The position numbers and the translations under genes are program-made. Positions 1 to 64,000 of a DNA stretch of 64,000 nucleotides are shown in pieces (the first letter of the stretch is position 1; every line of letters starts with the position of its first letter). This stretch comes from Bordetella genomosp. 4. Lineage in GTDB: Bacteria > Pseudomonadota > Gammaproteobacteria > Burkholderiales > Burkholderiaceae_B. A model generated the notes under the pieces. It was not told the DNA's origin, ran no database searches, and saw nothing but the letters and a program-made list of their open reading frames with translations. The stretch spans positions 434,001-498,000 of the forward strand of contig NZ_NEVQ01000013.1 of assembly GCF_002261185.1 (NCBI RefSeq), read 5' to 3'.

Positions 1-1450
1 TGACGGACACGTCCAGATCGGCGAAAAAAGTCATCGCCAAGGTACGCGGGATCGGCGTGGCGCTCATATTGAGCTGATGCGGGATCGTGGGAATCTGTTC
101 TGCTTGGTCAGGCGCGACCTCGCCTTTGCGCGTCAAGGCCAATCGCTGACCTACGCCAAAGCGATGCTGCTCATCCACAATAGACAGGCCTAGACGCTGA
201 AACTCGACATGGTCCTGTATCAGCGCCTGTGTGCCGACCAACAGCTGAATGCTGCCGTCGGCCGCACCGGCAGCGGATTGGCGCCGGGCCTTTGCCGTCT
301 GGCTGCCGCTGAGCCATGCGACGTTCACACCCAACGGCTGCAGCCACGACACCAATTTATGGAAATGCTGTTCAGCCAGGATTTCTGTCGGCGCCATCAA
401 TGCCACCTGTGCGCCGCAGGCAATGGCCTGAGCGGCTGCGACAGCGGCGACCACGGTCTTGCCGCTGCCGACATCGCCCTGCAATAGACGATGCATCGGA
501 TACGGCTGCGCCAGGTCGGCCGAGATTTCCTTGATGACGCGCTGTTGTGCCGCAGTCAGCGTAAATGGCAATGCTCGATACAGGCGCGCCACCAAATCGT
601 CACCAGCGTCGGCCGGGTCGGCCTGTAGAGGCAATGGCACAGCCCGAATGCTGCGCCTCGCCGCGCGCGCTGCGGCCAGCGACAACTGCTGGGCGAGCAA
701 TTCGTCGAATTTGATGCGGTGCCAGGCGGGATGACCGCGTTCGACCAGGTCTTGCTCGGATAAACCTGGCGGTGGCGCATGCAATAGGCGGATGGCGGGC
801 GCAAACGGCATCAGCGCATAACGTTGCAGGGCTTCGTCGGGCAGCGTATCGCTCAAATCGGCCTGATCGAGGGCCTGGGCAATGGCCTTGCGTAACGACG
901 GCTGGGTCAGCCCTTCTGTGCTGGGATAAACCGGGGTCAACGCCTCGGGCAAGGCGGCATCAGCGCTGGTCATGCGCGGATGCACCATCTCGCGGCCAAA
1001 CAGACCGCCACGCACCTCGCCCCGGGCACGCAGCCGGCGGCCCGGCGTCAGTTGTTTTTGCTGGCTCGGATAGAAATTCAGCCAGCGCAATTGCAGTTCG
1101 CCGCTGTCGTCCGCCATCACGGCAGTCAACTGGCGGCGCGGACGAAACAACACCTCGCTACGCAGGATTTCGCCCTCGACCTGCGCAGGCGCACCGGGGC
1201 GCAACGAGCCTATCGGAACAATACGCGTCTCGTCCTCGTAACGCAGCGGCAGGTGCAAGATACAGTCGTTGGGTGTAACGAGGCCGAGGCTATGCAGCTT
1301 GCGCTGCACATCGGTCAGCGACCGGGCCGGGCCCGATTTGGTACCCGATTTCGCTTCGGGTCGCAAGCTGGCCGCGCTATCGGCAGCCGCATCCACGCCG
1401 GCGCGCTTGGGCGCGCCGGTACGATTGCGGGCAGCGGCAGTTGCCGGCAT
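1..1450 (-). CDS. recG: ATP-dependent DNA helicase RecG (partial, C-terminus outside window)
   Basis: RecG is a superfamily-2 helicase that remodels stalled replication forks and branched recombination intermediates. The 483 visible codons start at an ATG at 1450, 20 bases after the ridA stop. They hold the N-terminal OB/wedge region, then Walker A GDVGSGKT near residue 324, a QVALMAPTEILAEQH stretch, the DEQHRFG Walker B box near residue 425 and the MSATPIPRT motif. Family members are about 690 residues, so roughly 200 residues, including helicase domain 2, lie beyond the left edge. The spacing suggests co-transcription with ridA. The N-terminus carries an extra basic, Ala-rich tail of about 30 residues, so a later start is possible. 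Family identity is very secure from the motifs. Confidence 0.95.
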   Translation of the reverse strand, partial: MPATAAARNRTGAPKRAGVDAAADSAASLRPEAKSGTKSGPARSLTDVQRKLHSLGLVTPNDCILHLPLRYEDETRIVPIGSLRPGAPAQVEGEILRSEVLFRPRRQLTAVMADDSGELQLRWLNFYPSQQKQLTPGRRLRARGEVRGGLFGREMVHPRMTSADAALPEALTPVYPSTEGLTQPSLRKAIAQALDQADLSDTLPDEALQRYALMPFAPAIRLLHAPPPGLSEQDLVERGHPAWHRIKFDELLAQQLSLAAARAARRSIRAVPLPLQADPADAGDDLVARLYRALPFTLTAAQQRVIKEISADLAQPYPMHRLLQGDVGSGKTVVAAVAAAQAIACGAQVALMAPTEILAEQHFHKLVSWLQPLGVNVAWLSGSQTAKARRQSAAGAADGSIQLLVGTQALIQDHVEFQRLGLSIVDEQHRFGVGQRLALTRKGEVAPDQAEQIPTIPHQLNMSATPIPRTLAMTFFADLDVSV

Positions 1451-1470
1451 ATGCGAAAAAACCAGGCGCC

Positions 1471-1860
1471 TCAGGCCAGAACCAGAATCGCTTCGACCTC
1501 GAATTGCGCGCCTTTGGGCAAGCTGGCCACACCGACCGTCGAACGGGCCGGGAACGGCTGCGGGATCAATTCGGCCATGATGGCGTTGGCGGCGGTGAAT
1601 TTGTTCAAGTCGGTGAGGAACAAGGTCAATTTGACGATGTCGTTCAGCGTCCCGCCTGCCTCCTGGATGACGGCGGTCATGTTGGCAAAAGCCTGACGCA
1701 CCTGAGCGTCGAAGTTTTCCGATACGAGATCGCCCGTGCCCGGCTCCAGGCCAATCTGGCCGGACAGATAAACCGTCTTGGTACCAGTCACGGCAACGGC
1801 CTGCGAATAAGGACCAACGGCGGCCGGGGCCGCATCGGTATGGATGATTTGCTTGCTCAT
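1471..1860 (-). CDS. ridA: RidA family enamine/imine deaminase
   Basis: RidA hydrolyses reactive 2-aminoacrylate-type enamines/imines released by PLP enzymes, protecting cytosolic enzymes. The 129-residue length is typical for the trimeric YjgF/YER057c/UK114 family. The catalytic-site arginine is in FPARSTVGV (Arg106), and the family signature LPKGAQFEVEAI closes the protein. The gene lies directly upstream of recG with a 20-base gap, an arrangement common in betaproteobacteria. Its presence fits with the diaminopropionate ammonia-lyase elsewhere in the window, an enzyme class that generates aminoacrylate, although that functional link is inference. No unusual features. Confidence 0.95.
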   Translation of the reverse strand: MSKQIIHTDAAPAAVGPYSQAVAVTGTKTVYLSGQIGLEPGTGDLVSENFDAQVRQAFANMTAVIQEAGGTLNDIVKLTLFLTDLNKFTAANAIMAELIPQPFPARSTVGVASLPKGAQFEVEAILVLA

Positions 1861-2027
1861 AAGCCGAATCCTTGAAGAATAATCGATCGTAATACTGGAC
1901 TATTGAAGTTTAAACGGCAATAGGTATTTGCGAAAGCGAGGCGGGATGCTTTGAGCCGCCTGGCTGACTCGGACATTGTCGACAGCTATATGACAAGAAT
2001 AGAGGCGTTCGCCGCTTTTTGGCTAAT

Positions 2028-2942
2028 TCAGCCTGATTCAGCCGAAATCGATATTCCAATGCGCTGACGGTGCTCTCGCAGCAAGTCATACAGGGTCTGC
2101 GCGGCGACCGACAACGCGCGGCCTTCGCGGCGCACCAAATACAGAGGCCGTGTGAGGGGTTTGCCTGCCAGGGGTTTGATCACCAGCTCGTCCCGCCGGA
2201 AATGAAACAGCGTCATAGCCGGCACGACGCTGATACCCATACCGGCCAGGACGAGCCCGGTCACGGTAGCCAAGTGCTCGACTTCGAGCAATGACTGCGG
2301 TGAGGCCGGGCCCAAGGCCTCGTCGAGATACCGGCGCACGCTGCTGCCTCTCGCCAACTGGATCAAAGGCCACCGGATGAGATCGCGCAGACGGACCTGA
2401 TCGCGCGCGGCCAAAGGATGGTCCTTTCGGCAAACGAGAAAAAATCGGTCGGCATGGAGAAACTCGCTTTCCAGGTCTGTCATATCCGCACGCTGCGCCG
2501 CGACGGCAAAATCGGCCGCACCGCTTTGCACCATATCCAGACACGGATCCAAGAGCGCATCGCGCAACTGCAGAGTGACCCCCGGATAGTCCCGATGAAA
2601 GCGCGCCAACAATCCAGGCAGCCACCCCGCCGCCAAAGACGGCAAGGCCGCAATAGTGACGTGTCCGCGTCGCCGCGCAGCATGGTCGCGCAGGTCCTCG
2701 ACGACCAGATCGAACTCGCCTAACAAACGGCGCGCCGAAGCGTCCAGCACCCTGCCCTCTGCGGTGAGCTCGACATTGCGCGTATTGCGGTCGAACAGCC
2801 GCACCCCGGCGGCGTCCTCGAGCGTACGGATCAACGCGCTAAACGCCGGTTGCGTCAGATGGCACCGCTGCGCGGCTCGGGTGAAGTGTTTCTCGTCGGC
2901 CAGCGCGACGAATGCGCGGAGTTGGCGGGTAGATAGATTCAT
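2028..2942 (-). CDS. LysR-family transcriptional regulator, divergent to AtuA-like operon
   Basis: A 304-residue LysR-type regulator with a winged HTH at residues 4-63 (FTRAAQRCHLTQPAFSALIRTLE) and a periplasmic-binding-protein-like effector domain from about residue 92. It is transcribed away from the AtuA-like operon starting at 3062, with a 119-base AT-rich gap; by family habit it probably regulates that operon and itself. OxyR is often near recG in this group, but the peroxide-sensing Cys pair expected in OxyR is absent, so this is not OxyR. Effector unknown. Confidence 0.9.
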   Translation of the reverse strand: MNLSTRQLRAFVALADEKHFTRAAQRCHLTQPAFSALIRTLEDAAGVRLFDRNTRNVELTAEGRVLDASARRLLGEFDLVVEDLRDHAARRRGHVTIAALPSLAAGWLPGLLARFHRDYPGVTLQLRDALLDPCLDMVQSGAADFAVAAQRADMTDLESEFLHADRFFLVCRKDHPLAARDQVRLRDLIRWPLIQLARGSSVRRYLDEALGPASPQSLLEVEHLATVTGLVLAGMGISVVPAMTLFHFRRDELVIKPLAGKPLTRPLYLVRREGRALSVAAQTLYDLLREHRQRIGISISAESG

Positions 2943-3061
2943 AGAAATTTTGGATGAATTGATCTTTTATTTCTATTTCACTTATTAAGCAAGCCTACCT
3001 ATAGTGAGTCGACTTTGCACAGCAAGTGCAGACATGACAAGAATTTGATCGCGAGACAACA
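2943..3061. promoter_or_regulatory. Divergent promoter region between LysR gene and AtuA-like operon
   Basis: This 119-base gap separates two divergent start codons and is clearly richer in A and T than the flanking genes around 2945-3005. It must hold both promoters and, for a LysR system, the activator sites. I see no single convincing T-N11-A palindrome, so no operator is placed. Confidence 0.5.
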
Positions 3062-4417
3062 ATGACAGCAGCGCCTTTTTTGATTGGCTGTGCCACGGGG
3101 TTTTCCGGCGACCGCACGGATGGCGCATTGCCGATCGTACGGTCGCTGGCCGCGCGCGGCGGCGGCACGCTGATTTTCGAGACCTTGGCCGAACGCACAC
3201 TGGCGTTGGCTCAATTGGCGCGCAATGCCAATCCGGACAGCGGCTATGAGCCTTTGCTGGATGATTTGTTGAATCCCATTCTGGCGAGCTGCCTGCAACA
3301 CGATGTGCGCATCGTGAGTAATTTTGGGGCCGCAAATCCGCCGGGCGCCGCGCGCCGTATTGCTGAGCTGGCGCGCGCGCAGGGATTGCCTACGCCGCGA
3401 ATTGCCGTCGTGCACGGCGACGCATTGACCACACGGGAGCAGCACGCGCTGCTGCGCGAGCGCCTGGGGCCGGCTTTCGACGAGATGGACGTCGTCAGCG
3501 CCACGGCCTATCTGGGCGCGAGCGAAATCGCGGCGGCATTGCGCGCAGATGCGCAAATAGTCGTGGCCGGACGCGTGGCAGACCCATCATTGACGCTGGG
3601 GCCTGCATTGGCGCATTTCGACTGGGCCGAAGACGACTGGGTACGATTGGGCCGGGCCACAATGGCAGGCCATATGCTCGAATGCGGCACCCAAGTCACG
3701 GGCGGCTATTTTTGCGTGCCGGGACTGAAAGACGTGCCCGACATTCATACAGCAGGCTATCCGATTGCCGAGATCGATGCGGACGGCGGATTCGTGATTA
3801 CCAAACCTGATGGCACCGGAGGCGTCGTAGACGCGCGCACCGTCAAAGAGCAACTGCTTTATGAAGTCCATAACCCCGCAAGCTATTTGACGCCGGATGT
3901 CGTCGCAGACCTGAGCCAGGCCGCCGTTCAAACGATCGGCCCTGATCGCGTAGCCGTCACAGGTATTACCGGACACCCGCGCCCGAATGAATTAAAAGTC
4001 AACGTCTGTCATCGCGGCGGCTGGCTGGCCGAGGCAGAAATTTCCTACGCCGGCGTACAGGCCGAAGCCCGCGCCCGCCTCGCAGCCGATATGGTGCAAA
4101 AACGCCTCGGCTCGGCGTTGAAGGTACGCATGGACTTGATTGGCGTCGTCAGCATTCTGGGTGACGACAACGGCGGCATGCTGCGGGCGCAGGCACCCGG
4201 AAACGCGCGCGACGTGCGTCTGCGCTTGGCGGCCGAACACATCGAGGCGAAAACAGCGGAACGCTTGCTGCGCGAAGTGACGGCGCTCTATTGCTGCGGC
4301 CCAGCCGGCGGTGGTGGCGTACGCACCTCGCTGCGGCCACGATTGAATATGGTGTCCTGCACCATTGCACGAGATGCCGTGGAAAGCGGCTGGACGATGC
4401 TGGAGACCCAACAATGA
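3062..4417 (+). CDS. AtuA family (acyclic terpene utilisation, DUF1446) protein
   Basis: A 451-residue cytosolic protein of the AtuA/DUF1446 family. Members occur in catabolic operons for branched or terpenoid acyl compounds, but the reaction is not settled. Recognisable features are the N-terminal glycine-rich GCATGFSGDR stretch (residues 9-18), the NFGAANPPGAARRI segment and the GTGGVVDARTVKEQLLYEVHNP block near residue 257. Its stop overlaps the next start (ATGA at 4414-4417), so the two products are translationally coupled and probably form one functional unit, since longer family members fuse both parts. First gene of an operon divergent to a LysR regulator. No strong ribosome-binding site is visible; the start is chosen because it opens the conserved domain. 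Confidence 0.85.
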   Translation: MTAAPFLIGCATGFSGDRTDGALPIVRSLAARGGGTLIFETLAERTLALAQLARNANPDSGYEPLLDDLLNPILASCLQHDVRIVSNFGAANPPGAARRIAELARAQGLPTPRIAVVHGDALTTREQHALLRERLGPAFDEMDVVSATAYLGASEIAAALRADAQIVVAGRVADPSLTLGPALAHFDWAEDDWVRLGRATMAGHMLECGTQVTGGYFCVPGLKDVPDIHTAGYPIAEIDADGGFVITKPDGTGGVVDARTVKEQLLYEVHNPASYLTPDVVADLSQAAVQTIGPDRVAVTGITGHPRPNELKVNVCHRGGWLAEAEISYAGVQAEARARLAADMVQKRLGSALKVRMDLIGVVSILGDDNGGMLRAQAPGNARDVRLRLAAEHIEAKTAERLLREVTALYCCGPAGGGGVRTSLRPRLNMVSCTIARDAVESGWTMLETQQ

Positions 4418-4821
4418 CGACGCCCTCGCCTGGCAACTCACCTGCCGCCACCGTATCGGTGCCCCTGTATCGTCTGGCGCACAGCCGCTCTGGCGACAAG
4501 GGCAATATTTCCAATCTCAGTCTGATTGCCTGGGATAAGGAGTGCTACGACGTGCTCGTCGAGCAAGTCACGGATGCGCGCGTGGCGCAATGGTTCGACT
4601 ATCGTCATCCGGCTCGCGTCACACGCTATGAGATTGCGACATTGCAAGCCATGAATTTCGTATTGGAGGGCGTATTGGACGGCGGCGTGAATGATGCATT
4701 GAACCTGGACGCGCATGGCAAGAGCCTGTCGTTTCATCTACTGGATCTGCCAGTCGAAGTGAGCGCGAAACTCGCGCAACGCTTGCCCAACGTGCCAGGC
4801 GACGCTCTGTCGAACGCATGA
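4414..4821 (+). CDS. AtuA-like C-terminal (ferredoxin-fold) domain protein
   Basis: A 135-residue protein that starts at the ATG overlapping the stop of the AtuA-like gene. It matches the small partner domain found at the C-terminus of fused AtuA proteins or as a separate subunit; the core begins YRLAHSRSGDKGNISNLSLIAW (the SGDKGN box is the family hallmark). An open frame continues upstream inside the preceding gene in another frame, but the overlapping ATG is the natural start. Function is unknown beyond association with AtuA-like proteins, presumably as the second half of the same enzyme. Confidence 0.85.
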   Translation: MTTPSPGNSPAATVSVPLYRLAHSRSGDKGNISNLSLIAWDKECYDVLVEQVTDARVAQWFDYRHPARVTRYEIATLQAMNFVLEGVLDGGVNDALNLDAHGKSLSFHLLDLPVEVSAKLAQRLPNVPGDALSNA

Positions 4822-4967
4822 TTTCCGGCGGCGTTCTGACTGAGCGCCGTCTTTAGCCCGCCCGCGGTTGTCTATGGCGACGCCAGGTTGTCTGGATAGC
4901 CCTCGTTTTCCGCAGCAATACACCGTTCACGGCAATACCTTTAACACAACAACACACGGAGACTACG

Positions 4968-5930
4968 ATGCACCTGACCCCTTTACGCATGATTGCCGCG
5001 CTATGCACTGCCCTGCCCTTGTCCGTCGCGGCACAGAATTTTCCGAATAAGCCGATCACATTCATCGTGCCCTTTGCTGCCGGCAGCGCCACCGACCAGA
5101 TCGGCCGCGCCATCGGCCAAGGCGTCTCCGAACAAACCGGACAGTCCGTCGTCATCGAAAACAGAGCTGGCGCCAGCGCAATCATCGGCGCGCAGACCGC
5201 CGCCCGGGCGCCCGCCGATGGCTATACGGTATTGATCACCACCAACACCACGCACGCCGCAAACGAACATCTGTACAAAAGCCTGCCCTACGATCCGGTC
5301 AAGGATTTCTCGCCGGTCACCTTGCTTGGCAAAGGCGGCCAGATCATGGTGATCAACCCCTCGTCTTCGGCAAAAACCGTGAGCGATTTTCTCGCCCTTG
5401 CCAAGCAATCGCCCGGCAAGCTGAGTTTCGGCAGCGGCAGCTCCAGCAGCCGCATCGCCGGCGAGTTGCTGCAGCAGATGGCTGGCATCAAATTGCTGCA
5501 CGTGCCCTACAAGAGCAATCCGCTGGCGGTCACCGATTTGCTGGGCGGCCAGATCGACATGATGATCACGGACACGGCTACTGGCTTGCCCCAAGTCGCC
5601 TCGGACAAGCTGCGCGCCCTAGGTTTTACCGGTAGCCAGCGCTCGCCGCTCGCTCCTGATCTGCCCACCATCGCTGAAGCCGGCGTTCCGGGATATGAAA
5701 TGGGTTATTGGTTCGCCGCGTACGTGCCAGACGGTACGCCAGACGAGATCGTCACCAAACTGCACGATCTGCTGACCAAGGCCACAGAAAGCCAAGCCGC
5801 CAAACACTTCTATGAATCCACCGGCACCGCGCCGGCCACATCGACACCGAAAGAACTCGCTGACTTTCAACGCAGCGAGTCAGAAAAATGGGGCGATATC
5901 ATCCGCAAGGCGGGTATTACGCCGGAATGA
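4968..5930 (+). CDS. Bug-family tripartite tricarboxylate transporter substrate-binding protein
   Basis: A 320-residue periplasmic receptor. An N-terminal signal peptide (MHLTPLRMIAALCTALPLSVAA, probable cleavage near residue 22) is followed by the Bug-family opening FPNKPITFIVPFAAGSATDQIGR and later PYDPVKDFSPVTLLGK and the LHVPYKSNPLAVTDLLGGQIDMM block. Bug receptors bind small carboxylates or other solutes; many stand alone without membrane subunits, as here. It lies 146 bases after the AtuA-like pair on the same strand, with a good GGAG site before the ATG, so it may deliver that operon's substrate. The ligand cannot be read from sequence. Confidence 0.93.
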   Translation: MHLTPLRMIAALCTALPLSVAAQNFPNKPITFIVPFAAGSATDQIGRAIGQGVSEQTGQSVVIENRAGASAIIGAQTAARAPADGYTVLITTNTTHAANEHLYKSLPYDPVKDFSPVTLLGKGGQIMVINPSSSAKTVSDFLALAKQSPGKLSFGSGSSSSRIAGELLQQMAGIKLLHVPYKSNPLAVTDLLGGQIDMMITDTATGLPQVASDKLRALGFTGSQRSPLAPDLPTIAEAGVPGYEMGYWFAAYVPDGTPDEIVTKLHDLLTKATESQAAKHFYESTGTAPATSTPKELADFQRSESEKWGDIIRKAGITPE

Positions 5931-6148
5931 TCGGACGCCCGCTGATTGGCGGCAGTTCCTAGGGCCATATCGCCTCGGCACGGTTGCGTGCGGCGCGATG
6001 TGGCCCACTCCATGTTGTCTGGCCGAGTGTTCTCACGATGGCACAGAGATACATCGCGCAGCGTCTGGTCGACTCAAGCCTCGTATTACAGAAGTGTCCG
6101 ATTTTTCGGGGCGTGGAAAACAGATGGCGGGTGCCTCCTTACAAAATG

Positions 6149-6168
6149 GGACGATATCTTTATCGTCC
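6149..6168 (+). promoter_or_regulatory. Leader hairpin before first ankyrin-like gene
   Basis: A perfect inverted repeat, GGACGATA-TCTT-TATCGTCC, sits 8 bases before the AGGAG ribosome-binding site (6177-6181) of the gene at 6190. The right arm and the bases after it recur before the paralogous gene at 7928 (compare 6162-6179 with 7901-7918). It could be a protein-binding site or an mRNA element. Confidence 0.5.
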
Positions 6169-6189
6169 TTGCCCCCAGGAGCCCCCCGT

Positions 6190-7770
6190 ATGTTCAATGG
6201 ACTCAATTACTCGCAAGAACTGCTGTTCTCGACTGATGCGGACAGTTTTGCTGAAACTCCACATGCACGCGAAATTCAGGCACCCCTGCTGCAAGCCTTG
6301 CGCGAAGACAATCTATCAGAGGCCTTGCATTGCGCCGCGCTAAGAGGCCACACCGAAACAGCGAGACGCCTGCTGGATGCCGGCGCCGATGCATCAAAGG
6401 CCCTGGCACAAGTCGTCGTGGCCGATGAAGCACATACGCCTCAAGCCAGAGCCAACGCTGCAAAGCTGCTGATCTCGCTGGGAGCCCATGTTTCGGACGC
6501 ATTGGATTACGCGACGAAAAGCTCATGCGAAGAGGCGGCGAGCATATTGCTTTTGATGGGCGCCAACGGATCGCGAGCGCTGGCCTCAGCCGCAATATCG
6601 CGCGACACCAACGCGCTAAGGCTCTTGCTCTGGGCGGGCGCAGATGTCATGACGGCACTCATCAGTCTCGCAAAGAATCCCGACGAGAAAGCCCACGGCC
6701 ATGCTGTGCGGCGCTTGATTCTCGAAAACCACAGCAGACATGCGCTCGATTCGTCCGCAAAGCTGCACAGCCAGACAGCCGCCCTGTCAAGGCTGGCAAA
6801 GGACGCTGATACAACGGCCGTGGTGAGATTACGAAAAGCCATCGCCTCCGAGCATCTCGATTGGAGCGAACTGGCCAACAGCGGCAATGTCGCGACCATA
6901 AAATCGCTGATGCCTTCCTCGCTCATGACCTATCCAGAACAGCATCTGCGCCAGCTTTCTCTGGACGGCCATTTTGTGGGAGTCAAAACCCTGATCGCCG
7001 CCGGTGTGCCGGCAAATGCGGCGATGAACGAACTGATCCTTCAGCACCGCAACTGGTCGGATCCCACCTCGTGCGGAGCAATAAAGCTATTGATCGCCGC
7101 AGGGGCAGAATCGTTACCGTTGACAGACGACATCGCAGCAGCGTTCGAAAAACGGAAAACCGAAATAGCGGCTCTCTCAGAGGGTGAGAAAATCATAACC
7201 TTGCTCTCTGCGATAAAGAAAGATGACATAGCAGAGATCGTGATGTTGAGTAGCGGCGTATCAGACGCGAAGGCTGCCTTAAAGTGCCTGCACCAAGCCG
7301 AAGGTCTGAACGACTTAGAAAAAACACTGGGAATATCCAGGTTAATTAACGCAGGCGCGATTTCGTCTCAGACGCTGATCGATCTGGTACGGGACGGCGA
7401 CCTGGATGTCGCAAAGCCTCTGGCTCAGTTTGAGGACATTGCCGGCGATGCGCTTATTACTCTCATTGCAGCAGGAGACCACGATGCATCACGCACACTC
7501 CTTTCCGCCTTGACCGATGGACGGCATGCGCTGACGCAGGCGGCCGAAAATGGCGATGAGGATATGGCGGCAGCATTGATCGCGATAGGCGCAGATGGTC
7601 CTGGCGCTTTGCTGTCGCTGTTGCATGCCGGGTTTCGAGAGGCGGCGGGCCGGTTGATTGCCCTAGGCGTAGACATCCATGCAACGCTCAGGCGTGCCAT
7701 GCGCGAGGATCCATCCTCATACCAGAGCGCCATCAAAGACCTGGCCGAGCTCGGGGCAGCGGTTCAGTGA
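6190..7770 (+). CDS. Ankyrin-like repeat protein, first of a tandem paralogous pair
   Basis: A 526-residue protein made almost entirely of degenerate 30-35-residue helical repeats such as RLLDAGADASKALAQ, KLLISLGAHVSDALDYA and LLLWAGADVMTALISLA. The repeats keep the ankyrin LLxxGAD turn but mostly lack the canonical TPLHxA helix cap. The start at 6190 is chosen for its AGGAG site 8 bases upstream; the frame is open for a further 126 codons, but that stretch looks non-coding. No signal peptide or membrane segment. It is clearly paralogous to the next gene, for example in the AIKLLIAAGA blocks near 7079 and 9120. Ankyrin arrays are protein-binding scaffolds; in bacteria they can be secreted effectors or immunity-type proteins. 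Function unknown. Confidence 0.75.
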   Translation: MFNGLNYSQELLFSTDADSFAETPHAREIQAPLLQALREDNLSEALHCAALRGHTETARRLLDAGADASKALAQVVVADEAHTPQARANAAKLLISLGAHVSDALDYATKSSCEEAASILLLMGANGSRALASAAISRDTNALRLLLWAGADVMTALISLAKNPDEKAHGHAVRRLILENHSRHALDSSAKLHSQTAALSRLAKDADTTAVVRLRKAIASEHLDWSELANSGNVATIKSLMPSSLMTYPEQHLRQLSLDGHFVGVKTLIAAGVPANAAMNELILQHRNWSDPTSCGAIKLLIAAGAESLPLTDDIAAAFEKRKTEIAALSEGEKIITLLSAIKKDDIAEIVMLSSGVSDAKAALKCLHQAEGLNDLEKTLGISRLINAGAISSQTLIDLVRDGDLDVAKPLAQFEDIAGDALITLIAAGDHDASRTLLSALTDGRHALTQAAENGDEDMAAALIAIGADGPGALLSLLHAGFREAAGRLIALGVDIHATLRRAMREDPSSYQSAIKDLAELGAAVQ

Positions 7771-7900
7771 CGACTCAAGCCGCCCTTAGATATATACGTA
7801 TGGAACGACATCAATGAAATTGATACTTACACAACCAAAGCCGCTCAAACCAGAGACATATTAGTTTGTGGCTGGGCGGCGATCCCCATTTCGATGGCCC

Positions 7901-7918
7901 ATCGTATTTTCCCCCAGG
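7901..7918 (+). promoter_or_regulatory. Conserved leader motif before second ankyrin-like gene
   Basis: The 18 bases ATCGTATTTTCCCCCAGG match ATCGTCCTTGCCCCCAGG at 6162-6179 at 15 of 18 positions, at nearly the same distance from the start codon. The preceding bases form CGATGG-C-CCATCG (7892-7904), a small palindrome in the place of the 6149-6168 hairpin. The tandem genes therefore share a leader as well as coding sequence. Confidence 0.5.
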
Positions 7919-7927
7919 GAAGCTCCC

Positions 7928-10252
7928 ATGCCCCATGACATCAACGTCACACGCAACCCGCCTTGCGCTATCCCTGCGCCCGAGCTGCCCGCCTCGCAAG
8001 CCGAACGGAATGATCGAAACCGCCTGACTCACGCCCTCCGAGCAGACGATTGGCCGATGTTCGAGGCATTGATGGCAGACGATGACACGGTGTGGACCGT
8101 CGAAGACCGGCACGAAAACGGTCAGAACTGCCTACATATCGCTATTACCTCCGGCAGCTATTCAATAGCATCGAATCTCGCGCAATTCGCCAATGAGTTC
8201 GACGTCGATCTGATTAATGTCGAAGATCAGTTCGGATATACCCCCATCATGTACGCGGCCGAATCCCCCATAGATAATCCCGAGTTGGTAGATACGCTGA
8301 TCAAAAACGGTGCCCATGCCGGCCTGCCTCGCGCAGTGAAATCCGCAGCGGAACGAGGCCATACAGAAATAACAAGACGTCTGGTCGCCAGCATGCCAAG
8401 GGAGGAGGCATCAAAGGCGCTCGCGGAGGTGCTGCAACATGATGAAAATCAGTCGGACCCGAACGCGGCAAAATTGCTCATATCGCTAGGGGTGGATGCA
8501 ACAGTCGCGCTCGAATATGCGGGTACAAAATACTGGTTGGATGCCGCAAAGGCGTTGGTTTTACTTGGCGCAAAAGGATCCGATGCGCTGGTCTTGATGG
8601 CGACACAGTCTCCTGCCGCCAGGAGTGCTACGGTCGCACGCAGCGTCACGACCTCCGGAAGGAGAGCTTTGATTCAAACCGGGTCGGACGTCACGACGGC
8701 GCTGACGACCTTGGCGAAAAGACCTAAGAGCGAGCTCAACAGCCTGGGCTTGAGCCGGCTGATCGCGACGGACGAATTGGTAAGCAAGCAAACGGGCGAC
8801 ACGAAACCCTCGAGCGCCACGGCAGCACTGTTGAGGCTGGCGGATAGCGGGGACATTGCGGCCATGCTTGTGTTGGCCGAACAGATGGACTCCGGGCAGC
8901 TAGGATGCGACGAGTTGGCGAAAAGCGGGAATGTTGACGCGCTGCGAGCATTGGCCTCTGCTGGCCTGGTGACTCTGCAAAGAACGTTGGAGCGCGCTGC
9001 TCATACAAGAAACTTTGCTGCGGCAAAAACACTGATTAATACTGGTATGTCCACGTCGACGCTATTGCATGACATGTGGTCCAATAGCCAACGCCGCAAG
9101 GATCCGGACAGGTTTGAGGCGATAAAACTATTAATTGCCGCAGGAGCCGACGCATCCGCGCTGCCGAACGGGCTATCCGCAGAAATCGAGCTGAGAAAAG
9201 AAAAAATCTCGGATCTTTCACCCACTGAGAAAAACGTGGCGCTCCTGTCTGCCGCAATCAACGGAGATACAACAGAGGCGGCGATGTTGCTTGAACGAGA
9301 AGCAGACATCGCTGATGCGTTGAAACAACTGAGTGGCGCCGATGATTTAAATGGCATCCGCACATTGATCAAAGCCGGCAAGGCTGCACCGGCCACACTG
9401 ATTGACAGGGTGCTGGCCGGCGACATGGATGGCGCACGAGCCTTGACCCGAGCGCTGGATGTATCGACTGAAGCACTTATTCATCTCATCAAAAACGGCG
9501 AATCGGCGTTGGCACGCCGGTTCATTCCAGATTTGACGAACGGACGGGAGGCACTGGTAGAGGCCGCGCAACGTAACGATGGCCACTTGGCACGCACTTT
9601 GATCGACCTAGGCGCAGACGGCCCGGGGGCATTGCTGTCGTTGCTGGAAACGAAGTACCGAGAAGAGGCTGCCAGATTGGCGGCTTGGGGGGTAAACATT
9701 CATAAGACGATGGCGCTCGCGGTCAGCAACGATAGTGTCATAGACGAAAGAGACCTGATAACCATGGGAGCCGATTTGTCTATCGCCCTGATGCACGCCA
9801 TCGAGGCTGACGACTCCCAAGCCGCAGAGAAATTACTGCGCGCAGGAGGCGTCCCGGCTGGACAGAAAGCGCTGTTAGCTCTGGCCGCGGACGACACGGT
9901 GCCGGCTGCCGTCAAGCGCGCCCGAGTGGCGACGTTGGTGGGGATGCAGGTGGATACTGATGGGTTGCTGGAACAATTCATCAGCGACAAAAAGATTCCC
10001 CAACTGCAGGCGCTGATTGACCTGGGAGTGCCGACTGACAGACTGCTGATGGAACTGGGCAAGCAAGGCAATCGGATAGACGCAAGGACACTCATTATGG
10101 CGGGAGCGGACATTGCCACAGCCATGGCAACTCTGCTACATGACCGTGAACAGAACGCGGTCACCGTGTTGGGTGTGGCTCTCGCGGGAGCGAGAGAGGA
10201 GATCATTGCAGAGCAACGACGTGACGCCACGGGGACGTCGATCCAGACGTGA
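7928..10252 (+). CDS. Ankyrin repeat protein, second of a tandem paralogous pair
   Basis: A 774-residue repeat protein. Near the N-terminus are more classical ankyrin units (GQNCLHIAITSGSYSIASNL and DQFGYTPIMYAAES, about residues 65-115), followed by degenerate repeats of the same kind as its neighbour (KLLISLGVDATVALEYA, LIAAGADASALPNGL, TLIDLGADGPGALLSLL). The frame opens 20 codons earlier, but the ATG at 7928 has the purine-rich AGGGA site and the leader shared with the upstream paralogue. No signal peptide or transmembrane segment. It ends 5 bases before a strong terminator. About 250 residues longer than its paralogue, mainly by extra N- and C-terminal repeats. Likely a protein-interaction scaffold; secretion is possible but unsupported. 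Confidence 0.8.
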   Translation: MPHDINVTRNPPCAIPAPELPASQAERNDRNRLTHALRADDWPMFEALMADDDTVWTVEDRHENGQNCLHIAITSGSYSIASNLAQFANEFDVDLINVEDQFGYTPIMYAAESPIDNPELVDTLIKNGAHAGLPRAVKSAAERGHTEITRRLVASMPREEASKALAEVLQHDENQSDPNAAKLLISLGVDATVALEYAGTKYWLDAAKALVLLGAKGSDALVLMATQSPAARSATVARSVTTSGRRALIQTGSDVTTALTTLAKRPKSELNSLGLSRLIATDELVSKQTGDTKPSSATAALLRLADSGDIAAMLVLAEQMDSGQLGCDELAKSGNVDALRALASAGLVTLQRTLERAAHTRNFAAAKTLINTGMSTSTLLHDMWSNSQRRKDPDRFEAIKLLIAAGADASALPNGLSAEIELRKEKISDLSPTEKNVALLSAAINGDTTEAAMLLEREADIADALKQLSGADDLNGIRTLIKAGKAAPATLIDRVLAGDMDGARALTRALDVSTEALIHLIKNGESALARRFIPDLTNGREALVEAAQRNDGHLARTLIDLGADGPGALLSLLETKYREEAARLAAWGVNIHKTMALAVSNDSVIDERDLITMGADLSIALMHAIEADDSQAAEKLLRAGGVPAGQKALLALAADDTVPAAVKRARVATLVGMQVDTDGLLEQFISDKKIPQLQALIDLGVPTDRLLMELGKQGNRIDARTLIMAGADIATAMATLLHDREQNAVTVLGVALAGAREEIIAEQRRDATGTSIQT

Positions 10253-10258
10253 AGCGAA

Positions 10259-10289
10259 AAAAAGAGGATGCGTCGCGCATCCTCTTTTT
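10259..10289. terminator. Bidirectional rho-independent terminator
   Basis: A 9-bp GC-containing stem (10264-10272 with 10276-10284, loop TCG) is extended by five A:T pairs, giving AAAAA before and TTTTT after. It lies between the convergent ankyrin-like gene (stop 10252) and fpr (stop 10337) and should work in both directions. Confidence 0.9.
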
Positions 10290-10336
10290 CTTGGTGGCAA
10301 ATACCGCCGACTCGCTACGCGAGTGCGGTGCATGCG

Positions 10337-11113
10337 CTATTTTTCGACAAAGGCGCGCTCAACCACGTAGTCGCCCGGCTCACCGACGCCCGGTGATACC
10401 TGGAAGCCCCGGGAATCCAGCATCGCGCTGATATCGGCCAGCATGTGCGGGCTGCCGCAGAGCATGGCGCGATCGGTTTCCGGGTTGATCTGTGGCAGGC
10501 CGATATCGGCGCAGAGCTTGCCGCTTTCGATCAGTTGCGTGATGCGGCCCTGATTGCGGAACGGCTCGCGCGTGACGGTGGGGTAGTAGACGAGTTTGTC
10601 GCGCACTACGTCGCCAAAGAACTCGTTGTTGGGCAGCTCGTTTTCGATGAAATCAGCATAGGCCAACTCGCTCACCCAGCGCACGCCGTGCACCAGGACG
10701 ACTTTTTCGAACCGTTCATAGACGTCCGGGTCTTTGATGATGCTCATGAAGGGCGCCAGGCCAGTGCCCGTGCCGAACAGGAACAGGTTTTTGCCGGGCT
10801 TGAGGTCGTCGACGATCAATGTCCCCACCGGTTTGCGGCTGACGAGGATGGAGTCCCCCTCTTTCAGGTGCTGCAAACGGGAGGTCAAGGGGCCGTCCTG
10901 GACCTTGATGCTCAGGAATTCGAGGTTTTCCTCGTAGTTGGCACTGGCAATACTGTAGGCGCGCATCAGGGGCTTGCCTTCGACTTCCAGGCCAATCATG
11001 ACAAAGTGGCCGTTGTGGAAACGCAAGGCCGAGTCACGTGTGGTGGTAAAGGAAAAAAGCGTATCGTTCCAGTGGCGCACGCTGAGTACGCGTTCGGTAT
11101 TAAAAGCTGCCAT
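10337..11113 (-). CDS. fpr: Ferredoxin/flavodoxin-NADP(+) reductase
   Basis: FAD enzyme that exchanges electrons between NADPH and ferredoxin or flavodoxin in the cytosol, feeding redox repair and biosynthesis. The 258-residue product from the ATG at 11113 has the FAD-binding RAYSIAS motif (about residues 51-57), the nicotinamide-binding GTGTGLAPF loop (about 115-123), CGSPHML, and the C-terminal VEK typical of the bacterial subclass. A TTG six codons earlier is a less likely start. Its 3' end faces the ankyrin-like gene across a shared terminator. Single gene; regulation not apparent. Confidence 0.94.
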   Translation of the reverse strand: MAAFNTERVLSVRHWNDTLFSFTTTRDSALRFHNGHFVMIGLEVEGKPLMRAYSIASANYEENLEFLSIKVQDGPLTSRLQHLKEGDSILVSRKPVGTLIVDDLKPGKNLFLFGTGTGLAPFMSIIKDPDVYERFEKVVLVHGVRWVSELAYADFIENELPNNEFFGDVVRDKLVYYPTVTREPFRNQGRITQLIESGKLCADIGLPQINPETDRAMLCGSPHMLADISAMLDSRGFQVSPGVGEPGDYVVERAFVEK

Positions 11114-11485
11114 GTCGTTGAAAAAGTGCAACGCACCAGGTGCGCCGAGTGGATTTCCGCGCTGTGCAAAAGGCTTGCAATAAGCTGGCGCGGGGCTCAG
11201 GGTTTTCCCGATTTTACCAAGACTACTTGATAACTCATCTCATTATTCCGTAATTCTCTTATAACTTTTTGGTAGAACCCCGGATCAGCCCCGGAAACAG
11301 GGCTTTAGCTGACGCTCAGTTGAACGGTTGGGCGGTTCCTGTTATTGTCGCACCCACTTGATAATAATTTTCGTTACCGGGAACCTGCCCCGCCTGGCGC
11401 CACTCGCGGCCCAGGTCCAAAGCGGTGCCCGAAACAAACGGCATTTCAGTCGTCTATTTAACGCTATATCGGAGCCAGGCCCTCT
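11114..11485. other. Intergenic region between fpr and fbpA
   Basis: A 372-base gap between divergent genes. It must contain the fpr promoter on the minus strand and the fbpA promoter on the plus strand. An AT-rich patch lies at 11228-11275 and the probable Fur site at 11360-11378. Open frames crossing it are out-of-frame shadows with no recognisable protein. Confidence 0.6.
11360..11378 (+). promoter_or_regulatory. Probable Fur box upstream of fbpABC
   Basis: GATAATAATTTTCGTTACC matches the 19-bp Fur consensus GATAATGATAATCATTATC at 14 of 19 positions by eye. It lies about 108 bases before the ferric-iron importer start, where iron-dependent repression by Fur would be expected. Binding is inferred from position and match. 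Confidence 0.65.
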
Positions 11486-12526
11486 ATGTCGACCCGACGC
11501 TTTTCCTTGTCCCCCCTCTTTGGCGCGCTGGCGCTCGCGGGCGCCGTGCTCGCCACGCCGGCCAATGCAGCCGAGGAAGTCAGCCTGTACACCACGCGCG
11601 AACCCAAATTGATCCAGCCGATGCTGGACGCCTTTACCAAGGAAACCGGCATCAAGGTCAACACCGTCTTTGTGAAAGATGGCCTGCTCGAACGCGTCAA
11701 AGCCGAGGGCGCACAATCGCCGGCCGATGTGCTGATGACGGTCGATATCGGCAACCTGATCGATCTGGTGGACGGCGGGATTACGCAAGCAGTCCAGTCG
11801 GAGACGCTGAACAAGGTCATTCCGGCAAATCTGCGCGGTGCGGACGGCAAATGGTATGCCCTGTCGCTGCGCGACCGTGTGCTGTATGTGGCCAATGATC
11901 TCAAGCTGGACAGCTTCCACTACGAAGACCTGGCCGATGCGCAATGGAAGAACAAGGTCTGCATCCGCTCGGGCCAGCACCCGTACAACACCGGCCTGGT
12001 CGCGGCGATGATCGCGCATGACGGGGCCGAGGCAACGGAAAAATGGCTGCGCGGGGTCAAGGCCAACTTGGCACGCAAGGCCGCGGGCGGCGATCGTGAC
12101 GTCGCGCGCGACATTCTGGGCGGGATTTGCGATATCGGTATCGCCAACGCCTACTATGTCGGCCACATGAAAAACGCCGAACCCGGTACCGACGCCCGCA
12201 AATGGGGCGACGCGATCAAGGTGGTGCGCCCGACATTCAAGAATGGCGGCGATGGCACGCACGTGAACATCAGTGGTGCGGCCGTGGCGGCCCATGCCCC
12301 GCAAAAGGAAAACGCGGTCAAACTGTTGGAGTTCCTGGTTTCCGAGCCGGCACAGGCCCTGTACGCGCGCGCCAACTACGAATACCCCATCCGTCCCGGC
12401 GTGACGCTGGACCCCGTGGTGGCGAGTTTTGGCGAACTGAAGATCGATTCGCTGCCCGTGGCGGAAATCGCGAAGCATCGCAAGCAAGCCAGCGAATTGG
12501 TGGATAAGGTCGGCTTCGATAATTGA
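11486..12526 (+). CDS. fbpA: Ferric iron ABC transporter, periplasmic binding protein
   Basis: A 346-residue periplasmic Fe(3+)-binding protein (bacterial transferrin type). The signal peptide covers about residues 1-29, ending in ATPANAA. The mature protein opens EEVSLYTTREPKLIQPML, the family start. The adjacent tyrosines Tyr223-Tyr224 in IANAYYVGHM correspond to the iron-ligand pair of FbpA. It leads a three-gene importer with the permease at 12736 and ATPase at 14409, behind a probable Fur box. The gap to the permease contains a hairpin, a common way to make more binding protein than membrane subunits. Confidence 0.94.
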   Translation: MSTRRFSLSPLFGALALAGAVLATPANAAEEVSLYTTREPKLIQPMLDAFTKETGIKVNTVFVKDGLLERVKAEGAQSPADVLMTVDIGNLIDLVDGGITQAVQSETLNKVIPANLRGADGKWYALSLRDRVLYVANDLKLDSFHYEDLADAQWKNKVCIRSGQHPYNTGLVAAMIAHDGAEATEKWLRGVKANLARKAAGGDRDVARDILGGICDIGIANAYYVGHMKNAEPGTDARKWGDAIKVVRPTFKNGGDGTHVNISGAAVAAHAPQKENAVKLLEFLVSEPAQALYARANYEYPIRPGVTLDPVVASFGELKIDSLPVAEIAKHRKQASELVDKVGFDN

Positions 12527-12647
12527 TCGCGTCGAGGCGACAGGCGGAGCCAAGGGCTGCATCAGATATCATGCAGCCCGCACCTCAGCCTTAACTCATT
12601 ATCACCGCCAGCGCTGCTGCCTATCTCGGCGGACAGTCATCAACCAG

Positions 12648-12673
12648 TGTCAGGCACCGCAAGGCGCCTGACA
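12648..12673 (+). terminator. Hairpin between fbpA and fbpB (attenuator or mRNA stabiliser)
   Basis: Perfect 8-bp arms TGTCAGGC and GCCTGACA enclose a 10-base loop and are followed by TTTGCTTTTT. The stem plus T-rich tail looks like a leaky terminator inside the operon, lowering permease relative to binding-protein expression. Confidence 0.6.
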
Positions 12674-12735
12674 TTTGCTTTTTCCACCGAACGACGGAAA
12701 CTGCAGGCGCAGCGCTAGGATGTTTCTTTCTTTGT

Positions 12736-14406
12736 ATGCAAACTGATTCTTTGCCACGCCCCTGGCGACTACGCGGCCCTGAACGCGGTGCGGGCTGGCT
12801 CCTGGGCGCGGCCCTGATCGCGTTCGCGGTGTTGCTGCCCCTCGGCGCGCTGGCCTGGCAGGCGCTGGATGCGGACCTGTCGCACTGGTCGCACTTGGCG
12901 ACGTACGTTCTGCCTCAGGCGCTGGCGAATACCGCCATGCTGCTGCTGGGTGTTGGGATATTGGTCACAATGCTGGGCACCGGCGCGGCCTGGCTGGTCA
13001 CCGCGTACGATTTTCCCAGCAGGCGGATATTGACCTGGGCGCTGCTGCTGCCTCTGGCCGTCCCGACCTACATTATCGCGTTCGCCTATCTGGACTTGCT
13101 GCATCCGATCGGGCCGATTCAGACGGCGATCCGTACGATACTGGGCTATGACAGCCCGCGGGATTTTCGCCTGCCGGATTTGCGCTCGATTTATGGCGCC
13201 ATTTTTGTGCTGGGTTTCGTGTTGTACCCGTATGTTTATTTGAGCACGCGCGTGATGTTCATGACGCAAGCCGCGAGCCTGCTCGAGGCGGCACGTACGC
13301 TGGGCGCGGGTAAAGTCGGTGTCTTTGTGCGCGTTGCCCTGCCCTTGGCGCGCCCGGCGATTGCGGTGGGTGCCAGCCTGGCGTTGCTGGAAACGCTGAA
13401 CGATATCGGCGCATCCGAGTTTTTAGGCGTGCAGACGCTGACGGTGTCGGTGTACACGACATGGGTGACACGCTCGGACCTGGCAAGCGCAGCGCAGATT
13501 GCGTTGACGATGTTGGCCATCGTCGTGGGGCTGATTTTGCTGGAACGTCACGGCCGCAAGCGGCAACGTTACGCCAACACGCAGCGCATGCGGCCCATGC
13601 AGGCTCGACGGTTGCGCGGCAGCGCCGCGTTGCTGGCTATCGTGCTGGGCTGGATTCCGGTGTTGCTGGGGTTTATCGCGCCGGCCTGGTATCTGGTGGT
13701 AGAGACGTCCAAACGCCTGCATCTCGTGGGCGGGGTGTCTGATCAGTTGATCAATGGCTTGACCAACACAGTCACCGTAGCGTTTGCCGCGACAGTGGTC
13801 ACGCTGGGCTGCGGGCTGATCGTGGCGTGGGCCGGACGGACGCTGCGGGAAAGTGCGCGGCTGAATCCGGGCCGCGCGTGCGCCCGGATTGCCAGCCTCG
13901 GTTATGCCGTACCCGGGACCGTGCTGGCGATCGGTTTGCTGATGCCGTTTACCTGGATCGATCGTCAACTGGGCTCGGTGTTTGGTACGCAGGGCTTGCT
14001 GTTGATGGGATCGACGGGTGCGCTGGTATGCGCCTATACCATGCGTTTTCTGGCGATTTCGGTAGGCGGGATCGAAGCCGGCCTGTCGCGCATTCCGCCG
14101 TCTTTGGAGCAAGCCTCGCGATTGCTGGGTGAAAACGCGAGCGGGACGCTGCGCCGGGTCCATTTGCCCTTGCTCAAGCCGGCGTTGGCGACGGCGGCGC
14201 TGCTGGTGTTTGTCGATACGATGAAAGAATTGCCGGCCACGCTGCTGTTGCGGCCGCTGAATTTCGAGACGCTGGCGACGTGGCTTTATGCCGAAGCCGC
14301 ACGCGGCACCTACGAGGAAGGCGCCGTCGCGGCCTTGGCCATCGTGGTCGCGGGCCTCGTGCCGGTGATTTTGCTGGCACGTACTAATTTGAAAATGGGA
14401 CATTGA
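12736..14406 (+). CDS. fbpB: Ferric iron ABC transporter, permease
   Basis: A 556-residue inner-membrane protein with two fused permease halves (about 12 membrane segments), as usual for FbpB. Each half has an EAA coupling loop that contacts the ATPase: EAARTLGAGKVGVFVRV near residue 183 and EQASRLLGENASGTLRRV near residue 457. It moves Fe(3+) delivered by FbpA across the inner membrane. The start ATG at 12736 has no clear ribosome-binding site, consistent with low expression. Its stop precedes the ATPase gene start by 2 bases (GTG start) or overlaps it (TTG start). Confidence 0.93.
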   Translation: MQTDSLPRPWRLRGPERGAGWLLGAALIAFAVLLPLGALAWQALDADLSHWSHLATYVLPQALANTAMLLLGVGILVTMLGTGAAWLVTAYDFPSRRILTWALLLPLAVPTYIIAFAYLDLLHPIGPIQTAIRTILGYDSPRDFRLPDLRSIYGAIFVLGFVLYPYVYLSTRVMFMTQAASLLEAARTLGAGKVGVFVRVALPLARPAIAVGASLALLETLNDIGASEFLGVQTLTVSVYTTWVTRSDLASAAQIALTMLAIVVGLILLERHGRKRQRYANTQRMRPMQARRLRGSAALLAIVLGWIPVLLGFIAPAWYLVVETSKRLHLVGGVSDQLINGLTNTVTVAFAATVVTLGCGLIVAWAGRTLRESARLNPGRACARIASLGYAVPGTVLAIGLLMPFTWIDRQLGSVFGTQGLLLMGSTGALVCAYTMRFLAISVGGIEAGLSRIPPSLEQASRLLGENASGTLRRVHLPLLKPALATAALLVFVDTMKELPATLLLRPLNFETLATWLYAEAARGTYEEGAVAALAIVVAGLVPVILLARTNLKMGH

Positions 14407-14408
14407 AC

Positions 14409-15188
14409 GTGGCCGATTTGCTTGAACTCGACCGCATCCGCCTGGCCTACGATACGCCGCAGGGCCTGCGCCCGGTGGTGCAGGATCTGTCGCTGGCGCT
14501 GCCGGCTGGCCATATTGGTTGTTTGCTGGGCCAGTCCGGCTGCGGCAAGACCACGATTTTGCGCGCCATCGCGGGCTTTGAGCCGGTGCGTGCCGGGCTT
14601 ATTGCACTGGACGGCACCATCATTTCATCCGAGTCCGTGCTGGTCGCCCCGGAACACCGCCGTGTAGGGATGATGTTCCAGGATTACGCGCTGTTTCCCC
14701 ATCTGACGGCCGCGGAAAATGTGGCGTTCGGGCTGCGCAAGGTGATGAACAAGGCCCAGCGCGCGGCGCGCGTCAAGGAAATGCTGGATCTGGTCGGCTT
14801 GTCGGCAGCGGCCGATAGCTATCCGCACGAGATTTCCGGGGGACAGCAGCAGCGTGTGGCGCTGGCCCGGGCGCTGGCGCCCTCGCCCGATCTCTTGCTG
14901 CTGGACGAGCCCTTTTCCAATCTGGATGTAGATACGCGCGAACGCCTGGCGTTCGAGGTGCGCGATATTCTCAAGTCCACGGGCCACACCGCTATTCTCG
15001 TCACCCATAACCAGGCCGAAGCTTTTGCTATTGCCGATCGCATCGGCATCATGAGCGAAGGTAAAGTCGTGCAATGGGATACGCCGTATAACTTGCACCA
15101 CCACCCTGCCACGGATTTTGTACGGGACTTTGTGCGACGCGAGGCGTTGGTGGAGCAGCGGCAACAGGCGTACGCGCGCGGGCGCTGA
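14409..15188 (+). CDS. fbpC: Ferric iron ABC transporter, ATP-binding protein
   Basis: ATPase of the Fe(3+) importer, about 259 residues. It has Walker A GQSGCGKTT (near residue 40), signature SGGQQQR (near 143), Walker B LLLLDEP (near 161) and a switch His in ILVTHNQ. A GTG start at 14409 is preferred because GGGA lies 8 bases upstream; a TTG at 14403 overlapping the fbpB stop is the alternative. It is shorter than many FbpC proteins (about 350), lacking most of the C-terminal regulatory domain. Third and last gene of the fbp operon. Confidence 0.92.
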   Translation: MADLLELDRIRLAYDTPQGLRPVVQDLSLALPAGHIGCLLGQSGCGKTTILRAIAGFEPVRAGLIALDGTIISSESVLVAPEHRRVGMMFQDYALFPHLTAAENVAFGLRKVMNKAQRAARVKEMLDLVGLSAAADSYPHEISGGQQQRVALARALAPSPDLLLLDEPFSNLDVDTRERLAFEVRDILKSTGHTAILVTHNQAEAFAIADRIGIMSEGKVVQWDTPYNLHHHPATDFVRDFVRREALVEQRQQAYARGR

Positions 15189-15257
15189 TCCGCCATTACG
15201 TGTTCGCACGGGGTCGTATCCGTCGCCAACGTATATGCGCGCGGACACGGCGACGAG

Positions 15258-15932
15258 TCATGGTCTGTAGGCGACCCACCCCTTGAACGTGAACGCGCAA
15301 TAGAACAGGTCGATGTCTGTGAATCCAGCCTCGCGCAGCAGGTCGACGTCCTGTTGCGGCGAAAGCACCGGTAGCCGTTCCTTGATCGCGGTGATACCGC
15401 CTTGGGCCTGTGCCACAGGGACGCCAGAGGCAGTCGCGAATGCCGCATTACGCGCGAGCCACCGATCCCTGGCAGGATCTTCGGTGGGAAAGCTGTGATG
15501 CGCGATGACCAAAGGCGCCCCGGGCTTGAGCCGCATGAGCATTTGCTTCAAGGTTCGCAGGCGTTCCTCGCGCGGCAGGAAATGCAGCGTCAGCAGGCAG
15601 ACCGCGCCATTAAAGGGCCCGTTGGGCGCGGTGTCGATATAGCCTTCGTGCAAGCGCACGCGGGACGCTGTCGGGCCCAATATTGTGCGAGCCAAATCGA
15701 GCATCTCGGGAGACGGATCTACACCGTCGAAGCTCCAGCCTGGCTGCATGTCGGTGAAGGCCTTCAACTCCAACCCGCCGCCAGCGCCGAGCACCAGGAC
15801 GCGCGCGTCGGCAGGTGCACGTTCGGCCAACAGAACGCCTGTCATCCTGTGCAAGTCCCGAAGACCGGGCACGATCCTCGCTGTCCTTTCCGCATAGTTC
15901 GCTACGGCCGTTGGATCAGAGAATGGGGTCAT
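15258..15932 (-). CDS. Class I SAM-dependent methyltransferase
   Basis: A 224-residue Rossmann-fold methyltransferase. Motif I is VLVLGAGGGLELKAF (about residues 45-59), followed by an acidic ribose-binding region in FDGVDPSPEMLDLAR and motif post-I FNGAVCLLTLHFLP. The N-terminal DLHRMTGVLLAER segment resembles the small-molecule methyltransferases related to TrmR/CmoA. A strong GGAGG site precedes the ATG. Convergent with fbpC and apparently monocistronic. Substrate unknown. Confidence 0.85.
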   Translation of the reverse strand: MTPFSDPTAVANYAERTARIVPGLRDLHRMTGVLLAERAPADARVLVLGAGGGLELKAFTDMQPGWSFDGVDPSPEMLDLARTILGPTASRVRLHEGYIDTAPNGPFNGAVCLLTLHFLPREERLRTLKQMLMRLKPGAPLVIAHHSFPTEDPARDRWLARNAAFATASGVPVAQAQGGITAIKERLPVLSPQQDVDLLREAGFTDIDLFYCAFTFKGWVAYRP

Positions 15933-16053
15933 GAGCTGCTGCCCTCCTCTCGCTGTGGGGTATGCTCGGCGAGGCTCTCGACGGCAGGCGACTGATCGGC
16001 CAGGCCGACAGCTGGCCGGATGCGAAGGCCTCGGTAGGATCCGCTATAGTTTT

Positions 16054-16938
16054 TCACACTTTCGGCGCGGGCAGCGGAATATATTCCGTCTCGTCACCCG
16101 GCACGATCTGGCTGAAACGATCACGCTGCCAGTCTGCTTTGGCCTGCTCGATGCGGTCTTTGCGGCTGGAGACGAAATTCCACCAGACAAAGCGCGGACC
16201 ATCCAGCGGCTCGCCACCCAGTATCGCAAAGCGGACGTTGTCCACGGCTCGTACAGTCACGGGCTGGCCCGCGGCGAACACGATGAGCTGCCCGGGTTGA
16301 TAGACTTGTCCATCGACCTCGACGGAGCCGCGGCTGAGGTAGGCGGCGCGTTCTTCGTATTCGGCGGGAATGACCACGGTGGAGCCGGGCTTCATCACGA
16401 TGTCGCCGAAGAACAGGGGCGACAGCGTACGCACTGAAGAGGTTTTGCCGAACAAGGAGCCTGCCACGACCTGGGCGCGTACGCCCTCTCCTTCGACGAT
16501 AGGCTGCGCGTCGAGACCGTAGTGAACGAATCCAGGGTCGGTTTCCTCATGCTGGCTGGGCAAGCCCACCCAGAGCTGCAAACCCGCAATACGCTGGCCC
16601 GCGCTGCGTTGTGCAGCGGGACTGCGTTCGGAGTGGACGATCCCACGGCCGGCCGTCATCCAGTTGACTTCGCCGGGACGGATCTCCTGGACATTACCCG
16701 CGCCGTCGCGGTGCATCATGGCCCCCTCGTAGAGAAAGGTCACGGTAGATAAACCAATGTGCGGATGAGGACGTACGTCCATGCCGGCGCCCGGTTCGAA
16801 CGACACGGGACCCATCTCATCCAGGAAGACGAACGGGCCGACGGTGCGGCGTTGGGCCGACGGCAAGGCGCGGCGGACGGTAACGCCGTCACCCAGATCG
16901 CTGGTGCGGGGGACGATGAGCGTTTCAACTAGGGACAT
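16054..16938 (-). CDS. Pirin family protein (bicupin)
   Basis: A 294-residue pirin with an N-terminal metal-binding cupin (PHPHIGLSTVTFLYEGAM and MTAGRGIVHSE carry the His/His/His/Glu ligand set) and a C-terminal pirin cupin domain. Family members are non-haem iron proteins; some act as quercetin 2,3-dioxygenases, others as regulators. AGGAG sits 6 bases before the ATG. A second, shorter pirin follows upstream on the same strand (17073-17771), so two related cupins lie side by side. Native substrate not predictable. Confidence 0.92.
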   Translation of the reverse strand: MSLVETLIVPRTSDLGDGVTVRRALPSAQRRTVGPFVFLDEMGPVSFEPGAGMDVRPHPHIGLSTVTFLYEGAMMHRDGAGNVQEIRPGEVNWMTAGRGIVHSERSPAAQRSAGQRIAGLQLWVGLPSQHEETDPGFVHYGLDAQPIVEGEGVRAQVVAGSLFGKTSSVRTLSPLFFGDIVMKPGSTVVIPAEYEERAAYLSRGSVEVDGQVYQPGQLIVFAAGQPVTVRAVDNVRFAILGGEPLDGPRFVWWNFVSSRKDRIEQAKADWQRDRFSQIVPGDETEYIPLPAPKV

Positions 16939-17072
16939 GCGGTTCTCCTGGGGTGTCGCGCCGCGCGGGCGTGTTTAGCGCATTTTGGGGGATTACAGCC
17001 CGCATGGCTATCGCGGATAACCATGCGGGGACGTACCGCCGGGTCCGGCTGGACCCGGTCCTGCCAGCGGCC

Positions 17073-17771
17073 TCAGGCCAGATCGAACACCAGCACATCG
17101 GCCTGTTTGCCGTCACTGATGCGTACCGCAGCCTCGTCGATCAGGGCTAACGCGTCGCCGGCCTTGAGGGCTTGGCCATTGACCGTCACCTCGCCACGCG
17201 CCACATGCACCCAGGCACGACGGCCCGCGGCCAGAGGCAATTCAGCGGTTTCCACGTCATCGAACAGGCCGACATACAAGCGCGCGTCCTGGTGAATGCG
17301 CATGGAGCCATCGGCACCGTCGGGCGAGATCACCTGACGCAGGCGGCCACGCTTTTCGGCTTCGGGCACTTCTTGCTCTTCGTACTCGGGTTCGATACCC
17401 GTGACATTGGGCTCGATCCAGATTTGCAGCAAATGCGTGGTCTGGTCTTCCAGCGGGTTGAATTCCGAGTGCAACACACCGCGGCCAGCGCTCATACGCT
17501 GTACGTTGCCCGGGCGGATGGTCGAGCCGCTGCCCATGCTGTCCTTGTGCGCCACAGCGCCATCGAGCACATAGGTGATGATCTCCATGTCGCGGTGGCC
17601 ATGCGTGCCAAAGCCACGGCTCGGGGCGATACGATCGTCATTGATGACGCGCAGCGAACCGAACCCCATGTGCGCCGGGTCGTAGTAGTTCGCAAAAGAA
17701 AAGGTGTGATAGCTGTCGAGCCAACCGTGATTGGCATGACCACGTTCGTTGCTACGGCGCAGGGTCAACAT
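17073..17771 (-). CDS. yhhW: Pirin family protein, YhhW-type quercetinase
   Basis: A 232-residue pirin closest to the YhhW type, opening MLTLRRSNERGHANHGWLDS and carrying the metal-binding HGHRDMEIITYVLDG and MSAGRGVLHSEFN boxes. YhhW-type enzymes open flavonols such as quercetin with oxygen. The ATG at 17771 has an excellent AGGAG site; the open frame extends 54 codons upstream into the divergent promoter but is not needed. It is divergent to a LysR gene at 17920 with a perfect palindrome in the shared promoter, so LysR control is likely. Confidence 0.92.
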   Translation of the reverse strand: MLTLRRSNERGHANHGWLDSYHTFSFANYYDPAHMGFGSLRVINDDRIAPSRGFGTHGHRDMEIITYVLDGAVAHKDSMGSGSTIRPGNVQRMSAGRGVLHSEFNPLEDQTTHLLQIWIEPNVTGIEPEYEEQEVPEAEKRGRLRQVISPDGADGSMRIHQDARLYVGLFDDVETAELPLAAGRRAWVHVARGEVTVNGQALKAGDALALIDEAAVRISDGKQADVLVFDLA

Positions 17772-17889
17772 AGTAAGCTCCTTTCGATAATCTGAATGAT
17801 TCGTGGTGAGACGTTGTTGTCTAATCACCATCCATGAAACGTATTGTGCGCGGATCACATGGGCTTGAGACTGAATTGGTTTGATGAGA

Positions 17890-17910
17890 TCATTCAATTT
17901 ATTTGAATGA
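17890..17910. promoter_or_regulatory. Palindromic operator candidate between pirin and LysR genes
   Basis: TCATTCAA-TTTAT-TTGAATGA is a perfect inverted repeat with 8-bp arms, ending 10 bases before the LysR start codon. Its size and TTCAA/TTGAA symmetry suit a LysR-type autoregulatory site controlling the divergent pair. Confidence 0.65.
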
Positions 17911-17919
17911 CTTTTTGCC

Positions 17920-18831
17920 ATGCAAGCCATCACGCCTGAACTGCTTTATATGATCGACGCCATCGCTCGGCACGGCAGTTTTGCCAAGGCGGCGCGCGAG
18001 TTGGGCAAAGTGCCCTCGGCAGTGACCTATGCTGTACGCAAGCTCGAGGACGCGCTGGATGTGCTGTTATTTGATCGCAGCGGCCACCGCGCTCACCTCA
18101 CGCCTGCGGGGGAAACGCTGCTACAGGATGGCCGGCAGGTGTTGCAATCGCTGGATGCGCTGGCGGGACGCGTCAAACGAGTGGCGACGGGATGGGAGCT
18201 GGATCTGAAGGTGGCAGTCAGTGCCGTACTGCCCCTGGCGCAGCTGTATGACTTGATTGCCGAGTTTCGCGAGCTGGCTTCGGTCACGACGTTGCGGCTG
18301 TCCACCGAGGTGCTCAGCGGAAATTGGGACGCTTTGGCGTCAGGGCGCGCAGATTTGGTCATTGGCGCGGATGCAGCGGGGGTGCCCTCTGGGGCCTATT
18401 GGTCACAGCCCTTAGGCGAACTGCAGTTCGGCTTTTGCGTGGCGCCCCATCATCCGCTTGCGCAGTTGAATCGCCCACTGACGGCGGCCGATATCTCGGC
18501 CCACTGCGCCATTGCGCTGGCCGATACGTCGCGCGATCTGCCGCCGCGCACGCGCGGTCTGCTGAACCAGCAGCCTTTCATCATGATGCCGACCATGCAA
18601 GCGAAGATCGACGCGCAGGTGCGCGGTCTGGGATGCGGCTACCTGCCCCTGTCGCTAGCAGCGCCCTACATCATGCGAGGGCAATTGGTGCAATGCCCCA
18701 CGGATGACGTAGTGCCGATTACCGAACAACTGGTCTACGCCTGGCGCGAGCCGATCCCAGGACAGGCACTGAAATGGTGGCTGCAAAAGCTGCGTTCACC
18801 CCGGTTATGCGAAAGCCTGCTGGGTGTATGA
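17920..18831 (+). CDS. LysR-family regulator divergent to pirin gene
   Basis: A 303-residue LysR-type regulator. The HTH covers about residues 6-64 (GSFAKAARELGKVPSAVTYAVRKLE), followed by the inducer-binding domain (LPLAQLYDLIAEFREL onward). The divergent position and the palindrome at 17890-17910 point to control of the YhhW-type pirin and of itself; regulators of this type often accompany yhhW. Inducer unknown. No strong ribosome-binding site is visible before the ATG at 17920. Confidence 0.9.
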   Translation: MQAITPELLYMIDAIARHGSFAKAARELGKVPSAVTYAVRKLEDALDVLLFDRSGHRAHLTPAGETLLQDGRQVLQSLDALAGRVKRVATGWELDLKVAVSAVLPLAQLYDLIAEFRELASVTTLRLSTEVLSGNWDALASGRADLVIGADAAGVPSGAYWSQPLGELQFGFCVAPHHPLAQLNRPLTAADISAHCAIALADTSRDLPPRTRGLLNQQPFIMMPTMQAKIDAQVRGLGCGYLPLSLAAPYIMRGQLVQCPTDDVVPITEQLVYAWREPIPGQALKWWLQKLRSPRLCESLLGV

Positions 18832-18859
18832 CCCTCGTCAAAAGCCCAGCGGGCATAAC

Positions 18860-19798
18860 TCACCGAGACTCGGTGCTGTATTTCAACAGATCGATCAATG
18901 CCGCGAAAGGCTCTGCAACGGGTTCCACGACGAATTCCGCCATTCTGCCTGCCAAGCGCGCCGGCTGCAGATAGCGTTCGACGACATGATATTCGGGCCG
19001 GTCCACATAATCGTCGAACAAAATGACGCAGCCCGGCGGCGCCATCAGCATCGTGATCAGGAACGAAGCAACGCGGAACCGCCCATCGATCAATACCAGG
19101 TCGGGCCGCTCACCGGTTTTGAGGAGTTTTTCCCAAGGGGCCGTGCAATAAGCAGGCCAATCTCTGGCGTGAGACTCGTCCACCGGCCTGCCCCATTCTT
19201 TGGTGGCGCCGATGTCCGCGTAGATGGGGATGTAGCGGCGACGCGGTATGCCTTCGTCCAGCAGCCGCTGCCTGACAGCCTTTAAAAACTGCTTGTCGGT
19301 ATCGACGGAATAAATGCTCTTGACGCCTGCCTGGGCGACCATCAATGAGCTGCCGCCCGAACCATATTCCAGAAAGACTCTGATTCCGGTGAGGTGTTCG
19401 CCGAGTAGCGCGATGCCTTCTGCCTCCATGTGGGGCAGATCGGGAATCGTATCGGCCGACCAGACCTGCGTCGATAGCTCGGCGGCAGATTTTGGTTTGG
19501 TCTGCTTGATTCTAGTTCGCTTGGTTTTGGCGCCGGAATCCTTTGCTTTGGCACGCTTGGGCGTGACGTCAGCGCCTTTTGCTTTAGCGCCCTTGACCTT
19601 GATGCTGCGGCCCTTTGTTTTGGCGTCCTTGGCCTTGACGTCTATAAGCTTGAGCCCTTTGGCCTTCGCCTCTTTAACCTTGGCAGCTTTGGTCTTGGTC
19701 ATCTTAACCTTGCTTGCTTTAGCTTCAGTTTGCGCGGCTGCGGCCTGTGTAGAGGCCGAGACTGGTTCAGGATGTTTGCGACGAACAACTTTAGGCAC
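18860..19798 (-). CDS. Histone H1-like Lys/Ala-rich tail fused to methyltransferase-like domain
   Basis: A 312-residue protein with two unlike halves. Residues about 24-103 are a low-complexity basic tail of KAK, AKVK and AKAKG units resembling bacterial histone H1-like proteins. Residues about 110-312 look like a Rossmann SAM-methyltransferase fold: FLEYGSGGSSLMVAQAG (about 142-158), YSVDTDKQFL, DLVLIDGRFR (about 227) and CVILFDDYVD. GTG start at 19798 with AGGAG 7 bases upstream. It is convergent with the pirin-linked LysR gene. The tail suggests nucleic-acid or polyanion binding; the domain resembles the class with a catalytic-site DGRFR that modifies sugars or is annotated as unknown. Target is unknown. 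Confidence 0.7.
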   Translation of the reverse strand: MPKVVRRKHPEPVSASTQAAAAQTEAKASKVKMTKTKAAKVKEAKAKGLKLIDVKAKDAKTKGRSIKVKGAKAKGADVTPKRAKAKDSGAKTKRTRIKQTKPKSAAELSTQVWSADTIPDLPHMEAEGIALLGEHLTGIRVFLEYGSGGSSLMVAQAGVKSIYSVDTDKQFLKAVRQRLLDEGIPRRRYIPIYADIGATKEWGRPVDESHARDWPAYCTAPWEKLLKTGERPDLVLIDGRFRVASFLITMLMAPPGCVILFDDYVDRPEYHVVERYLQPARLAGRMAEFVVEPVAEPFAALIDLLKYSTESR

Positions 19799-19895
19799 TG
19801 CGAACTCCTACAAGTCCGAAGCCCCTATTGCACCACACTATCTATACAGTCCCAAGACACTCGCCCCTGCCCGGTAAACACGAGCGAGTGCGGCA

Positions 19896-21467
19896 TTAAT
19901 CTTCAATGCCGAGTTCCCGCAGTTTACGGGTGATTGTGTTGCGGCCGATACCCAGGCGCGAAGCCGCCTCGACCCGCCGGCCTCGACTGGCGTCGAGCGC
20001 CGTTTGCAGCAGAATGCGTTCAAATTGACGGGTGAGTGTCGCCATGACGGCAGGTTCGCCGCGCTCCAGGCGTTGCTGAGTTTCGCGCAACAACGCACCT
20101 TGCCAGTCCGGAATACCCGCGTTGGCAGCCGGCATTGCCGGCGCGGATGCCGCATAGGCTGGGGCAGCAGCGGCAGCCGGGAAACTGCTCCTGCCTGCCG
20201 TACCGGCCCCCATCGGACTGGCAGCCCCACCGTTGATCACGTTGGGCGCCGCCGCCCCGGAATGATGTGGCGCCTGCTGCTCCAATTCGATGGCGCGGAT
20301 TTCTGGCGGCAGATCGGCCCGCTCGATAATCTGCCCCGGCGCCATGACGGTCAGCCAATGACAGAAATTTTCCAATTGGCGGACATTGCCCGGGAAATCG
20401 AATCGGGTCAGAACAGAAATCGCATCCGGGGTCAGGCGTTTGACCGGAACGCCCAGCGAGCGCGCACTGGCAGCCAGAAAATGATTCGCCAAGGCCGGAA
20501 TGTCTTCGACACGCTCGCGCAACGGCGGCAAGCGCAGGCGAATGACATTCAAACGGTGAAACAAGTCCTCGCGAAACTGGCCCTGTTCGACGCGCTGCTC
20601 CAGCGGTTGGTGCGTGGCGGCGACGATGCGCACATCGACACGCACGGGTTGAGCGCCGCCCACCCGATAAAAACTGCCTTCGGCCAGCACCCGCAACAAA
20701 CGCGTCTGCAGCTCGATCGGCATATCGCCGATTTCGTCTAAAAACAGCGTGCCGCCGTTGGCTTCTTCGAAACGGCCACGGCGCAAGGTATTCGCGCCGG
20801 TAAAGGCCCCGCGCTCGTGGCCGAAAAGCTCGGCCTCGAGCAGATCGCGCGGAATGGCGGCGGCGTTCAGCGCCACGAACGGCCCGCCTGCCCGCGCACC
20901 ATGACCATGCAAAGCCCTTGCGACCAACTCCTTCCCGGTACCAGACTCGCCGGTGATCAATACGGTGACTTTGGATTGAGACAAACGGCCGATCGCGCGA
21001 AAGACTTCTTGCATGGCGCTGGAGGCCGACTGCGTCATCATCCAGCGCTCATTGTTTTGCAAAGGGTCTGCACCCTCGCCGGCAACGGTTTTCTCCTCGG
21101 GCGCGGATTCGAGCACTGCGCGCTCGATCAAGGCAACCGCCTCGTTCACGTCGAACGGCTTGGCCAGATAATCAAACGCGCCGCCCTGAAACGCCGACAC
21201 GGTGCTATCCAGGTCAGCGAATGCAGTCATGACGATGACTGGCAGGCGCGGATGGCGCTCCTTGATTTGGCGCAACAAGTCCAGCCCGCTGCCGCCAGGC
21301 ATGCGAATGTCCGAGACCAGGGCGGACGGCGTTTCGGTTTCCAACGCATCCAGCACATCGGTGGCCTGGGAAAAGCTGCGCGTTGGCACATCGGCACGAG
21401 CGAGCGCTTTTTCCAGGACCCACCGGATGGCCTGGTCATCATCAACGATCCAAACAGGTTTGCTCAC
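19896..21467 (-). CDS. ntrC: Nitrogen regulation response regulator NtrC
   Basis: Sigma-54 enhancer-binding activator of nitrogen-limitation genes, 523 residues. Receiver domain 1-120 with phospho-acceptor Asp53 in SDIRMPGG; AAA+ domain with Walker A GESGTGKE (173-180) and the sigma-54-contacting GAFTGA loop (220-225); C-terminal Fis-type HTH (RRVEAASRLGIGRNTITRKLRELG). An Ala-rich linker of about 80 residues separates the AAA+ and HTH domains. The GTG start overlaps the ntrB stop (GTGA at 21464-21467), so the kinase and regulator are translationally coupled. Matching NtrC sites lie upstream of glnA. Confidence 0.97.
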   Translation of the reverse strand: MSKPVWIVDDDQAIRWVLEKALARADVPTRSFSQATDVLDALETETPSALVSDIRMPGGSGLDLLRQIKERHPRLPVIVMTAFADLDSTVSAFQGGAFDYLAKPFDVNEAVALIERAVLESAPEEKTVAGEGADPLQNNERWMMTQSASSAMQEVFRAIGRLSQSKVTVLITGESGTGKELVARALHGHGARAGGPFVALNAAAIPRDLLEAELFGHERGAFTGANTLRRGRFEEANGGTLFLDEIGDMPIELQTRLLRVLAEGSFYRVGGAQPVRVDVRIVAATHQPLEQRVEQGQFREDLFHRLNVIRLRLPPLRERVEDIPALANHFLAASARSLGVPVKRLTPDAISVLTRFDFPGNVRQLENFCHWLTVMAPGQIIERADLPPEIRAIELEQQAPHHSGAAAPNVINGGAASPMGAGTAGRSSFPAAAAAPAYAASAPAMPAANAGIPDWQGALLRETQQRLERGEPAVMATLTRQFERILLQTALDASRGRRVEAASRLGIGRNTITRKLRELGIED

Positions 21468-22531
21468 TGTGGCTGCTCCATCGGTAAGACCAGACGGAAT
21501 TCTGTGTGCCTGGGGCGGGATTCAAATTCGATAATGCCTCCGTGCTGCTGCACGAAATCCTGGGCCAGGCTCAGGCCCAGTCCTGTCCCGCCTGGCCGTG
21601 CGGTGACCAGGGGATGAAAAATACGATCGCGAATCGCCTCGGGCACGCCGGGCCCGTTATCGATGATCGCCAGTTCGAGCGCCAAACGATGTTGGCGATG
21701 GGCTAGCATGACCTGCCTCGCAACACGCGTGCGCAGCGTAATCTGCGGCGAAGGCACGTCTGCCCCGGTCTTTTGCAGAGATAGCTCCTGAGCCGCGTTA
21801 CGTGCGACGTTCAGGACGGCCTGCATCAGACGAGCGGCATCGCCCTGCAAATCCGGCACCGATGCGTCATAGTCGCGCACCAGCGTGATTTTCTCGCGAA
21901 ACTCGGCCTGGATCAGCGCGCAGACGCGCTCGCAGATCTCGTGAATATTGACGGGCCGCGCATTCAGGGGAACGCGTTGCGGACCACTGAGCCGGTCGAC
22001 CAGGACTTGCAGGCGATCGGCTTCGGAAATAATGACCTGGGTGTATTCGGCCAGCGCCGCATCGGGCAGCTCGGCCTCGAGCAATTGCGCCGCACCACGC
22101 AACCCCCCCAGCGGGTTCTTGACCTCGTGCGCCAGGTTACGCAACAACTCGCGATGCGCTTCGATTTCTTCGACCAGGCGGTGATTGCGATCGGCCAGCA
22201 CGCGCTGTTCGATCTCGCGCGCCTCGATCAGCACAGGCCAGGCTTGGCCGCTCAGTGACACCGTTGTCACGGTGACCTCGACGCACTCGCCTGCTCGACG
22301 CAACGAAGACAACTGGCGCACATCGGCAAAATGGCCGGATACGGCACGGTCGATGGACGACTGCACGGCCTCCGGATGGCCAAACAAGGTCGCAGCAGAA
22401 TGGCCATGCAGTTGTCTGCGGGACCGGCCGAAGAGGTCTTCGGCTGCAGCGTTGGCCCATTCGACATGCCCTTTTTCGTTCAACAGCAGGACAGCCGTCG
22501 CCAGTAGATCAAACGCATCAACATTTATCAT
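21464..22531 (-). CDS. ntrB: Nitrogen regulation sensor histidine kinase NtrB
   Basis: Cytosolic PII-controlled kinase/phosphatase of NtrC, about 355 residues. A PAS domain (residues about 5-115) precedes the H-box NLAHEVKNPLGGLRG with His135, then ATPase boxes N (LNVARNAAQE), G1 (IIDNGPGVP) and G2 (GGTGLGLSLA). The ATG at 22531 is taken as start; a TTG at 22579, just after glnA, is an alternative that adds 16 residues. Second gene of glnA-ntrB-ntrC. Confidence 0.96.
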   Translation of the reverse strand: MINVDAFDLLATAVLLLNEKGHVEWANAAAEDLFGRSRRQLHGHSAATLFGHPEAVQSSIDRAVSGHFADVRQLSSLRRAGECVEVTVTTVSLSGQAWPVLIEAREIEQRVLADRNHRLVEEIEAHRELLRNLAHEVKNPLGGLRGAAQLLEAELPDAALAEYTQVIISEADRLQVLVDRLSGPQRVPLNARPVNIHEICERVCALIQAEFREKITLVRDYDASVPDLQGDAARLMQAVLNVARNAAQELSLQKTGADVPSPQITLRTRVARQVMLAHRQHRLALELAIIDNGPGVPEAIRDRIFHPLVTARPGGTGLGLSLAQDFVQQHGGIIEFESRPRHTEFRLVLPMEQPQ

Positions 22532-22593
22532 TTGCAGCACCGGGGTGGACGGGCCGGCGGGCCGCCCCGTCCGCCCCAACTAAGCCAAGAACA

Positions 22594-24006
22594 TCACAGG
22601 CTGTAGTACATGTCGAATTCGACAGGGTGCGTGGTCATACGCAGACGCTGGACTTCACCTTCTTTGAGCGCCAGGTAGGCATCGATCATCTCGTTACTGA
22701 ACACGCCACCGCGGGTCAGGAACTCGCGGTCCTTGTCGAGCGCTTCCAGGGCCTGGTCGAGCGATGCGCACACGGTCGGGATCTTTGCATCCTCTTCCGG
22801 CGGCAGATCGTACAGGTTCTTGTCGGCGGGATCGCCGGGGTGAATCTTGTTCTGCACACCGTCCAGACCGGCCATCATCAGTGCAGAGAAAGCCAGGTAC
22901 GGGTTGGCCAGGGGATCCGGGAAACGGGTTTCGACGCGACGGCCCTTGGGGTTGCCCACGTAAGGAATACGGATCGAGGCCGAACGGTTGCGAGCCGAGT
23001 AGGCCAGCTTGACCGGAGCTTCGAAGTGAGGAACCAGACGCTTGTACGAGTTGGTGCCCGGGTTCGTGATGGCGTTCAAGGCACGGGCGTGCTTGATGAT
23101 GCCGCCGATGTAGTACAGGGCGAACTCGGACAGACCGGCGTAGCCGTTGCCGGCGAACAGGTTCTGGCCGTCTTTCCAGATCGATTGGTGCACGTGCATG
23201 CCCGAGCCGTTGTCACCGACGATGGGCTTGGGCATGAAGGTCGCGGTCTTGCCATAGGCATGAGCCACGTTGTGGATCACATATTTGGTGATCTGGGTCC
23301 AGTCGGCGCGTTGCACCAGCGTGCTGAATTTGGTGCCGATTTCCAATTGGCCTGCACCCGCGACTTCGTGGTGATGCACTTCGACCGGCACGCCCATTTG
23401 TTCCAGCAACAGGCACATTTCCGAACGCATGTCCTGGAAAGAATCGACCGGAGGCACGGGGAAATAGCCGCCCTTGACAGCAGGACGGTGACCCAGGTTG
23501 CCGCCTTCGAATTCCAGGCCGCTGGACCAGGGGGCTTCTTCGGACTTGATCTTGACGAAGGTGCCCGACATGTCGGTGTTCCAGGTCACGCCGTCGAACA
23601 CGAAGAATTCGGGTTCCGGACCAAAGTAGGCGGTGTCGCCCAGGCCGGAGGATTTCAGATAGGCTTCGGCGCGCTTGGCCAACGAACGCGGATCACGGTC
23701 GTAGCCCTTGAGATCGGACGGTTCTACGACGTCGCAGCTCAGGATCAAGGTGGGCTCTTCGCGGAACGGATCCAGGTTGGCGGTGTTCAGATCGGGGATG
23801 AGCAACATGTCCGATGCTTCGATACCCTTCCACCCCGGAATCGACGAACCGTCGAAGGCTTGGCCGCTTTCCAGCTTGTCTTCGTCTACGACAGACGTAG
23901 GCACCGAAACGTGGTGCTCACGGCCCATCGTATCGGTAAAGCGGAAGTCTACGAATTTGACTTCGTTGTCGGCGATTTGCTTCAGGATGTCTTTCGGGCT
24001 TGCCAT
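22594..24006 (-). CDS. glnA: Glutamine synthetase type I
   Basis: ATP-dependent ligation of ammonia to glutamate, the core of nitrogen assimilation. 470 residues, a usual GSI length. Visible signatures are FDGSSIPGW, the ATP site region [16 protein letters not shown], and the adenylylation loop [10 protein letters not shown] with Tyr399, so activity should be tuned by GlnE adenylylation (GSI-beta class). The ATG at 24006 has a GGAGA site; the frame extends 38 codons upstream across the promoter and is rejected. A sigma-54 promoter at 24073-24087 and two NtrC sites lie upstream; ntrB and ntrC follow. Confidence 0.98.
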
Positions 24007-24072
24007 GTCATCTCCATTAGATAAAAGCGCCGGGGGTCTAAGCCTGGCTCCGGCTGGCATAAACAGTAGAAA

Positions 24073-24087
24073 GCAATATGTGTGCCA
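24073..24087 (-). promoter_or_regulatory. Sigma-54 promoter of glnA
   Basis: On the minus strand the sequence reads TGGCACACATATTGC, an exact fit to the -24/-12 consensus TGGCAC-N5-TTGC. It is 67 bases upstream of the glnA ATG, placing the transcript start about 55 bases before the gene. Confidence 0.93.
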
Positions 24088-24137
24088 GGTTCCATTACGG
24101 GGCATAGCCACATAAAGCATCCATGGCGGGGCATTAA

Positions 24138-24154
24138 TGCACTATATTAGTGCA
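24138..24154. promoter_or_regulatory. NtrC binding site, promoter-proximal
   Basis: TGCACT-ATATT-AGTGCA is a perfect palindrome fitting the NtrC consensus TGCACY-N5-RGTGCA. It lies about 50 bases beyond the -24 element, on the upstream side. Confidence 0.9.
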
Positions 24155-24170
24155 TAACATGGTGCAGATA

Positions 24171-24187
24171 AGCACCATGTTGGTGCT
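24171..24187. promoter_or_regulatory. NtrC binding site, promoter-distal
   Basis: AGCACC-ATGTT-GGTGCT is a perfect palindrome matching the NtrC consensus core. Its centre is 33 bp from that of the proximal site, close to three helical turns, the arrangement expected for a cooperative enhancer. It abuts the 3' end of hemW. Confidence 0.88.
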
Positions 24188-24193
24188 TTTCGA

Positions 24194-25411
24194 TTACAGG
24201 AACATTTCCTGGAGGTCGTTCAAGAAGCGCCAACCCAGTGCAGTCGCCCGCAGCCGAGTGGGATCCGCGTCCAGCAAGCCCTTGGCGCTGGCGGCCTGCA
24301 ACGGGCGGGACATCGCTGCCAACGACAGACCGGTGCGCTCTTCGAAAGACGCCGCAGAGACGCCCTCTTTCAATCGCAACGCGTTGAGCATGAATTCGAA
24401 CGGCAGCTCGTCGGGGCCTACCTGGCGGCTCTCTGCGATGTGGCTGCCATCACGCGCCTTGGCGCTCGCCATCCAGGTGTCGGGGTTACGCAAACGCGCC
24501 TCTCGCACAATACGGTCATGAAATGACAGTTTTCCATGCGCGCCTGGCCCCAGCCCCAGATAATCGCCGAATTCCCAATAATTCAGGTTATGGCGGCTGC
24601 GCGCGCCGGGTTTGGCGTAGGCGGAAACTTCGTAGCGCTGCAAGCCTGCTGCCGCCAGCCGGGCCTCGACTGCGTCCTGCATGGCAGCGCTGGTATCGTC
24701 ATCGGGCAATTCGGGCGGATACTTGGCAAAGACGGTATTGGGCTCCAGTGTCAGGTGATACATCGACAGATGCTCTGTCCCATAGGACAAGGCCTGTTCG
24801 ACGTCCTGCATACAGGCGGCCATATCCTGGCCGGGCAAGGCAAACATCAGGTCCAGATTGACGCGGGACACCGCCCTCTGCGCCATGTCGATGGCCGCAC
24901 GGGCCTGGTTCGCATCGTGGATACGGCCCAGTTTTTTCAATTGGGCATCGTCAAAACTCTGGATCCCGAGCGAAAGACGATTGACGCCGCTCGCCGCATA
25001 GTCCCGGAACCGCTCGGCCTCCGCGGTGCCGGGGTTCGCCTCCATCGTGATTTCAGCGTCAGGCCATAGATTGAGATAGGCCCGCAGCATGGCCAGAATC
25101 TCGTCCATTGCCGCCGCCGACAAGAGGCTGGGCGTTCCTCCCCCGAAAAACACCGAGATGACTTGCCGGCCCCAGATCGAGGGTAAGGCCTGCTCCAGAT
25201 CGGCGCGCAGCGCATCCAGATAAGCCCGTTCGGGGATCTCGGTGGGCGCCGCGTGCGAGTTGAAATCGCAGTACGGGCATTTGCGCACGCACCAGGGCAC
25301 GTGGATGTAGACCGAGAGCGGCGGCAAGCTGGTCAGCGTGGCGCCCGGCGGCGTCACTACACGGGACGGATTACCTGCGCCAGCCGCGCGAATGGGAATG
25401 GTGATGGCCAA
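24194..25411 (-). CDS. hemW: HemW-like radical SAM protein (heme chaperone)
   Basis: A 405-residue radical SAM protein of the HemN-related HemW family, which binds heme and is thought to deliver it to target proteins. The cluster motif CVRKCPYC (Cys41, Cys45, Cys48) follows PLSVYIHVPW, and GGGTPSLL matches the SAM-binding glycine motif. It lacks the extra N-terminal cysteine region of true coproporphyrinogen oxidase HemN. Start is a TTG at 25411; a GTG at 25357 is possible. It follows rdgB by 102 bases. In related genomes rph, rdgB and hemW are usually contiguous, so the separation of rph here is notable. Confidence 0.92.
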   Translation of the reverse strand: MAITIPIRAAGAGNPSRVVTPPGATLTSLPPLSVYIHVPWCVRKCPYCDFNSHAAPTEIPERAYLDALRADLEQALPSIWGRQVISVFFGGGTPSLLSAAAMDEILAMLRAYLNLWPDAEITMEANPGTAEAERFRDYAASGVNRLSLGIQSFDDAQLKKLGRIHDANQARAAIDMAQRAVSRVNLDLMFALPGQDMAACMQDVEQALSYGTEHLSMYHLTLEPNTVFAKYPPELPDDDTSAAMQDAVEARLAAAGLQRYEVSAYAKPGARSRHNLNYWEFGDYLGLGPGAHGKLSFHDRIVREARLRNPDTWMASAKARDGSHIAESRQVGPDELPFEFMLNALRLKEGVSAASFEERTGLSLAAMSRPLQAASAKGLLDADPTRLRATALGWRFLNDLQEMFL

Positions 25412-25513
25412 GATAGAGACTCAAAATACGAAAAGCGGTGACTGCAGCTCTCACACAAGATGGCGCGCCCGTACGCAAGACACACCACACCATGTGTCGG
25501 CGGACACCGCGTA

Positions 25514-26152
25514 CTAGCGCGACGCCAGCTTGCTTAAAAGCTGCTGCAACGCCCGGGCACGGTGGCTGATACGGTTTTTCTCGGCAGGATCGAGTTCCGC
25601 CGCCGTGCGGCCCAGATCAGGCAGCAGGAAATACGGGTCATAGCCAAAGCCATGATCGCCTCTGGGTGTGTCGACAATTTCACCGTGCCACAGGCCCTCG
25701 CCGATCAGGGGTTGAGGATCATCGTGTGTACGCACCAATACCAGCAATGCCACATACCAGGCGCTGCGATCGGCCACATCGGCCAAGTTATTGACCAGCA
25801 AGGCGTTATTGGCGCTATCGCTGCGAGGAGCATCAGGATTGGTCAGCTGCGCATAACGAGCAGAATACACGCCCGGCGCACCGTCCAGGGCCGCAACGCA
25901 CAGGCCCGAATCGTCTGCCAGCGCAGGTAAGCCTGTCAGCTGACTGGCATGGCGCGCTTTAGCCAAGGCGTTTTCAACAAACGTTACATGGGGCTCTGGC
26001 GCCTCGGGCACGCCCAGCTCACCTTGCGGAATAAGCTCAATGCCCAAAGGGGCAAACAAGGCCGAAAATTCGCGCAATTTGCCAGCATTGTTCGAGGCCA
26101 GCACCACGCGGCTCAGAGAGGGATGAATCGTTGTAGAGGTCATAGTCCCCAT
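25514..26152 (-). CDS. rdgB: RdgB/HAM1 family non-canonical purine NTP pyrophosphatase
   Basis: Hydrolyses dITP, XTP and ITP to monophosphates, keeping deaminated purines out of DNA and RNA. 212 residues with the signature VLASNNAGKLREF (SNNxxK nucleotide motif, about residues 17-29), ALADDSGLCVAALDGAPGVYSARYA, and GDHGFGYDPYFLLP. The ATG at 26152 is used; another at 26143 is equally plausible. Upstream of hemW on the same strand and 17 bases after a LysR gene that seems to have entered an ancestral rph-rdgB junction. Confidence 0.95.
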   Translation of the reverse strand: MGTMTSTTIHPSLSRVVLASNNAGKLREFSALFAPLGIELIPQGELGVPEAPEPHVTFVENALAKARHASQLTGLPALADDSGLCVAALDGAPGVYSARYAQLTNPDAPRSDSANNALLVNNLADVADRSAWYVALLVLVRTHDDPQPLIGEGLWHGEIVDTPRGDHGFGYDPYFLLPDLGRTAAELDPAEKNRISHRARALQQLLSKLASR

Positions 26153-26169
26153 TGTATGCCGCGCGGGTT

Positions 26170-27099
26170 TTACTTGGCCGCGGGAGGAGTTTCGCGTTCG
26201 CTCTCGGGAACGTCGGCCACCAGCATATCCACCAGTTCTCTGGCAAACGCCGGCAAGGCCTCGCGACTACGCACGCAGATCTGCAGCTTGCGCACCGCCC
26301 ATTCGTCGGTCAGGGGAACAATGGCGATTTTCAATACCCGGGCAAAACGCACGGCGACGGATTCGGGAATCACGCCGATCCCCACTCCTGTTTCGATCAT
26401 ACGGCAGACGGCTTCGAAATTGCCGACCTCGATACGGAATTTGAAGGTGCGCCCCAGCGCCTCGGCTGCCTGCACTAGAAAGGGATGAATCGCGCTCCAT
26501 TCGGACAGCCCGACGTAGTCATTGCTGAGCGTATCGGCAAAAGCCACCGCAGCCTCTTTCGCCAGCGGGTGATTGCTGGCGGCAACCAGTACGAGCCGGT
26601 CTTTGCGGTACGGAATGAATTCCAGATTTGGATCAGCCGTGCAGCCCGCGACGATACCCACGTCGGCCGAGCCCTCAGCCACCGCCCGCATGATCAGATA
26701 GCTAAGCCGCTCGCGCAACTCGACGTTGACGTCCGGATGCGCCGCGAGAAATTTACCCAATACGGCGGGCATGAATTCCGTCATTGCCGTGGTGTTGGCC
26801 AACACGCGCACATGGCCTTTTACCCCGCGGGCAAACTCCTGCATATCGCCGCGCAATTGTTCGACCTGACGCATCACCGTGCGCGCATGGCGGGTCAGCG
26901 CCTCGCCGGACGGAGTGAGCGTGACGCCCTGGCTGGTACGGTACAACAACTGCGTCCCGAAATGCTCTTCCAGGTTTTTGATGCGCGTGCTGGCAGCCGG
27001 CAACGATAGATGGGTCTTCTCTGCAGCGCGCGTCAGGCTTTGGCGCTCGCCGATATGGACGATCAGTTGTAGATCTGTCAGATCAAAATGCCCTGCCAT
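26170..27099 (-). CDS. LysR-family regulator of the acyl-CoA dehydrogenase/MmgE-PrpD operon
   Basis: A 309-residue LysR-type regulator: HTH at residues about 7-65 (QSLTRAAEKTHLSLPAASTRIKNLE), inducer domain with VLANTTAMTEFMPAVL. A GAGGAAA site precedes the ATG. It is divergent from the catabolic gene at 27279 across 179 bases, so it is the likely regulator of that two-gene operon. Its 3' end lies 17 bases before rdgB, so read-through into the housekeeping genes is possible. Confidence 0.9.
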   Translation of the reverse strand: MAGHFDLTDLQLIVHIGERQSLTRAAEKTHLSLPAASTRIKNLEEHFGTQLLYRTSQGVTLTPSGEALTRHARTVMRQVEQLRGDMQEFARGVKGHVRVLANTTAMTEFMPAVLGKFLAAHPDVNVELRERLSYLIMRAVAEGSADVGIVAGCTADPNLEFIPYRKDRLVLVAASNHPLAKEAAVAFADTLSNDYVGLSEWSAIHPFLVQAAEALGRTFKFRIEVGNFEAVCRMIETGVGIGVIPESVAVRFARVLKIAIVPLTDEWAVRKLQICVRSREALPAFARELVDMLVADVPESERETPPAAK

Positions 27100-27278
27100 G
27101 GTTTCCTCTGTTCTTCGGCAATTGCTAACCCGGTATTAAGCAATCATAAATTGGCAAGGGTACCCGGGTTGCGGCAAAGTGCCGGTGTTGTTTTGGCCGC
27201 CGGGCCGCCGCCAAGCATAGGCGCGGCGCCGCAGGCCGTTATCTTTATTGGCGTCATCATAGACATAGAACCTGAACC

Positions 27279-28439
27279 ATGCCCAATACGAATCACGATT
27301 TCCAGGACATCCGCGAAGCCGTCCGCGACCTGTGTTCCCAGTTTTCCGGTGAATATTTCCGCAAAATCGACGAAGAACGCGGGTATCCCGAGGAATTTGT
27401 GCGAGCGCTCACCGAGGCCGGCTGGCTGGCTGCGCTGATTCCCCAGGAATACGGCGGGTCGGGGCTGGGCCTGACCGAAGCCTCGGTCATTATGGAAGAA
27501 ATCAACCGCAGCGGCGGCAATTCGGGCGCCTGCCACGGCCAGATGTACAACATGGGCACCCTGCTGCGCCATGGTTCCGAGGCGCAAAAGCGCGAGTATC
27601 TGCCCCGTATCGCCAATGGCGAACTGCGTTTGCAGTCCATGGGGGTTACCGAGCCCACGACGGGCACCGACACCACCAAAATCAAAACCACGGCGGTGCG
27701 TCGCGGCGACCGCTATGTCATCAACGGGCAGAAAGTCTGGATCTCGCGCGTGCAGCACTCGGATCTGATGATCTTGCTGGCCCGTACCACGCCCCTGGAG
27801 CAGGTGACCCGCAAATCAGAAGGCATGTCGATTTTCCTGGTGGATCTGCATCATGCAGTGAAACACGGCATGCAAGTGCGCCCTATTCCGAACATGGTCA
27901 ATCACGAGACCAACGAGCTGTTTTTCGACAATCTGGAAATCCCCGCCGAAAATCTGATCGGCGAAGAAGGCAAAGGCTTTAAGTACATCCTGGATGGCCT
28001 CAACGCCGAGCGCACCCTGATCGCTGCAGAATGTATCGGGGACGGCTATTGGTTTGTCGATAAGGTCACTGCCTACGCCAAAGAACGCATCGTATTCGGC
28101 CGTCCGATCGGCCAGAACCAGGGCGTGCAGTTTCCAATCGCGCGTGCGCATATCAACGTCGAAGCGGCCAGCTTGATGCGCTACGAAGCCTGCCGCCTGT
28201 TTGACGCCCACCAACCCTGCGGCGCGCAAGCCAACATGGCCAAGCTGCTCGCTGCCGATGCCTCATGGGAAGCCGCCAACGCCTGCCTGCAGTTTCACGG
28301 CGGTTTTGGTTTCGCCAACGAATATGACGTCGAGCGCAAATTCCGCGAGACCCGCCTGTATCAAGTTGCGCCTATTTCGACCAATCTGATTTTGTCGTAT
28401 GTGGCCGAGCACGTGCTGGGTATGCCGCGCTCGTTCTGA
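27279..28439 (+). CDS. Acyl-CoA dehydrogenase
   Basis: A 386-residue FAD acyl-CoA dehydrogenase introducing an alpha-beta double bond in an acyl-CoA. N-terminal helical domain (DIREAVRDLCSQFSGEYF), middle beta domain with MGVTEPTTGTDTTKIKT, and C-terminal domain with the FAD-contacting QFHGGFGFANEYDVER near residue 338. First gene of a two-gene operon with an MmgE/PrpD protein, divergent to LysR. Substrate unknown; a short branched or dicarboxylic acyl-CoA is plausible from the partner. Confidence 0.93.
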   Translation: MPNTNHDFQDIREAVRDLCSQFSGEYFRKIDEERGYPEEFVRALTEAGWLAALIPQEYGGSGLGLTEASVIMEEINRSGGNSGACHGQMYNMGTLLRHGSEAQKREYLPRIANGELRLQSMGVTEPTTGTDTTKIKTTAVRRGDRYVINGQKVWISRVQHSDLMILLARTTPLEQVTRKSEGMSIFLVDLHHAVKHGMQVRPIPNMVNHETNELFFDNLEIPAENLIGEEGKGFKYILDGLNAERTLIAAECIGDGYWFVDKVTAYAKERIVFGRPIGQNQGVQFPIARAHINVEAASLMRYEACRLFDAHQPCGAQANMAKLLAADASWEAANACLQFHGGFGFANEYDVERKFRETRLYQVAPISTNLILSYVAEHVLGMPRSF

Positions 28440-28464
28440 TCAGCCCGATAATTGAAAACCGTTC

Positions 28465-29832
28465 ATGACTGCTACTTCTCATCCGAGCGCTGCACTCGCT
28501 GAATTTGCCGCCAACCTGCGTTTTGAAGACATTCCGGCGCCCGTACTGCGCCGCGCCGAGGATTTGTTTCTGGACTGTCTGGCATCGATCCTGGCAGGCG
28601 CCAATACGCGCCCCATCCAGGCCATCGAGCGCTATGCTGTCGCCATGGGTCCGGCCGACGGCGGCGCAGAGGTCCTGATCTCCCGTCGCCAGACATCTCC
28701 TCTATTTGCCGCAATGGTCAATGCGGCCGCAGCCCATGTGGTCGAACAAGACGATGTCCATAATGGCTCGGTATTTCACCCCGCCGCCGTCGTGTTCCCT
28801 CCTGCCCTGGCCGTGGCGCAGGCTTTGGGCCGGTCCGGCAAAGAGCTGCTGGTGGCGGCCGTAGCGGGCTACGAGGTCGGCATCCGTATCGGTGAATACC
28901 TGGGTCGTTCGCACTACAAGATCTTTCATACTACCGGGACCGTCGGCACCCTGGCCGCTGCCGTCACCGTGGGCAAGCTGCTGAATTTGAACGCCGAACA
29001 AATGCTGCATGCATTGGGATCTGCGGGCACGCAGGCTGCCGGCCTGTGGGAATTTCTGCGCGATGCTGCCGATTCCAAACAGTTGCATACTGCCAAGGCT
29101 GCTGCCGACGGCATGACTGCCGCGTACCTGGCCAAAGAAGGCTTCACCGGCGCTCGCCGCATTCTCGAAGGCGCACAAGGAGTGGCAGCAGGCATGTCGA
29201 CAGACGCAGACCCCGCGCGCCTGCTCGATCGGCTCGGCGAACGCTGGGCCTTGTCCGAGACATCGTTCAAATATCATGCCTCGTGCCGCCACACCCATCC
29301 TGCGGCCGATGCGCTGCAACAGGCGATGCGTGAATACAAGCTGCGCGATACCGATATCGCGGAAGTCATCACCCACGTCCACCAGGGTGCGATTGACGTG
29401 TTAGGGCCGGTCGTCGACCCTAAAACCGTGCACCAATCGAAATTCTCTATGGGCACCGTGCTGGCCTTGATCGCACGCGAAGGCCGCGCCGGCCTGGCTG
29501 AATTCGACGCAGCCCCAGGCAACGCCGATGTGGCTACGCTACGCACTAAAGTCCGTATGGAACTCGACCCCGAAGTCGATGCCGCGTATCCCGAAAGATG
29601 GATCGGCAAAGTGACCGTACGTACCACTGATGGGCGTGTCCTGCATGCGCGCGTGGACGAGCCGAAAGGAGATCCGGGCAACACACTCAGCCGCGACGAA
29701 ATCGAAGAAAAAACGTTGCGGCTGGGCGTGTATGCGCAAGCGGCCAGCGAAGCAGAAGTCCGCGAGGTGATCAACAGCGTTTGGAATCTGGAAAACGCTG
29801 CCCGCGTCACAGCGCTATTACCCAAACGCTGA
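28465..29832 (+). CDS. MmgE/PrpD family protein
   Basis: A 455-residue member of the MmgE/PrpD family (2-methylcitrate dehydratase and related lyases, epimerases and decarboxylases). Landmarks are AHVVEQDDVHNGSVFHPAAVVFPPALAVAQ (about residues 92-120), a GTVGTLAAA segment and FKYHASCRHTHPAADAL. The HNGS and HP residues match the family's dehydratase region, but substrate differs widely among members. It follows the acyl-CoA dehydrogenase by 25 bases and ends just before a strong hairpin terminator. Confidence 0.9.
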   Translation: MTATSHPSAALAEFAANLRFEDIPAPVLRRAEDLFLDCLASILAGANTRPIQAIERYAVAMGPADGGAEVLISRRQTSPLFAAMVNAAAAHVVEQDDVHNGSVFHPAAVVFPPALAVAQALGRSGKELLVAAVAGYEVGIRIGEYLGRSHYKIFHTTGTVGTLAAAVTVGKLLNLNAEQMLHALGSAGTQAAGLWEFLRDAADSKQLHTAKAAADGMTAAYLAKEGFTGARRILEGAQGVAAGMSTDADPARLLDRLGERWALSETSFKYHASCRHTHPAADALQQAMREYKLRDTDIAEVITHVHQGAIDVLGPVVDPKTVHQSKFSMGTVLALIAREGRAGLAEFDAAPGNADVATLRTKVRMELDPEVDAAYPERWIGKVTVRTTDGRVLHARVDEPKGDPGNTLSRDEIEEKTLRLGVYAQAASEAEVREVINSVWNLENAARVTALLPKR

Positions 29833-29841
29833 GGCGACATA

Positions 29842-29870
29842 TCGACGCAGCAGCCAGCCTGCTGCGTCGA
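29842..29870. terminator. Hairpin terminator after the MmgE/PrpD gene
   Basis: Perfect 12-bp arms TCGACGCAGCAG and CTGCTGCGTCGA enclose a 5-base loop, with GCTTTC following. It lies between the convergent genes ending at 29832 and 29875. The T-run is short, so it may partly work as an mRNA 3'-end stabiliser. Confidence 0.75.
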
Positions 29871-29874
29871 GCTT

Positions 29875-30885
29875 TCACAAGCCTACCCGCGCCGTTCGCT
29901 GATTGCCACAGACGCCCTGAGTATGTTGCAACCAGGCACGCATCACCGGCCGCTCATCGGCACGCGCGTAATCGATTTTCAGCGCGTCCAACTGCGCCTC
30001 GATTTGACTCGCATCTGCGCCGGCATCAATACCGCGGGCGATGACGTCGAACACATCGTGCACGCGCTGTTGAGCACTGGTGGGCTGTTCGGCGGTCAGG
30101 CCTTCCAGCACGCCAAAATGGCTCCAACTCAAGCCAAAATCCTCGGCATACAAGAGATGCGTCTTGGCGTGATCCAGAACCTTGCGCGATACCGAGGTAA
30201 TGCTGGTGCGCAATGCGGAACCCTCTTCGGCCACGAGTATGAACATTTGACCTAGATTAGGCGAATTCATATCCAGCCTGTCTCCCACCTCGGTGAACGA
30301 CGCGGGATCGATCACGATCGGAAAGTAGGATAGCTGACGGCCCGACATCTTTGACGCTTTCTCGGTGGCAGCCACGCTGCGCACCACCAGATCCGTGCTG
30401 CCTCCCAGGCTATAGTGCAAACCCATGAACCGTGTCCCGGGATCGCGGGCCATGACAGAAGCCATGCGCTCTGGATCCCGTCCGTGCAGCTCGAGAATCC
30501 TCGCGGCGTAGCCCTGGCGAACCAGCCAGTTGCCGCCATCCACGGCCAGCCCCTTATCCCAGCGCGCGCTCGACCACAACATGCCTGGATGCACGAACAC
30601 GGTGTTCTTGTTGTTGACCTCTGGATTGGCGGTCGACGCGGTGCCCGCACTCGGTACCGTGCTGGTACCCGATACCGTGCCGCTGGTCGACGCAATGCCG
30701 TCGTGTGAAGCAGCGCTGCCCTGCGGAACGGCTTGCGCCACTGGCCCGGCACAGGTGCCAGCCGTCAGGTCTGCCGGCACTGCCGCATCCGCAGACGACA
30801 CCGGCACCATCAGTTCGGGGTGAGAATAATACCGGCCGCTGGAACAGCCCGCGACACACAGCGCAAACACCGCGCATGGCAGCAT
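29875..30885 (-). CDS. Hypothetical lipoprotein
   Basis: I do not recognise this 336-residue protein. The N-terminus is a lipoprotein signal (MLPCAVFALCVAGC, lipobox VAGC), then a Ser/Thr/Ala/Gly-rich linker of about 60 residues (SAASHDGIASTSGTVSGTST and on), then a globular domain from about residue 95 (NTVFVHPGMLWSSARWDKGLAVDGGN) with no obvious catalytic motif. The linker suggests a domain held away from the outer membrane. The start is the ATG at 30885; a TTG two codons earlier is less likely. Convergent with the MmgE/PrpD gene and upstream of it lies rph on the same strand. Confidence 0.7.
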   Translation of the reverse strand: MLPCAVFALCVAGCSSGRYYSHPELMVPVSSADAAVPADLTAGTCAGPVAQAVPQGSAASHDGIASTSGTVSGTSTVPSAGTASTANPEVNNKNTVFVHPGMLWSSARWDKGLAVDGGNWLVRQGYAARILELHGRDPERMASVMARDPGTRFMGLHYSLGGSTDLVVRSVAATEKASKMSGRQLSYFPIVIDPASFTEVGDRLDMNSPNLGQMFILVAEEGSALRTSITSVSRKVLDHAKTHLLYAEDFGLSWSHFGVLEGLTAEQPTSAQQRVHDVFDVIARGIDAGADASQIEAQLDALKIDYARADERPVMRAWLQHTQGVCGNQRTARVGL

Positions 30886-31033
30886 ACGCAAGCCAAATCA
30901 TCTTCTTCCCCTGATTGCCGAAAACAGCTGGTTTATATCAGTGGAAGTTGGCTCGCGACTGCCTGGGCAATGCTATCTTTTACATCGTGACCCTTCGCAA
31001 CACTCTTGTGACTTTTTAGCAGAAGATCGAGGC

Positions 31034-31777
31034 TCAGACCCCTGTTTTCAACGCAGCGCGCTGCGCCTGCACCAATTGTGCAATGCCCCGCTCTGCCAAG
31101 CCCAACATGGCGTCCAATTCCGAACGCGCAAACGTCGCGCCCTCGCCTGTGCCTTGCACTTCCACAAAAGCGCCGGCCCCCGTCATCACCACATTCACGT
31201 CGGCATCGCAGGCCGAGTCCTCCTGGTAATCCAGATCGAGCACGGGCCTGCCGTCGACCATGCCCACCGACACTGCAGCCACCGCATCACGTATCGGGTT
31301 GACCACCAGCTCACCGCGCTGCATCAACAACGCCACCGCATCTGCCGCTGCCACCCAGGCGCCTGTAATGCTCGCGCAACGGGTCCCGCCATCGGCCTGC
31401 AACACATCGCAATCCAGATGCAGCGTGCGCTCGCCCAATGCTTGCATATCGAACACAGCACGCAAACTACGGCCGATCAAGCGCTGAATTTCCTGGGTAC
31501 GGCCGCTTTGTTTTCCGCGCGCGGCTTCGCGATCGCCGCGCGTATGGGTTGCGCGCGGCAACATGCCGTATTCAGCAGTGACCCAGCCCTCGCCACGGCC
31601 TTTCAGAAACGGGGGCACTTTATCCAGCACACTCGCTGTGCACAGCACATGCGTGTTGCCAGCGCGCACCAGCACTGATCCCTCGGCATAGCGCGTAAAA
31701 CCTCGCTCCAGGCTAAACGGTCGCAGTTGATCGACCGAGCGGCCGGACGGACGAGAAACAGTGGCGGACGAGGACAC
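31034..31777 (-). CDS. rph: Ribonuclease PH
   Basis: Phosphate-dependent 3' exoribonuclease that trims tRNA precursors. The 247-residue length is typical. [28 protein letters not shown] opens the RNase PH fold, and phosphate and catalytic residues lie in GRSLRAVFD and [24 protein letters not shown] start at 31777 is chosen because GGAG lies 6 bases upstream; the frame opens 4 codons earlier at a TTG. Divergent to yicC, as in many proteobacteria. Separated from rdgB by about 4.9 kb of catabolic and lipoprotein genes. Confidence 0.95.
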
Positions 31778-32013
31778 AATGGGCTCCAAACAAAATTAGC
31801 GATTCGCCGCATTGTACGAGGCTTGTCCAGCGCAATCGAGAAAACGCAACGGACGCATATATTCAGGGCCCGCCCTTGCCACGCCGACTACGCGCCGATG
31901 CTCTCCGTCAGCGTCACTGAGGGTCTTTCACAAAGCGCCGTCGATCTGCTTGAGTTATCCTGCCGGGATACGGCTCCTGGCAGCCTGTTTTCTAGATTTC
32001 ATCAGGACACCCC

Positions 32014-32967
32014 ATGATTCGCAGCATGACCGCCTTCGGCAACGCCCGCGTCGATCTCGAGCAAGGCACTTTGGCGCTGGAACTGCGCAGCGTCAACAGC
32101 CGTTATCTGGATCTGTATTTCCGCCTGCCCGACGAACTGCGGCATGCGGAAACCCCGCTGCGCGAATTGCTCACCACCAATCTGGGCCGCGGCAAAGTCG
32201 AAGTGCGAGCGTCCTATGCCCGTAATGCCGGCGCTGAACTGACCACACTGGACCCCGCATGGCTGCAACATCTGGCCACGCAACTCGAGGCTGCCCGCAG
32301 CATCCTGCCCGAAGTCGAAGCCCCGCGCCTGGCCGAGCTTTTCAACTGGCCCGGCCAACGCGGCAATGATGCGCTCGATCCTCAGGTCTGGGGAGCCGCC
32401 TGCATCCAGGCCGCCAAACAAGCGCTGACACAGCTCCAGGAAGGCCGCGAACGCGAGGGCCAACGCCTGGCCGCCATCATGCTCGAATGCGCCGATGGTG
32501 TCGCTGGTATCGTGGAATCGGTCGAAACGCACCTGCCGCAACTGCTGCAAGACCATCGGGAAAAACTGGCCAATAAGCTGCGCGAATCGATGGAGACGGC
32601 GTTTCCTGGCGGATTCACGCATATTTCCGGCGCGGAACTATCCGAGCGCGTGGCCCATGAGGCCAATCTGTTCGCCCTGCGGATCGATGTCGCAGAAGAA
32701 CTCGCCCGCTTGCGTTCACACCTGGAAGAACTCCGTCACCTGCTAGGCGGCGGGGAAGGCACAAGCACCAAGAAAGGCAAAGCCGACGGCAAACGCGGCA
32801 ACACCAGCGGCAGTGCCGGCAAACGACTCGACTTCCTGTTCCAGGAAATGAACCGCGAAGCCAACACGTTAGGATCCAAAGCCGGCAGCATGGACGTCAC
32901 ACGCGCCGCGATGGATTTGAAATTGCTGATCGAGCAGATGCGGGAACAGGCGCAGAATATTGAGTGA
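32014..32967 (+). CDS. yicC: YicC family endoribonuclease
   Basis: A 317-residue YicC/YloC family protein, recently shown in E. coli to be an endoribonuclease linked to small-RNA turnover. N-terminal IRSMTAFGNARVDLEQGTLALELRSVNSRYLD is the family start; the C-terminal DUF1732 domain ends VTRAAMDLKLLIEQMREQAQNIE. A low-complexity GEGTSTKKGKADGKRGNTSG insert sits before KRLDFLFQEMNREANTLGSK, the most conserved block. AGGA lies 6 bases before the ATG. Divergent from rph. In relatives it is usually beside gmk, which here lies 16.6 kb away. Confidence 0.93.
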   Translation: MIRSMTAFGNARVDLEQGTLALELRSVNSRYLDLYFRLPDELRHAETPLRELLTTNLGRGKVEVRASYARNAGAELTTLDPAWLQHLATQLEAARSILPEVEAPRLAELFNWPGQRGNDALDPQVWGAACIQAAKQALTQLQEGREREGQRLAAIMLECADGVAGIVESVETHLPQLLQDHREKLANKLRESMETAFPGGFTHISGAELSERVAHEANLFALRIDVAEELARLRSHLEELRHLLGGGEGTSTKKGKADGKRGNTSGSAGKRLDFLFQEMNREANTLGSKAGSMDVTRAAMDLKLLIEQMREQAQNIE

Positions 32968-32984
32968 TTGAGGGTAGAACTAAC

Positions 32985-33014
32985 AAGGGCTCCTGGATGG
33001 ATCCAGAAGCCCTT
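32985..33014. terminator. Bidirectional terminator between yicC and a lipoprotein gene
   Basis: AAGGGCT and AGCCCTT form the outer stem and CTGGAT and ATCCAG the inner stem (single mismatched base each side, loop GG), followed by TTTAT. It separates the convergent yicC (stop 32967) and the minus-strand gene ending at 33037. Confidence 0.85.
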
Positions 33015-33036
33015 TATCTGACCTAATAGTCAGGCT

Positions 33037-33378
33037 TCATCCCCTCGTACACCCCATCACGGGGTCCTCGAACTCATGCGCGTTCTGATGCGTGTTTTCC
33101 CAGTACCGCACGATCGACCCTTTGCCGTTCTGGACGATCTCCGCCACATGCGCGGGCCCGATACGGCCTGGGTCTTTGGTGTACAGCCGTTGGCCGCCAG
33201 GTATGGCGGACGACTGCACGGTTGCCTGCAATACCCAGGCACTGTTGATGCAGTCAACCACATCGCTCACCGCGCGAGCTGACTCAATAGTGGTCGAGGG
33301 CGCCGAATCGACGGTTTCGTCCAGGGTCGTGCAAGCGGTCAAGATCAAACTGGCGGACAGCGTGGCAATTAATTTCAT
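33037..33378 (-). CDS. Small hypothetical lipoprotein
   Basis: A 113-residue protein with lipoprotein signal MKLIATLSASLILTAC (lipobox LTAC) and a short secreted domain (about 95 residues) containing two later cysteines (DCINSAW, MGCTRG) that may form a disulfide. A GGAGC site precedes the ATG at 33378; the frame extends further upstream but that part overlaps the neighbour and is rejected. Family not recognised. Follows a transpeptidase-like gene on the same strand by about 75 bases. Confidence 0.75.
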   Translation of the reverse strand: MKLIATLSASLILTACTTLDETVDSAPSTTIESARAVSDVVDCINSAWVLQATVQSSAIPGGQRLYTKDPGRIGPAHVAEIVQNGKGSIVRYWENTHQNAHEFEDPVMGCTRG

Positions 33379-33452
33379 GAGGGCTCCAATCGTGTGGCAG
33401 CTATGTCGCACGATTCGGCCCACCGAGTCAAGCACTACAGTGCTGATTTGCC

Positions 33453-34277
33453 TTAGGCGTGGCTGCCCCCGATCAACGCGGAATGCTCCATCCAATCGCG
33501 CTGCGGGTAAAAATTAAACAGGAATGCCTGCTCCGCCAATGTATCAATCAGCGGGCGCGCAATCGGCACGCGTACCGCCGGGCAGCCGAAACTACGTCCC
33601 AGCCGCCCGTGCGCCCGGATCATCTCGGCGCTCACATACGGCGCGCCATGAATGACGATGGCGCGGTCAAAGGCCAGATCGTTGAACCCCGGCTCCAATC
33701 CGTGCAAACGCAGGGAATAGCCGTTCTTTCCCGTATAGATCTCGCCCGCCTGATAAGCCCCCAGACTGGACATATGGCTTTCCGGGCGATTCGAGAACTC
33801 GCGCGCGAAATTGTCGCCGGTGTTGCGGCCGTGGGCGACCCATTCCTCGAACAGGACCTCATGAGTATTCAGGTCGAAAACCCACAAACGCTTGGCAGTG
33901 GAAGGCAAGCTGAAGTCCACCAGCGCCAGCACGCGTGGATCTCCACCGGGCAGGGCCTTGCCGGCCCGGGCACGTTCCAGTGCCTCGGTCGCGAGTTGCA
34001 CGGCCAGCATCGAAGCGTTCGGCGCTTTGGCAGCCAGCGACAACGCCAGCTCGTTGGCGGCAGTGCGGGCCTGAGCCGCATTCGACGAGGCACTACTGCA
34101 GAATTCACTACCGGTCTGCACGCCGGCACCGCCTTGCGCCTCACAGGGCAAAGTGGAAAGCGCCGAGGCCTGCTTGAACGCGGCATCAGAACGCGCAAAC
34201 GCAGAGGGAAGCACCCCGCCCAAGGACAGGGCGGCCAAGGTACGCAAGACACGACGACGGGAAGGATGATCAATCAT
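33453..34277 (-). CDS. L,D-transpeptidase catalytic domain protein (YkuD_2 type)
   Basis: A 274-residue exported protein of the murein L,D-transpeptidase YkuD_2 family, expected to act on peptidoglycan cross-links or lipoprotein attachment in the periplasm. Signal peptide residues 1-29 (SRRRVLRTLAALSLGGVLPSAFA) with a twin-arginine-like run. Catalytic region: VAHGRNTGDNF (about 148-158), LHGL (His192), VIHGAPY (His210) and SFGCPAVR with Cys232. The ATG at 34277 begins the signal peptide; the frame opens 22 codons upstream. A second, unrelated-family L,D-transpeptidase gene follows upstream on the same strand. Confidence 0.85.
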   Translation of the reverse strand: MIDHPSRRRVLRTLAALSLGGVLPSAFARSDAAFKQASALSTLPCEAQGGAGVQTGSEFCSSASSNAAQARTAANELALSLAAKAPNASMLAVQLATEALERARAGKALPGGDPRVLALVDFSLPSTAKRLWVFDLNTHEVLFEEWVAHGRNTGDNFAREFSNRPESHMSSLGAYQAGEIYTGKNGYSLRLHGLEPGFNDLAFDRAIVIHGAPYVSAEMIRAHGRLGRSFGCPAVRVPIARPLIDTLAEQAFLFNFYPQRDWMEHSALIGGSHA

Positions 34278-34474
34278 GGGCAACTCTAACTTTCTCAAAG
34301 AAACAGCGGAAACCCGCGTCTCTTTGCCCCTAGCGGGGATCACAGCTCCTTGCCTCCTGCCGGAGAACGGCCAGACACGGCTGGCCGCAAGGAAGGTCTA
34401 TCTAAGAAATGCCGGACCACAACCGGCATTGCGTCCCCAATTTGAGACGGGCCAAGTCTGGCCTTAAGGGACAT

Positions 34475-35500
34475 TCAATCAACGTCAGATTCTAGTACAC
34501 GTTCCGTCGGACCTGCTCCAGCAACGTCGGGAGCAGGCCTCACGGCAGGCAAGCTGGTGATCAGCATGGTGGTGCCAGGCGTGAGCAAACGGTACACACG
34601 GCGGATGAATTCAGGCTGTGCCTTGATGCTGTTTTCCAGGTTGGTCAAGGACGGCGGCGTGCCGAACAGGGGATAACTGGCCCATTGGTGCCGCAGTTGC
34701 GTCGGGTCAAACGGGCTAGGCTCGTTGACGGTCCCCGTCCCCATCACCAATAACAGCGCACCGTCAAAATGTGCGCCTGAATCGGCATGCAACCATGAGG
34801 AACCGATTGCGATCCCGTTGCGCAGGACGTAAAAGCGCTGCTCGCTCAAGCTGAGGACAATGCTCAACGGTCCCGACGGCGAAATACTCTCGTCCCAGAA
34901 ATCTCCCTTGCCGCGCTGGGCAATCTGATCAACGGGAGATGCCGCGGCCCCAGGCGCTACAGGCGCCAGCAGCGCGGGAAACGCAATCCGGGAGGGGTCT
35001 ACGCGAGCATCGGCCACCACCACCGTATCGCCGTTCTTCGTCTCGGCAAACAACCGTTGTGCAAATGCATTGGGTAACCGCACGCAGCCATGGGAAGCCG
35101 GATGCCCCGGGATCGCGCCACCGTGCAGCGCGATCCCGCTCCAGGTGAGCCGCTGCATGTACGGCATAGGCGCATTGTTATAGATATTGGACCGGTGATC
35201 ACGGTCCTTTTGCAGGATGGTGAATACGCCGGTGGGCGTCTCATGCCCCGGCTTGCCGGAACTGATGGTCGATACGCCTATCGCAACGCCATTGCGGTAG
35301 ACATACACGCGCTGCTCGTCCAGGCTGACCAGGACGACCAATGGACCGGCAGGCGCTGCCTCGGGATGCCAAATGAAATCCCCCGGGCTCATTTTTTTCA
35401 CGTCCAGCGCCAGCGCCTCGGCGCTGACAACAAGAGCGGTTGAAAAGCACGCGCCCAAAAAAGCGCGACGCGAATACACGGCGTTCGATGTCAAAGGCAT
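34475..35500 (-). CDS. L,D-transpeptidase with a second, inactive YkuD-like copy
   Basis: A 341-residue exported protein with Tat-like signal YSRRAFLGA (residues 9-17). Residues about 40-185 are a canonical YkuD domain with active site HGGAIPGHPASHGCVR (His126, Cys139, Arg141), which makes direct 3-3 peptidoglycan cross-links or anchors lipoproteins. Residues about 205-330 repeat the opening of that domain (SIVLSLSEQRFYVLRNGIAIG against LVVLVSLDEQRVYVYRNGVAIG) but have no HGxxSHGC box. The second copy is therefore probably structural or substrate-binding. The start is the ATG at 35500; a TTG ten codons earlier is possible. Confidence 0.88.
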   Translation of the reverse strand: MPLTSNAVYSRRAFLGACFSTALVVSAEALALDVKKMSPGDFIWHPEAAPAGPLVVLVSLDEQRVYVYRNGVAIGVSTISSGKPGHETPTGVFTILQKDRDHRSNIYNNAPMPYMQRLTWSGIALHGGAIPGHPASHGCVRLPNAFAQRLFAETKNGDTVVVADARVDPSRIAFPALLAPVAPGAAASPVDQIAQRGKGDFWDESISPSGPLSIVLSLSEQRFYVLRNGIAIGSSWLHADSGAHFDGALLLVMGTGTVNEPSPFDPTQLRHQWASYPLFGTPPSLTNLENSIKAQPEFIRRVYRLLTPGTTMLITSLPAVRPAPDVAGAGPTERVLESDVD

Positions 35501-35594
35501 AGGGACTGAGAAATCGTTAAGAACACACAACTCTAACTGTAGCCCGTTTATTCAGCGCAGGTGAGCGTTATCCCGCTATCGGGAAAACCATGAT

Positions 35595-35610
35595 TGGAAC
35601 TTTAGTTTCA
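35595..35610. promoter_or_regulatory. RpiR operator candidate, left half
   Basis: TGGAACT-TT-AGTTTCA, a 16-bp near-perfect palindrome, lies 42 bases before the RpiR ATG. It is repeated with one base difference per arm at 35625-35640, with centres exactly 30 bp apart. Confidence 0.72.
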
Positions 35611-35624
35611 CACAAATATAGTTA

Positions 35625-35640
35625 TGAAACTAAAGTTTCA
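35625..35640. promoter_or_regulatory. RpiR operator candidate, right half
   Basis: TGAAACT-AA-AGTTTCA is a perfect 16-bp palindrome ending 11 bases before the RpiR start. With the copy at 35595-35610 it also forms a larger inverted repeat (13-bp arms 35598-35610 and 35625-35637). Two sites three helical turns apart suit a tetrameric or paired dimeric regulator. Confidence 0.78.
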
Positions 35641-35651
35641 TAGACATCACC

Positions 35652-36500
35652 ATGACCCAATCCCTGCACGACCGAATCGTCAGCCTGCACGACCAACTGA
35701 CAGACAGCGAACGCCGACTCGCCGAAGTCATGCTGGAGCACCTGAGCCAACTCGCCGCCTACACCGGCGCCGAACTGGCGCAAAAGGCTGGGGTGTCCAA
35801 AGCCACGGCGGGCCGGTTCTTTCGCCGTCTAGGTTACGACAATTTCAATGAGATACGTGCCGTGGTGCGTGAACAGGCGGATCTGGGTTCGCCGCTGCAA
35901 CTGCTCGCGGGCGGCAATGCCGAGCCTCCCAGCGACGATGCGCTGGCTCAGCATCTGGCAAGCGATCTCCAGAACCTGGCTCACACCTTCGAACGCATCG
36001 AGCGCAAAACGATAGACGAGGCGATTCATTTACTGGGCAGCACGCGCCGCGTTTTTGTAGCGGGGTTCCGCAATGGCCGGGTATTGGCCCAGTATGCCTG
36101 GGCCCTGCTCACCCAATTGCGCGACGGCGTCGTACTGGTGCCCGGCGCGGGGCTGAATCTGGCAGAGGACCTCGCTGATCTCGGTCCGGACGACCTGCTG
36201 CTCGTGATGGACTTTCGCCGTCGCGTGACACTGCTGCGCCCCATGGTGGAACACGCCAATCGCGCCGGCGCGAAAGTCATCACGCTCACCGATCCCACAG
36301 CCACGGAACTGCCTGCGCGCTCTGACGTCGTCCTGCGCTGCGCGACACAAGGCGCACAGATTTTCGACTCGTATGTCGCGCCCATCAGCCTGATCAATCA
36401 TTTGGGATCCAGCCTGGCGGCGACGCTGGGAGCCACGGCGCGTAAACGGCTGGAAACCATCGAATCACTGCATAACCATTATGGCGATCTCCATCGCTAA
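35652..36500 (+). CDS. RpiR/MurR-family transcriptional regulator
   Basis: A 282-residue regulator with an N-terminal HTH_6 domain (AQKAGVSKATAGRFFRRLGYDNFNEIRAVV, about residues 38-70) and a C-terminal SIS domain (about 125-265, VFVAGFRNGRVLAQYAWALLTQL) that normally binds a phosphosugar or similar effector. It is the first gene of the operon that follows and overlaps the next gene's first possible start. Two matching palindromes sit in its promoter, pointing to autoregulation and control of the downstream catabolic genes. An SIS regulator over an amino-acid operon is less usual than over sugar operons. Confidence 0.92.
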   Translation: MTQSLHDRIVSLHDQLTDSERRLAEVMLEHLSQLAAYTGAELAQKAGVSKATAGRFFRRLGYDNFNEIRAVVREQADLGSPLQLLAGGNAEPPSDDALAQHLASDLQNLAHTFERIERKTIDEAIHLLGSTRRVFVAGFRNGRVLAQYAWALLTQLRDGVVLVPGAGLNLAEDLADLGPDDLLLVMDFRRRVTLLRPMVEHANRAGAKVITLTDPTATELPARSDVVLRCATQGAQIFDSYVAPISLINHLGSSLAATLGATARKRLETIESLHNHYGDLHR

Positions 36501-37764
36501 TCTTTCTCGGGAGACCGGCTTGAATACCCCTCTTTCTAACGTAAAACTGCAGTACGCATCGAATCCGGCAGTCCAACCTGATGCCCCCTATGGTGCTGAA
36601 CAGCAGTCCGTGCTCGGCGGCGCCGCGTTCGCGCAGGCGGCCACGCAAATCCGGCAATGGCCGGGCTACGCCCCTACCCCGCTGCACGACCTGACGGGCC
36701 TGGCGCAGGCTGCGGGTGTCGCGCAGATTCTGTATAAGGACGAAGCCGACCGGTTCGGATTGGGCAGCTTCAAAGCCCTCGGGGGTGCTTATGCCGTCAG
36801 CCGCCTGCTGTTGAAAGAGATCGCATCTCGTACGGGCGAGCAGAATGCGACGGCAGAAGACCTGCTCTCGGGCCGCTACGCCGCCATCACGCGTGACATT
36901 ACCGTCACCTGCGCGACCGATGGCAATCACGGCCGGTCGGTCGCCTGGGGCGCGCAGCGATTCGGCTGCCAATGCGTCATCTACATCCACGCCACCGTCA
37001 GCGAGGGGCGCAAGGAAGCGATCGAGAAATACGGTGCACAGGTCGTGCGCACCGACGGCAACTATGACGACTCAGTGCGCCAGGCAGCCCGCGACGCCGA
37101 GCGCCTGGGCCGTTTCGTCGTATCGGACACCTCGTACGACGGGTACATGGACGTACCCAAAGACGTGATGCAGGGCTATGCGGTCATGGCCGACGAGGCC
37201 CTGGATCAAATCGGCACAGACCCGTTGCCCACCCACGTATTCCTGCAAGGCGGCGTCGGCGGCCTCGCAGCGGCCGTATGCGCGCATTTCTGGGAAACAT
37301 TAGGCGCCAAGCGGCCGAAGTTCATTGTGGTCGAGCCCGACAAAGCCGCCTGCCTGTATGAAAGCGCACGCGCCGGCAAACCCGTCGCCGTACACGGTGA
37401 CCTGGATACCATCATGGCCGGCCTGGCTTGCGGCGAAGTCTCATTGCTCGCCTGGAAAGTCCTGCACCCAGGCGCACGGGCGTTTCTCTGCATCGATGAC
37501 GAGTCTGCGTTGAATACGGTGCGCTTGCTGGCCGAAGGCCGTTATGGCGATACGCCTATCGTCGCCGGTGAATCGGCAGTGGCCGGCTTGGCGGGCATGC
37601 TGGGCGCAATGAACGATCCGCAAGCTCGCGCCGCTCTCGGCCTGGATGCCGAGAGCCGTATTCTCGTGTTCGGGAGCGAAGGTGCGACGGATCCTGAGCT
37701 GTACCAGCGCATCGTCGGTAAATCGGCGCAGGCCGTGCGCGAATCCAGCAGGACGCCGGCATGA
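36481..37764 (+). CDS. dpaL: Diaminopropionate ammonia-lyase
   Basis: PLP enzyme converting 2,3-diaminopropionate (both enantiomers in E. coli) to pyruvate and two ammonia. The 427-residue product matches E. coli YgeX over most of its length: RFGLGSFKALGGAYA holds the PLP lysine (Lys98), CATDGNHGRSVAWGAQ matches the phosphate/cofactor loop, and HGDLDTIMAGLACGEVS is the family block. The ATG at 36481 overlaps the RpiR gene by 20 bases and has no ribosome-binding site; a TTG at 36520 preceded by GGGAGA is a good alternative start. Next gene starts in an ATGA overlap. Confidence 0.93.
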   Translation: MAISIANLSRETGLNTPLSNVKLQYASNPAVQPDAPYGAEQQSVLGGAAFAQAATQIRQWPGYAPTPLHDLTGLAQAAGVAQILYKDEADRFGLGSFKALGGAYAVSRLLLKEIASRTGEQNATAEDLLSGRYAAITRDITVTCATDGNHGRSVAWGAQRFGCQCVIYIHATVSEGRKEAIEKYGAQVVRTDGNYDDSVRQAARDAERLGRFVVSDTSYDGYMDVPKDVMQGYAVMADEALDQIGTDPLPTHVFLQGGVGGLAAAVCAHFWETLGAKRPKFIVVEPDKAACLYESARAGKPVAVHGDLDTIMAGLACGEVSLLAWKVLHPGARAFLCIDDESALNTVRLLAEGRYGDTPIVAGESAVAGLAGMLGAMNDPQARAALGLDAESRILVFGSEGATDPELYQRIVGKSAQAVRESSRTPA

Positions 37765-39041
37765 GCTCCCCCACATCACTGCAATCAGCGGCGGGGCCCG
37801 CGTCAGAGCACAAGCCGTTGCGCATCAATACGCAACGTCTGCTGGGCCGCATCGCAGAATTGGGAAAGATCGGCGAAATCGACGGCGGCGGCGTATGCCG
37901 TTTGGCCCTGACCGACGAAGACCGCCACGGACGAGACAGGGTCTGCAGCTGGATGCGCGAGCTAGGCCTGGACGTGACGATCGATGCCATCGGCAACGTT
38001 GTCGGCATACGCCGGGGCAGCGAAGATCTGCCTCCCGTCATGACGGGATCGCACATCGACACCGTGCGCACCGGTGGCCGCTATGACGGCAATCTCGGCG
38101 TGCTCGCCGGCCTGGAGGTCGTGGCGACACTGAATGACGCGGGCGTCACGACACGGCGGCCGCTGGCCGTGGCCTTTTTCACCAACGAAGAAGGCGCGCG
38201 CTTTGCACCGGACATGATGGGCAGCCTGGTCTTTCAGGGCGGTTTGCCGCTGGAAACGGCCTTGAACACGACAGGAATCGACGGCACGACGGTGCGTGAA
38301 AATTTGCAGCGTATCGGCTATGCGGGCTCCTATCCCGTGGCCAGCAGAGCCGTCCATGCCTTTGTGGAACTGCACGTAGAACAAGGCCCCGTGCTGGAAC
38401 ACGAGGGCGTCACGATTGGCGCCGTCACCGGCGTACAAGGCATCCATTGGACCGAATTCACCATCGAAGGCACGTCCAATCACGCCGGCACGACGCCCAT
38501 GCGGCTACGCCATGATGCAGGCGTGGTCGCCGCCCGGATCGCCTGCTTTGCGCGCGATCTGGCGGTCGAACTGGGCGCCGGCCAATTGGCCACTGTCGGG
38601 CATATTCAGATTGCGCCGAACCTGGTGAACGTCATTCCCAACCGCGCCGTCTTCACGCTGGATTTGCGCAACACCGATGGCGATGTCCTGGCCAACGCCG
38701 TGCAACGTGTTTTCGCGTTTGCGCAACAGGCCGCCGACGCCGAGGGCGTACAGCTGCGTCATCGCTCACTGGCGGACTTCCAGCCGGTGAGCTTTGATCG
38801 TCGCATCATCGAACGTGTGGAGGCCATCGCGCACCAGCATGGACACCGCGTACAGCGCATGCCCAGCGGCGCGGGCCACGACGCACAGATGCTGGCGCGC
38901 ATGTGCCCGGCTGGCATGATTTTCGTCCCCAGCGTCAAAGGGCTGTCGCACAACGTCGCCGAATTCACCCACGACCACGACATCGAAGCCGGCGCCAACG
39001 TCCTGTTGACGTTGCTGACCGAACTTGCAGAACAACACTAG
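37761..39041 (+). CDS. M20 family amidohydrolase (N-carbamoyl-L-amino-acid hydrolase/allantoate amidohydrolase type)
   Basis: A 426-residue zinc-dependent amidase. Metal and catalytic residues are visible in TGSHIDTVRTGGRYDG (His98, Asp109), TNEEGARF (about residue 141) and LHVEQGPVLE (His about 207); GAGHDAQMLA and HNVAEFTHDHDI (near residues 374 and 394) complete the family pattern. Such enzymes split N-carbamoyl, allantoate or ureidoglycine amide bonds releasing ammonia and CO2. The start overlaps the dpaL stop (ATGA), so it is coupled to it. Substrate by context may be a ureido or carbamoyl derivative. Confidence 0.9.
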   Translation: MSSPTSLQSAAGPASEHKPLRINTQRLLGRIAELGKIGEIDGGGVCRLALTDEDRHGRDRVCSWMRELGLDVTIDAIGNVVGIRRGSEDLPPVMTGSHIDTVRTGGRYDGNLGVLAGLEVVATLNDAGVTTRRPLAVAFFTNEEGARFAPDMMGSLVFQGGLPLETALNTTGIDGTTVRENLQRIGYAGSYPVASRAVHAFVELHVEQGPVLEHEGVTIGAVTGVQGIHWTEFTIEGTSNHAGTTPMRLRHDAGVVAARIACFARDLAVELGAGQLATVGHIQIAPNLVNVIPNRAVFTLDLRNTDGDVLANAVQRVFAFAQQAADAEGVQLRHRSLADFQPVSFDRRIIERVEAIAHQHGHRVQRMPSGAGHDAQMLARMCPAGMIFVPSVKGLSHNVAEFTHDHDIEAGANVLLTLLTELAEQH

Positions 39042-39050
39042 GAGACCACT

Positions 39051-40004
39051 TTGTCACGATTCATCAATGTCGCTGCCGCTCAACTCGGCCCCATACAACG
39101 CAGCGATACACGCAGTGAAATCATCGAGCGTCTGCTGGCCCACCTGCGGCAAGCCCACGCCATGGGCTGCCAGCTGGTGGTGTTTCCCGAGTTGGCATTG
39201 ACCACGTTTTTCCCGCGCTGGTACATGGAAGACCCGGAGGAAGTCGACGCCTTCTATGAAAAAGAAATGCCCGGCCCTACGACCCGCGTTCTGTTCGATA
39301 CTGCGGCCAAACTGGGCATCGGTTTCTACCTGGGCTACGCGGAACTGACGGTGGAGAACGGCCGTGCGCACCGCTACAACACGTCCATCCTGGTCGGACA
39401 AGACGGCAAAATCATCGGCAAGTATCGCAAAGTACATCTGCCCGGCCATGCCGAACACGAGCCATGGCGTGCCTTTCAGCATCTCGAAAAACACTACTTT
39501 GAACCCGGCCAGTCGTTCGATGTGTGGCGAGCGTTCGGCGGTGTCATGGGCATGGCGCTATGCAACGACCGGCGCTGGTCCGAAACCTATCGCGTGATGG
39601 GCCTGCAGGGCGTCGAGATGATCATGCTCGGCTACAACACACCCGTGCATAACCCGCCCGCTCCCGAACATGACGACCTGTCGATGTTTCACAATCAGCT
39701 CGTCATGCAGGCAGGGGCGTATCAAAACGGCACATGGGTGGTGGGTGTCGCCAAGGCGGGGGAGGAAGAAGGCTGCGAAATGATCGGCGGCACCTGCATC
39801 ATCGCGCCCTCCGGTGAAATCGTCGCGGCCTGCTCCACCAAAGGCGATGAGCTCGCGATTGCCCGTTGCGATCTGGACCTGTGCCATTCCTACAAGAGCA
39901 CGACCTTCAACTTTGAGCGTCATCGGCGTCCCGAGGCCTATGGATTGATCACTTCTCGTCGCGGTGCCATTGCCCCAGCCGACGTGGAGATGTCCCCAGC
40001 TTAA
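39051..40004 (+). CDS. N-carbamoyl-D-amino-acid hydrolase (nitrilase family)
   Basis: A 317-residue nitrilase-superfamily enzyme that resembles Agrobacterium D-carbamoylase along its length (VFPELALTTFFPRW, GPTTRVLFDTAAKLGIGFYLGYAEL, YNTPVHNPPAPEHD). The Glu-Lys-Cys triad is visible as Glu47, Lys127 and Cys171 (LCNDRRW). The family releases D-amino acid, CO2 and ammonia from N-carbamoyl-D-amino acids. A TTG start at 39051 is supported by TAGGAG 7 bases upstream. It follows the M20 amidase by 9 bases, so D- and L-type carbamoylase activities may be made together. Confidence 0.93.
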   Translation: MSRFINVAAAQLGPIQRSDTRSEIIERLLAHLRQAHAMGCQLVVFPELALTTFFPRWYMEDPEEVDAFYEKEMPGPTTRVLFDTAAKLGIGFYLGYAELTVENGRAHRYNTSILVGQDGKIIGKYRKVHLPGHAEHEPWRAFQHLEKHYFEPGQSFDVWRAFGGVMGMALCNDRRWSETYRVMGLQGVEMIMLGYNTPVHNPPAPEHDDLSMFHNQLVMQAGAYQNGTWVVGVAKAGEEEGCEMIGGTCIIAPSGEIVAACSTKGDELAIARCDLDLCHSYKSTTFNFERHRRPEAYGLITSRRGAIAPADVEMSPA

Positions 40005-40035
40005 CTCCCCGCTTCCCTCTTCCAGCTAGGTCATA

Positions 40036-40059
40036 GGGTGCCGGCGTTTTCCGGCACCC
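40036..40059 (+). terminator. Hairpin in the operon between carbamoylase and MFS transporter genes
   Basis: GGGTGCCGG and CCGGCACCC form a 9-bp perfect stem with loop CGTTTT. No T-run follows, so it is more likely an mRNA stability or partial-attenuation element than a full terminator. Confidence 0.55.
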
Positions 40060-40100
40060 AAGGGGAGCGTTTGCCTTAAATTTCTTCGAGGTGCATGCTA

Positions 40101-41429
40101 ATGAACACAAGTTTGGCTCCGGCTCACGCCGCAGATGCAGTATCTTCGACACAATCCGACAGCAAGGACGACGCTCTCTACCGCAAGGTCGCGTTCCGTC
40201 TGCTTCCCTTTTTGATGCTGTGCTATATCGCGGCCTTCCTGGATCGAGTCAATGTCGGCTTTGCAAAGCTGCAAATGCTCGACGAACTCGGTTTCAGCGA
40301 AGTCGTCTATGGGCTGGGCGCGGGCATTTTCTTCATCGGCTATTTTCTCTTTGAAGTCCCCAGCAATCTGCTCATGCATCGCATCGGGGCAAAGAAAACC
40401 CTGGCGCGCATCATGATCCTGTGGGGCATCATCTCTGGCGCGATGGCCCTGACGCAAACCCCGACGCAGTTCTACATCCTGCGATTCCTCCTGGGCGCCG
40501 CCGAAGCCGGGTTTTATCCCGCCATCATCCTCTATTTGACCTATTGGTTTCCGTCGCGCCGCAGAGGACAGATCGTCGCGATTTTCATGACGGCGGTACC
40601 GTTTGCCGGCATCATCGGCGGCCCGTTGTCGGGATACATCATGGAGGCCTTTCACGATGTGCATAGCCTGTCCGGCTGGCAATGGATGTTCCTGATCGAA
40701 GCCATCCCGTCCGTCGTACTGGGCATCTCTGTTATTTATTATCTGGACGATCGCATCGACGATGCGAAATGGCTCAGCGCCGCGGACAAGGCCCGCATGA
40801 ATGCCAATCTGGACGTGGACCGATCCGCCAAAGTGGAACACGTCTCGCTGTGGACGCTGCTCAAGGACAAGCGCGTCATCCATATGGCGCTGATCTGCTA
40901 TTGCACGGTATCCAGCCTGTCCGGCCTGGCCTTCTGGATTCCGTCCGTCATCAAGTCTACCGGCGTTGACTCGTTGCTGTCGGTCGGGCTGTTGACTGCG
41001 GTGCCCAATATCTGCGCGGTGATTTCGATGGTGCTGGTGTGCCGCCATTCAGACCTGAGCCGCGAGCGCCGTTGGCATATGATCGTGCCCTTTCTCATCG
41101 GCGGCACGGGCCTCGTGCTGAGCACCGTGTACAGCCATAACCCGCCGTTCGCCGTGCTGATGCTGTCCGTGGCGGCCGCGGGATGCATGGTGTGCTCACC
41201 GCTGTTCTGGAGCTTGCCCACCGCGTTTCTAAAGGGCCGCAGCGCCGCTGCCGGCATTGCAGGCATCAACTCGTTCGCCGGATTGGCGGCCTTTGTCAGC
41301 CCATATGTCATCGGCTGGATCAAGAACGCGACGGGGTCCACCGATTACGGCATGTATTTTCTGTCCGCGTTCACGGTACTGGGCGCCATTCTGGTCTATC
41401 TCGTCCCCAAAGACCTGGTCAATCGTTGA
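40101..41429 (+). CDS. MFS transporter, anion:cation symporter (ACS) family
   Basis: A 442-residue inner-membrane symporter with about 12 hydrophobic segments. The opening LYRKVAFRLLPFLMLCYIAAFLDRVNVGFAKLQM is the ACS-family hallmark (FLDRVNVG in the first loop). Family members take up carboxylates, glucarate-type acids or amino-acid derivatives by proton symport. ATG at 40101 is chosen over 40095 because of GAGGTG 7 bases upstream. It lies inside the dpaL/carbamoylase operon, so it is the probable uptake system for that pathway. Confidence 0.93.
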   Translation: MNTSLAPAHAADAVSSTQSDSKDDALYRKVAFRLLPFLMLCYIAAFLDRVNVGFAKLQMLDELGFSEVVYGLGAGIFFIGYFLFEVPSNLLMHRIGAKKTLARIMILWGIISGAMALTQTPTQFYILRFLLGAAEAGFYPAIILYLTYWFPSRRRGQIVAIFMTAVPFAGIIGGPLSGYIMEAFHDVHSLSGWQWMFLIEAIPSVVLGISVIYYLDDRIDDAKWLSAADKARMNANLDVDRSAKVEHVSLWTLLKDKRVIHMALICYCTVSSLSGLAFWIPSVIKSTGVDSLLSVGLLTAVPNICAVISMVLVCRHSDLSRERRWHMIVPFLIGGTGLVLSTVYSHNPPFAVLMLSVAAAGCMVCSPLFWSLPTAFLKGRSAAAGIAGINSFAGLAAFVSPYVIGWIKNATGSTDYGMYFLSAFTVLGAILVYLVPKDLVNR

Positions 41430-41521
41430 TTGCCGCGCGCCGGTGCGCGCCACGGCCGGCAACATCCCTCAACGGTCGGCGCGCCAAGCCGGCCTCTCTG
41501 ATTTGCAGTGGAGTGAATTAC

Positions 41522-42667
41522 ATGACTAGTGATGTCATCCAGTTGACCCAGGACATGGTGCGCATACCCAGCCTTTCAGGCCAGGAAAGCGCGATGGCTG
41601 ACCTGATGAAGCAACGCATGCATGAATTTGGTTTTACCTCAGTCACCATGGATCGAAACGGATCTGTTCTGGGCTTGATCGGACCCGACGAAGCGGACGT
41701 CGCGTTGCTGTTCGATGGCCACATGGATGTCGTGCCCGTATCCGGCGACTGGCGATTTGATCCTTTCGGTGCGACGATTCACGAAGGCCGGTTGTACGGC
41801 CGCGGCAGCACCGACATGAAAGGCGGTATCGCGGCTGCAATCTGCGGCGTAGCCGCCGCCGCACGCGAAGGCGCGCTCAAACGCCGCGTCGCGGTGTCAG
41901 CCAGCGTACTGGAAGAAGTCATCGAAGGCCATGCCTTGGCTAGCGTATTGGACCGATGCCAGCCTGCCGCGGTGATCATCTGCGAACCCTCCAAACTCGA
42001 TATCAAGATCGCACAGAAAGGCCGGCTGGAGATTCTGTTGACATTCAAAGGCGTGCCTGCACATGCCGCCTCGCCCCACCTGGGCCGCAATCCGCTGCAT
42101 GCCGCGGCCCGCGCGCTGACCGCATTGGCATCGCTGCCGCTGCCCAGCGATCCTGTCGTGGGCGATGCGTTATTGGTGCCCACCGATATGATTTCGTCGC
42201 CCTACCCGTCTATCTCGATGATTCCTTCGTCGACCACCATACGCTTTGATCGTCGCACGCTCAGCGGCGAAACCGAGGAAAACGTGCTGGCCCAGATCGA
42301 CGCCTGCCTTAAGCAGCATGGGCTATCGGATTACGCCTTGACGACAACGCGCGATAGCGTCAGCACGTTTACCGGGGAACGAGCCGAGCCGGCCCGATGG
42401 CTGCCAGCGTGGCAGCAGACGCAGGACCATCCTTTAGTGACCAGCGCCGTCGAGGCTGTCAAACGCAGCGGCCGCGAACCGCGCATCGGCGTCTGGCCAT
42501 TCTGCACCAATGGCTCGGAGTCCGCCGGCAGACGACATATCCCGACCGTGGGACTGGGCCCCGGGCGTGAAGAAGATGCGCACATCATCGACGAGTCGAT
42601 CGCGCTGGATCAACTCGAGGGCGCGCGCGAGATATACAAACAGTTGACGTTGATCGCGGCGGCGTGA
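41522..42667 (+). CDS. M20 family deacylase (ArgE/DapE/YgeY-like)
   Basis: A 381-residue M20 peptidase-fold enzyme with zinc ligands and catalytic residues in LLFDGHMDVVP (His67, Asp69), GRGSTDMKGG (Asp98) and VLEEVIEGH (Glu131-Glu132). It is similar in kind to ArgE and DapE deacylases and to YgeY, which accompanies diaminopropionate lyase in E. coli. It probably removes an N-acyl group from the pathway substrate. A GGAG site lies about 10 bases before the ATG at 41522. Last gene of the operon that starts at RpiR; convergent with a phospholipase-D gene. Confidence 0.9.
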   Translation: MTSDVIQLTQDMVRIPSLSGQESAMADLMKQRMHEFGFTSVTMDRNGSVLGLIGPDEADVALLFDGHMDVVPVSGDWRFDPFGATIHEGRLYGRGSTDMKGGIAAAICGVAAAAREGALKRRVAVSASVLEEVIEGHALASVLDRCQPAAVIICEPSKLDIKIAQKGRLEILLTFKGVPAHAASPHLGRNPLHAAARALTALASLPLPSDPVVGDALLVPTDMISSPYPSISMIPSSTTIRFDRRTLSGETEENVLAQIDACLKQHGLSDYALTTTRDSVSTFTGERAEPARWLPAWQQTQDHPLVTSAVEAVKRSGREPRIGVWPFCTNGSESAGRRHIPTVGLGPGREEDAHIIDESIALDQLEGAREIYKQLTLIAAA

Positions 42668-42743
42668 GTTCTCGGCGTGCCGCTCATGGCCGAGACGTGG
42701 CGCGGTACGGTCGATTCGTTTGTCGCTGCGTCAGCGCATGCCG

Positions 42744-63519: not shown

Positions 63520-64000
63520 ATGAAAAAGACCCTCCCCCTATTGGCCGGCAGCTTTGTGCTGGCTTTCAGCGCCAGCGCTATGGCTCAAACGAAGTGGGAT
63601 CTGCCCAGCGCCTATCCTGCCAGCAATTTCCACGTCGAAAACCTGAATAACTTTGCCAAAGACGTCGATTCGCTGTCGGGCGGGAAACTCAAGATCACGA
63701 TACACAATAATGCGTCGCTCTATAAAGCGCCCGAGATCAAGCGTGCTGTGCAAGGCAACCAGGCGCAGATCGGTGAGATCCTGCTGACCAACTTCGCGAA
63801 CGAAGACCCGATCTATGCCCTGGACGGCCTGCCCTTTCTGGCCACGGGCTACGACGCCTCATTCAAGCTCTATCAGGCACAAAAGCCGTACCTGGAAAAG
63901 AAACTGGCTTCGCAAGGCATGACGCTGCTGTTTACCGTCGCCTGGCCTCCACAAGGCATCTTTGCCAACCGCGACCTGAAAACCGTCGACGATTTGAAAG
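63520..64000 (+). CDS. TRAP transporter substrate-binding protein, DctP family (partial)
   Basis: The first 160 codons of a periplasmic receptor. Signal peptide MKKTLPLLAGSFVLAFSASAMAQ (probable cleavage after AMA, residue 22) is followed by the DctP-type TKWDLPSAYPASNFHVENLNNFAKDVDSLSGGKLKITIH and ALDGLPFLATGYDASFKLYQ. TRAP receptors bind carboxylates or sugar acids. The gene is cut by the window edge; membrane subunits, if present, lie beyond. ATG 63520 has AAGGA upstream; the GTG at 63517 is an alternative. Divergent to the GNAT gene. Confidence 0.93.
   Translation, partial: MKKTLPLLAGSFVLAFSASAMAQTKWDLPSAYPASNFHVENLNNFAKDVDSLSGGKLKITIHNNASLYKAPEIKRAVQGNQAQIGEILLTNFANEDPIYALDGLPFLATGYDASFKLYQAQKPYLEKKLASQGMTLLFTVAWPPQGIFANRDLKTVDDLK

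Follow-up and report, generated by a model that had tools for sequence, protein, structure and literature searches.

Which compound does an operon degrade when it pairs a diaminopropionate ammonia-lyase with two carbamoylase-type amidohydrolases? Such a pairing was recognized in a preliminary description of a 64-kb stretch of Bordetella genomosp. 4 DNA (the window), and profile scans bear it out: the enzyme families were confirmed and the catalytic residues of DpaL and the nitr product are kept. We think it probable that the operon serves the breakdown of ureido derivatives of 2,3-diaminopropionate (DAP), with 2,3-diureidopropionate (DUPA) and albizziin as the most likely substrates. Absent from the preliminary description were that the last gene passes the NCBI YgeY model, that the E. 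coli setting is the urate pathway, that the dpaL-carbA-nitr triad adjoins urate-type genes in Pleomorphomonas, and that a candidate operator is conserved.

Operon layout and enzyme families

The genes rpiR-dpaL-carbA-nitr-mfs-ygeY form a single operon on the plus strand (35652-42667), with six open and collinear reading frames and successive intergenic spacings of -20, -4, +9, +90 and +92 bp. The first position originally given for the locus, 35595, lies in the operator/promoter, and the last, 42667, is the ygeY stop. The features are:

35594..35622, plus strand: sigma-70-like promoter candidate TTGGAA-17-TATAGT, 9/12 matches, overlapped and flanked by O1/O2
35596..35609, no strand: candidate RpiR operator O1, GGAACTTTAGTTTC, one mismatch to GAAA-N6-TTTC
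35626..35639, no strand: candidate RpiR operator O2, GAAACTAAAGTTTC, perfect palindrome, exact GAAA-N6-TTTC
35652..36500, plus strand: rpiR, MurR/RpiR-type regulator with HTH_6 and SIS domains
36481..37764, plus strand: dpaL, diaminopropionate ammonia-lyase
37761..39041, plus strand: carbA, M20 hydantoinase/carbamoylase-family amidase
39051..40004, plus strand: nitr, nitrilase-superfamily homologue of N-carbamoyl-D-amino-acid hydrolase
40036..40059, no strand: GC-rich inverted repeat (9 bp, no T run) in the nitr-mfs gap, spotted by eye
40095..41429, plus strand: mfs, MFS transporter, proposed importer
41522..42667, plus strand: ygeY, YgeY-family M20 hydrolase, proposed 3-ureido (albizziin) hydrolase

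The nitr start codon is TTG, with AGGAG upstream. For ygeY the ATG at 41522 was used; a longer ORF from 41183 would overlap mfs.

Both the HTH_6 and SIS domains of RpiR exceed their cut-offs in the profile scan. DpaL scored 540.3 bits against NF006058 (cut-off 276), which identifies it as a diaminopropionate ammonia-lyase, and 359.2 bits against the strict YgeX model TIGR03528, under the cut-off of 532.25. It is 40% identical to E. coli YgeX, and its K98, D147 and D216 align with K77, D120 and D189 of YgeX, which we take to be the catalytic lysine and two aspartates.

The carbA product belongs to the M20 hydantoinase/carbamoylase family (TIGR01879, 407 bits, cut-off 204) and also passes NF006769 (474 bits, cut-off 452); from its sequence, it is a probable L-α- or β-ureido carbamoylase. 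Four weak triad-specific positions (L48, A146, E232, L288) were seen in this protein. The nitr product matches CN_hydrolase with 183 bits (cut-off 23.2), and among experimentally determined structures it comes closest to N-carbamoyl-D-amino-acid hydrolases (E 2e-130), with homology to 8i99 and 1fo6. Residues E47, K127, C171, R174 and R175, conserved in at least 34 of 35 triad rows, are presumably the nitrilase Glu-Lys-Cys triad and the arginine pair after the cysteine. This homology suggests a D-specific decarbamoylase.

The preliminary description further listed a transporter and an M20 deacylase. An MFS transporter gene is present (MFS_1, 165 bits, cut-off 33.4); its best NCBIfam match is the D-galactonate type TIGR00893, at 344 bits below the cut-off of 395, and a counterpart occurs at the same position in 5 of 80 loci (L078-L082). 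An M20 gene is present as well, and its product is better named a YgeY-family hydrolase: it reached 384.7/385.9 bits against the YgeY family model NF009555 (cut-off 321), for which the next-best match in this genome has 113.7 bits and whose cut-off was exceeded in 1 of 14 control genomes. Against the core YgeY model TIGR03526 it scored 226.8 bits, under the cut-off of 321.5, and it is 29% identical to E. coli YgeY.

The dpaL-carbA-nitr triad and its candidate operator

A search for the same gene set elsewhere, as had been proposed, found dpaL, carbA and nitr together (the triad) in 13 of 40 loci from the same taxonomic family, hand-picked from the matches of a family-model search, and in 36 of 80 named ones. 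These 80 were collected by searching with 15 aligned DpaL sequences, of which 14 came from triad loci, so that the sample is biased towards triads. The grouping of the three genes is not due to chance. Their protein distances correlate (Mantel rho 0.52-0.65, null maxima 0.26-0.32), with species kinship still in the signal. YgeY is an add-on, since it is linked in just 7 of the 80 loci and was found over cut-off in none of eight triad genomes tested. HyuA-like genes lie near dpaL in 4/80 loci (L128, L133, L145, L157) and within the fetched flank of only 3 of the 36 triads; L133 also carries a hydantoin-racemase-family gene, and L145 has an operator-like site upstream of transporter genes leading to HyuA-like ORFs. 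Our literature search found no paper joining diaminopropionate with carbamoylase.

An rpiR homologue lies at most 7 kb away in 29 of 34 triad loci, and the palindrome upstream of rpiR recurs with it. O2 is the sole exact GAAA-N6-TTTC within the window. To count the motif, 310 bp per locus were scanned upstream of estimated rpiR starts in 33 promoter regions (29 triad loci with rpiR, the hand-added L085, L086 and L092, and the window). Exact sites were present in 25 of them, including the window and the two Pleomorphomonas loci L107 and L109, against a mean of 0.31 and a maximum of 2 in shuffles; the operator pair of L112 falls outside the scanned 310 bp and was scored as a miss. O1 and O2 are spaced by 30 bp, as in L078-L081, and pairing at about 30 bp was seen in 19/33 promoters, a count made with one mismatch allowed and without a shuffle control. 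The promoter candidate is weak on its own, because two sigma-70-like promoters were found in the region as compared with 2.7 in shuffles.

According to PMC2597717, the RpiR-family regulator IolR of Caulobacter recognizes GGAA-N6-TTCC palindromes, two copies of which occur in the iolC promoter. The sites described here share this 4-6-4 architecture with a regulator of the same family, whereas the half-site is GAAA/TTTC (O1 begins with GGAA) and the pathway is another. RpiR may repress the operon through the two GAAA-N6-TTTC-type operators and be released by a pathway metabolite.

Relation to reductive urate degradation

The preliminary description proposed an N-carbamoyl or N-acyl DAP as the pathway input. 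A carbamoylated DAP is the most likely, since the last steps of the reductive uric acid pathway in E. coli take albizziin to pyruvate through YgeY and YgeX (Li et al. 2025; PMC12507026), and the D-carbamoylase and M20 carbamoylase fit the removal of ureido groups before DpaL. The lower half of this pathway, a recent description from gut bacteria, is given for E. coli and C. difficile as HyuA-YgeW/UacY-YgeY-YgeX. The operon resembles it in having a DAP ammonia-lyase and a YgeY-family hydrolase, by which ureido groups would be taken off DAP to give pyruvate, but differs in its D-carbamoylase and M20 carbamoylase, its MFS importer and its RpiR instead of YgeV.

When the six window proteins were compared with 11 E. 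coli proteins, only YgeX and YgeY were matched, and not HyuA, YgeW, YqeA, SsnA, YgfK or XdhD. Searches of this genome covered the DpaL, SsnA, D-hydantoinase, TIGR01879 and YgeY families; a second hydantoinase-like gene (L172) passes no cut-off. A reductive urate operon in this genome was rejected, as no SsnA exceeds the cut-off (best 36.2 bits against 455.5). The urate link is therefore drawn from relatives, the more so because 33 of the 36 triad genomes have no SsnA-like protein above 174 bits. SsnA was also dropped as a phylum-wide marker, with 1 of 398 genomes over cut-off and other matches at no more than 218 bits.

Among such relatives are two Pleomorphomonas species, which count as one evolutionary case. 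In both loci (L107, L109), dpaL, carbA, nitr, a ygfK-like gene, XDH and an ssnA-like gene adjoin on one strand. The selenium-type XDH of L109 reached 882 bits (TIGR03311 cut-off 830), and the YgfK-like (387-399 bits) and SsnA-like (237-253 bits) proteins are best matches yet below cut-off. For YgeY the best scores in the two genomes are 96 and 89 bits, both below cut-off, and in one of them (G201) the triad DpaL is the sole DpaL match. A YgfK search of 385 genomes of the same class gave 211 with a match, none over cut-off; among the matches listed, only that of G201 spans positions 4-405, the others covering roughly 377-938. Vibrio hangzhouensis has a canonical cluster and a separate triad, so the two are not simple equivalents. 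An 'XdhD-like' protein of Tropicimonas (L151) is closest to PaoC and was not counted as a urate gene.

Our best reading is that the operon is a hydrolytic variant of the module from DUPA to pyruvate, fed by import and without urate reduction here. We infer both the substrate and the following division of labour. The MFS protein would import the ureido compound, the nitr D-carbamoylase would take the α-ureido group off the R (D) form, and the carbA product would take off an L-α- or β-ureido group. YgeY may remove the 3-ureido group from albizziin, as others have shown for the E. coli enzyme, and DpaL, whose E. coli counterpart accepts D- and L-DAP, would yield pyruvate and ammonia. Functionally, the module would correspond to the lower half of the reductive uric acid route, standing without the upper half, with simple hydrolases in place of the carbamoyltransferase/kinase pair YgeW/YqeA or the D-aminoacylase-like UacY. 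There are three hydrolases for two ureido groups, which counts against a tidy assignment of roles.

Alternative inputs and implications

D-hydantoinase/D-carbamoylase gene sets are a known kind of system, and nitr is homologous to their D-carbamoylases; the operon itself is without a hydantoinase, and its D-carbamoylase homologue is coupled to DpaL and YgeY. The operon could be a general salvage route for N-carbamoyl amino acids and hydantoins, in which the carbamoylases would handle many different hydantoin-derived amino acids while DpaL would serve a by-product or some other β-substituted amino acid. Carbamoylases of this type are often broad, and a D-hydantoinase locus elsewhere in this genome carries a nitr paralogue that shares 49% identity with the nitr of the window. 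Against this, the carbamoylases and DpaL occur together repeatedly across three proteobacterial classes, carbA sequences from dpaL loci (45 rows) separate from six unlinked paralogues, albeit with a branch support of only 91/78, and the identified neighbour clusters, to which C8 and C11 do not belong, add no further enzyme of amino-acid catabolism that recurs in triads. We regard salvage as unlikely.

Somewhat less likely still is an input of plant or microbial origin, a ureido amino acid or peptide such as albizziine or fragments of ureido-containing antibiotics, instead of a urate-derived compound. The variety of importers between loci (MFS, TRAP, oligopeptide-type, amino-acid ABC) and the scarcity of SsnA-like proteins in triad genomes agree with it, and silk-tree seeds are a known source of albizziin (PMC12990295). 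The plant compound has the L form (PMC12990295), whereas a carbamoylase of the D type fits a substrate in the R configuration, and the Pleomorphomonas gene order would be left unexplained. An N-acyl DAP such as oxalyl-DAP, cut by the last M20 enzyme, is highly improbable: many M20 enzymes are deacylases, but the best curated fit here is YgeY, the six genes include none indicative of oxalate or oxalyl-CoA chemistry, and the pair of carbamoylase-type enzymes would be left without a function.

Many triad-bearing Proteobacteria are aerobic. It is conceivable, though we hold it only tentatively, that in Proteobacteria the stand-alone, RpiR-regulated module scavenges intermediates leaked by urate fermenters (ureidomethyl-hydantoin, DUPA, albizziin) and offers a third way, hydrolytic throughout, of cleaving the two ureido groups, and that in Pleomorphomonas it completes urate reduction by replacing YgeW and YgeY. 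On this view, the D-carbamoylase would mean that the α-ureido centre has the R (D) configuration.

If the proposed pathway is correct, the terminal part of reductive urate degradation, itself a new description, would not be limited to anaerobes, and its variant with other enzymes, found in genera such as Cupriavidus, Achromobacter, Comamonas and Halomonas, would point to an environmental pool of ureido-diaminopropionates. The commentary by Percudani (PMC12990295) leaves two questions, the order in which the ureido groups are lost and the configuration of the intermediates, and the module would allow a direct test of both. It would also provide an enzyme set and, in RpiR with its operator, a candidate biosensor for ureido-diaminopropionates.

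Operon layout and enzyme assignments

The six genes lie on one strand, with dpaL-carbA-nitr as the tight core judged by gene spacing.

Features of the operon and its 5' region in the window
35596-35609: candidate operator palindrome, 14 bp, one mismatch to GAAA-N6-TTTC
35626-35639: candidate operator palindrome, 14 bp, exact GAAA-N6-TTTC
35652-42667, plus strand: rpiR (MurR/RpiR-type regulator), dpaL (diaminopropionate, DAP, ammonia-lyase), carbA (M20 hydantoinase/carbamoylase-family amidase), nitr (N-carbamoyl-D-amino-acid hydrolase homologue), mfs (MFS transporter, proposed importer) and ygeY (YgeY-family M20 hydrolase), in this order, with spacings of -20, -4, +9, +90 and +92 bp

The GC content of the operon is close to that of its flanks, and the host genome (5.53 Mb, 23 contigs) encodes a single DpaL above cut-off. 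This protein scored 540 bits against NF006058 (cut-off 276), and its Lys and two Asp align with K77, D120 and D189 of E. coli YgeX, which we take to be the catalytic residues. Among solved structures, the nitr product matched N-carbamoyl-D-amino-acid hydrolases (for 8i99, 438 bits and E 2e-130); it retains E47, K127, C171, R174 and R175. CarbA scored above the cut-off of the M20 hydantoinase/carbamoylase model; its top structure hits carry deacylase or hydantoinase/carbamoylase-family names and are followed by N-carbamoyl-L-amino-acid and N-carbamoyl-beta-alanine hydrolases, so the regiochemistry is not readable from sequence. The last gene product reached 386 bits against the YgeY model, above cut-off, the runner-up in the genome reaching 114 bits.

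On the minus strand, two neighbouring L,D-transpeptidase-type genes (YkuD_2 and YkuD, 33453-35530) read away from the operon, and a HipA-type kinase gene with its upstream helix-turn-helix partner, a hipBA-like toxin-antitoxin pair (44332-46157), lies one gene past the operon end.

Distribution of the module and a candidate operator

The distribution of dpaL is patchy, since 52 of 200 same-family genomes, host counted, had a DpaL match at E ≤1e-60 and none of the eight same-genus genomes among those listed had one, with 128 matchless genomes outside that list. Among 40 loci hand-picked from the same-family matches (one genome twice, some loci close to contig ends), 13 held the triad dpaL, carbA and nitr, six held dpaL and carbA alone, and five encoded YgeY at 59% identity or more. 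A second sample comprised the best 80 of 596 confirmed stretches, each containing dpaL by construction; the query was an alignment of 15 DpaL, 14 of them from loci holding the whole triad, and the sample thus favours triads. The two samples overlap, L043 and L081 being the same contig. Within these best 80, carbA and nitr lay no more than 7 kb from dpaL in 34, with carbA only in five, nitr only in four and neither in 37. In two of the five carbA-only loci, Alcaligenes L085 and L086, a nitr gene lies at a distance of about 7.8 kb, which brings the triads to 36. Of the 34, 29 have a linked rpiR. The complete window gene set occurred in five of the 80 loci (Cupriavidus, three Achromobacter, Pandoraea), and seven of the 80 encode YgeY at 58% identity or more. 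Importer type varies (MFS, TRAP, oligopeptide-type, amino-acid ABC), which points to a substrate taken up from outside the cell. Two triad loci titled 'MAG: Bordetella parapertussis' (L140, L153) have DpaL just 52-54% identical to that of the window, and their labels look doubtful.

The two candidate operators, 30 bp apart, overlap and flank a promoter-like match 5' of rpiR. An exact GAAA-N6-TTTC was present in 25 of 33 rpiR promoter regions of 310 bp (the window and 24 of 32 other loci, the Pleomorphomonas loci also carrying a site), against a mean of 0.31 and a maximum of 2 in 300 dinucleotide shuffles. Elsewhere in the same loci the motif occurred 13 times in 586 kb, and in one of the 43 remaining loci a site lay near dpaL. 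Paired sites 28-31 bp apart were counted in 19 of the 33 regions (raw count, one mismatch allowed). The 4-6-4 architecture is shared with GGAA-N6-TTCC of the IolR module, as given in PMC2597717.

Seven loci (L110, L111, L118, L121, L123, L126, L132; Vibrio, Photobacterium, Enterovibrio, Thalassospira, Zobellella) show another type of dpaL neighbourhood, without carbamoylases. Downstream, scanned mainly in L111, one protein resembles EutA (219 bits, cut-off 318) and an M20 protein resembles DoeB2 (313, cut-off 550); some loci have TRAP genes or a gene of M24 peptidase type, for which PepQ scored best (105 bits) and DoeA_2 reached 63. This may be an ectoine-utilisation-like route ending in diaminopropionate.

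Links to urate reduction and hydantoins

In Pleomorphomonas loci L107 and L109 the triad is followed on one strand by a YgfK-like protein, xanthine dehydrogenase (XDH) and an SsnA-like hydrolase, the enzyme kinds of the upper pathway in Li et al. (PMC12507026). In L109/L230 the nitr-ygfK gap is about 8 bp, with a 4-bp overlap between XDH and ssnA. The L109 XDH scored 882 bits against TIGR03311 (cut-off 830) and shares 95% identity with that of L107. The YgfK-like protein, 677 aa long in L109, aligns to YgfK positions 4-405 and contains 4Fe-4S motifs. Its score, like that of the SsnA-like protein, stays below cut-off. A genome-wide family search found YgeY above cut-off in neither of the two Pleomorphomonas genomes. 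A second DpaL was sought in G201 and not found, and G200 has one at 284 bits; in both, the D-hydantoinase is on a different contig from the triad. If the pathway is complete, removal of both ureido groups must fall to CarbA and the nitr product. L107, L109 and L230 may represent a variant reductive urate operon in Alphaproteobacteria, with a short YgfK-like protein and a selenium-type XDH.

Vibrio hangzhouensis carries the canonical set (XdhD 75%, YgfK 64%, SsnA 69%, YgeY 82%, YgeX 69%, YgeW 83%, HyuA 63%) and, on a separate contig, a triad accompanied by TRAP genes and rpiR, which counts against simple equivalence of the two. An SsnA-like protein above 174 bits was missing in 33 of 36 triad genomes, so that the module mostly occurs without urate reduction.

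A HyuA-like gene was present in the fetched flank of four of the 80 named loci (L128, L133, L145, L157), one of the 40 first-sample loci (L052) and only three of the 36 triads. That of L157 scored 695 bits against NF009941 (cut-off 647); in L145 and L133 the ORFs are cut or split and fit this family below cut-off, and the L128 gene has BLAST and Pfam evidence only. Together with an Asp/Glu/hydantoin racemase-family gene in L133, these genes are consistent with ureidomethyl-hydantoin being one of the natural inputs in a minority of loci. The window genome has a D-hydantoinase and a nitr paralogue on contig C9, away from the operon.

An Amidohydro_3-type gene adjoins the triad in L138, L140, L142 and L153 (NF006560 below cut-off; L153 by clustering only). 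C. difficile UacY, of the same Pfam family, acts on 2,3-diureidopropionate (DUPA) according to PMC12507026.

Proposed route

After presumed import, the nitr product would remove the alpha-carbamoyl group of the D form and CarbA the carbamoyl group of another form or position. YgeY would remove the 3-ureido group, as PMC12507026 reports for E. coli YgeY, and DpaL would convert DAP into pyruvate and ammonia, the established reaction of its family. The candidate operators suggest derepression through RpiR. Use of a D-carbamoylase is in line with the R configuration that, according to PMC12990295, Liu et al. proposed. Every enzyme family and the DUPA-to-pyruvate logic are already known; searches of open-licence paper listings showed us no description of a DpaL-carbamoylase operon. 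According to PMC12507026, E. coli culture supernatants contained ureidomethyl-hydantoin, and albizziin (3-ureidoalanine) exceeded the medium level in an engineered strain only; cross-feeding by leaked pathway intermediates is therefore possible.
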